Assembly (NCBI GenBank): GCA_003056165.1
Contig: LSNR01000019.1
Location: 1 to 40,637 of the forward strand
Reading direction: 5' to 3'
DNA from: Parcubacteria group bacterium M6-OD1-3
GTDB taxonomy: Bacteria; Patescibacteriota; Minisyncoccia; Moranbacterales; UBA9337
Length of the DNA: 40,637 nucleotides
Shown here: positions 1 to 40,637 of the stretch, one piece after another
Numbering within the stretch: position 1 is the stretch's first letter
Layout of the letters: each line of letters begins with the position of its first letter
Position numbers and translations under genes: made by a program
The notes under the pieces: generated by a model
Told to the model about the DNA's origin: nothing
Seen by the model: the letters and a program-made list of their open reading frames with translations, nothing else
Databases searched by the model: none

Positions 1-1
1 A

Positions 2-400
2 GGAACAACTTCAACAACTCTATCAATAACAACAAACGAAAACTCAACTTGTAAATACACTACAACAGCAAATACACCCTATAACAGTATAACTTCTAAT
101 CCACCAACTAGCGGAACTTTCACAACTACAGGAACAACAACTCATTCAACCACAATCACAGGACTAACTAATGGAAGTTCATATAACTATTACCTAAGAT
201 GCAGTGATACAACAGGAAATGTTAATACCACAGATACAACAATAACTTTCTCCATAAGCAACCAAACTTACAATCTATCAAACTTTACCTCCCTAGTAAC
301 TAACTGGCTAGGAATAGGAGACAGTAATTCTGATATTAATAATGATGGAGTTGTTAATACCAGAGATCTGGGGATTATGATGAGTAGTTGGGGTGAGTAG
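2..400 (+). CDS. 3' end of a secreted repeat protein (Fn3-like domain plus C-terminal dockerin-like motif), truncated at window start
   Basis: Open frame from base 2 to TAG at 398-400, absent from the ORF track because no start lies in the window. Ends ...YYLRCSDTTGNVNTTDTTITFSISNQTYNLSNFTSLVTNWLGIGDSNSDINNDGVVNTRDLGIMMSSWGE*. DINNDGVVNTRDLGIMMSSWG resembles a dockerin calcium-binding loop. Confidence 0.75.
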   Translation, partial: GTTSTTLSITTNENSTCKYTTTANTPYNSITSNPPTSGTFTTTGTTTHSTTITGLTNGSSYNYYLRCSDTTGNVNTTDTTITFSISNQTYNLSNFTSLVTNWLGIGDSNSDINNDGVVNTRDLGIMMSSWGE

Positions 401-569
401 CATAGAGCATAAAATATGGAGCATAAAACATAGAATGTAAAACATAAATTATAAAACAAAAAGTATAAAACATAGCTGAGTAAAGCGAAGTCCGTCCGCC
501 TAGGCGGATGTAAATATTCTTGGTGGAAGCAGATTAGGGATAAGAAGATTGATGAGAAATAGAAATAAT

Positions 570-598
570 TTGACAAAAATCACTGAATTTGCTAAAAT
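570..598 (+). promoter_or_regulatory. Predicted sigma70-like promoter of the AAA ATPase gene
   Basis: TTGACA (570-575), 17-nt spacer, TAAAAT (593-598); ATG at 631. Confidence 0.6.
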
Positions 599-630
599 AT
601 AGACAGTTAATTAGCTGAATTTATACTAAT

Positions 631-1797
631 ATGTCTAATAATGATATTTTTAGAAATGCTTTAGGACAATTAAAGGAAAAATTATCTCCGGAAACAGTGG
701 TGGTTTTGTATGGGCCAAGACGAACTGGTAAAACTTTTTTGCTTAAAAAAATAGCAAAAGATTTAATAAAGAAAGAAGAAATCTTATTTGTAAATGGTGA
801 ATTTTTTGAGACGCAAAGATGGTTATCATCGCAAAATCCAAAATTGATGAAACAGTATATTGGAAATGCTAATATTTTTATTGTTGATGAAGCGCAAAAA
901 GTTCCCAATATAGGACAGAATTTAAAATTATTAGTTGATACTTATCCAAAATTGAAAATAATTGCCAGTGGTTCAGCTTCTTTTGACTTAGCTAAGCAAG
1001 TCGGAGAGCCGTTAACTGGTCGCAAAAAAACAGTTAGTCTATTTCCTATATCGGTGTCGGAAGTAATAGAGACTTACGGCAGAGAATACTATGAGTCTCT
1101 TTTTGAAGAAAATTTAATATTTGGTTTTTATCCAAAATTATTTTCTTTAAAATCTCGGCAAGAAAAAAAGGAATATTTAGAAGAATTGACAAATGCTTAT
1201 CTTTTTAAAGATATATTGGAAATGGATGGAATTCGTAATTCTAAAAAAATTAAAGATTTACTGCGATTGTTAGCTTTTCAAATCGGCAAAGAAGTTTCTT
1301 TGCAGGAATTGGGAAGTTCTCTCGATTTACATAAAGACACAGTTTTCAAATACCTTGATTTATTAGAAAAATCTTTTGTAATTATTAATATTCGAGGATT
1401 TTCTCGCAATTTACGAAAAGAAGTCAATAAAACATCCCGTTATTATTTTTATGACAATGGTATCCGGAATGCTTTAATTAATAATTTTAATGATATTGGT
1501 TTACGAAATGATATTGGAGAACTATGGGAAAATTTTGTAATTATTGAAAGAATAAAAAAGCAATCCTATCAATCAATTTATTCTAATAATTATTTTTGGC
1601 GTACTTATGATCAAAAGGAAATTGACTGGGTAGAAGAGAGGGATGGGAAATTATATGGGTATGAAATTAAATGGAATGATAAAAAGAAAGTAAAAGAACC
1701 AAAGTTGTGGAAAGAAACTTATGATAATGCAGAATTTAAAGTTATAAACAAAGAAAACTATTTGGAGTTTGTGACGGATAATAATGGGGGTGAATAA
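631..1797 (+). CDS. AAA+ ATPase of the AAA_14/DUF4143 type
   Basis: 388 aa; Walker A GPRRTGKT, Walker B-like NIFIVDEAQK, ASGSASFDL sensor region, C-terminal DUF4143-like ...WENFVIIERIKK...FWRTYDQKEIDWVEERDGKLYGYEIKW. Confidence 0.85.
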   Translation: MSNNDIFRNALGQLKEKLSPETVVVLYGPRRTGKTFLLKKIAKDLIKKEEILFVNGEFFETQRWLSSQNPKLMKQYIGNANIFIVDEAQKVPNIGQNLKLLVDTYPKLKIIASGSASFDLAKQVGEPLTGRKKTVSLFPISVSEVIETYGREYYESLFEENLIFGFYPKLFSLKSRQEKKEYLEELTNAYLFKDILEMDGIRNSKKIKDLLRLLAFQIGKEVSLQELGSSLDLHKDTVFKYLDLLEKSFVIINIRGFSRNLRKEVNKTSRYYFYDNGIRNALINNFNDIGLRNDIGELWENFVIIERIKKQSYQSIYSNNYFWRTYDQKEIDWVEERDGKLYGYEIKWNDKKKVKEPKLWKETYDNAEFKVINKENYLEFVTDNNGGE

Positions 1798-2015
1798 AAT
1801 TAACTAAGAAAGGAAAAGTTAATTAATTTCGAGGTTGAAATAATGAGAAGCTCAAGTAAAACTAAAATATAACTGAGTGAAGTCTGCTTTGTGAAGAAGA
1901 TTTGTCCATTTAGGTGGATGTAAACACTTTGGGTAGAAATATAAAACAAAAAGTATAAAATATAGAATATAAAACAAAAAGCATAGAGCTAATATAAAAC
2001 ATTAAATCTTAAATT

Positions 2016-2047
2016 AATCATTTTCCCACGGCCGTGGGAAAATGATT
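2016..2047. repeat. 32-bp perfect palindrome AATCATTTTCCCACGGCCGTGGGAAAATGATT
   Basis: Checked base by base around the centre 2031/2032; all 16 pairs complementary. Confidence 0.9.
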
Positions 2048-2063
2048 GCCTATGAATTGTTAG

Positions 2064-2180
2064 ATGATGAACAGAATAATAACGAAAAGTGCGGAAGAGA
2101 CTAAGGAGTTGGGAATGAGAATAAAGGAAATTAAAGAGACTATAAAAAACAGAGAGGTCACTGTAGTGACTTCTATTTGA
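2064..2180 (+). pseudogene. Possible remnant of a TsaE (YjeE)-like N-terminus
   Basis: ATG...TGA, 38 aa: MMNRIITKSAEETKELGMRIKEIKETIKNREVTVVTSI. ITKSAEETKELG matches the usual start of TsaE proteins, but no P-loop follows. Confidence 0.35.
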
Positions 2181-2222
2181 TATGTAATTAAATAAATCCA
2201 AATAATTATTGTTTAAAATACA

Positions 2223-2250
2223 TTGAAAAAATATATATAGTTGTTATAAT
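2223..2250 (+). promoter_or_regulatory. Predicted promoter of the membrane protein gene at 2266
   Basis: TTGAAA (2223-2228), 16-nt spacer, TATAAT (2245-2250); GTG start at 2266. Confidence 0.5.
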
Positions 2251-2265
2251 AAACATTGAGGTAGA

Positions 2266-2796
2266 GTGTCGATTTTTTTTAAACTTATTTTTATGTTTGC
2301 CTTTCAGGGTGTATTTACAAAATTTGGATTGCCGAGTGGATTGGCAGGCGATTTTTCTTTTTTAATATTTTTCTTTTTAGTGAGTGTTGTTTTCGGAATG
2401 TTAATTGGACGCTTTAGATTGATAAATGTATTAATAAATGTATATATTGCTGTAGCAATTTTAACTGTAATTCCGCACGAAATTTTAAAGCCTAATTCAG
2501 TAGCGACATTATTTATTTTTATTATTTCCGTATTAATACTTACTTTAATAGATAGTCATCTTTTTGATATTCATATTTCCGGTTCCGGCGGTAGCTTTTT
2601 TTGGCGATTGTTTGTGATGAGTTTCTTTGAGGCGGGCTTGATTTTTAGTGTTTTAATTTCTTTTTGGGGGACAAAAACAATGGCAAATTATTTCTCTATG
2701 GATATCTACAATTTGTTTGCATCTGTTTATTCTAGGATTTTTTGGATGTTAGCACCATTGTTTGTTTTATTTTTTATAAATAAAAAGGAAAAATAA
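2266..2796 (+). CDS. Polytopic membrane protein of unknown function
   Basis: 176 aa, several hydrophobic helices, GTG start; no family recognised. Confidence 0.75.
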   Translation: MSIFFKLIFMFAFQGVFTKFGLPSGLAGDFSFLIFFFLVSVVFGMLIGRFRLINVLINVYIAVAILTVIPHEILKPNSVATLFIFIISVLILTLIDSHLFDIHISGSGGSFFWRLFVMSFFEAGLIFSVLISFWGTKTMANYFSMDIYNLFASVYSRIFWMLAPLFVLFFINKKEK

Positions 2797-2800
2797 TTGT

Positions 2801-3382
2801 ATGAATAAAAAGCAGACACTTGAAAAATTGCAGAAAAAAATGTTAGCTTGCAAAAAGTGTCAGTTGCGAAATAGCTGTCATCAAGTTGTACCTGGTGCTG
2901 GTTCCGCTGTAGCAAAAATTATGTTTATTGGTGAAGGTCCAGGCGCTAAAGAAGATGAATTAGGAAAGCCGTTCGTTGGCGCATCGGGAAAATTTTTAGA
3001 TGAAATGCTAGCGATTATCAAATTAAAAAGGGGAGATATTTATATTGCCAATATCGTTAAATGTCGTCCACCGAGTAATAGAGATCCCTTACCGGAAGAA
3101 AAAGAAATTTGTTGGAATTGGCTAGAGCAACAAATTAAAATTATTCGACCAAAACTAATCGTTACATTGGGGCGTCATTCTATGGAAAGTTTTTTGCCGG
3201 GACAAAAAATTTCTGAGTGTCACGGTAAAGCACTTCGTAGAGAAATTCCAAACTTGGGAAAGCAGGTTTTTTTTACGCTCTATCATCCTGCTGCTGCACT
3301 ATATAATGGTTCAATGAGAGAAATCCTGATTAAAGATTTTAAAAAAATTCCAAAAGTATTAGAACTTGTTGAAAAAAAGTAA
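2801..3382 (+). CDS. Type-4 (4Fe-4S) uracil-DNA glycosylase
   Basis: CKKCQLRNSC, FIGEGPGAKEDELGKPFVGASGKFLDEML, NIVKCRPPSNRDPLPEE, LYHPAAALYNGSMR motifs. Confidence 0.92.
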   Translation: MNKKQTLEKLQKKMLACKKCQLRNSCHQVVPGAGSAVAKIMFIGEGPGAKEDELGKPFVGASGKFLDEMLAIIKLKRGDIYIANIVKCRPPSNRDPLPEEKEICWNWLEQQIKIIRPKLIVTLGRHSMESFLPGQKISECHGKALRREIPNLGKQVFFTLYHPAAALYNGSMREILIKDFKKIPKVLELVEKK

Positions 3383-3390
3383 TTCAATTC

Positions 3391-3427
3391 AATTATAAAA
3401 ACGACCCTAAAGGTCGTTTTTATAATT
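3391..3427. terminator. Bidirectional intrinsic terminator between convergent genes
   Basis: AATTATAAAAACGACC (3391-3406) / GGTCGTTTTTATAATT (3412-3427), perfect 16-bp stem, 5-nt loop. Confidence 0.85.
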
Positions 3428-3438
3428 TTGGATACAAA

Positions 3439-3696
3439 TTAAAATGACGGCATTTCCATATTTCCAGATTTCATTTCTTTTTGCATTTTCTTTTGAATAT
3501 TTTTCATTGCACTATTAATAGATTTGACAATATTTTTTTCCAAATCTTTTGACTCACGAGCTTGGTCGCTAACTTGAACACTTAGAATTTTCATTGAGCC
3601 GTTTACAGTTACCTTAATTCCTTTATAATCTTCGGTGGAAGTAATTCCTTCTAACATTTTTTTCATCTGGTACAATTGTTTCATTTTGTCTAACAT
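3439..3696 (-). CDS. ybaB: YbaB/EbfC family nucleoid-associated protein
   Basis: 85 aa MLDKMKQLYQMKKMLEGITSTEDYKGIKVTVNGSMKILSVQVSDQA...; YbaB-like size and pattern. Confidence 0.75.
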   Translation of the reverse strand: MLDKMKQLYQMKKMLEGITSTEDYKGIKVTVNGSMKILSVQVSDQARESKDLEKNIVKSINSAMKNIQKKMQKEMKSGNMEMPSF

Positions 3697-3805
3697 ATTT
3701 TTTAAATAAATAATTATTAAGTGTTTTAATTATAGCATTGACACAAAGAATTTTACAAGTCAAAATAAGAATAGAATTTTAAATGTTAATAATAGCTTAT
3801 ATCAT

Positions 3806-4855
3806 ATGAAAATTGGAATTGTGGGATTACCCAATGTTGGGAAGTCGACGCTTTTTAAAGCAATTACTAAAAATAGTGTGGATATTAACAATTATCCGTT
3901 TTGTACCATTGAACCTAACATTGGTGTGGTGGAAGTTCCTGATGAAAGATTGGATAAATTAAGCGAGATGAGTAAAAGTAAAAAAACTATTAAGGCGATA
4001 ATTGAGTTTGTGGATATTGCCGGATTGGTTAAAGGTGCCTCAAAAGGTGAGGGTTTGGGAAATAAATTTTTGGCGAACATTCGTGAGGTAGATGCTATTG
4101 TTCAGGTTGTACGAGTTTTTAAAAATGATGATATAGTACATGTTCACAATAAAATTGATCCAGTTGGTGATATTGAAGTTATAAATACAGAATTAATTTT
4201 AGCGGACTTAGAAACTGTAAATAAACGAATTGAAAGATTAGAAAGGGATGTTAAAAGAAATGATAAAGAGGCAATAATTAAATTGGAAACAGTTAAAAAA
4301 ATACAAAATGTATTAGAGAAAGGAAAACTTGCCAATGAAACAAAGCTAAATAATAATGATGATATTGTAAGAATGGCGGTAAAAGAGTTGACCTTACTCA
4401 CGATGAAACCGTTTTTGTATGCTTATAATGTTTCAGATTTAGATGAAGTTTTAAATGAATATTTAGAAGCTAAAGAATATATTAAATTGGATATAAAAAT
4501 TGAAGAAGAGTTGGGTGAAATGACAACGGAAGAAATTAGAGAACTTGGTCTTGAAACGGGACTTAATAAGCTTATTAAAAAATCTTATGAACTTCTCGAA
4601 CTGATAACTTTTTTAACTACCGGAGAAGAAGAGAGTCGTGCTTGGACAATAAAGAAAAATTCTACAGCACCAATGGCGGGAAGTGCAATTCATAACGACT
4701 TTCAAAAAAAATTTGTTTGTGCTGAGGTAATTCATTGGAATGAGCTTTTAAAGTTTGGCTCAATGTCCAAAGCTAGAGAAACGGGAAAAGTAAATACCGT
4801 TGGAAAAGATTATATTGTGCAGGACGGTGATGTAATCGAATTTAAAGCAGGGTAA
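3806..4855 (+). CDS. ychF: Redox-regulated ATPase/GTPase YchF (Obg family)
   Basis: MKIGIVGLPNVGKSTLFKAITKN, NYPFCTIEPNIGVVEVPDERLDKL, C-terminal TGS-like ARETGKVNTVGKDYIVQDGDVIEFKAG. Confidence 0.95.
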   Translation: MKIGIVGLPNVGKSTLFKAITKNSVDINNYPFCTIEPNIGVVEVPDERLDKLSEMSKSKKTIKAIIEFVDIAGLVKGASKGEGLGNKFLANIREVDAIVQVVRVFKNDDIVHVHNKIDPVGDIEVINTELILADLETVNKRIERLERDVKRNDKEAIIKLETVKKIQNVLEKGKLANETKLNNNDDIVRMAVKELTLLTMKPFLYAYNVSDLDEVLNEYLEAKEYIKLDIKIEEELGEMTTEEIRELGLETGLNKLIKKSYELLELITFLTTGEEESRAWTIKKNSTAPMAGSAIHNDFQKKFVCAEVIHWNELLKFGSMSKARETGKVNTVGKDYIVQDGDVIEFKAG

Positions 4856-4938
4856 AAATTTTCTTATCCCTTATCCATTTTAGTTTACTTATCATATTTG
4901 TAAAAATCTGTTAAAATGAAAATATAAGACTAGAATTC

Positions 4939-7455
4939 ATGTATCATAAAAAAACTGGTAAAGATAATAATAAAAAAAGATCCTGGGGGAAAATTATTTT
5001 CAGAATAGTTGTTTCCCTTTTCGTGCTGGGAGTTATTTCCGTAATTGGTGTGTTTGCTTATTTTGCCAAAGATTTACCAAATCCGAATAAAGTTAATAAA
5101 CGAGTAATAGCACAATCTACAAAAATTTATGATCGCACCGGACAGCATTTACTTTACGAAATTCATGGAGAAGAAAAAAGAACACTCATTCCATTTAATC
5201 AAATGGGAGACAATATAAAAAATGCCACGATTGTTTTGGAGGATAAAGATTTCTACTATCATCACGGAATAAAACTGACATCCATTATGAGGGCAATGCT
5301 AAAAGATGTTCTTAAGCGAGGAGCGGCACAAGGAGGTTCGACTATTACACAACAACTTGTTAAAAATTCAATATTAACCAGAGAGCGGACGATGAGCAGA
5401 AAAATTAAGGAAGTAATATTGTCATTTGAAATTGAGCAAAAATTTTCCAAAGATGAAATTTTGAAAATGTATCTAAATGAAATTCCTTATGGTTCAAATG
5501 CTTACGGAATTGAAGCAGCTGCAAAAACTTTTTTTGGAAAATCTGCTAGAGATTTAACAATAGACGAAGCAGCTTTATTAGCATCACTTCCTAAAGCCCC
5601 AACTTACTATTCTCCATTTGGTTCTCATCGAGATAGATTGAAATCTCGGCAAGAAATGGCTATAAATAGTTTGGCGGAACTTGGCTATATCTCTAAAGAA
5701 GAAGCAGAGAATGCTAAACAGATTGATATCTTTAAGAAAATAGTTGTTCGTCAAGAAAATATGCAAGCTCCACACTTTGTAATGTATGTTAAGGAATATT
5801 TAGATAATAAATATGGTGAGCAAGAAATGAAAGAAGGCGGACTAAGTGTTTATACTACATTGGATTGGGATAAGCAACAAATTGCTGAAAAAGTTGTTAA
5901 AGAAGGTGCGGAGAAAAATTTAAAAAAATGGAACGCAGAGAACGCTGCTTTAGTGGCGATTGACGCAAAGACTGGACAAATTTTAGCAATGGTTGGAAGC
6001 AAAGATTACTTCGACAAATCAATTGATGGACAAGTTAATGTAGCACTTAGTAGACGACAACCAGGATCTTCTTTTAAACCCTATGTTTATTTAACAGCTT
6101 TTACAAAAGGGTATTTGCCAGAGACAATTCTTTATGATGTAGAAACTGATTTTAATAAAGGTAGCGATGATGATTATATTCCACAAAACTATGATGGAAA
6201 ATTTCGTGGTCCGGTTAAAATGCAAGAGGCGTTGGGAATGTCGCTAAATGTTCCAGCAGTTAAAACACTTTATCTTGTGGGAGTAAAAGATGCTATTAAA
6301 ATGGCAAAAGACTTGGGGATTACCGGATTGAATTATCCAGATCGTTATGGATTGTCGCTGGTTCTTGGTGGCGGTGAGGTGAGGTTATTAGACCATACCA
6401 ATGCCTTTGCAACATTGGCAGATGGTGGAATTAAGCATAACAAGACTGCTATTCTTAGAATTGAAGATAAGGATAAAAAGATAATTGAAGAATTTAAAGA
6501 TAATCCAGGAGACCGAGTCGTAGAAGAAAAATATGTGGCAATGCTTGATTATATCATTTCCAATAATAAATTTCGAGCACCGGCTTTTGGGGAGCAAAAT
6601 CCTTTGCGATTTGATAATCGCCAAGTTGTCGCTAAGACTGGAACGACAAATGAATTTCGTGATGGTTGGACAATGGGATACACACCATCGATTGCTGTTG
6701 GAGTTTGGGCGGGAAATAATGACAATAGTCCAATGAAACCTGGGGCAGCAGGAGCTAATGTAGCATCACCTATCTGGAGAAGTTTTATGGATAGTGTTTT
6801 AGAAAATTACAATACTGAAGAGTTTCCAAAATATGACGAAGAAGAAGTTTTAAAAGAGGTTGACAAACCCATTCTCAAGGGAGATTTAGATATCAAAAAA
6901 AAGGTTGAAGTTTGTGAAATTCCTGGTGAAAAAAATAAATGGTGTTTGGCTAGTAAATATTGTCCAAATAAAGAAAGGAAGAAGAAAACTTTTGTGGAGG
7001 CACACAATATTCTCTGGTATGTTGATAAGAAAGATCCGCGTGGAGATATTCCGAAACATCCAGAAAAGGATGCTCAGTTTAATCGCTGGGAAGAAGCTGT
7101 GCAGAAGTGGTACAAAAAGAATAAAAAGAAAAAATATATTTTAGATAGCATCCCAGAAAAAGAATGTCGAGAAAATGATTTTACAAAGTATAAGCCAGAT
7201 GTTGATTTAAATGTTTCAAAACAAAACATTGCACAATTAAAAATTTCCGCTGATAGCAAAGCTGATTATGGAGTGGATAGTATCAAAATCTATGTAGATG
7301 GGCATGAAATTGGTTCAACAGGAAGTAGCTCAATCAGTCTTGTTTATGATGTTCCGGCAGAGAAAAATAATTCTACATTAAAAATTACAGCTAAGTTGAA
7401 GGATGAAAATGGAAATGAGACAGACGACAGTCAGAATGTTAATATTAGCTTTTAA
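4939..7455 (+). CDS. Class A penicillin-binding protein (PBP1A family)
   Basis: 838 aa; GT51 EDKDFYYHHG and GAAQGGSTITQQLVKN, transpeptidase RRQPGSSFKPYVY and VAKTGTTNEFRDGWTMGY; C-terminal Ig-like tail. Confidence 0.95.
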   Translation: MYHKKTGKDNNKKRSWGKIIFRIVVSLFVLGVISVIGVFAYFAKDLPNPNKVNKRVIAQSTKIYDRTGQHLLYEIHGEEKRTLIPFNQMGDNIKNATIVLEDKDFYYHHGIKLTSIMRAMLKDVLKRGAAQGGSTITQQLVKNSILTRERTMSRKIKEVILSFEIEQKFSKDEILKMYLNEIPYGSNAYGIEAAAKTFFGKSARDLTIDEAALLASLPKAPTYYSPFGSHRDRLKSRQEMAINSLAELGYISKEEAENAKQIDIFKKIVVRQENMQAPHFVMYVKEYLDNKYGEQEMKEGGLSVYTTLDWDKQQIAEKVVKEGAEKNLKKWNAENAALVAIDAKTGQILAMVGSKDYFDKSIDGQVNVALSRRQPGSSFKPYVYLTAFTKGYLPETILYDVETDFNKGSDDDYIPQNYDGKFRGPVKMQEALGMSLNVPAVKTLYLVGVKDAIKMAKDLGITGLNYPDRYGLSLVLGGGEVRLLDHTNAFATLADGGIKHNKTAILRIEDKDKKIIEEFKDNPGDRVVEEKYVAMLDYIISNNKFRAPAFGEQNPLRFDNRQVVAKTGTTNEFRDGWTMGYTPSIAVGVWAGNNDNSPMKPGAAGANVASPIWRSFMDSVLENYNTEEFPKYDEEEVLKEVDKPILKGDLDIKKKVEVCEIPGEKNKWCLASKYCPNKERKKKTFVEAHNILWYVDKKDPRGDIPKHPEKDAQFNRWEEAVQKWYKKNKKKKYILDSIPEKECRENDFTKYKPDVDLNVSKQNIAQLKISADSKADYGVDSIKIYVDGHEIGSTGSSSISLVYDVPAEKNNSTLKITAKLKDENGNETDDSQNVNISF

Positions 7456-7581
7456 AACAGTTGTGATTTAAAAAAATAGTCTAGCGATAGTTCTTCAGAA
7501 TGAGAATAATTTTTTTAGAACAAAAAATTGCAAATAGTATAGTATCGTATGAAACTGTGCTATTCGTGAAAAAAATTAAAA

Positions 7582-9696
7582 ATGAATAACAATAAAAAAA
7601 AAGATTTGGAAAGAATGTTTAGTCCGCGAGAGGTGGCGGTTGTGGGAGCGACGGAAAAAGAGGGAAAGATTGGCAATATTATTGCTCGTAATCTTTTGGG
7701 ATTGGGTTATGAAGGAAAAATTTTTTTTGTTAATCCGAAACATAAAACACTTTTTAAGAAAAGAAGTTATAAATCTCTAACGGAAATTGATGATAAGATT
7801 GATTTGGCGATAATTGCCGTTCCGGCAAAATTTGTTAATCAAATTGTTGATGAAGCGAAAAATAAGGTGAAAAATTTTGTAGTAATTTCTGCCGGTTTTG
7901 CTGAGATGAATTTGGAGGGGAAAAAACGAGAAGAAGAATTATCAACAATGGCTGAAAAATATCAATTAAATATCTTAGGTCCAAATTGTCTGGGATTTAT
8001 CAATCCGAAAATAAAATTAAACGCATCTTTTGCTAGTGATTTGCCCAAGCAAGGTGGAATTTCTTTAATCTCTCAATCGGGAGCCTTGATGGTGGCAATG
8101 ATGGATAAGGCAAGACAAGAAAGTTTAAAATTTTCGCAAATTATTTCAGTTGGGAATAAAATGCAGTTGGATGAAGTCGCTTTATTAAAATATCTCGAAA
8201 GTGATCAAGACACTAAAGTGATAGCTATTTATTTAGAAGGAATAAAAAATGGTAAAGAGCTCGTGAAAACGGCGAAAAAAATTAATAAACCGATTATAAT
8301 TTTGAAAGCTGGAAGAAGTGAAAAAACTTTACAAGCTATCTCTTCTCATACTGGCTCCTTAGCCGGTAGTGATGAAATTGCTTCGATAGCCTTCGCTAAA
8401 GCGGGAATTTTGCGCGTGCAAAGCTTGGAAGAATTTTTTAATACGATAAAATTTATTTCCAATTATACTGACGAGAAAGATAATATTCGCGATTTTAAAA
8501 ATAGTGTGATTATTACAAATGCTGGTGGTCCGGGAGTTTTGGCAACGGATGTTTTTGCAGAAACAAGATTACAATTAGTTGATTTATCTTCGGAAACAAA
8601 AGATACTTTACAACAATTTTTGCCAATGGAAGCATCGGTGGAAAATCCAGTTGATTTATTAGGTGATGCTGATGAAAGTAGATATGAACAAGCTTTAAAG
8701 ATTTTATCCAACGAAAAAGAGTTGGATACTATTTTTTGTTTATTGACTGCTCAAGACCAAACACCGACGGAAAAAATTGCTCAAGTGTTGGTTAATTTTT
8801 CTAATGAGAATGATAAAAGAGTTATTCCTATTTTTATAGGTGCCGAAAAAATCAATAAGGCTGTAAATATTTTGGAAAAAAATAATTTACCAAATTTTTC
8901 TTTTCCAAAAATGGCAATTAAGGCGGTGGATAGAATCTATAATTGGCAAGAAAAAAGGAAAGAATTGCAATTAGATGAAGCTTCCGTTTCAGAAAAAAAT
9001 GTTGGTCAAGTTGAAGTTATTAGAAAGAGTCAGCAAATAATTAAAAACGCAATTAAAGAAAACAGAAAAGCATTATTGTTCGCGGAAGCGACGGAAGTAA
9101 TGAAAAATTATAATATTCCAACAGTTGATTTTGTAAATTTTGTCGATAAAAAATTATGGAATAATCTTTCTACCGCTAAATTGAAATTTCCAGTAGTGTT
9201 AAAAATTGATAGCGATAAAATTTTACACAAAACAGACCGACAGGGACTAATTTTAAATATTGATAATAAAAAAGAATTACGGCAAGCTGTCAAAAAAATG
9301 TGGACTAATTTTCCAGGTGAAAAACTTTTAGCTCAGTCGATGATTGTTTCGCAATCGGAATTAATTTTGGGATTAAAAAGAGACCCTATTTTCGGAGCGA
9401 CAATTGTTTTTGGTTTAGGCGGAATTTATACTGAAGTTTTTAAAATGGTTGATTTTATGTTATTGCCGTTGACAAGAAAAGAAATTAAAAGAAACATACT
9501 GCAAAGCAAAATCAATTTTCTATTCCAAAAAACTCGCGGAAAAATAATAGCGGATGTTGATGAAATGACGGATTTGATTTTTAACTTTTCTCGTTTGGCT
9601 GAAGATTTGCAACAAGTTAAAGAAATAGATATAAATCCCTTATTAATTAATAAAGAAGGTAAATTTCTGGCTGTCGATATAAAAATAATGATTTAA
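7582..9696 (+). CDS. ADP-forming acetate/acyl-CoA synthetase (alpha-beta fusion)
   Basis: 704 aa; CoA-binding MFSPREVAVVGATEKEGKIGNIIARNL, GPNCLGFINP, ISSHTGSLAGSDEIASIAFAKAGILR, C-terminal ATP-grasp FPVVLKIDSDKILHKTDRQGL, GATIVFGLGGIYTEVFKMV. Confidence 0.92.
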   Translation: MNNNKKKDLERMFSPREVAVVGATEKEGKIGNIIARNLLGLGYEGKIFFVNPKHKTLFKKRSYKSLTEIDDKIDLAIIAVPAKFVNQIVDEAKNKVKNFVVISAGFAEMNLEGKKREEELSTMAEKYQLNILGPNCLGFINPKIKLNASFASDLPKQGGISLISQSGALMVAMMDKARQESLKFSQIISVGNKMQLDEVALLKYLESDQDTKVIAIYLEGIKNGKELVKTAKKINKPIIILKAGRSEKTLQAISSHTGSLAGSDEIASIAFAKAGILRVQSLEEFFNTIKFISNYTDEKDNIRDFKNSVIITNAGGPGVLATDVFAETRLQLVDLSSETKDTLQQFLPMEASVENPVDLLGDADESRYEQALKILSNEKELDTIFCLLTAQDQTPTEKIAQVLVNFSNENDKRVIPIFIGAEKINKAVNILEKNNLPNFSFPKMAIKAVDRIYNWQEKRKELQLDEASVSEKNVGQVEVIRKSQQIIKNAIKENRKALLFAEATEVMKNYNIPTVDFVNFVDKKLWNNLSTAKLKFPVVLKIDSDKILHKTDRQGLILNIDNKKELRQAVKKMWTNFPGEKLLAQSMIVSQSELILGLKRDPIFGATIVFGLGGIYTEVFKMVDFMLLPLTRKEIKRNILQSKINFLFQKTRGKIIADVDEMTDLIFNFSRLAEDLQQVKEIDINPLLINKEGKFLAVDIKIMI

Positions 9697-9727
9697 TCTG
9701 GCACTTTAAATTTTTGGAAAACAATTT

Positions 9728-10939
9728 ATGATTATAATTATTCACTATAATGAAATAGGACTTAAAGGTGGAAACCGTGATTGGTTTGAAAAAAAATTGG
9801 TTCAAATTATAAGAGAAAAAATGCGAAAAGATGGTTTTGTTGATTTTGAAGTGCGAAGAATTATTGGGAGAATTTTGTTGAAAATTGTGGACCAAGAATT
9901 AGGAATCAAAAAAGATTTTGAAGAGTTATTAAAAAAAACTGTTGATAAAGTTGAAGCGATATTAAAAAATACCTTTGGAATTGCAAATTTTTCTTTTGCT
10001 AAAGAGGTTTCGCAAGATATTGAAATTTTGAAGAAAGAATGTTGGAAATTATTAAAAAACAAAAAATTTAAAACTTTTCGCATTACGACACAACGGTCAA
10101 ATAAAAAATTTCCAATGACTTCGGAAGAAATTAATCGGGAAATTGGCGGTTATATTTTTGAAAAATTGGAAAAGAAAAATTTAAAACCCAGTGTCAGTTT
10201 GAAAAATTCTGATATAGAATGTTTTATTGAAATAGTTAATAAAACAGCTTTTATTTTTATGAAAAAGATAAAAGGACCGAATGGAATGCCAGTGGGAACT
10301 GGCGGAAAAGCATTGGCAATGCTTTCGGGAGGTATTGATTCGCCAGTAGCTGGTTATTATGGCTTAAAAAGAGGCGTGGATGTTGATTTTATACATTTTC
10401 ACTCATTACCATATACATCTACGGCTTCTAATGAAAAAGTGGAGGCATTGGCAAAAAAACTTTTAAAATTTCAACTAAAGGCTAAAATATTTATGGTACC
10501 TTTTGCGAAAATTCAGCAAGATATTGTGATGAATTGTCCGGAAAAATTGCGAGTAATAATGTATCGGCGTTTAATGTTAAAAATTGCCGAGAAAATTGCT
10601 CAAGAAAAAAAATATTTAGCACTATATAGTGGGGAATCAGTGGCACAAGTTGCCTCTCAGACTTTGGAAAATATTCTATCTACCAATGATGCTATTTCAA
10701 TAACAGTTTTGCGTCCATTGTGCGGATTTGATAAAGCGGAAATTATAGAAAAGGCTCAAGAAATTGATACTTATGATATTTCCATTTTGCCTCATGAGGA
10801 TTGTTGTACGCGATTTGTTCCTAAGCATCCGGAAACTCGTGCGAAATTGAAAGATGTTAGAGAGGCTGAAAAAAATCTTGATACTGAGAAAATAATTCAA
10901 GAAGCTATTGAAAAAATGGAAATTATAAAGATTTCTTAA
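9728..10939 (+). CDS. thiI: tRNA 4-thiouridine sulfurtransferase ThiI without C-terminal rhodanese domain
   Basis: THUMP-like N-terminus, PP-loop MLSGGIDSPVAGYYGLKRG, FIHFHSLPYTS, ESVAQVASQTLENI, HEDCCTRFVPKHPET. Confidence 0.93.
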   Translation: MIIIIHYNEIGLKGGNRDWFEKKLVQIIREKMRKDGFVDFEVRRIIGRILLKIVDQELGIKKDFEELLKKTVDKVEAILKNTFGIANFSFAKEVSQDIEILKKECWKLLKNKKFKTFRITTQRSNKKFPMTSEEINREIGGYIFEKLEKKNLKPSVSLKNSDIECFIEIVNKTAFIFMKKIKGPNGMPVGTGGKALAMLSGGIDSPVAGYYGLKRGVDVDFIHFHSLPYTSTASNEKVEALAKKLLKFQLKAKIFMVPFAKIQQDIVMNCPEKLRVIMYRRLMLKIAEKIAQEKKYLALYSGESVAQVASQTLENILSTNDAISITVLRPLCGFDKAEIIEKAQEIDTYDISILPHEDCCTRFVPKHPETRAKLKDVREAEKNLDTEKIIQEAIEKMEIIKIS

Positions 10940-11104
10940 AAAAAGATAATTTTAGCAATCGTATTTTTCAAATCTAAAATTAATTATAAATATCACATCT
11001 CAAAAATGAGTTTTAGAATTTAATCTGTTAGAAATGAATTTTATTTAGGTGGATAAAATTTATTGGTTGAATTCTATTTACTGATAGATGGAAAATATAA
11101 ACTT

Positions 11105-11590
11105 ATGAAAATTTTAGGAATTGACCCTGGAACAGCCACAACTGGTTGGGCGATTTTGGAGGAAAAAAAAGGTGAAATTATGCCGATAGCTTACGGACAC
11201 ATTTCTACATCTCCCGATGATTCGACTAGTATGAGATTAAAGGAGGTGGCTGATGATATTGAAAAAATAATTCAAGATTACAAACCGCAAGAGAGTGCCA
11301 TAGAAGATATTTTCTTTTTTAAAAATGTTAAAACGGCTGTAAAGGTTAGCCAGTCGCGCGGAGCAATGCTTTTAACTTTGGAAAAAATGAGTGTAAAAAT
11401 TTTTGAATATACTCCACTACAGGTAAAGCAAGCGATTACCGGTTATGGTCGGGCGGAAAAAATGCAGGTACAGCTTATGGTGAAAAATATTTTAAATCTT
11501 AAGCAAATTCCCAAACCGGATGATACCGCCGACGCAATTGCCATTGCCTTATGTCATTTGCAGAGTAGAAAATTGCTTAATTTATGTTGA
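11105..11590 (+). CDS. ruvC: Holliday junction resolvase RuvC
   Basis: MKILGIDPGTATTGWAIL, AIEDIFFFKNVKTAVKVSQSRGAMLL, KQAITGYGRAEKMQVQ, DDTADAIAIALCH. Start moved from 11063 to ATG at 11105. Confidence 0.95.
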   Translation: MKILGIDPGTATTGWAILEEKKGEIMPIAYGHISTSPDDSTSMRLKEVADDIEKIIQDYKPQESAIEDIFFFKNVKTAVKVSQSRGAMLLTLEKMSVKIFEYTPLQVKQAITGYGRAEKMQVQLMVKNILNLKQIPKPDDTADAIAIALCHLQSRKLLNLC

Positions 11591-11615
11591 CTTTATGAGA
11601 AAAAGAGAATATTAT
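11587..11615 (+). promoter_or_regulatory. Predicted promoter of the 7TM/ATP-grasp cluster
   Basis: TTGACT (11587-11592), 17-nt spacer, TATTAT (11610-11615). Confidence 0.5.
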
Positions 11616-11756
11616 AAAAAATCAATATTTGGTGCTATAATAAAAATATTGAAGAGGAGGTGTTTTTAATTTTTTTTAGTTAGTAAGATCGTTTTCGGAT
11701 AAATTTTTTTCAATTTTTTTCAAAAGAATTTATGTGAGAATAGTTTATTTTTTCTT

Positions 11757-12425
11757 ATGTTTAATTATTTGACAATTGATTACTTTGTTTCACAAGGTGT
11801 TCCTCAGGAAAGTATCTTGCTTATTTTAATGTTGCCAATTGTAGTAACATTGATAGCTTTTTTCCGTCAAGTTTTTGGTATCAAATCTTTTGGTATTTAC
11901 ACACCATCAATTACTACCTTTGCTTTCTTAGTAATGGCTGGTGAAGCTGGTTCAAAGGGAATAAAATATGGAGTAGCTATTTTTATCAGCGTTATTCTGG
12001 TTGGAATGGCAACTCGTTATATTCTTAAAAAATTTAGATTGCTGTATCTTCCTCGAGTGGCAATTACATTAAGTGTAGTGGCATTTTCGATTTTAGCGGT
12101 ATTGGTTTTAGGAGGTTCAATGCAGAGGACAGGATTAGCTTCAGTTCCTATCTTCCCTCTTTTAATTATGATTACTATTGTAGAAAAATTTGTGTCTGCT
12201 CAAATTCAAAAAGGAAATAGAACAGCTTTTATTCTGGCAACAGAAACACTATTCATATCTCTGGTCGGATATTTTATTATAAGTTGGAATGTGGTAATAG
12301 TTACTGTTTTAGCTCATCCATGGATTGTATTATTAACAATTCCAATCAATATATTTTTAGGCAAATGGACAGGTTTGCGTGTTTTGGAATATTGGAGGTT
12401 TAAAGATGTTTTAAAAAAAATGTAG
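11757..12425 (+). CDS. 7TM membrane protein (7TM domain normally fused to an inactive transglutaminase)
   Basis: 222 aa; ILMLPIVVTLIAFFRQVFGIKSFGIYTPSITTFAFL...GIKYG and following helices fit the 7TM_transglut type; next to ATP-grasp/RimB fusion. Confidence 0.75.
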   Translation: MFNYLTIDYFVSQGVPQESILLILMLPIVVTLIAFFRQVFGIKSFGIYTPSITTFAFLVMAGEAGSKGIKYGVAIFISVILVGMATRYILKKFRLLYLPRVAITLSVVAFSILAVLVLGGSMQRTGLASVPIFPLLIMITIVEKFVSAQIQKGNRTAFILATETLFISLVGYFIISWNVVIVTVLAHPWIVLLTIPINIFLGKWTGLRVLEYWRFKDVLKKM

Positions 12426-12463
12426 ATAGCCTCTTTAAAATTAACAGTTAAGATTTCAAAATA

Positions 12464-13864
12464 ATGCTTGATTATTTAAAAAATAGAAAAAAAATATTGG
12501 GAATGAATTCCCGATATTTGCAATATATTCGTCCCAACAATCTCAAAAGAGCAATTAAGATTGCAGATGATAAATTATTGAGCAAAAAAGTTTTGCAAAA
12601 AAATAAAATTCCAGTACCGAAATTAATTGCCAAAATTACCAGCCATGAGGAACTGGAAAATTTTAATTGGGACAAATTACCAAATAGTTTTGCATTAAAA
12701 CCAAATAAGGGTTTAGGCGGAGCGGGAATTGTGGTTGTTTTTGGAAGAAAGAAAAATAGGGAAGATGCTTGGGTTAAAGCGGATAGAAAAATTGTGACCA
12801 TAGAGGATCTCAAAAGTCATATCAGAAATATTTTAGATGGAAATTTTTCACTTTCTGGTGTTCCAGATATTGCTTTTTTTGAAGAAAGATTGACATTATT
12901 GAAGCTTTTTAAGCCATATGCTTTTAGGGGAATTCCAGATATTCGTGTAATCGTTTATAATCGAGTACCGATAATGGCTATGTTACGGTTACCTACAAAA
13001 GAATCACGAGGAAAGGCTAATCTTCAGCAGGGTGGAATTGGTGTTGGAATTGATTTGGCTACTGGCATAACGACGACAGCAGTCCAAGGGAAAAAATCAA
13101 AAATTATTGAAGATATACCTGATACGCGACTTAGTGTTTCCGGACTTAAAATTCCTTTTTGGCGAGAAATTTTAGAATTAGCAATAAGCACACAAGATGT
13201 TTCCGGCTTGGGATTTTTAGGTGCAGATGTAGCTATAGACAAAGAGCGTGGCCCAGTTTTTCTAGAGCTTAATGCGCGCGCAGGATTGTCAATTCAAATT
13301 GCTAATTTGGCTGGATTGCAAGAACGAATGGAAAGGGTGGATGGATTGAAAATTAAAACAATAAAGCGTGGTGTGAATGTGGGAATGGATTTATTTGGTG
13401 GAGATATTGAGGAAGAAGTGGAAGAAATTTCCGGTAAAAAAGTGATTGGTTTTAAAGAGACGGTAAAATTAGTTGGGCGAAATGGAAAAGAATTGGAAGT
13501 TAATGCTAAAATTGATACTGGGGCATATACTTCGTCGATAGATGAAGAATTGGCAAAAAAATTAGGATTTGAAAAAACGATGGATAAATTTAATGCTATT
13601 GGAAAAACTTATGAAGAATTAAAAGATTTGGATAGAAATGAACGGTGGCGAATATATAGAAATATTCCTAATTTAGCGTCAACAGTTATGGTTAGTTCTT
13701 CGCACGGAACAACATATCGACCAATAATAAAATTAAATTTTGTTATGGATGGACTTCCGGTGATTGCCAAGATGACGGTCATTGACCGTTCTCATTTAAA
13801 ACATCAAGTAATTATCGGGCGAAGAAATTTGAGTAAATTTATGATTGATGTCAGCAAAATATAA
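12464..13864 (+). CDS. ATP-grasp ligase fused to a RimB-like (ATP-dependent zinc protease/retropepsin-like) domain
   Basis: 466 aa; N-terminal ATP-grasp LPNSFALKPNKGLGGAGIVVVFG, GPVFLELNARAGLSIQIANLAG; C-terminal VNAKIDTGAYTSSIDEELAKKLG, HQVIIGRRNLSKFMIDVSK. Confidence 0.88.
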   Translation: MLDYLKNRKKILGMNSRYLQYIRPNNLKRAIKIADDKLLSKKVLQKNKIPVPKLIAKITSHEELENFNWDKLPNSFALKPNKGLGGAGIVVVFGRKKNREDAWVKADRKIVTIEDLKSHIRNILDGNFSLSGVPDIAFFEERLTLLKLFKPYAFRGIPDIRVIVYNRVPIMAMLRLPTKESRGKANLQQGGIGVGIDLATGITTTAVQGKKSKIIEDIPDTRLSVSGLKIPFWREILELAISTQDVSGLGFLGADVAIDKERGPVFLELNARAGLSIQIANLAGLQERMERVDGLKIKTIKRGVNVGMDLFGGDIEEEVEEISGKKVIGFKETVKLVGRNGKELEVNAKIDTGAYTSSIDEELAKKLGFEKTMDKFNAIGKTYEELKDLDRNERWRIYRNIPNLASTVMVSSSHGTTYRPIIKLNFVMDGLPVIAKMTVIDRSHLKHQVIIGRRNLSKFMIDVSKI

Positions 13865-13954
13865 AGATTAAATATTTAATTAAAGATTAATTTCCAAAAA
13901 GATGATTTGTGTACATATGTCTCAGTGTGCATTAAGTTGTCTATTAAAAATAGT

Positions 13955-14812
13955 ATGAATTTTTTTTGTATTTCTACTAAAAAACAAAAAATAACTAGAG
14001 GGTTGCTAAAAAAATCAGCTGAAGAACGAGGTCTGAAATTTATCAATATTGATGTTAATAATTTTGATACTTTAGATAAAAAATATCAGAACAATGAGGG
14101 TGTTTTGTATCGAATAACCTCTGGAGAGTTGGCAAAAAACATTGAACTTTTTTTGTTGCAAAAAAATAATCTGGAAACTTTTTATAAAACTAATAAGCGA
14201 GCGTTTTTTAATGCTTTGGATATTCCATTACAAAAATTTTATAACATTTCAATGCCAAAAACAGTAACTATTCTTAGTGATAATTATGAAACATTAAAAG
14301 CAATCGTTGAAGAAGTCGGTGGATTTCCAGTTATTTTGAAAGTAACCGGTTTAAGTCATGGGGCGGGAGTAATGAAGATGAATTCTATGGAATCACTTAT
14401 TTCTGTAATTGGTTTTTTAAAAAAAAACGGAGCGACAAGAATGGTTTTGCGAGAGTATATTGATTCTTATAGGCATGCTCGTTTGGTAGTGCTGGGTGAT
14501 AAGGTTGTGGACAGTATTGAATATATTGTTCCAGAAAATGACTTTAGGACCAATGCTGGAAAACCGCAGGTTAAGGCGGAAAAATTTTCCGATGATTTTG
14601 AAAAAATAGCTATTGAAGCCATTAAAATTATTGACTTAGAATTTGGTGGGGTGGATATATTAATTGGAAAAGATAGTAGTCCGTATTTGGCTGAAGTTAA
14701 TTTTCCCTGCTATTTTCCTAGAAATCAATTAACTACAGGTGTGGATATTTCCGGAATGATGGTTGAGTATTTAGTTGATAAATTTAATAAAAAAAATGAA
14801 AAAGACACTTAA
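13955..14812 (+). CDS. RimK-like ATP-grasp ligase
   Basis: MNFFCISTKKQKITRGLLKKSAEERG..., FPVILKVTGLSHGAGVMKMNSMESL, LREYIDSYRHARLVVLGDKVV, PYLAEVNFPCYFPRN. ORF track starts at TTG 13907; ATG 13955 preferred. Confidence 0.85.
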   Translation: MNFFCISTKKQKITRGLLKKSAEERGLKFINIDVNNFDTLDKKYQNNEGVLYRITSGELAKNIELFLLQKNNLETFYKTNKRAFFNALDIPLQKFYNISMPKTVTILSDNYETLKAIVEEVGGFPVILKVTGLSHGAGVMKMNSMESLISVIGFLKKNGATRMVLREYIDSYRHARLVVLGDKVVDSIEYIVPENDFRTNAGKPQVKAEKFSDDFEKIAIEAIKIIDLEFGGVDILIGKDSSPYLAEVNFPCYFPRNQLTTGVDISGMMVEYLVDKFNKKNEKDT

Positions 14813-15740
14813 AAATAAAATAATCTTGGAAATCAAAAAAGCCGCACAAAAAAAAGGGGTTGATTTTGAATTTATTTATCGGACATATTATTATTTAATG
14901 AAAGCTGACAAGAAGATACTGTTTACGGAAAGTATGCCTGAAACTACTAGTGCAATTAGTTATCGCTTGACTGAGAATAAATTTCTAATGAATGTGTTTT
15001 TGAAGAGATGGAGATTTCCTGTACAGGTAATGGAGCGTTATTCAAGTATAGAACAAGCAATTTCTTTTTTGAAAAAATATAAAAAAATCGTTGTTAAACC
15101 GGAGCGAGGAATGCATGGCAAAGGAATAACTGTCGGACTAACGAATGAAAAAGACTTACCTTTGGCAATTGCTTTTGCTCAAAAAAACGATGTTTATCAA
15201 AAAGTTATTTTGGAAGAGTTTAATCAGGGCGATGATTATAGAGTATTGGTTATTGGCAAGAAAAAAGTTTTTGTTTCTAAAAAAGAACCGGTTTTTGTGG
15301 TTGGAAACGGTAAAGATAAAATAATTGATCTATTGCAAAAGCGAAATAAAAATCTAATAAAGAGATATCAAGCGGAAAGAGATGATATTATGGAAAAATG
15401 TTTGCAAGAGCAATGTTTATCTTTTTCTGATGTTCTTGAAAATGGTCAAAAAATATATTTGAAAAAAACTGCTAACATAAAAAGTGGCGGAACGCCAACT
15501 GATTATACTGATAAAATTTCTCCCAAAATTAAAAGTGTCGTAATAGAGATTGCTAATAAATTAGAAATGGATGTAGCTGGCTTTGATATAATGACTGAAG
15601 ATATTTCCAGTGAAGATTTTGAAATTATTGAGATAAATGCTTATCCTGGACTGTTGTTGCATATTTATCCCGTCAAAGGAAAATCTTACAATGTTGCTGA
15701 TGAAATTGTAAAGTATTTTTTCTTTTCTAATAAATTTTAA
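14796..15740 (+). CDS. CphA/GshAB-like ATP-grasp ligase (stand-alone)
   Basis: KIVVKPERGMHGKGITVGL, FVVGNGKDKIIDLLQKRN, LKKTANIKSGGTPTDYTDKISPKIKSVVIEIANKLEMDVAGFDIM, FEIIEINAYPGLLLH. Starts inside the upstream gene (14810-14812 stop); ATG 14796 preferred to TTG 14775. Confidence 0.85.
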   Translation: MKKTLKNKIILEIKKAAQKKGVDFEFIYRTYYYLMKADKKILFTESMPETTSAISYRLTENKFLMNVFLKRWRFPVQVMERYSSIEQAISFLKKYKKIVVKPERGMHGKGITVGLTNEKDLPLAIAFAQKNDVYQKVILEEFNQGDDYRVLVIGKKKVFVSKKEPVFVVGNGKDKIIDLLQKRNKNLIKRYQAERDDIMEKCLQEQCLSFSDVLENGQKIYLKKTANIKSGGTPTDYTDKISPKIKSVVIEIANKLEMDVAGFDIMTEDISSEDFEIIEINAYPGLLLHIYPVKGKSYNVADEIVKYFFFSNKF

Positions 15741-15764
15741 AATAGACTTCTTGTAAAACTATCG

Positions 15765-15794
15765 TTTACTGCAATTTATTATTTTTGGTAAAAT
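15765..15794 (+). promoter_or_regulatory. Possible internal promoter upstream of the third RimK-like gene
   Basis: TTTACT (15765-15770), 18-nt spacer, TAAAAT (15789-15794). Confidence 0.35.
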
Positions 15795-15805
15795 TTATTT
15801 CAAAC

Positions 15806-15900
15806 TTTCTTACATTAGCTAAGGCTAAAGTTTCAAAAGTTATTCAATCAATTTTACTCAAAACTAGTAAATTTCGTAACAAAGCTAGTTTTGTAAGAAA
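15806..15900 (+). promoter_or_regulatory. Candidate structured 5' leader (three-way-junction-like)
   Basis: Outer stem TTTCTTACA (15806-15814)/TGTAAGAAA (15892-15900); hairpin TTAGC/GCTAA (15815-15828); hairpin AAACTAG/CTAGTTT (15861-15891). Confidence 0.4.
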
Positions 15901-15915
15901 TCTAATATAAATATA

Positions 15916-16809
15916 ATGAAAAAATTGTGGATTATTACATTTGGTGAGTGTTTTAGATTAAACAGGCTTAAGGAAGCATGTGAAAAAAGAAATGTAGAGT
16001 TGGAGGTTATAAAAACCTATAATGTGCATATTACAAATAATCAAGTAATCTCTGATGGAAAAAAAATTAATTTTAAAAAAGGTGATATTGTTTGGACAAT
16101 TTCCAACAATGCGGCAGCACATCACTTGATTCGTTATTTGACAGCAAGGTTTAAAAAGGAGATAAAGTTTATTTGGACAAATACTGGAGCAATAAATTAT
16201 GCAGATAAATTTTATGGGAACAGTTTTTTTACTTCAATGAATATTCCAACTCCGAAAACTGTTTTTATAAACACATTTAAAGATTATAAATTAGATAATT
16301 TAGCAAAATATGTTGGGGGATTTTCTTGTGTAGTTAAGGCTAATATTGGTTCAATGGGGAATGGTGTAGAAATAGTTAGTTCAACTAGTGATGTTAAAGA
16401 ATTTATTAAAAAAAAGATGGAGGCACAAGTAGATGTACCTTTTCGCAGAAGTTCTTTTATTTTGCAAGAATTTATCAAAGAGTCAGCGGGAACCGATTTT
16501 AGAGTCTTGGTTTTAAGGGGAAAAATTCTGGGTGGAATTAGGAGAAAATCTGTTAATGGCGATTTTCGTGCCAATGTTTCTTTGGGTGGTAAAGCGGAAA
16601 TTGTGGAAGTGGACAAAGAGATGAAAAAAATGGCGAAGAAAATTATGAAAGAGGGAGATATTTTTTACGCCGGAATTGATTTTATAAAAAGCAAGCGCGG
16701 TTATCTCGCTTTGGAAATAAATACTTCCGCTCAATTTAAAGGGTTTGAAAAAGCCACCGGCGTAAATGTTGCTGGAAAAATAGTGGATGCGTTGATGGAG
16801 AATGTATAG
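15916..16809 (+). CDS. RimK-like ATP-grasp ligase
   Basis: 297 aa; GGFSCVVKANIGSMGNGVEIV, LQEFIKESAGTDFRVLVLRGKILGGIRRKSVNGDFRANVSLGG, YLALEINTSAQFKGFEKATGVNVAGKIVDALM. Confidence 0.9.
   Translation: MKKLWIITFGECFRLNRLKEACEKRNVELEVIKTYNVHITNNQVISDGKKINFKKGDIVWTISNNAAAHHLIRYLTARFKKEIKFIWTNTGAINYADKFYGNSFFTSMNIPTPKTVFINTFKDYKLDNLAKYVGGFSCVVKANIGSMGNGVEIVSSTSDVKEFIKKKMEAQVDVPFRRSSFILQEFIKESAGTDFRVLVLRGKILGGIRRKSVNGDFRANVSLGGKAEIVEVDKEMKKMAKKIMKEGDIFYAGIDFIKSKRGYLALEINTSAQFKGFEKATGVNVAGKIVDALMENV
16760..16797 (+). repeat. 38-bp direct repeat, copy 1 (inside ATP-grasp C-terminus)
   Basis: GCGTAAATGTTGCTGGAAAAATAGTGGATGCGTTGATG, identical to 18249-18286. Confidence 0.97.
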
Positions 16810-16839
16810 ATAATTATTTTTTTAAAAATTGATAAAATT

Positions 16840-18240
16840 ATGAAAGAAGGAAGATTTGAAATAATTAAAAATCGTCGGAAAGATGTTGTTGAAAAAATAT
16901 CCGATGATAAGAGAAAGGACAGAGGTTTGATTCGTCGAGAGGTTTTGAAATTGAGTCAGCGAGAAGATAATAACCTTTCTAGTAAAGAAAAACAGGAAAT
17001 TATTGATAGAATGATAAGCAGACATATGGAAGTGCATCATATTGGTGAAAAAGGAAATAATACTTGCGTAGATTCGCTACATTCTCAAGTAGCGAATACC
17101 GGAGAAATTTTAAACATTTTGCGAAAAAGGGGAGATTTTGGAGATATTGATAAATCCATTATTATTGATTTGGAATCAAGAATTAATACGAAAATAATGA
17201 GGCAATTTCCGCAAAAAAGAGTATCTGAAATTGTTGAAGAAATTTTGCAAGAGGGAGAATTTAAAAACGATAAGTTGTCCAGAGTTATCTTGAAAATCAA
17301 AAAGTTATACGAAGATTACACTGGAGAATTAGCTGTAAATTCTGCAATAAAAAGTGAGAGTTCTTATTTCATTGCCAGATTTAGTAGGAGATATTTGGAT
17401 GCAAATCGTCCACTTAATGCTCGTAAAATAAAAAAATATTTACGAGTGGAGTTTGGTCAGGGACAGCATTTAGCACAATATTATCTGTTGCAAAGAATTT
17501 TCAGAGAGACTCTTGGTCAAGAAAAAGAAGGAGAAGTTGAAAAACCATTTTTGCACATTTCTTTGCATGGAAAATCTGACAAGCCGGATGATGTTGGTGA
17601 TGTTATGATTGCCAATGGTTTGAAAAAAGGAATGATGCCGTGTGATCCTCAAATAGCTCGTTGGTTTGAGAAAAGATTAAATGAAAAAATGAAAAGCGAA
17701 AAAATGAAAAAGAATAACGATGGTGACTATTTTTCAGCTGGAGTTTCTCGGGAAGGGCAACGATTTTGTGGAAATGTTATTCATTGTGAGCGTCGTTTTG
17801 GCAATGATTTCTTAAAGCCATTGGGAAAAAACTATCAGTTTATTCAGGTTGAAATTTCGCCAAAACTAAGAGCTCAGCATTTTGAAAAATTAAGCGAAAT
17901 ACTGGCGGAAATTTTAAAGGAATTTAATGAACAATTCAGAGACAAGGGGCAACTGGAAACTTTTTTGAAATCAAATAAAAGCAAGGAAGATGACATCAGA
18001 TTAGAAGGAAAGTTGTATTCCAAAATTGGTTTTGATGAAAATATTTTATCCGGGAAAATTTTAATGGGTGCTAGCCATAGAATGGCATTAGATGTGAATA
18101 TTGGTGACAAAGTATTAGTGGATGGAGAAGAGTTTATTGTAGACAAAATGACAAAAAACAAAATTTCTTTTAGGCAACCATTTATAGGAGGAAATAATAT
18201 GGATATGGTCAACAAAAAGGTTGTTATTAAAAAAAAATAA
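16840..18240 (+). CDS. N-formylglutamate-amidohydrolase-like protein with unusual N- and C-terminal extensions
   Basis: 466 aa; YFIARFSRRYLDANRPL (D-x-NR motif), PFLHISLHGKSDKP, QFIQVEISPKLR fit the FGase superfamily; small C-terminal beta-rich-looking region IGDKVLVDGEEFIVDKM. Confidence 0.6.
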   Translation: MKEGRFEIIKNRRKDVVEKISDDKRKDRGLIRREVLKLSQREDNNLSSKEKQEIIDRMISRHMEVHHIGEKGNNTCVDSLHSQVANTGEILNILRKRGDFGDIDKSIIIDLESRINTKIMRQFPQKRVSEIVEEILQEGEFKNDKLSRVILKIKKLYEDYTGELAVNSAIKSESSYFIARFSRRYLDANRPLNARKIKKYLRVEFGQGQHLAQYYLLQRIFRETLGQEKEGEVEKPFLHISLHGKSDKPDDVGDVMIANGLKKGMMPCDPQIARWFEKRLNEKMKSEKMKKNNDGDYFSAGVSREGQRFCGNVIHCERRFGNDFLKPLGKNYQFIQVEISPKLRAQHFEKLSEILAEILKEFNEQFRDKGQLETFLKSNKSKEDDIRLEGKLYSKIGFDENILSGKILMGASHRMALDVNIGDKVLVDGEEFIVDKMTKNKISFRQPFIGGNNMDMVNKKVVIKKK

Positions 18241-18248
18241 AGCTACTA

Positions 18249-18286
18249 GCGTAAATGTTGCTGGAAAAATAGTGGATGCGTTGATG
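18249..18286 (+). repeat. 38-bp direct repeat, copy 2 (orphan ATP-grasp C-terminus)
   Basis: Identical to 16760-16797; in frame encodes KATSVNVAGKIVDALMKK* with no upstream gene body. Confidence 0.97.
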
Positions 18287-18331
18287 AAAAAATAAGAATA
18301 GTGAAAAATGTAATTATTGCAGATAATATAA

Positions 18332-18360
18332 TTGCTTAAATTTGAATAGTTGTTTATAAT
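18332..18360 (+). promoter_or_regulatory. Predicted promoter of the DUF4870-like gene
   Basis: TTGCTT (18332-18337), 17-nt spacer, TATAAT (18355-18360), followed by AAGGAGGTG upstream of ATG 18407. Confidence 0.5.
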
Positions 18361-18406
18361 TAAATTAAAATTAGTTTAAATTTTAAAAGAAAGGAGGTGT
18401 ATTATT

Positions 18407-18898
18407 ATGGAAGAGCAAAATAAAACACGAGAGGAAGAGCAGGAAGGAGTAATGGGCAATGAAGAAAAATCTCAGTCTCAATCTCAGACAAGTGAGATTA
18501 AAGCTGAAGATAATGTTGCAACCAGTGTTGGGGAAACGAAAACTCAGCCAGCTCAATCCGAAACTACACCTACAAGCGAAGTTGAGAACGGTGATGATAA
18601 GGATAAGGATATTGAAGAAAATAAATTTATTGCGTCGCTAAGTTATTTGGGAATATTGGTATTGGTACCGTTGTTAGTAAAAAAAGACAGTAAATTTTCT
18701 CAATTCCACGCTAAGCAAGGATTAGTTCTATTGATTATTTGGGTAGTTGGTTGGGTATTTTTCTGGATTCCAGTTTTTGGTCAAATTTTGTTGTTAGCGT
18801 TAATGATATTGAATATTATCGCTTTCGCACAAGCGTTGAGTGGAAAATACTGGGAAATTCCGGTAATTAGTGATTGGGCGAAAAAAATAAATTTATAA
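18407..18898 (+). CDS. DUF4870-like membrane protein
   Basis: Low-complexity Gln/Ser/Glu N-terminus, then IASLSYLGILVLVPLLVKKDSKFSQFHAKQGLVLLIIWVV...GKYWEIPVI. Confidence 0.75.
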   Translation: MEEQNKTREEEQEGVMGNEEKSQSQSQTSEIKAEDNVATSVGETKTQPAQSETTPTSEVENGDDKDKDIEENKFIASLSYLGILVLVPLLVKKDSKFSQFHAKQGLVLLIIWVVGWVFFWIPVFGQILLLALMILNIIAFAQALSGKYWEIPVISDWAKKINL

Positions 18899-18925
18899 GC
18901 CAAAGTTTATAAATTGTTATTTTTG

Positions 18926-18956
18926 AAAAACTCACAGATTTTGTCTGTGGGTTTTT
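18926..18956 (+). terminator. Intrinsic terminator
   Basis: AAAAACTCACAGA / TCTGTGGGTTTTT stem-loop followed by T-rich tract. Confidence 0.8.
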
Positions 18957-19060
18957 TATTTTTGTTTTGAATATAGATTGAAATATGTTAAAATGAAAAA
19001 AGTTAAAATATAAAGATAGAGAAAATTCAATTGGTTAAATTTTTTTTAAAGATTAAAACT

Positions 19061-19624
19061 ATGTTTGAAAAAAACAAAAAATATATAATTATTTTAGCAG
19101 TAAGTGTAATTTTTGTTATTAGCAGTATTGGTATTTTTTTAAAAATAGAAAAGGCTAATAATAAGAATGATAATAGTAATAAACAAGGAGAAAGCATCGA
19201 AGATACTGAGAAAAAAGAATATGAAGTTTTGGTCTTTGTAAGAAATCAAAGCAACTCTAATCCGGAAGAAGATAGAAGAAGTTCTATGAAGAAGGGATAT
19301 GTTATTGGTGTTTATAATAATGAACATAATTGGTCTAATGCGGAAAAGACGAGTTACTTAATTTTAAAAATGAACTTGACCAACAAAGAAAAGACAATGT
19401 TGGTACAACCGGTGGAAAAAGAAATTCAAAAAAAAGATTTATCAGAGGAAGATCAAAAAATGTTGGAAGATGAAGGACAAGAAGTAAAAAAAGAAACTGT
19501 TGGAATGCGGGCGTATAAAATAAATTTGGAAAAAATAGGTTTTGATAATCCAAAACAGCTTGTAAAGGGTCAGCCGTTTGAGGAACAATCTTTTGGTTGG
19601 GAGATTGTGGAGAAGGTAAAGTAG
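19061..19624 (+). CDS. Membrane-anchored protein of unknown function
   Basis: ATG 19061 MFEKNKKYIIILAVSVIFVISSIGIFLKIEK: one N-terminal TM, charged extracytoplasmic region. ORF track starts at 19031. Confidence 0.65.
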   Translation: MFEKNKKYIIILAVSVIFVISSIGIFLKIEKANNKNDNSNKQGESIEDTEKKEYEVLVFVRNQSNSNPEEDRRSSMKKGYVIGVYNNEHNWSNAEKTSYLILKMNLTNKEKTMLVQPVEKEIQKKDLSEEDQKMLEDEGQEVKKETVGMRAYKINLEKIGFDNPKQLVKGQPFEEQSFGWEIVEKVK

Positions 19625-19630
19625 TTTAAT

Positions 19631-21352
19631 ATGATTTGGAAAATAGCAAATAGCTTAGACGGCAATAAAAATGTAATTCTGGACGGACAATCTTTTTCTG
19701 TACATCCGGTGGTTTTGGATATTTTAATTCGACGAGGCTTTAAATCGCCAGAGGAAATTAAAAGTTTTCTTTTTCCGAATTATGAAAATGATATCTCCAG
19801 CCCGTTTCTTTTCTCTGATATGAAAAAAGCGATAGGGCGGTTGAAAAAAGCAAAAGAGAAAAATGAAAAAATTTTAATTTCCGGAGATTATGATGCTGAC
19901 GGAATAACTTCTTCTTTGGTATTAAAAAATGCTCTAGAAGAGATCGGTTTGGAAGTTTTTGTGTATATTCCACATAAAGAAGAAGATGGTTATGGCTTAA
20001 ATTTTAAAGCTCTGAAAAAATTTTCAAAAAAAGGTGTTAGTTTAGTAATTACGGTTGATTGTGGAATTAGTAATATCCAAGAAATAAAAGAAGCTAACAA
20101 AATAGGTTTAGATGTTATTCTCACTGACCATCACCATATTCCGCCGAAAATTCCTGATGCTTTAGCAATTATAAATCCTAAATTACAAAAATCTGGTTAT
20201 CCGTTCAACGAGTTGGCAGGCGTTGGAGTGGCTTTTAAATTAGCACAGGCAATCTATGAAACTTTTTTGCCTAAAAAAAAGGAACAATTAAAATGGCTTT
20301 TAGATTTGGTAGCAATCGGAACAATTGCTGATATGGTGCCTTTGGTCAGAGAAAATAGAACAATTGTAAAGTTTGGACTACTTGTGTTATCTAAAACAAA
20401 GAGAATTGGTTTGCAGGAAATTTTTAAAACAGGTGGAATTTTGATTGATGAAAATAATTTTCCGACCACGCAAAAAATTTCTTTTCAAGTTGCTCCACGT
20501 ATCAATTCTGCTAGCAGAATGTCGCATGCGGAAAAAGCGTTTTTTTTATTGGATGAAGAAGATCGAGTGACGGCACGAGTAATGGCGTTGGAATTAGAAA
20601 GTCAAAATACTCAGAGACAAAAAGAGACACAAAGAATTTCTTCGGAAGTGGAAAAGATTGTTAAAAATAATTTTGTTAATAAAAATTTTATTTTTATTAA
20701 CAAAGAACATTTCCCAGTTGGCATTTTAGGATTGGTCGCGGGAAGAATTAGTAATAATTTTAATAAACCGACAGCTATTCTTAAAAAAGGAAAGGTTATG
20801 AGTAAAGGGTCTTTTCGCAGTATTCCACAAATAAATATTATTGAAATAATTGAGCAATGTGGTGAGTTACTGGAAGGTTATGGAGGTCATTCGCAAGCTG
20901 CAGGAATTACCGTTAAAAATAAAAATTTGCAAAAATTTTATGAAAAAATGAATGAATTAATTGAAGAAAAACTGCAAGGAAAAGACTTGACGCCAGAAAT
21001 TAAAATTGATGCGGAAATTTCCCCGACTGACATCGGTTTTGATTTAATAGATGATTTAATAAAAATGGAGCCATTTGGTCAGGGAAACAAAGAGCCAATA
21101 TTTTTATTGCGTAATTCAATAATTAAAGATCTTAAGTGGTTGGGAAATGGTGAAAAACATTTAAAATTATTTTTACGACCGATGGATAATAGTCCAAAAA
21201 TATTTGAAGCGATTGGTTTTAGTATGTTGGATAAATTTTCCGAATTAAAAGTTGATGATAAAATAAATATAATCTTTAATCTCAGTCGAGATGAATGGAA
21301 TGGTAATGAAAAAATTCAGATGAAAATTATAGATATAAAGGTGGTTGCTTAA
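19631..21352 (+). CDS. recJ: Single-stranded-DNA-specific exonuclease RecJ
   Basis: 573 aa; ISGDYDADGITSSLVL, VITVDCGISN, ILTDHHHIPP, GYGGHSQAAGITV, MEPFGQGNKEPIF. Confidence 0.95.
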   Translation: MIWKIANSLDGNKNVILDGQSFSVHPVVLDILIRRGFKSPEEIKSFLFPNYENDISSPFLFSDMKKAIGRLKKAKEKNEKILISGDYDADGITSSLVLKNALEEIGLEVFVYIPHKEEDGYGLNFKALKKFSKKGVSLVITVDCGISNIQEIKEANKIGLDVILTDHHHIPPKIPDALAIINPKLQKSGYPFNELAGVGVAFKLAQAIYETFLPKKKEQLKWLLDLVAIGTIADMVPLVRENRTIVKFGLLVLSKTKRIGLQEIFKTGGILIDENNFPTTQKISFQVAPRINSASRMSHAEKAFFLLDEEDRVTARVMALELESQNTQRQKETQRISSEVEKIVKNNFVNKNFIFINKEHFPVGILGLVAGRISNNFNKPTAILKKGKVMSKGSFRSIPQINIIEIIEQCGELLEGYGGHSQAAGITVKNKNLQKFYEKMNELIEEKLQGKDLTPEIKIDAEISPTDIGFDLIDDLIKMEPFGQGNKEPIFLLRNSIIKDLKWLGNGEKHLKLFLRPMDNSPKIFEAIGFSMLDKFSELKVDDKINIIFNLSRDEWNGNEKIQMKIIDIKVVA

Positions 21353-21424
21353 GTTTTTTTGTAATCAAAAGTCTAAAAAATTGGCGAATGTCAGTTTTTT
21401 ATTATTTGTTAAAAAGTATTTTTT

Positions 21425-21706
21425 CTAATAGATAATAGTTTGAATTAATAAAATAATAATTGGCAACAATAATAATATCCAACCCATAAAAACTACCATA
21501 TTGCCAGGAGACTTTTCGGTTATCATTGCCCCTGCTCTCATTCCAAATATTCCAGTCATTTCTCCCATTTCATTACCGAACCAAATGCATACGAATGGCA
21601 ATAATATAAATAAAAAAGTTCGTAAAAATAATTCTCCACCACCAAATATGCTGGCGATAAGCAAATAAATCACAATTACAGTTAAAGATGAAATCTTATT
21701 TTTCAT
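21425..21706 (-). CDS. Small membrane protein of unknown function
   Basis: 93 aa with three hydrophobic stretches; same strand as, and 15 bp beyond, the ATPase gene. Confidence 0.6.
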   Translation of the reverse strand: MKNKISSLTVIVIYLLIASIFGGGELFLRTFLFILLPFVCIWFGNEMGEMTGIFGMRAGAMITEKSPGNMVVFMGWILLLLPIIILLIQTIIY

Positions 21707-21721
21707 TGAATATATTTTAAT

Positions 21722-23818
21722 TTATTTTTCTACATTTAATAATCTTGCATTGGTAGCTACAATAATTGTGCTTAAGGACATTAGAGCCGCACCAATAGCA
21801 GGAGAAATTAAAATTCCATAACCAATTAAGACACCAGCTGCCAATGGTATTGCGAAAGCATTATATCCAGTCGCCCAAAATAAATTCTGAACCATTTTTC
21901 TATAGGTTGCCTTACCAAAAAGAATTAACGAAACAACATCTTCAGGATTGCTGTTTACTAATATTATATCCGCAGTTTCAGCTGCAACATCCGTTCCAGA
22001 ACCGATTGCTATGCCTATGTCAGCTAATGCTAGTGCAGGGGCATCATTAATTCCATCACCAGTCATAGCTACAAATTCACCTTTACTTTGAAGCTCTTTA
22101 ATTTTTTCTTGTTTTTCGTGTGGCAATACTTCTGCAAAATATCCATCAAGTTGTAATTTTTTTGAAACATTTTCAGCTATTTTTTTATTATCGCCTGTAA
22201 GCATAAAGCATTTTATACCTTGATTTTTTAATTTGCTTATAGTATTAAAAGATTCTTTTCTAATCTGATCTTCAAGAGTAATAAGTCCTGCAAGTTGTTT
22301 ATTTATTATTATAAATACGAGAGTGGCCACATCATCTATGGTAGTATCTGTAGGTAATTTTAATTCTCTTCTCTCAAGGGCACTTTTACTTATGACTTGA
22401 ATTTCTTTATTATCTATTATTCCCTCAATTCCTTCTCCTTTTAAAACTTTAAAATTAGAGATGCTCAGTAAGTTTAGCCCAGAATCTTTTGCTTTTTGAA
22501 TAATGCCATTAGCAATTGGGTGTTCAGAATTTTTTTCTAAAGAAGCAGTAAATTGTAAAAGTTGTTGCTTATCATATGCTTTGTTAAATATTACAACCGA
22601 ACTAACGCCGAAATTGCCCTCCGTTAATGTTCCTGTTTTGTCAAAAACTACCGTTGTTATTTTACGTGCATTTTCAAAGGCAGTTCGATTTCTTATTAGA
22701 AGTCCATTCTTCGCAGATTTTGAAGTTGAAACAGCATTAACTAGTGGTATTGCAAGTCCCAAGGCATGTGGACAAGCTATAACCATAACGGTTGCTAATC
22801 TTTCAATTGCGAAAGCTAAATCGGGGCCATAAATAATCCAATAAGTAAATGTTCCAGCTCCGGCAGTTATCGCTATGACAGTTAGATATCTGGCAGCAAT
22901 ATCTGCAAATTTTTCAGTTTTAGATTTTGTTTTTTGAGCTTGCTTTACTAATTTAATAACTTTTGCAAGATAAGAATCTCCGCCGGTTCCAACAACTTTG
23001 ATTTCCAATATCTCGTCACCATTTATTGAACCACCGATTACATTGTGACCAATATCTTTTTTAACAGGTTTAGATTCTCCTGTTAACATAGATTCATCAA
23101 TATAGCTCGATCCTTTTGTTATAATTCCATCAGCGGGAATTTTTTCTCCGGCCTTAATTAATACAATATCATTTTTTTTAAGTTCTGATATCTTTACTTT
23201 TACAATATCATTATTTTTAACCAAATGAGCACTATCTGGCATAAGCTCCGCAAGTTTTTCTAATGCCTTAGATGCGCCAATTACTGATTTCATTTCAATC
23301 CAATGCCCGAGAAGCATAACATCAATCAATGTAGCTAATTCCCAGAAGAAAAATTTACCTTTTAATCCAAAGACGACCGCGGTACTATAAAAGTAGGCAA
23401 CTGAAATTGCTAAAGCAATCAGAGTCATCATTCCTGGTCGTTTTTGCATTAATTCACTAAAAATACCCTTTAAAAAAGGTAAGCCTCCCCAGAAGAATAT
23501 AAAACTCGATAATGCAAATAAAAAATATTTGTCACCAGTAAAGGCAAAAGAAAAATTTAACAAGTCTTGAATTAATGGAGATAGAATTAAGATTGGAACC
23601 GTAACAATAATAGAAATTACAAATCTTCTTTTGAAATCTTCCATCATCATTTTGTGATGGTCATGGCCTCTCTCATCTTTTTCACTATGATTATGATGTT
23701 TATGTTCCTCTTTATGTTTGTGATTTGTTTTAATTTTAACAAGCGTTGTAGCGTCCATAGTGCATTTCCCAGGTTTGCTATACTGCATTCCGCATTTTGG
23801 ACATTTATATTTTTTCAT
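21722..23818 (-). CDS. P1B-type copper/heavy-metal ATPase (CPH motif, CopB-like)
   Basis: 698 aa; N-terminal YKCPKCGMQYSKPGKCTMD and His-rich NHKHKEEHKHHNHSEKDERGHDHHK; VIACPHALGLAIPL (CPH codons at 22766-22774), DKTGTLTEG, GDGINDAPALALADIGIAIGSGTDVA. Confidence 0.94.
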   Translation of the reverse strand: MKKYKCPKCGMQYSKPGKCTMDATTLVKIKTNHKHKEEHKHHNHSEKDERGHDHHKMMMEDFKRRFVISIIVTVPILILSPLIQDLLNFSFAFTGDKYFLFALSSFIFFWGGLPFLKGIFSELMQKRPGMMTLIALAISVAYFYSTAVVFGLKGKFFFWELATLIDVMLLGHWIEMKSVIGASKALEKLAELMPDSAHLVKNNDIVKVKISELKKNDIVLIKAGEKIPADGIITKGSSYIDESMLTGESKPVKKDIGHNVIGGSINGDEILEIKVVGTGGDSYLAKVIKLVKQAQKTKSKTEKFADIAARYLTVIAITAGAGTFTYWIIYGPDLAFAIERLATVMVIACPHALGLAIPLVNAVSTSKSAKNGLLIRNRTAFENARKITTVVFDKTGTLTEGNFGVSSVVIFNKAYDKQQLLQFTASLEKNSEHPIANGIIQKAKDSGLNLLSISNFKVLKGEGIEGIIDNKEIQVISKSALERRELKLPTDTTIDDVATLVFIIINKQLAGLITLEDQIRKESFNTISKLKNQGIKCFMLTGDNKKIAENVSKKLQLDGYFAEVLPHEKQEKIKELQSKGEFVAMTGDGINDAPALALADIGIAIGSGTDVAAETADIILVNSNPEDVVSLILFGKATYRKMVQNLFWATGYNAFAIPLAAGVLIGYGILISPAIGAALMSLSTIIVATNARLLNVEK

Positions 23819-24152
23819 AATATTTTCTTGATTAACAATTAAAATTTATGAATAATTTTTTTTGAGTTTGTTTTTAATATTTGTATCAATAATTTTTAAT
23901 GATTTATTCTATAATTATTTTTTATGTGATAAATCAAAAATGTCCGTCTGCTTAGGAATTATAGCATTATTTTGCTTTTTAGAAAATATTTTCTGAGAAT
24001 AGTTAACTCATTTTCGTAAATTTTTTTATTGAATTAAAAATCAGTTAATTACAAGAAAAGTCTTTTTCTAATTATTACTTAATTTATTACTTACATAGTT
24101 TAATGTTTATTTAAAGCGTTACAATTAATTATTGAAGTTGGGATACTTTGTT

Positions 24153-24180
24153 TTGAAATTTTTTGAATAAATGATATAAT
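24153..24180 (+). promoter_or_regulatory. Predicted promoter of the pil locus
   Basis: TTGAAA (24153-24158), 16-nt spacer, TATAAT (24175-24180) with TG extended -10. Confidence 0.55.
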
Positions 24181-24246
24181 ATTGTTAGCTAAAAACTAGA
24201 TTGTTTTTAAAAATAAGAAACAAAATAAGAAACAAAAAACAAAATT

Positions 24247-25467
24247 ATGCCGAAATTTTTATATGTTGCTAAAAATTATGATGGTGAAATGAAAAGTGGC
24301 GAGTTGGTTGCTAATGATGAACGAGGAGTTGCTGAGCAATTGAAAGCAGATGGTTTTTTGGTGACGTCCATAAAATTAATTAAAAATAAAGACGATAAAG
24401 CAAAAATTAAATTTATTGACAGATTTACAACAATTTCTTTGCAGGATAAAATGATGTTTGCTCGAAATTTGAGCGTTATGATAAGTTCTGGATTGACTAT
24501 CTCAGGGGCGATGAAAAATTTATCTGTACAACTGAAAAATAAAAAATTTCAGCAAATTTTAGTGAATATTCATAATGATATTCAATCAGGAAAAACATTG
24601 AGTTCGGCGATGAGTAAATATCCTGCCGTTTTTAGCGAACTTTTTGTAAATATGGTTAAAGTCGGAGAAATTGGTGGAAATCTTGATGAGACTTTAAAGA
24701 TAGTGGCAGTTCAATTAGAGAAGGAACATAGTTTGAGAAGTAAGGTTATAGGGGCAATGGTTTACCCAGCTGTTATAATGGTGGCAATGGGTGGAGTTGG
24801 CGTTTTAATGCTTACTTATATTTTACCGAAGATTACTAGTGTTTTTAAGGATATGGATGTAGTTCTTCCCAAGTCAACACAATTTGTTATTGCATTAAGT
24901 GATATATTAAAACAACATGCTTTATTGATGACAATTTTTTTAATAATGGTGATTGTTTTATCTAAATTGGCACTAAAAACAGATACTGGAAAAAAAGCAC
25001 TTGGTTTTGTTTTATTAAGAACTCCTGCGATTAAAAATATGGTAATTAAAATTAATTGTGCTAGATTCTCTAGAATTTATAGTTCTCTTTTGAAAAGTGG
25101 TGTAACATCTTTAGAATCACTTAAAATAGTTTCTAATACATTATCTAATTATTATTACAAGAAAGCGATTAATGACAGTATTAAACGAATTCAAAAAGGT
25201 GTTGACTTAAGTAAAGTTATTGGAGAAAACGGAGATATTTTTCCAATTTTAGTTAAACAAATGCTTGAAGTTGGGGAGCAGACAGGAGAAACGGAATCAA
25301 TACTTTTAAAAATGGCAGAATTTTACGAAATGGAAGTTGATCAGCTTACTAAAAACTTATCTTCTATTGTTGAGCCGGTGCTTATGATTGTGATGGGTGG
25401 TGCGGTTGGATTTTTTGCTGTGTCGATGTTACAACCAATGTATAGTTTGATGGATAATATCAAATAA
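24247..25467 (+). CDS. pilC: Type II secretion/type IV pilus inner-membrane platform protein PilC/GspF
   Basis: MPKFLYVAKNYDGEMKSGELVANDERGVAEQL, duplicated T2SSF domains, LLKMAEFYEMEVDQLTKNLSSIVEPVLMIVMGGAVGFFAVSMLQPMYSL. Confidence 0.95.
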   Translation: MPKFLYVAKNYDGEMKSGELVANDERGVAEQLKADGFLVTSIKLIKNKDDKAKIKFIDRFTTISLQDKMMFARNLSVMISSGLTISGAMKNLSVQLKNKKFQQILVNIHNDIQSGKTLSSAMSKYPAVFSELFVNMVKVGEIGGNLDETLKIVAVQLEKEHSLRSKVIGAMVYPAVIMVAMGGVGVLMLTYILPKITSVFKDMDVVLPKSTQFVIALSDILKQHALLMTIFLIMVIVLSKLALKTDTGKKALGFVLLRTPAIKNMVIKINCARFSRIYSSLLKSGVTSLESLKIVSNTLSNYYYKKAINDSIKRIQKGVDLSKVIGENGDIFPILVKQMLEVGEQTGETESILLKMAEFYEMEVDQLTKNLSSIVEPVLMIVMGGAVGFFAVSMLQPMYSLMDNIK

Positions 25468-25563
25468 GAATCTTGCGTAAAATTAAATAATTTCTAAAGT
25501 TTAAAATATTAGTGTTATGTGGTAATATTGTATTAATCGGTTTAATAAAATAAAAATAAAAAC

Positions 25564-26502
25564 ATGAAATGGATTGTAAATGATCTTAATATAAAAAAAC
25601 AAGCGGATGATTTGGGCATCAGCATTTGGCAAACACCAAGTTTGTTATTTTTGATAATGGGAATTATCAGTATTATTGTTATGATTGTAGTTTATTTTGT
25701 TTCTAGAAATCATACTTCACCAGAATATTTAATTTTAGCAGAAACATTTGTGACAGTGACGATATTTGTTGCTGGAAATATGATTATAACCAGTGTGGAA
25801 AAATTAACGCAAATTAATAAAATGAAATCAGAGTTTGTTGCTATTGTTTCTCATCAATTAAAAAATCCTTTAACAGGCATTAATTGGGATATAGAATTGT
25901 TAATATCAAAATATAAAAAGGGTCTTGATCAAAAACAACTTGATATTATAAAAAAAATAAATGGGTCTACCATTCTTATGACTAGGTTGGTAAACGACTT
26001 ATTAGATGTAGTAAGAATAGATCAAGGAAACTTATTCGTTAATAAAGATAAATTTAATATAGAGGGAATTATAAAGAAAACAATAGTTAAAAATGAATCG
26101 TTGACAAGACAGATGAATGTTGAAATAAGGGTGGAAATTTCTGACAATACTCCTCAAATAGTTGGCGATGAGAAACGGCTGGAGGTAGCTTTAGATAATC
26201 TTTTTTCAAACGCTGTTAAATACAATAAAGAAGGTGGAGTAGTTGTAATTAAGGTTGAAAAGAAAAATAAGGAGATAAATCTTTGTGTGGAGGATAACGG
26301 AATTGGAATTCCTGAGAAAGAACAGGCTCAAATTTTTGAGAAATTTTATCGTAGCGAGAAGGCAATAAGAAAAGAGACTGGAGGGACTGGATTAGGACTG
26401 TATATTGCTAAAAATATTGTTGAACAATGTGGTGGAAAAATATGGTTTAAATCAAGTGAAGAAAAAGGAAGTAAATTTTGTTTTTCTTTACCACTTGCTT
26501 AA
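25564..26502 (+). CDS. Membrane sensor histidine kinase (two predicted TM)
   Basis: SEFVAIVSHQLKNPLTGINWDIELL, LDNLFSNAVKYN, CVEDNGIGIPEKEQAQIFEKFYR, GGTGLGLYIAKNIVEQCGGKIWF. Confidence 0.95.
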   Translation: MKWIVNDLNIKKQADDLGISIWQTPSLLFLIMGIISIIVMIVVYFVSRNHTSPEYLILAETFVTVTIFVAGNMIITSVEKLTQINKMKSEFVAIVSHQLKNPLTGINWDIELLISKYKKGLDQKQLDIIKKINGSTILMTRLVNDLLDVVRIDQGNLFVNKDKFNIEGIIKKTIVKNESLTRQMNVEIRVEISDNTPQIVGDEKRLEVALDNLFSNAVKYNKEGGVVVIKVEKKNKEINLCVEDNGIGIPEKEQAQIFEKFYRSEKAIRKETGGTGLGLYIAKNIVEQCGGKIWFKSSEEKGSKFCFSLPLA

Positions 26503-26535
26503 TTTTTCAATTAATTTATTTAAGTTTTTTTAGTT

Positions 26536-26916
26536 ATGAATAAGAAAAAAGTGTTAGTTGTTGAAGATGATGCTATCTTGCGTCAGGCTTTAACAGAGTT
26601 TTTAGAGGCTGATAATTTTTCTGTTATAGTTGCGACAGATGGAGAAGAGGCTGTTAAATTTACTAAAAATAATAAACCTGATATTATTCTTCTGGATATA
26701 ATATTACCCAAAAAAGATGGCTTTGATGTGATAAAAGAAATTAAAGAGGATGATAATACTAAAGATATTCCAATAGTGTTGTTGACTAATTTAGGAAGCT
26801 TAAGTGATATTGAAAAAGCTTTGGCGTTGGGAGCAACAACATATTTGGTTAAAGGTGACTATCAACTTAAAGAAGTGATGGAAAAAATTAAAGAGATATT
26901 ATTTCTTAAAAAATAA
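26536..26916 (+). CDS. Stand-alone receiver-domain response regulator
   Basis: KVLVVEDDAILRQALTEFL, PDIILLDIILPKKDGFDVI, VLLTNLG, TYLVKGD; 126 aa, no output domain. Confidence 0.95.
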   Translation: MNKKKVLVVEDDAILRQALTEFLEADNFSVIVATDGEEAVKFTKNNKPDIILLDIILPKKDGFDVIKEIKEDDNTKDIPIVLLTNLGSLSDIEKALALGATTYLVKGDYQLKEVMEKIKEILFLKK

Positions 26917-26918
26917 TA

Positions 26919-28697
26919 ATGAGAATAGATAACAAACAATTAAAAGAGTTTCTTTTAGATAGTGAAACTATAGAGAAAGATAAAATTGGGAGAGTTTTTG
27001 ATGAAGCGGAGAAAGGCGGTAAGAAAATGGGAGAGTTGCTGTTAGAAAAAAAACTTATTACTGTAGAAGATTTAGGTAAATTATATGCTTATATCGCAGG
27101 TGTTCCTTTTGTAAATCTTGAAAAGCAAATTGTTTCTCGTGATATCTTACAAATAATTCCCGAGCCGATTGCGAAAAAATATAAAATAGTAGCTTTTGAT
27201 AAGACAGACAACAGTTTAAAAGTTGCAATGCTTAATCCGGATGATTTGCAAACTATTGATTTTATTAAGAAAAAAACGGGTCTAAAAATAAATCCCTGTT
27301 TAACAACAGAAGATGGAATGCAGTTTGTTTTAAAACAATATGAAAGAAGTTTGAAAGCAGAATTTGGAGATATAATTGGAAATGAAGAAGATAATCTTTC
27401 GGGAAATATTATTAAGAAGAGTAAGAAAAATAAAACCAAATCTAATAAAGATTTATCAAAAGAAGCTGAAGACTTGCCAGTGATTAAAGTTGTAGACACA
27501 CTAATTAAGCATGCTATTTTGGAATCTGCCAGTGATATTCACATTGAACCTGATGAAAAAGAAGTTCGAGTAAGATATCGTATTGATGGAATATTGCATA
27601 ATGCGATGACTTTACCAAAAAAAATAATGTCTGGAATAATAGCACGAATTAAGGTGTTGTCTAACTTAAAATTAGATGAACATCGCTTACCGCAAGACGG
27701 TAGATTTAAAATGGAAAAAGATGAATATAAAATATCGTTTCGAGTAAATGTGTTACCAATATTTGACGGAGAAAAGATTGTGATGCGTTTATTAGATGAA
27801 TCCTCAAAAGGTTTAACTTTAGAAAAAATGGGATTAAGGGGCAGTTCTTTAGAAATTATTCACAGAGAAATTAAAAAACCAAATGGTATGATTTTGGTGA
27901 CTGGACCGACTGGTTCTGGAAAAACAACCACTCTTTATACTATTATGGATATTCTTAATACAGCAAAAGTCAATATTAGCACCGTTGAAGATCCCGTTGA
28001 ATACCGGATGCATAGAGTCAATCAAACTCAAATCAATACTAAGATAGGTTTAACTTTTGCAGCTAGTTTGCGAGCTCTTCTTCGACAGGATCCTGACATT
28101 ATTATGGTTGGGGAAATTAGAGACCATGAAACAATGGAGATAGCTATGCATGCAGCAATGACTGGACACTTAGTATTGTCTACACTCCACACGAATAGTG
28201 CTGCTGGAACATTGCCTCGTCTTCTTGATATGGAAGCAGAACCATTTTTAGTAGCATCAACAGTAAATGTCGTGATCGGTCAACGATTGGTGCGACGACT
28301 TTGTCCAGAATGTAAGGTTAGTTATAGTATTAACAAAAAAGAATTAAAAACTCTGGAGGATAATTTGGATACAAATAGAATGTTGGATATCCTAAAGAAA
28401 ACAGCTGAACTAAAAGGAAAAATCAAGGCAGATAGTGATTGGAGTTCGCTTAAGTTTTATAAAGCCAAAGGTTGTAAACAATGTAATGATGAGGGGTACA
28501 AAGGACGACTTGGTATTTATGAAGTTCTGGAGGTTGATGAAACTATTGAAAAATTAATTATGCAATCGGCTTCTACAGAAACTATTGAAGAAAAGGCTCG
28601 AGAGAATGGAATGATTATGATGGCAGAAGATGGATTTACTAAGGCGATTCAAGGAATTACTTCAATTGAAGAAATTTTAAGGGTTACTAAGGAATAA
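26919..28697 (+). CDS. pilB: Type IV pilus assembly ATPase PilB/GspE
   Basis: GMILVTGPTGSGKTTTLYTIMD, RQDPDIIMVGEIRDHETMEIAMHAAMTGHLVLSTLHTN, CPECK...CKQCNDEGYKGRLGIYEVL. Confidence 0.95.
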   Translation: MRIDNKQLKEFLLDSETIEKDKIGRVFDEAEKGGKKMGELLLEKKLITVEDLGKLYAYIAGVPFVNLEKQIVSRDILQIIPEPIAKKYKIVAFDKTDNSLKVAMLNPDDLQTIDFIKKKTGLKINPCLTTEDGMQFVLKQYERSLKAEFGDIIGNEEDNLSGNIIKKSKKNKTKSNKDLSKEAEDLPVIKVVDTLIKHAILESASDIHIEPDEKEVRVRYRIDGILHNAMTLPKKIMSGIIARIKVLSNLKLDEHRLPQDGRFKMEKDEYKISFRVNVLPIFDGEKIVMRLLDESSKGLTLEKMGLRGSSLEIIHREIKKPNGMILVTGPTGSGKTTTLYTIMDILNTAKVNISTVEDPVEYRMHRVNQTQINTKIGLTFAASLRALLRQDPDIIMVGEIRDHETMEIAMHAAMTGHLVLSTLHTNSAAGTLPRLLDMEAEPFLVASTVNVVIGQRLVRRLCPECKVSYSINKKELKTLEDNLDTNRMLDILKKTAELKGKIKADSDWSSLKFYKAKGCKQCNDEGYKGRLGIYEVLEVDETIEKLIMQSASTETIEEKARENGMIMMAEDGFTKAIQGITSIEEILRVTKE

Positions 28698-28729
28698 AGA
28701 GGATTTTAAGAGAGGTTTAATATTATATT

Positions 28730-29749
28730 ATGGATAGCGCTTTTTTAGTAAAAAAGAAAAAAAATAAAATAAAATATTTTTTGCTTGATGATAATGGATT
28801 GAGGTCAAAAAGTATTTTAATTTCTCGCAACAGCAAGCGAGAAAAGTTTTTTACGGACAATAACAGTTTGTACTTTGACTATATTAATAATCAATCTCTT
28901 AAAAAAAATAAACAAAGAGAGGATAATTCGTTTTTGGATAGTTTGAATTACAAAATAATCGATAATTATCAGAAATACAAAGGTAAAAAGAATAGTTATT
29001 TAATTGAAAAATATAATTTCGTTACAAAAAAAATAAAACAGCACAATGAGCGAGTTGTTAATAATAGTTTAGATTTTTTGGATAATCTTTCCCCAATTCG
29101 GTTATGGAATGCTTCAATGCTAACTGCTGTTTTGATTGGAATGATTTCGATGTCGTTTATTTATCGTTATTTGGGGCAAGGTGTTTCTGCCAAGGATAAT
29201 AGTTCTCAACAAGAAGTTGCTGGAGTGATGGTGTCTACAATAGATAATAAAAAAATAATATTAAAAAAAGAAAAAGAAACGGATGGCAAAAAAATAAATA
29301 ATTTACAAAAAAATAATAATGATACTGAGTTTGAAAAAAAAGTAAAAAAAATGGTAAAGGGTTATCCAATAGAAAAAATGCTACCATATATATTTGAACA
29401 AGACAAAACAACAGCCTCTTTTTTGATTGCTATTGCTAAGAAAGAAAGTAATTGGGGTAAGCGAGTTCCCGTTTTAAATGGGCAAGATTGTTATAATTAT
29501 TGGGGATATCGTCAAAAGAGAAAACGAATGGGTAGTGGAGGACACACTTGTTTTGATAACAGGAAAGATGCTATCGGCACCGTTGGTAAAAGAATGCATA
29601 AATTAATTTTTGATTATGGTAAAAATACACCAAATAAGATGGTAATCTGGAAATGTGGCAATAGCTGTGCTACTCATAGTCAAAAAGGTGTAAAAAAGTG
29701 GATTAGTGATGTTGATTTATATCTTAAAAAATTGAATTATAGCAAATAA
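28730..29749 (+). CDS. Membrane-anchored putative cell-wall hydrolase (lysozyme/glucosaminidase-like), paralogue A
   Basis: One TM; C-terminal FLIAIAKKESNWGKRVPVLNGQDCYNYWGYR...GHTCFDNRKDAIGTVGKRM...VIWKCGNSCATHSQKGVKKWISDVDLYLKKL. Confidence 0.65.
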   Translation: MDSAFLVKKKKNKIKYFLLDDNGLRSKSILISRNSKREKFFTDNNSLYFDYINNQSLKKNKQREDNSFLDSLNYKIIDNYQKYKGKKNSYLIEKYNFVTKKIKQHNERVVNNSLDFLDNLSPIRLWNASMLTAVLIGMISMSFIYRYLGQGVSAKDNSSQQEVAGVMVSTIDNKKIILKKEKETDGKKINNLQKNNNDTEFEKKVKKMVKGYPIEKMLPYIFEQDKTTASFLIAIAKKESNWGKRVPVLNGQDCYNYWGYRQKRKRMGSGGHTCFDNRKDAIGTVGKRMHKLIFDYGKNTPNKMVIWKCGNSCATHSQKGVKKWISDVDLYLKKLNYSK

Positions 29750-29767
29750 AAAGTTTGCAAACTTTTG

Positions 29768-29794
29768 AAAAAGCCCGTGTTTGCGGGCTTTTTT
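29768..29794 (+). terminator. Intrinsic terminator
   Basis: AAAAAGCCCG (29768-29777) / CGGGCTTTTT (29784-29793), 6-nt loop, T tract. Confidence 0.9.
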
Positions 29795-29821
29795 GCTTGT
29801 GCATAACTCTAATAAAATTCA

Positions 29822-29849
29822 TTGACACAGTCCTCTAGTTTGCTATTAT
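29822..29849 (+). promoter_or_regulatory. Predicted promoter of the second hydrolase gene
   Basis: TTGACA (29822-29827), 16-nt spacer, TATTAT (29844-29849), TG extended -10. Confidence 0.65.
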
Positions 29850-29931
29850 GAGGTCTGTATTTAAAAATATCCTCGCAGGAGGTTGTTTTTATTTATAGTG
29901 TTATTAAAAATAATTAAGTTAAAAATCAATT

Positions 29932-30657
29932 ATGCGTAAAATTCAACCATTTTATAGATTGAATTTGTCCAGAAAAAATAAAAGAAAAAACAAAAGGAAA
30001 GTGAATTTATGGAATACCTTTTTTTTGGTAGTAGTACTATTTTTTGCTCAGCAAGGAATAGAATTTTATCCAGTTATAGTTGCTCAAGCTAAGGAATTAA
30101 TTGGACAAAAAATAGCCAAAAATAACAACAATGCTGATAATAGTAAAAAATATAAAAAAATAATAGAAAGCTTTCAAAAGAAAGAATATCCACTTGAAGT
30201 TGGTCTTATCAAAAAAGATGATAATAAGATTGTGACTAGTGAATTTGGTGTTAAGCTTAATAAGATGACAGTTGGCTATCCGGTCAATAAGATGATTCCA
30301 TTTATTCTTAAATATGATAAAAGTGTTTCTGGATTAATTGTGGGAATTGCTAAAAAAGAAAGTAATTGGGGAAAAAGATCTCCTACGAAAAATGGTAAAA
30401 CATGCTATAATTATTGGGGATATAAAGGACGAGGCTCTAATGGAACATCTTTAGGATATGCTTGTTTTTTATCTCCCGAAGAAGCCGTGACTACTATTGG
30501 TAATAGAATTCAGGAATTAGTAAATCAAGGCTTAAACACCCCTGCGAAAATGATTATTTGGAAGTGTGGACGAACTTGCACTGGACATAATCCAAATGGA
30601 GTTAAAAAATGGATTAGCGATGTGAATATTTACTATAATAAAATTACAATGAAGTAG
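29932..30657 (+). CDS. Membrane-anchored putative cell-wall hydrolase, paralogue B
   Basis: VGYPVNKMIPFILKYDKSVSGLIVGIAKKESNWGKRSPTKNGKTCYNYWGYKG...GYACFLSPEEAVTTIGNRI...IWKCGRTCTGHNPNGVKKWISDVNIYYNKI, clearly homologous to 28730-29749. Confidence 0.65.
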   Translation: MRKIQPFYRLNLSRKNKRKNKRKVNLWNTFFLVVVLFFAQQGIEFYPVIVAQAKELIGQKIAKNNNNADNSKKYKKIIESFQKKEYPLEVGLIKKDDNKIVTSEFGVKLNKMTVGYPVNKMIPFILKYDKSVSGLIVGIAKKESNWGKRSPTKNGKTCYNYWGYKGRGSNGTSLGYACFLSPEEAVTTIGNRIQELVNQGLNTPAKMIIWKCGRTCTGHNPNGVKKWISDVNIYYNKITMK

Positions 30658-30692
30658 TGATATTAATTAGAAATTAATAATTTTAAAAAAAC

Positions 30693-31016
30693 ATGCAAAA
30701 TATAGATTCAAAACAATTTAAAAAAATGTTAGATGAAGAGGGTAATGGTCTTGAGATTATTGATGTTCGCGAGCAGGAAGAAGCGGATATTGTTCGGGTT
30801 AAAAATTCTAAACTTATTCCGATGGGAGAAGTGATGAATAGAGTGGATGAAATTGATTGGAATAAGAAAGTAATTTTTATTTGTCGCAGTGGTGCAAGAA
30901 GTGGATATATTGCACAAATGATAGAACAAATTGGAAAAGAAGTTATAAACTTGGAAGGTGGAATCTTTCAGTTGGATTTAGATGATTGTGATTGTTTAGA
31001 GAAATACATGATGTAA
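30693..31016 (+). CDS. Rhodanese-like domain protein
   Basis: 107 aa; EIIDVREQEEADI, VIFICRSGARSGYIAQMI (active-site Cys loop). Confidence 0.92.
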   Translation: MQNIDSKQFKKMLDEEGNGLEIIDVREQEEADIVRVKNSKLIPMGEVMNRVDEIDWNKKVIFICRSGARSGYIAQMIEQIGKEVINLEGGIFQLDLDDCDCLEKYMM

Positions 31017-31059
31017 TCTTCTGCATGAGCCGGTTTTTAAATGAAAACTAAAAATAAAT

Positions 31060-31836
31060 ATGCCTTTTAATAAAAAAACAATTCTTATAACAATCCTTTC
31101 AATTTTGATATTGGGAGGATTGTTTTGTTTTGTTTATTTTAAAAAATCAGTGAAGATTGTTTCGAGAAATACTGAGGGTGTTGAAAGCGTTGAAAATGAT
31201 AAAAATGTGCAAGTCGTTCAAGCTACCAAAAGTGTTGATGGTGATATAAATAATAAAAAGGCTAAAAGTGTCGAAAATGTTCAAAATGTTGAAGATGTTA
31301 AAGATGAAAAAAAAGTTGAAAGCGATAAAACCAAAATGGTGAGTCAAAATTCCGTTATTGATAATAGTGGCGAAATCAAAATTAAAAACAAACTAGTGAA
31401 TTGGGGATTTACGGAATCGAGTGGGCGGAAAATTGACACGATAATTTTGCATTCATCTTATGACGCTTTGGGTGATAATCCGTATGATTTGGAAGGTCTG
31501 ATTGCGGAATACAAGCAATATGGTGTGGCGCCACATTATTTAATAGATAGAAAAGGAAAAGTTTACAGGCTGGTTGCCGACAAGAATATTGCTTGGCATG
31601 CCGGTGCCGGTCAAACTCCGGATGGTCGCAAAAATGTCAATAATTTTTCAATCGGAGTAGAAATTATGAATACTAAAACTGATAATTATACAAAAAAACA
31701 ATATCAAGCAACTCAAGATTTGATTGATTATTTAAAGAAAAAGTATAAGATAAACTATATATTGGGTCATAACGAAATTGCTCCAGGAAGAAAAACTGAT
31801 CCGTGGAATTTTGAGTGGGATAAAATAAGAAAATAA
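31060..31836 (+). CDS. Membrane-anchored N-acetylmuramoyl-L-alanine amidase (Amidase_2/PGRP type)
   Basis: N-terminal TM, repetitive Val/Glu/Asn/Lys linker, TIILHSSYDA, VAPHYLIDRKGKVYRLV, IAWHAGAGQ, FSIGVEIMN, YILGHNEIAPGRKTDPWNF. Confidence 0.9.
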   Translation: MPFNKKTILITILSILILGGLFCFVYFKKSVKIVSRNTEGVESVENDKNVQVVQATKSVDGDINNKKAKSVENVQNVEDVKDEKKVESDKTKMVSQNSVIDNSGEIKIKNKLVNWGFTESSGRKIDTIILHSSYDALGDNPYDLEGLIAEYKQYGVAPHYLIDRKGKVYRLVADKNIAWHAGAGQTPDGRKNVNNFSIGVEIMNTKTDNYTKKQYQATQDLIDYLKKKYKINYILGHNEIAPGRKTDPWNFEWDKIRK

Positions 31837-31856
31837 GCAGTAATTAGCAAAAATGT

Positions 31857-32123
31857 ATGAAAATTACAATAAAAATTGAAAATAAAAAAATAGCACTTGT
31901 TTTAAAAAGTGAAAAGGATGTTATCGATAAATTTTCTTGGGAAGAAGATAGGAATTTGAGTCAGCGACTTTTGGTGGAAATTGATAATTTGTTGCAAAAA
32001 AATAAATTGACGGCAAAAGATGTTGAGAAAGTTAAAGTTGAAACTGATATTGACGATAAGTTCACCTCAATTAGAATTGCCAAGATTGTTGCTAAGACTT
32101 TTAATAAGTGCTTAAACCTATAA
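31857..32123 (+). CDS. Short TsaB-like protein (truncated relative to canonical TsaB)
   Basis: 88 aa; LVEIDNLLQKNKLTAKDVEKVKVETDIDDKFTSIRIAKIVAKTFNKCLNL resembles the TsaB ...GPGSFTGIRIG..A.A.A region. Confidence 0.4.
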   Translation: MKITIKIENKKIALVLKSEKDVIDKFSWEEDRNLSQRLLVEIDNLLQKNKLTAKDVEKVKVETDIDDKFTSIRIAKIVAKTFNKCLNL

Positions 32124-32351
32124 ATTTTTTCGAAATGCATTTTTTTCGAAAAATAATTAAATATTTTTGTTTTGGGAGCTGAATTGTGTCTTAATTGACT
32201 AATTTATTGGTAGAATTTTAGATATCATTTTAGATGATTTAATGCACCCTCTTGCAGAAAGATTTCGATATCGTTTATGCTAACAATGTGAATAGTATCC
32301 ATAATGATATTCATAGTATCATCATTGTAGAATACAGTTCTCGTTTCAAGC

Positions 32352-32377
32352 AAATGGCCTCTTTTTAGGGGTCATTT
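32352..32377 (+). other. RNA hairpin in intergenic region
   Basis: AAATGGCCTC (32352-32361) / GGGGTCATTT (32368-32377): 10 bp allowing two G-U pairs, 6-nt loop. Confidence 0.5.
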
Positions 32378-32433
32378 TGCATTAGAAAGCGAAAGATGTT
32401 TCAGGGTCATCTTGTGTTGGAATAGACTGAAAT

Positions 32434-32462
32434 TTGACTTTTATCTTAAAATATGTTAGAAT
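32434..32462 (+). promoter_or_regulatory. Predicted promoter upstream of the HTH gene/giant surface protein
   Basis: TTGACT (32434-32439), 17-nt spacer, TAGAAT (32457-32462), TG extended -10. Confidence 0.65.
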
Positions 32463-32470
32463 GAAAATAT

Positions 32471-32514
32471 AAAAGGGTGGAAAAGCTATTCTTATTTTAT
32501 AGCATCCCTTTTTT
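32471..32514 (+). terminator. Terminator/attenuator-like hairpin just after the promoter
   Basis: AAAAGGG...GCTAT-TCTTATTTT-ATAGC..CCCTTTT followed by TT; nested stem with U tract. Confidence 0.5.
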
Positions 32515-32529
32515 ATTTGTCTAATAATA

Positions 32530-32556
32530 CATATAGTGCATATAGTGCATATAGTT
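32530..32556 (+). repeat. Three tandem 9-bp repeats (CATATAGTG)
   Basis: CATATAGTG CATATAGTG CATATAGTT directly upstream of ATG 32571. Confidence 0.85.
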
Positions 32557-32570
32557 ATCAGAACAAAAAA

Positions 32571-32759
32571 ATGTTTTATAGAGTAAAAGATGTTACAAAA
32601 ATAATTGATCGTGATAAAACGACTATATTTCGTTGGGAAAAAGAAGGAAGAATTAAACCCCCCAGGCGAGATAGTCGTGGTTGGCGAATATATACCGAAG
32701 ACGATATTCAAAGAATGAAGGAAGTAGCCAAAAAATTATCTAGTAATGTTTATGAATAA
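32571..32759 (+). CDS. Small MerR/excisionase-like HTH DNA-binding protein
   Basis: MFYRVKDVTKIIDRDKTTIFRWEKEGRIKPPRRDSRGWRIYTEDDIQRMKEV; ATG 32571 preferred to TTG 32517. Confidence 0.85.
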   Translation: MFYRVKDVTKIIDRDKTTIFRWEKEGRIKPPRRDSRGWRIYTEDDIQRMKEVAKKLSSNVYE

Positions 32760-32787
32760 AAGCTGATAGAACTTATATATAAGTGAC

Positions 32788-35700
32788 ATGAAGATGCAAA
32801 AAAAGAAAAATCAAGAACAAAATATAATAAAACAAAAATGTTCAAAACTAAAAAATGTGCTATTTTTTGGGTTTTTGAAAATAGGCAAAAAGAAAAAGAT
32901 TGTTAATTTAAAGAATGAAATAGATAATAGCCCTAATAGTTTAGGACAATATTTAAAAGAATATAAGCTAAAAACAAGAAAAAGTTTAGGGCATTCATTT
33001 ATAATAAGAGCTTGGTTACTAAGGTTACTTGATTTTTTTGTAGGTTTGTTTCGTTTTATTTTCAAGACAATAAAATGGTCATCTCTTAGGGGTGTGGTGG
33101 TTATTTTATTGTTTGTTTTTGTGATAGGATCAAACCCTCAGGTATTAAGTGCCCCCCAATCAAAAACAATTAGTTCTAAATCTGAATGGGAAGAAGGGGA
33201 TTTTAACAATACAAAAACAACATTATCTAGTGGAAAAATACAGCTAAAATCTGATGGTAGTTGGACAGCAAGAACATGGTCACCAAGTCCTGATAATATT
33301 TCTTTTGGCTCAACTTCTGTTTTGGTGGGGGATTATCTATATGTTGTTCGTGGTTATGGTGATAAGGCTCTTTTCAGATATGACATCAATGAAAACAAAT
33401 GGGACACTATTCAAGATCTTCCACAAGCTGCTCACTATGGTTGTGATGCTACATACGATGGTTCGGCGGGCATTTATTTTACTTTTGGAGGATACTCCAA
33501 GGATTTTTATTATTATAATATTGAGAATGATAGTTGGACAAAATTGCCAGATCTGTTAGATACTATCTATCAAGGATCAAGTATTACTTCTGATGGGACA
33601 AATGTTTATATTACCAGAGGACAAAACTCTACTGACTTTTGGAGATATGATATTTCTGAGGGGTCTTGGTATAATCTTTCTCCGTCGCCGGCGACTCTTT
33701 ACAGAGGAAGTAATATGGTTTATGGTCAAAACGGTTATTTATATATAAACAGGGGATATAATAGAAATACTTTTTACCGTTATGATATTGCCAATAACAT
33801 TTGGGATACAATGACCAATGCACCAATTACTTTTTATGGAGAGCAAAAAGGGGTATATTATAATGGTTATGTTTATTTCTTAAGATCTAATAATAATACT
33901 GGTTTTGTTCGGTATAATATTTCAACAAATACATGGGACACCTTGGAAGATGCTCCAGCAACAACAAACTATTCTTCTTTAACTTATAATAGCGATGATG
34001 GATATATTTACGCCATTCGTGGTAACGGACAATATCAATTATGGAAATTTGATCCAAGTGCCGGAACAAGTGGTAAATGGATTGGTCCCAAAAATACTCC
34101 AGGGGGTATTAATACAGGAGGAGATCTTATTTGGAATGAAGTGGAAGGTGTTGGAGCTTATGTTTATGCTATTAGGGGAGGAAGTAATTTATATAGATTT
34201 GATATTAACACCAACGATTGGAGTACAATGACAAATTCTCCAGCAACTTTAAGTTACGGAACCAAGGGAACATATTATAACGGATATATTTATATTCCTC
34301 GAGGTGGTAATACAGCAACATTTTACAGCTATAATACGGCAACAGATACCTGGAGTTCTTTAGCTGATGCTCCGGCAAACTTAAATCATGGTAGCTCGGC
34401 CGCTTATAATAGCGGAGATGGATATATTTATATTTCTAGAGGGGCTGCGTCTAATGATTTTTATCGTTATGATATTGCTGGCAATAGCTGGACACAAATG
34501 ACCGATATTAAAGCGGATGATGCCGATTATAGAGTTTATGTTGGTGGACAGATGGAATCTGATGGAACTAATTTATACTTAATGCCTGGTGATGGAGAAA
34601 CGGCATTTTTAAAATACAATACATCTTCTAATAGTTGGAGTAAATTGTCAGCTACTCCATTTGCTCAATATTATGGAACGGATATGACATATCATAATGG
34701 TAAAATATATGCTATAGCGGGATACTATAAAGATGAATTATGGGAATATGATATTTCTGGAAATTTATGGAGACAACTTCCATCTAATCAAAAATATACA
34801 TATGGAAGAGGTCCATATAACGGCGCATCCTTGGAGTATGCTGGAGATAATTCTTTTTATGCTACTCCCGGAATGGGATTAACCGATATGTGGAGTTATA
34901 GTTTAAGTGCAAGTAGCTATTTACTATCTGGAACATATACTAGCAATACGATAGATCTTTCATATGTGAACAGCTGGATATCTGTAACGGCAACTGACGA
35001 TACGCCAAGCAATACATCTATAACTTATGAAACTAGAACAAGCAGTGATGGAGAAACATGGTCTACTTGGCAAGCTCTTTCTGGAACGGATATTCAGTCA
35101 CCAACTAACCGTTATATTCAAGTGAAAATAACCCTATCCTCAACTGACGGAGCTAGTACTCCAACTGTTGATGATTTTACAATTTCCTATAATAGTGAAG
35201 AAGTTGAACCAGTAAATCCATCTAGTGTTAAAGCTTATTCTCAGCAGATAAATGGTGACACTTTAACATCGGAGACTGCTTACAATCATGCACATCCTTA
35301 TTTTTCATGGACCGGAGCAACGGACAATGGTTCTGGTGTTGATGGATATTGGGTTTATTTTGGAACAGATAATAATGCTGATCCAGCAATAAGTGGAGTG
35401 TTTCAAGAAGACACAACTTATAGTGTGAATTTGGCGATGAATACAGGTAACTATTATTTACTTATAAAAACTCAAGATAATGATGGAAATATTTCTAGCT
35501 CATCCTGGAATGCATTTATTTACAATTATAATGGAGTGTCACCATTTTTAACGGAAGATAAATCGAGTCAATCTGACTTTGATCTAGGTAGTTTTGATAA
35601 AATGACAACATTAGGTGAAGGCTCCATGAGATTGAATTCAGTTAATGGTTTTTGGAATGAAAGTAGAATGTCTTATGCTCCAGGAGGAATTCGTTATGGA

Positions 35701-38700
35701 GGAGAACTTGCTTATGCGAATAGTGAAGAAAAATTGTATACTTTCAGAGGAAATAATACTCTTAGTTTTTACTCTTATGACTTAAGTACAAATGTATGGA
35801 ATATTTTGGCTGATGCTCCAGCAACAGTGCGAATGGGTGGAACAGTGATTAACGGACCAGATGGTTATTTATATGCTTCTAGAGGAAATAATACTCCAGA
35901 ATTTTGGCGCTATGATATTGTTAATGATGTGTGGGAAGTTATGGCTAGTGCACCGAAAAATTTTTATTATGGTGGTTCTCTTAGTTATGACGGTTCAAGA
36001 TATGTATATGCTTTGCCAGGTAACGATGATGCCTTTTATAGATATGATACGCAAAATAATATTTGGACAACTTTATCTAACGCAGAATTTGGTAATCCTA
36101 ATGAAGTAGATGGTCAAAGAGTTTATGTGGGCTCGGATAGTGTCTATGATGAAAGAAATAATGTTTATGTTTTGCAGGGAAACTATTATCCATATTTCGG
36201 AAAATATTCTATTGGTGATGATCAAGAGAATGGAGAAACCGCTGATACTTGGACAGTATTAGCACCAGCACCAGCAGGAATTTATGCCGGGGGAAGCTTA
36301 ACTTATAGTGCTGATACAAATGCTATATATATGCTCAGTGGTAATTGGCGTCAGAATTTTTTCAAATATGATATAGCTTCAGATACTTGGACACAACTTC
36401 CACAAATTCCTTTTTATGTAGAATACGGTGCTTCACTCAAAGCAGTAAATGGTTATATCTATGCCACTAGAGGTGCAGGATCAACTGGATTTTATCGCTT
36501 CAATATTGAAGAAAGTTCATGGGAGGTTCCTCAGAGAGGATTTTTTGGTCCTTCTAATAATTCTGGAAGTAGTTATTTCGGCTTCTACTATGGGACAGAA
36601 ATAGCTAATGATAATAGCGATAATATCTATATTGTTAGGGGTTATCGTGATAATACTTTTGGGCGATATAATATTAAATCAGGAGAATTTACAGAGTTAG
36701 CAAGAACACCAGTTGGTGTCTATAACGGGGCAGCAATGATTTTCAATGAAGACGAGAATGCTTTTTATTTAACTTCAGGAGATATCAGAACCAGAGTCAC
36801 AGGTGCTAATAATTATTTTATGAAATATTCAGTTAGTACTGACACATGGGAAACAATAACAACTGACCCCGTTCCAATACAGACGAGCTATGGTTCATCA
36901 ATGACTTATGATGGAGAAAGATATATTTATTTGACTAGAGGAAGTAATTCTAATAGTTGGTGGCGATATGATACTCAGGCTAGTGCTGGTTCCCGATGGT
37001 CTTCGATTTTACCGACAATTTCTGGCTGGACTCAAGGTTACGGAGGAAGAATAATTTTACGCGGAAATTACATTTATTCTATTCGTGGACAAAATACAAA
37101 TACTTTTTGGCGTTATGATATTTCTGCTGGATCATGGATGCAGTTGGCAAATACTCCAGGAAATGTTTATATTGGGGGATCCTTGACTGATGGGGAAGAT
37201 GGATATTTGTATGTAACCAGTGGATATAATAGAGATGATTATTATCGTTACAACATAGCAAATGACACTTGGGAAGAAATTTCCAATGTTCCGGGACAAG
37301 TTTATCAGGGAGGTGCTTCTGTTTATTATCAAAATAGAATTTGGACTACTGCTGGAACTGGAGCTAATTCTTATAGAGATGGTCTGTACAGTTATGTTAT
37401 CGGTTCAGAAAGTGTCGGTAGTGGTTTTGAAAAAAATGGAGAATATATTTCTGAGTCGACAGATTTGTTATCAGTTTATCGTTGGGCAAATTTAACTATA
37501 AACTATGAAAAACCAAATAACACTAGCGTTGCTATTTATACAAGAACTTCCGATAATGACTCAACTTGGTCTTCATGGGATAGAGTTTCCAATGAAAAAA
37601 GTCTTGGCTCGAATCAATATAGATATAATATTGTTTCGCCAGCAAGTGAGTATATTCAAATTAAGGCAGAACTTACTTCTGGTGATCAAATATTTTCTCC
37701 AAAAATCAACAATTATCAAATAAATTATTATCAAGATATTCAAGCTCCGTCAAATCCGACTACAGTTTCTGCATTTGATTCTTCATTGAAAGAAAATAGC
37801 GTAGCGGACGGATCTTGGTATAATAATGCAAGCCCTTATTTTGAGTGGCCGGTAGCAGAGGGCGCTGGTGGCGCTAGTGACGGCTCTGGAGGTTCGGGTG
37901 TAGTTGGTTATTGGGTTTATTTTGGGACAAATGTTGATGCGGATCCTTTTGTAGATGGAACCTATCAAGCAACCACAAATTATACAGCTAACAGTTTAAT
38001 ATCGGGAGAAATTTATTATTTGAAAATTAAAGCAGTTGATGATGCTGGAATGATACCAGCGAGTGCTTTTAGTGCTTTTACTTATAAATTTGATAGTACT
38101 TCGCCAACCAATCCGTCGGATATTTCTGTAACTCCGGCTGGATTTACTGCTTCTGATGATTATGACTTTGTTTGGGAGAGCGATGTTTCTGATGTTGGTT
38201 CAGGTGTTAGTAAATTTCAGTATAGGACTGGTGGAGATGATACTGATGTATGGTATGATATAGCGGATATTTCGACGGTGGCAATTAGTTTGCCTAATAA
38301 TGATCATATCGTCGGAGCTTATCAATCTGGAAAAAATTGGCTTTATTTGCGAGTGGTTGATAATGCTGGAAATGTTTCAGAGCCAATGGCACAAGAGTAT
38401 TATTATAGCGCTGATGCACCATCTCCCCCAGAAAACCTAACTGTTGATCCAGCTTATTCTACTGGTAATTTATTTTCTTTTGAATGGGAACAACCGTCTT
38501 CATTTATTGGAGATACTGATAAGTTAAAATATTTTTACTCTGTTAATACTTTGCCAAATGCTTATAATACAACAGAAACTTCATTGAAAGCTGCTGGTCC
38601 TGGCCCATTTGCTACTCAAAAAGGTTCTAATAGATTTTATGTTGTAGCAATGGATGAGGCGGGAAATATTAATTATGATCTATATGCATACGCTGATTTT

Positions 38701-40233
38701 ACAGCTGACACAACTGCACCAGGAGCGCCAATAAATGTACAAATATTTGATACTTCTGATAGAGAAAATCAAGAATATAGTGTGGCAATAAAATGGAGTC
38801 CCCCAACATCCGTTGATGAAGACAATTTTTCTGGTTATGTGATTTATCGTTCTTTAGAAGAAAATGGTACCTATAAAGAAATAGCGACAACTTCTGGAAC
38901 GGCTTATGTAGACACAGGCTTGGAAAGTATACAATACTTCTATTATGTAAAGTCAAAAGATAATACTAATAATCTTTCCGTGGCATCTAGCACAACAAAC
39001 ATTATTCCTACTGGAAGATATACCACTCCGCCAAAACTTACTCAGGAGCCAAAAGTTACTATTAAATCATTTATTGCCAGTTTTAACTGGGGAACCAATC
39101 GTGTTGCTAGTTCTTTTGTGGAATATGGAAAGACTATTTCTCTTAGTAAGACCAACGGTCAAGTTGATAGTGTTACTGATCATACGGTAAATATTTCTGG
39201 ATTAAGTGCTAGTACGAAATATTTTTATAGAGTTAAATATATAGATCCAGATGGAAATATTGGTACATCTGATATTGGAAATTTTACTACGTTAGATCCG
39301 CCAGTTGTTTCCGATTTTACTGTTGGTGATATTAGTTTGGATACAGCATATATTTCTTGGACAACAAATACGGCGGCGACTTGTACTCTTAAATATGGTG
39401 CAGGGAGTTATGCTAGTTCAATTGAAGAAATTGGTAGCGCCACTAAACATGTTCAAAAACTAGTTGGGTTAATAGCGGAAACAACTTATCAAGTACAAAC
39501 CTCTTGTATAGATAGTGATCTTAATGAATTTAGCTCTGATCAGTACAATTTTTCTACGCCAGTTAAACCTGTAGCAAAGGATGTTAAAGTGGAGAATAAA
39601 GAAAATGTAGACATTCCTACAGTCACAATTGAATACACCACTAATGTTCCGACGACGACTCATATATTTTTTAAGCACAATGATGAGGGGTCGCCACATA
39701 CATTTTTAAATGAAAAAAAGGTAACTGAACACAAAGCAGAAATTGAAGGATTAGATCCAGCAAAAGAATATATGCTTACCATTTCAGGAACGGATGAAAA
39801 TGGAATTGAAGTAGATTCTATTGAGCAAAAAATTACAACTAAGTCTGATTCGCGACCACCAGAAATTCTTGTAAATAGGGCTGTTGGAAAAGTATTGGGG
39901 AGAGGCAATGATGCTCAAGCAAATATTTATGTTAAAATAGAAACAAACGAAACAACGAAAGTTAAAATAAAATACACACAAGGAGTTACAGTTTCCAATT
40001 TCGAACAATCTACTGGAGAGGATCCATTAAATACTTATCATCTAATAACCATTCCAGCAAAAATTGGACAAATTTACAGCTACCAAGCTGAGGTGTATGA
40101 TGAAGCAGGAAACTTAACAACTACAAAAGCAGCTACTGTTGTAGTAGAAAATGCTAGATCATCAGCATTTGAAATTGTTGCTGGAACAGCTACCAAGCGT
40201 TTTGGGTGGTTATCAAATTTATGGGGAAGATAA
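32788..40233 (+). CDS. Giant cell-surface protein: N-terminal TM, two Kelch/beta-propeller blocks, lectin-like and Fn3-like domains
   Basis: 2481 aa single ORF; N-terminal TM GVVVILLFVFVIGSNPQVLSA; repeated (Y/F)xYDI-x(5)-W-x(10)-YG/GG...YIYxxRG units; Fn3-like domains with NxS/T and SSxY patterns. Confidence 0.9.
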   Translation: MKMQKKKNQEQNIIKQKCSKLKNVLFFGFLKIGKKKKIVNLKNEIDNSPNSLGQYLKEYKLKTRKSLGHSFIIRAWLLRLLDFFVGLFRFIFKTIKWSSLRGVVVILLFVFVIGSNPQVLSAPQSKTISSKSEWEEGDFNNTKTTLSSGKIQLKSDGSWTARTWSPSPDNISFGSTSVLVGDYLYVVRGYGDKALFRYDINENKWDTIQDLPQAAHYGCDATYDGSAGIYFTFGGYSKDFYYYNIENDSWTKLPDLLDTIYQGSSITSDGTNVYITRGQNSTDFWRYDISEGSWYNLSPSPATLYRGSNMVYGQNGYLYINRGYNRNTFYRYDIANNIWDTMTNAPITFYGEQKGVYYNGYVYFLRSNNNTGFVRYNISTNTWDTLEDAPATTNYSSLTYNSDDGYIYAIRGNGQYQLWKFDPSAGTSGKWIGPKNTPGGINTGGDLIWNEVEGVGAYVYAIRGGSNLYRFDINTNDWSTMTNSPATLSYGTKGTYYNGYIYIPRGGNTATFYSYNTATDTWSSLADAPANLNHGSSAAYNSGDGYIYISRGAASNDFYRYDIAGNSWTQMTDIKADDADYRVYVGGQMESDGTNLYLMPGDGETAFLKYNTSSNSWSKLSATPFAQYYGTDMTYHNGKIYAIAGYYKDELWEYDISGNLWRQLPSNQKYTYGRGPYNGASLEYAGDNSFYATPGMGLTDMWSYSLSASSYLLSGTYTSNTIDLSYVNSWISVTATDDTPSNTSITYETRTSSDGETWSTWQALSGTDIQSPTNRYIQVKITLSSTDGASTPTVDDFTISYNSEEVEPVNPSSVKAYSQQINGDTLTSETAYNHAHPYFSWTGATDNGSGVDGYWVYFGTDNNADPAISGVFQEDTTYSVNLAMNTGNYYLLIKTQDNDGNISSSSWNAFIYNYNGVSPFLTEDKSSQSDFDLGSFDKMTTLGEGSMRLNSVNGFWNESRMSYAPGGIRYGGELAYANSEEKLYTFRGNNTLSFYSYDLSTNVWNILADAPATVRMGGTVINGPDGYLYASRGNNTPEFWRYDIVNDVWEVMASAPKNFYYGGSLSYDGSRYVYALPGNDDAFYRYDTQNNIWTTLSNAEFGNPNEVDGQRVYVGSDSVYDERNNVYVLQGNYYPYFGKYSIGDDQENGETADTWTVLAPAPAGIYAGGSLTYSADTNAIYMLSGNWRQNFFKYDIASDTWTQLPQIPFYVEYGASLKAVNGYIYATRGAGSTGFYRFNIEESSWEVPQRGFFGPSNNSGSSYFGFYYGTEIANDNSDNIYIVRGYRDNTFGRYNIKSGEFTELARTPVGVYNGAAMIFNEDENAFYLTSGDIRTRVTGANNYFMKYSVSTDTWETITTDPVPIQTSYGSSMTYDGERYIYLTRGSNSNSWWRYDTQASAGSRWSSILPTISGWTQGYGGRIILRGNYIYSIRGQNTNTFWRYDISAGSWMQLANTPGNVYIGGSLTDGEDGYLYVTSGYNRDDYYRYNIANDTWEEISNVPGQVYQGGASVYYQNRIWTTAGTGANSYRDGLYSYVIGSESVGSGFEKNGEYISESTDLLSVYRWANLTINYEKPNNTSVAIYTRTSDNDSTWSSWDRVSNEKSLGSNQYRYNIVSPASEYIQIKAELTSGDQIFSPKINNYQINYYQDIQAPSNPTTVSAFDSSLKENSVADGSWYNNASPYFEWPVAEGAGGASDGSGGSGVVGYWVYFGTNVDADPFVDGTYQATTNYTANSLISGEIYYLKIKAVDDAGMIPASAFSAFTYKFDSTSPTNPSDISVTPAGFTASDDYDFVWESDVSDVGSGVSKFQYRTGGDDTDVWYDIADISTVAISLPNNDHIVGAYQSGKNWLYLRVVDNAGNVSEPMAQEYYYSADAPSPPENLTVDPAYSTGNLFSFEWEQPSSFIGDTDKLKYFYSVNTLPNAYNTTETSLKAAGPGPFATQKGSNRFYVVAMDEAGNINYDLYAYADFTADTTAPGAPINVQIFDTSDRENQEYSVAIKWSPPTSVDEDNFSGYVIYRSLEENGTYKEIATTSGTAYVDTGLESIQYFYYVKSKDNTNNLSVASSTTNIIPTGRYTTPPKLTQEPKVTIKSFIASFNWGTNRVASSFVEYGKTISLSKTNGQVDSVTDHTVNISGLSASTKYFYRVKYIDPDGNIGTSDIGNFTTLDPPVVSDFTVGDISLDTAYISWTTNTAATCTLKYGAGSYASSIEEIGSATKHVQKLVGLIAETTYQVQTSCIDSDLNEFSSDQYNFSTPVKPVAKDVKVENKENVDIPTVTIEYTTNVPTTTHIFFKHNDEGSPHTFLNEKKVTEHKAEIEGLDPAKEYMLTISGTDENGIEVDSIEQKITTKSDSRPPEILVNRAVGKVLGRGNDAQANIYVKIETNETTKVKIKYTQGVTVSNFEQSTGEDPLNTYHLITIPAKIGQIYSYQAEVYDEAGNLTTTKAATVVVENARSSAFEIVAGTATKRFGWLSNLWGR

Positions 40234-40238
40234 AAAAT

Positions 40239-40637
40239 ATGCAAAATAATACAAATAATAACGAGAAAAAGGTTGCTGTTAAAGTTAGTGGCGTTGAGAA
40301 AAGTTTTCGTGTTGGAGAAAATAACATTAAAGTTCTCTTTGGTATTGATATAAAAATAAACAAGGGCGACTTTGCTATGCTGGTTGGTCCGTCTGGTTGT
40401 GGGAAATCGACACTATTGCATACCATTTACGGATTGGAACGTCCAGATAAAGGAGGTGTAGTCATCGATGGAGAAAGTATTTGGGAACATACTAAAAATT
40501 GGCGTGCCAGTTTTAGAAATCAGAAAGTTGGTTTTATTCCACAACAAACTTTTTGGATTAAATCGCTCAGTGTTGTGGAAAATATTGCTGTACCCGCTAT
40601 AATTGGTGGAGGTTCGGTTCAGTGTGTGCGTGGTCGG
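40239..40637 (+). CDS. ABC transporter ATP-binding protein (LolD/MacB-like), truncated at window end
   Basis: ATG 40239, MQNNTNNNEKKVAVKVSGVEKSFRVGENNIKVLFGIDIKINKGDFAMLVGPSGCGKSTLLHTIYGLERPDKG...GFIPQQTFWIKSLSVVENIAVP; missed by the ORF track because it is open at the right edge. Confidence 0.9.
   Translation, partial: MQNNTNNNEKKVAVKVSGVEKSFRVGENNIKVLFGIDIKINKGDFAMLVGPSGCGKSTLLHTIYGLERPDKGGVVIDGESIWEHTKNWRASFRNQKVGFIPQQTFWIKSLSVVENIAVPAIIGGGSVQCVRGR

Follow-up and report, generated by a model that had tools for sequence, protein, structure and literature searches.

Background

The closest described counterpart of the locus analysed here is rloABC of Pseudomonas aeruginosa, the subject of a genetic and biochemical study in 2025 (PMC12239564). 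RloABC govern hypo-osmotic survival and cell shape in this species, with ampicillin sensitivity also among the phenotypes, and the loss of RloA is suppressed by deletion of rloB or rloC (PMC12239564). RloA cleaves runs of at least eight glutamates; its poly-Glu-binding residues K46, R114 and R137 line the site, and the R114A and R137A mutants gave no rescue in vivo (PMC12239564). According to the same paper, 96% of RloB hits came from Proteobacteria (PMC12239564). In Shewanella, a mutant in an inactive-transglutaminase 7TM gene displayed hyper-vesiculation (PMC12096838).

Here we describe a related cluster in the window, i.e. the whole analysed stretch of 40,637 nucleotides from Parcubacteria group bacterium M6-OD1-3 (order Moranbacterales), which is one contig of a 0.82-Mb genome that is 94% complete. 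An earlier note on this DNA had proposed an undescribed system. This can be upheld in part: the core of the cluster is a counterpart of the already studied rloABC (PMC12239564), but its fused, cytoplasmic and cassette-bearing version is new. Our explanation of the cluster as a whole, which we hold with slightly more belief than doubt, is a Rlo-type system, associated with the membrane, for non-ribosomal amide ligation.

Gene content of the cluster

Reading of the open reading frames confirmed six consecutive genes on the forward strand at 11757-18240. The interval proposed before (11587-18290) did contain six forward-strand genes, but it was slightly too wide, as its first position falls inside the end of ruvC (11063-11590, +, PF02075), a syntenic flanking gene outside the system. 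HMM families agreed with the parts that had been named (7TM protein, ATP-grasp/protease fusion, further ATP-grasps), the FGase part being a remote match only. The C-terminal E-x-N metal-binding motif, read directly from the sequence, was kept in all four ATP-grasps of the cluster. The reported gene overlap of 17 nt at 14796-14812 is correct, given the ATG start of the gene at 14796-15740.

Several features of the flanks are recorded here for completeness. A further ATP-grasp protein, of the ADP-forming acyl-CoA synthetase type (CoA_binding_2, Succ_CoA_lig, ATP-grasp_5), is encoded at 7582-9696 (+) and is unrelated to the cluster. Small membrane proteins follow right after the cluster (18407-18898 and 19031-19624, both +), with a weak DUF4870 match and, in one of them, a single N-terminal TM segment. 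Genes of the type II secretion/type IV pilus type occupy 24247-28697 (+), including T2SSF (24247-25467) and an MshEN-T2SSE ATPase (26919-28697). Close to the contig end, 32788-40233 (+) encodes what is probably a large surface protein, 2481 aa long and containing many Kelch repeats as well as fibronectin type III domains.

For comparison, gene neighbourhoods were read at 117 loci, 57 of them in the order (the window and L031-L086) and 60 elsewhere in the phylum (L087-L146). Sampling was seeded on either core gene, the ligase was readable at 115 loci, and locus counts are high by one, since L031 and L039 are apparently one contig. Relatives of the cluster genes co-occurred repeatedly in this survey, which supports the earlier view of a cluster of several amide-bond-forming ligases to which hydrolases are linked, and argues against a chance collection of genes that never meet elsewhere.

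The core pair

The first gene (11757-12425, +) encodes a RloB-like 7TM protein of 222 aa without the N-terminal extracytoplasmic domain. It matched 7TM_transglut (PF14402, 2.8e-25), and hydrophobic segments were detected. The match to the NCBIfam RloB model was confined to the 7TM half and did not reach the cut-off. An AlphaFold model built with four sequences had a mean pLDDT of 55.8, and a Foldseek search of it against the PDB gave no match. At two loci from other classes (L109, 7982-9559; L115, 8034-9590) a PKD domain at the N-terminus of the 7TM protein occupies the position of the inactive transglutaminase of Pseudomonas RloB.

The second gene (12464-13864, +) encodes a fusion of a RloC-like ATP-grasp (residues ~1-305) and a RloA/RimB-like retropepsin (~325-465). 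The ligase part matched ATPgrasp_ST (PF14397, 3e-68) and TIGR02291 (7.6e-83; 278 bits, under the curated cut-off of 314 bits), the protease part Zn_protease/retropepsin (PF05618, 1.8e-9) and the RloA3 model (1.1e-9). No signal peptide, TM or hydrophobic segment was found in the fusion protein. Its named relatives come from two records of Candidatus Moranbacteria and a further one from Patescibacteria, which places the host in the latter phylum.

Functional residues of the fusion were conserved. Across the loci, the ATP-grasp residues K79 and E268 were each present in 115/115 and N270 in 114/115; the catalytic Asp of the retropepsin (D351 in the window) was kept in 108/115 and throughout the order (57/57). 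By alignment, K349, R419 and R442 of the window protein correspond to K46, R114 and R137 of Pseudomonas RloA, and in the order these positions held K or R, R and R, respectively, in 57/57 loci each.

The genes for ligase and retropepsin were fused in 111 of the 115 loci. The 7TM gene lay directly upstream of the ligase on the same strand in 113/115, with a median gap of 4 nt, so a chance gathering of these first two genes is unlikely. PF14402 was present in 54/57 relatives; sampling of the phylum found it in 87 of 287 genomes (30%), and of 188 genomes in the class, 46 had a TIGR02291 match. The 7TM protein and the fusion thus form a core that is common to Patescibacteria and widespread in the phylum. 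The lack of the usual transglutaminase partner, previously taken as unusual, turned out to be normal in the class: a search for Transglut_i_TM (PF14400), run without a positive control, gave no match in 57 relatives.

MATCAP fusions and retropepsin decay

A MATCAP domain was additionally fused to the ligase-retropepsin protein in 11 of 115 loci (L108, 8611-10995, and ten others), the resulting triple fusions exceeding 700 aa. Their retropepsin active sites have decayed: R114 and R137 were each kept in 1/11 and the catalytic Asp in 7/11 (Fisher test for residue loss, 4e-11, with relatedness ignored). It looks from these sequences as if MATCAP takes over trimming in the triple fusions. MATCAP genes were also detected in 15/57 relatives, 14 of them with an above-cut-off match, and in 10 of these 14 the gene lay at most 9 kb from the core; for genes randomly placed in 1 Mb, again ignoring relatedness, such proximity would be expected with a probability of ~3e-15. 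The cluster in the window contains no MATCAP.

Human TMCP enzymes of the MATCAP family shorten poly-glutamate chains on tubulin (PMC10499314). Retropepsin and MATCAP, unrelated trimming enzymes whose families both act on chains of glutamate, thus alternate on one ligase, and this supports a glutamate-rich product.

MATCAP also connects the core to other operons. One patescibacterial locus (L112) combines the core, MATCAP, an FGase and two ligases, and plasmids of Shinella (L151, 4457-8201) and Mesorhizobium (L153, 4505-8202) carry a tight operon of FGase, QEGLA/MATCAP and an ATP-grasp annotated as 'glutathione synthetase'. A full-text literature search for QEGLA or TIGR02421 gave one mention in a single paper and no study of the FGase-QEGLA-ATP-grasp operon. 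The RloA-RloB-RloC layout, in turn, was also present on a Legionella plasmid. The rhizobial operon and the Legionella layout resemble two halves of a whole, brought together in patescibacterial loci such as L112.

The FGase-like protein

The last gene of the cluster (16840-18240, +) encodes a protein of 466 aa, for which direct searches of Pfam and NCBIfam gave no match. Two proteins of sister clusters (L044, L078) share 46-49% identity with it, and the 612-aa protein of L112, which itself matches PF05013 at 9.5e-9, shares 23%. Comparison of the profile of this family with the L112 protein gave an E-value of 3.7e-5 over 196 columns. Direct profile comparison with eight bona fide FGases was weak (3.4% probability, E 0.013), and the 77.7% obtained after adding the L112 protein rested on a short D-x-N-R stretch. 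The C-terminus showed double-psi beta-barrel (DPBB) matches (7.7e-6). A single-sequence AlphaFold model had a mean pLDDT of 37.6 and was discarded as a basis. By remote relationship, the product is probably FGase-like. A scan of viral contigs found no relatives. A survey of 131 genomes of the order found the gene in 3, which makes it the rare part of the cluster.

The ligase cassette and alternative explanations

Between the core and the FGase-like gene lie three additional ATP-grasp genes. The first encodes a RimK-like ligase (13907, TTG, or 13955, ATG, to 14812, +; PF08443, 2.4e-22); its best relative reached only 71 bits, and the loci sampled in the order yielded no close relative. The second, of the CphA/GshB type (14796-15740, +, with the ATG start; TTG at 14775 is possible), matched TIGR02068 (1e-63) over the ATP-grasp half of cyanophycin synthetase alone and also resembles N-acetylglutaminylglutamine synthetase. 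Its substrate could be Asp, Arg or another residue, as the amino-acid specificity of ATP-grasps is unreadable from such matches. The third (15916-16809, +) is a RimK-family ligase scoring 165 bits against TIGR00768 (1.8e-48), over the cut-off of 143.4. It belongs to the ligase family that accompanies the FGase-like gene, and relatives were present in L044, L078, L049 and L084.

In the order, at least one ATP-grasp gene followed the core directly in 55/57 loci, with one to four per locus; contig ends make these counts too low. The four ATP-grasps of the window, considered unusual before, are three besides that of the core, within the usual range of the order (0 to 4). At a clustering threshold of 150 bits, the cassette ligases of the order fell into 13 families, forming 33 different sets in 55 loci; sets differed even inside one family-level group. 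Other cassette genes within the order encoded GT4, YdjC-like, GNAT and Mur-ligase-like proteins, and outside the order DUF3541 was found. Some cassettes also hold a carboxypeptidase of the MATCAP/QEGLA kind, an FGase or a Mur-ligase half. The cassette is therefore a swappable, lineage-variable unit next to a conserved core.

The CphA-type gene raises the question of a cytoplasmic storage polymer or compatible solute, cyanophycin-like or a glutamyl oligopeptide, which the linked hydrolases would degrade and the 7TM protein would export or sense. Several relatives fit this: L056 has a fused CphA-like enzyme of 853 aa (689 bits, under the cut-off of 850), L046 has split, cyanophycin synthetase-like ATP-grasp and Mur-ligase halves, and the cassette of L088, outside the order, includes an ATP-grasp with a match to an L-amino acid ligase C-terminal domain. 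The resemblance to N-acetylglutaminylglutamine synthetase and the osmotic phenotype of Rlo (PMC12239564) point the same way. In the window, however, the Mur-ligase half is missing, the cassette, with its many ligase sets, is too variable for a single storage compound, and the 7TM family is present in almost every genome of the order regardless of the ligases. We regard this explanation as unlikely.

Alternatively, the core pair alone might be one system, and the downstream ligases and FGase-like gene unrelated genes that happen to be co-located. Cassette turnover is indeed considerable: on a FastTree tree of core proteins, on which taxonomic family required 15 changes for 11 families (with no shuffled control), two ligase families showed 13 gains or losses each, the maximum for single ligase families, while MATCAP showed 8 and FGase 3. 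Moreover, outside the order 30 of 58 loci had no ATP-grasp directly downstream, a count to which contig ends contribute by lowering the number of downstream ligases. Nevertheless, the near-constant presence of downstream ATP-grasps in the order is hard to reconcile with mere co-location, as is the fact that MATCAP occurs both fused to the core and as its neighbour. A profile search of the host genome, furthermore, placed every PF08443 match inside the cluster. We find the restriction to the core pair quite doubtful.

Ribosome modification as by RimK and RimB, with the ligases glutamylating bS6 and the retropepsin trimming it, would suit the presence of RimK-family ligases together with a cytoplasmic RimB-family protease. 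Two reports present this chemistry as established in Pseudomonas (PMC11957791, PMC4741518). The bS6 of this genome (L165, 1132-1818, -, 228-aa ORF) does have an unusually long C-terminal tail rich in lysine and glutamate, but it terminates in DEILNI and not in glutamate. The almost invariant 7TM partner would have no place in such a pathway, and the protease is joined to a RloC-type, not a RimK-type, ligase; this alternative is very doubtful. Finally, a RiPP (graspetide) cluster, in which ATP-grasps would macrocyclise a ribosomal precursor peptide and for which there are predictions from Candidate Phyla Radiation genomes (PMC8939145), was set aside as scarcely credible, because matches to the maturase models (MvdC/MvdD, GRASP_SAV_5884) were weak beside the RimK-family matches, the hydrolase content suits chain trimming, and no convincing precursor was found in the cluster, where the sole intergenic forward-strand ORF encodes 41 aa from a TTG start (15785-15910).

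Proposed mechanism

We return to the Rlo-type amide-ligation system, which in this lineage probably writes and trims glutamate-rich or otherwise acidic chains at the cell membrane. In this model, the RloC-like ATP-grasp domain would activate a carboxylate with ATP and join amino acids to an acceptor or growing chain, the added residue being most likely L-glutamate or another acidic one. The retropepsin domain of the same polypeptide would cut chains that have grown long. The three extra ATP-grasps might use lineage-specific residues to lengthen, branch or cap the product, and the FGase-like protein might take off an N-acyl group or a glutamyl group at the end. The 7TM protein would tie the cytoplasmic product to the membrane as an exporter, anchor or sensor. 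That glutamate is the monomer in this lineage is an inference, as are the location of the acceptor in the envelope, the sequence in which the ligases act and whatever part the 7TM protein plays.

As for the acceptor, a gene for PBP1A lay downstream of the cassette on the same strand in 40 of the 46 loci of the order that offer 6 kb or more of sequence in that direction. In the window, unlike in most relatives, the PBP1A-type peptidoglycan synthase is encoded upstream of the cluster (4939-7455, +; PF00912/PF00905). As yebC, ruvC and ruvA are likewise syntenic (RuvC was found in 43/57 loci of the order), this linkage may be passive. Given the PBP1A linkage, and by analogy with the Pseudomonas rlo phenotypes and the hyper-vesiculation of Shewanella, an envelope acceptor is plausible. 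In a more far-reaching version of the model, to which we give little weight, a fixed membrane core and a fast-exchanged cassette would allow every patescibacterial lineage to decorate its envelope with non-ribosomal peptides of its own, and retropepsin, MATCAP and FGase would serve as interchangeable erasers.

If this version is true, it would represent a bacterial counterpart of tubulin poly-glutamylation that uses homologous erasers. The pattern of MATCAP replacement points to a poly-glutamate-like substrate and would link rlo and the FGase-QEGLA-ATP-grasp operons to one chemistry. The fusion unites writer and trimmer in one expressible protein. With the 7TM family present in 30% of the Patescibacteria genomes sampled and in nearly all of those in this order, a conserved and probably envelope-related function of little-studied bacteria is now testable.

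Comparison with described systems

Neighbourhoods of this kind are reportedly treated in the 2009 amidoligase survey of Iyer and colleagues. Among the described systems, RimK/RimB shares with the cluster RimK-family ligases and a cytoplasmic RimB-family retropepsin, but here the protease is fused to a RloC-type ligase and accompanied by a nearly invariant membrane partner and several ligases. Cyanophycin synthetase resembles the third ATP-grasp of the cluster in its ATP-grasp half, and some relatives have full-length or split versions, whereas the window gene stands without the Mur-ligase half. The rhizobial FGase-QEGLA/MATCAP-ATP-grasp operon comprises the same three kinds of enzymes that are joined to a Rlo-type core in L112; in contrast to it, the window has no MATCAP, and its FGase-like protein is highly diverged, with a C-terminus that resembles a DPBB.

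The likeness to Rlo extends to all members of the system, as the RloB 7TM protein, the RloC ATP-grasp and the RloA retropepsin have homologues in the core, where the catalytic Asp and the Lys/Arg poly-Glu clamp of RloA are retained. On the other hand, i) ligase and protease are fused and cytoplasmic here, while Pseudomonas RloA is a free-standing protein that carries a signal peptide and is secreted, ii) Pseudomonas RloB has an inactive transglutaminase domain, which is replaced by a PKD domain in some other classes and absent from this one, and iii) variable extra ligases follow downstream, and scores against the NCBIfam RloB and TIGR02291 models stay under their cut-offs. A transglutaminase domain and a separate secreted protease were both looked for and not found, which places the cluster outside the Rlo system in the strict sense. 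Since RloA is secreted in Pseudomonas and the protease is cytoplasmic here, the site of trimming differs between the two. The cluster probably works like a Rlo system that keeps its protease inside the cell.

Follow-up and report, generated by a model that had tools for sequence, protein, structure and literature searches.

The 40,637-nucleotide contig LSNR01000019.1 of Parcubacteria group bacterium M6-OD1-3 (the window, the whole stretch of DNA analyzed here) contains a 38-bp direct repeat on either side of a single accessory enzyme gene, g466, and this arrangement is a real but ordinary bacterial recombination scar and represents neither a mobile element nor a novel system. One copy of the repeat lies within the 3′ end of a RimK-family ATP-grasp ligase gene (gene D), and the other stands directly behind g466. 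The explanation that we prefer, and which we hold at about even confidence, is that this second copy is the original 3′ end of D, displaced and left stranded when g466 was added.

The 38-mer GCGTAAATGTTGCTGGAAAAATAGTGGATGCGTTGATG occurs, as originally noted, in exact copies at 16760-16797 and 18249-18286, and the two copies can be aligned over 53 nt with 91% identity (16750-16802 and 18239-18291, forward strand, with a start-to-start spacing of 1489). No other exact direct repeat in the 40.6-kb window comes close to it in length, the second longest being 21 bp, and a chance origin is excluded because the longest repeats in 60 first-order Markov sequences of the window reach only 15 to 19 bp. 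A DNA search of the genome's own 818-kb assembly finds these two copies only. Past the 53 nt, neither flank has similarity above that of shuffled sequences, the 90 nt upstream included, and the downstream flanks of the two copies are unalike (478 of 1000 shuffles are as good). An Rfam scan of positions 15700-19700 gives no match, and the repeat is thus not a known RNA element; a role for copy 2 as a terminator or promoter was rejected by pattern scan.

Gene D (15916-16809, forward strand) codes for a 297-aa protein that matches Pfam RimK (5e-38), ends in GFEKATGVNVAGKIVDALMENV before its stop codon, and scores 165.3 bits against TIGR00768 (RimK family alpha-L-glutamate ligase), above the curated cutoff of 143.4. 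Copy 1 of the repeat is the functional 3′ coding end of this gene. Copy 2 reads KATSVNVAGKIVDALMKK with an in-frame stop directly after it but has no start codon in its own frame and is an untranslated stub; as had been claimed, it lacks a body, and no ATP-grasp sequence is found upstream of it, the homology to D ending abruptly at the g466 stop. Copy 2 does adjoin g466, although it does not lie wholly behind the gene as described, since its alignment starts within the g466 TAA, whose final two bases are 18239-18240. At this left joint (18230-18242, forward strand), the A-rich end of g466 (AAAAAAAAATAA) abuts sequence that reads GAAAAAGC in D, and the microhomology consists of a few A residues. 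Three core differences separate the copies (GCC/GCT, ACC/ACT, and GGC/AGC), of which two are synonymous; copy 2 has Ser in place of Gly282, which is invariant in ten aligned D orthologs.

The two copies also end differently, D with MENV-stop and copy 2 with MKK-stop, and it is the in-frame KK-stop of copy 2 that favors a displaced gene end. Three of the nine orthologs in an alignment of D from nine relatives end in this way (LLKK, LLKK, and LVKK), whereas AA[AG]AA[AG]-stop is rare between the genes of the window, at just 5 of 5814 positions, a comparison that was made post hoc, after the ending had been seen, and that counts as support and not as proof. Fusion across the repeat removes g466 and leaves an intact D ending in GFEKATGVNVAGKIVDALMKK (LMKK-stop), with the length and form of the G017 and G039 genes; as this is an ordinary D, what lies to the right of copy 2 is probably the sequence that originally followed the gene. 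The suggestion that copy 2 is the tail of an original or paralogous ATP-grasp gene therefore holds to the extent that it looks like a genuine displaced gene end, although a full second D, sought in the same genome, is not seen. GC3 toward the 3′ end of D is 0.34 to 0.38 versus 0.14 to 0.28 elsewhere, which fits a mosaic gene, but at about two standard deviations and noticed post hoc this was set aside.

The gene between the copies, g466 (16840-18240, forward strand), is co-directional with D, starts 30 nt behind it, and is predicted to code for an FGase-like amidohydrolase with a double-psi-beta-barrel-like segment in its C-terminal half. The window protein has no Pfam or NCBIfam match, the CDC48_N/DPBB matches of its relatives are weak and sub-threshold, and its homologs score 14 to 17 bits against PF05013 (N-formylglutamate amidohydrolase), below the gathering cutoff of 28.9. 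The family has the motifs SRxxxDxNR and HxSxHG, with invariant residues R183, D187, N189, R190, H239, S241, and H243, and we take these motifs to resemble those of FGase. An hhalign comparison of the family with a G500 protein that has an FGase domain above cutoff gives 95.8% (E 6.7e-9). The motifs and the profile match make the original label of amidohydrolase-like a fair reading, but the cutoff for FGase proper is not reached. A single-sequence AlphaFold model of g466 (pLDDT 37.6) was unusable, and a scan of genome contigs for close relatives, with g466 as the query, gives no match.

Within the order, g466 is present in 3 of 132 genomes (that of the window, G006, and G017), always directly behind D; more widely, there is one distant match in 387 class genomes and there are four, also distant, in 381 phylum genomes. 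The gap between D and g466 is 23 to 30 nt in all three carriers, which points to a putative functional pair, with g466 as the accessory partner of D. Elsewhere in the phylum, ruvC and ATP-grasp genes are again accompanied by distant relatives, of the g466 or FGase-domain kind, in G688 (L106:1800-6445) and in G500 (L110:13-8418), where the FGase-domain protein sits in a 7TM/ATP-grasp cluster, supporting a functional link. In G006 and G017, g466 is not followed by another D tail, and the repeat is thus limited, among the genomes seen, to the lineage of the window. G001, G033, G045, and G023 lack g466 behind their D ortholog, and pbp comes next instead. The proposed comparison with an empty site finds its pair in the sister genus g7, not in the window's own genus: G006 is occupied and G009 is empty, both flanks are common to the two, and in G009 the left homology stops and the right homology starts within one AAAA (a 4-bp microhomology). 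Gain or loss of g466 by microhomology joining is thus seen at this site elsewhere, and comparison of these genomes indicates that g466 is a presence/absence gene at this position, apparently gained or lost by such joining. Of the two origins first proposed, the one that fares better is gene insertion that duplicated a gene 3′ end, as g466 is present or absent at this very site.

The att-like nature suggested for that insertion is not borne out. Some integrative elements target the 3′ ends of protein genes, as e14 does in icd, and the geometry here is fitting, with a gene 3′ end, direct repeats on either side of the gained segment, and a hybrid gene carrying a new end; the 38 bp would then be attL and attR of a small element that targets the D 3′ end and supplies a replacement. 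Such an element is nevertheless very improbable, with no integrase in the 1.49-kb unit or the window, and with G006 and G017 carrying g466 at the same site without the repeat. No g466 is found in phage and plasmid collections, PHROGs gives no match, and the 38-mer is absent from viral contigs. The search of the genome, which is about 94% complete, was for integrases of the tyrosine type, and its sole PF00589 match lies on contig C11 (L114, G000:C11:18099-18320) and is a fragment of 74 aa interrupted by a stop.

Displacement of the D end is envisaged to have started in a cell with D and without g466, which would have taken up D-g466 DNA from a close relative. On one side, within D, recombination would have relied on homology; on the other it would have been illegitimate, with the A-rich terminus of g466 fused to the A-run a little ahead of where the resident D stops. 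The donor tail (MENV-stop) would have completed a functional gene with g466 coming in 30 nt behind it, and the resident tail (MKK-stop) would have been left behind g466, where it would then have decayed (Gly to Ser). From these sequences we infer three things: that the event was a gain and not an in-place duplication, what the donor was, and that homology-facilitated illegitimate recombination was the mechanism. One-sided homology is accommodated by D, which in the order's three carriers always stands directly before g466, and the other joint has short or no homology, with only an A-run shared there. Two joints would suffice, a homologous one in D and one by microhomology at the A-run. ComEC is encoded in the genome, so DNA uptake by this lineage is possible. 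Some observations stand against displacement: Ser at an invariant Gly means that copy 2 must have decayed since, yet 38 neighboring bases are identical; and the similar GC contents of g466 and D (0.325 and 0.326) count against it, though a close donor would give no difference. After displacement, g466 could loop out via the 38-bp repeats, leaving D intact. That this recombination serves as a reversible switch, looping out g466 and swapping the end of D (MENV-stop or MKK-stop) with both forms in the population, has at most a slim chance of being right.

The gene order around copy 2 bears on a different origin. The next gene downstream (18407-18898, forward strand) codes for a DUF4870-like membrane protein, and in the relatives examined DUF4870 precedes pyruvate kinase, so that the g466/DUF4870 neighborhood is specific to this lineage. 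The order in relatives is ruvC-7TM-ATPgrasp/protease-...-D-(g466)-pbp, with acs before recJ, and that of the window is pbp-acs-thiI-ruvC-...-D-g466-copy 2-DUF4870-...-recJ. Copy 2 thus sits exactly on a lineage-specific joint. Nothing else speaks as strongly for a templated insertion at a rearrangement, in which g466 would already have been behind D and template switching would have copied 53 nt of D into the g466/DUF4870 joint. The A-run microhomology at the left end agrees with this, g466 behind D is the arrangement of two other genera, and a single small event suffices. We consider it possible but doubtful: the MKK-stop ending would be a coincidence of A-rich sequence, although KK-stop in the right reading position is rare intergenically and common in D orthologs by the counts above, and the rearrangement is probably far older than the 94%-identical core.

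A genuine gene end in copy 2 would also be accounted for by a tandem duplication (D-g466-D′) that collapsed when D′ was deleted to its last 53 nt, and ATP-grasp paralogs do lie in tandem in the window (B, C, and D) and form tandem arrays in relatives. This is unlikely, as two events are required, the intergenic regions contain no trace of a D body or of another g466 start, and the g466-bearing relatives have no D′; the unalike flanks past the two stops leave a duplication reaching beyond the stop unsupported. No convincing intergenic remnants of other deleted genes are found in the window. An assembly artefact, in which strain haplotypes D-MENV-stop-g466 and D-MKK-stop-DUF4870 were joined by the assembler, deserves mention, as the genome is in 26 contigs and may be metagenome-derived, and both haplotypes are biologically plausible. 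However, the distinct flanks of both copies are in one contig, the copies differ within the 53 nt, and the joint of g466 and copy 2 overlaps by only a few bases, making such a join a far-fetched source of the repeat.

Among known systems, the site resembles the variable segments of bacterial genomes, 10 to 18% of which are flanked by short direct repeats (PMC2884548), in being a single-gene presence/absence segment with short direct repeat bounds, for which illegitimate recombination is a likely source and loss by repeat collapse is possible; most repeats there are shorter than 30 bp, whereas here the repeat is 38 bp and one copy is in a functional coding end. Vibrio T6SS effector arrays provide a described case of displacement by homology-facilitated illegitimate recombination, with orphan 3′ ends left behind (PMC5361080). 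As in those arrays, the gained module would be anchored on one side by homology and the old 3′ part pushed downstream, but whole orphan immunity genes stay there and a 53-nt non-coding stub stays here, the gain here being a putative enzyme gene and not a toxin module. This type of recombination is one of naturally transformable bacteria and has been inferred in Vibrio and in E. coli and S. aureus comparisons (PMC5361080, PMC2884548). The likeness to e14-type elements lies in the gene end duplicated on either side of the gained segment and the replacement 3′ end; unlike them, the site lacks an integrase, and the other carriers have no repeat there.

The locus shows accessory enzymes of an ATP-grasp/amidohydrolase cluster coming and going at a single fixed position, without mobile elements, in a lineage of small genomes, and an exact empty site is predicted. 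The more useful lead is the uncharacterized FGase-like family of g466, linked to one RimK-type ligase in three genera; D and g466 may be a ligase and its putative cognate hydrolase, comparable to RimK and RimB.

Several other features of the window are of note. Positions 4939-21352 are permuted relative to relatives, with pbp upstream of the ATP-grasp cluster and not behind it, and a block of about 10 kb parts acs from recJ, which are neighbors in the family genomes examined. Upstream of D, an rlo-like cluster (11757-13864), whose order is conserved across relatives, codes for a 7TM_transglut protein of 222 aa that lacks the transglutaminase part and then for a TIGR02291-like ATP-grasp in fusion with a retropepsin-like domain. 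The rlo operon of Pseudomonas aeruginosa codes for the retropepsin RloA, the inactive transglutaminase-7TM protein RloB, and the ATP-grasp RloC (PMC12239564); the cluster here likewise has an RloB-type 7TM protein and, in one protein, an RloC-like ATP-grasp and an RloA-like retropepsin domain. It differs in this fusion of ATP-grasp and protease, in its 222-aa protein matching the 7TM part only (PF14402), and in the presence of three more ATP-grasp genes and an FGase-like gene. The spacer between C and D (15743-15905) is a largely self-complementary, MITE-like element of about 160 nt (TAGACTTC...GAAATCTA; DNA fold z -4.6), with two further genome copies on C16 and C19 at 73 to 78% identity, and a perfect palindrome, AATCATTTTCCCACGGCCGTGGGAAAATGATT, is intergenic at 2016-2047. 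The AAA ATPase-type protein encoded at 631-1797 has a strong match to PADLOC PDC-S01, a candidate defense family (E 8e-148), and may belong to a common ATPase family.
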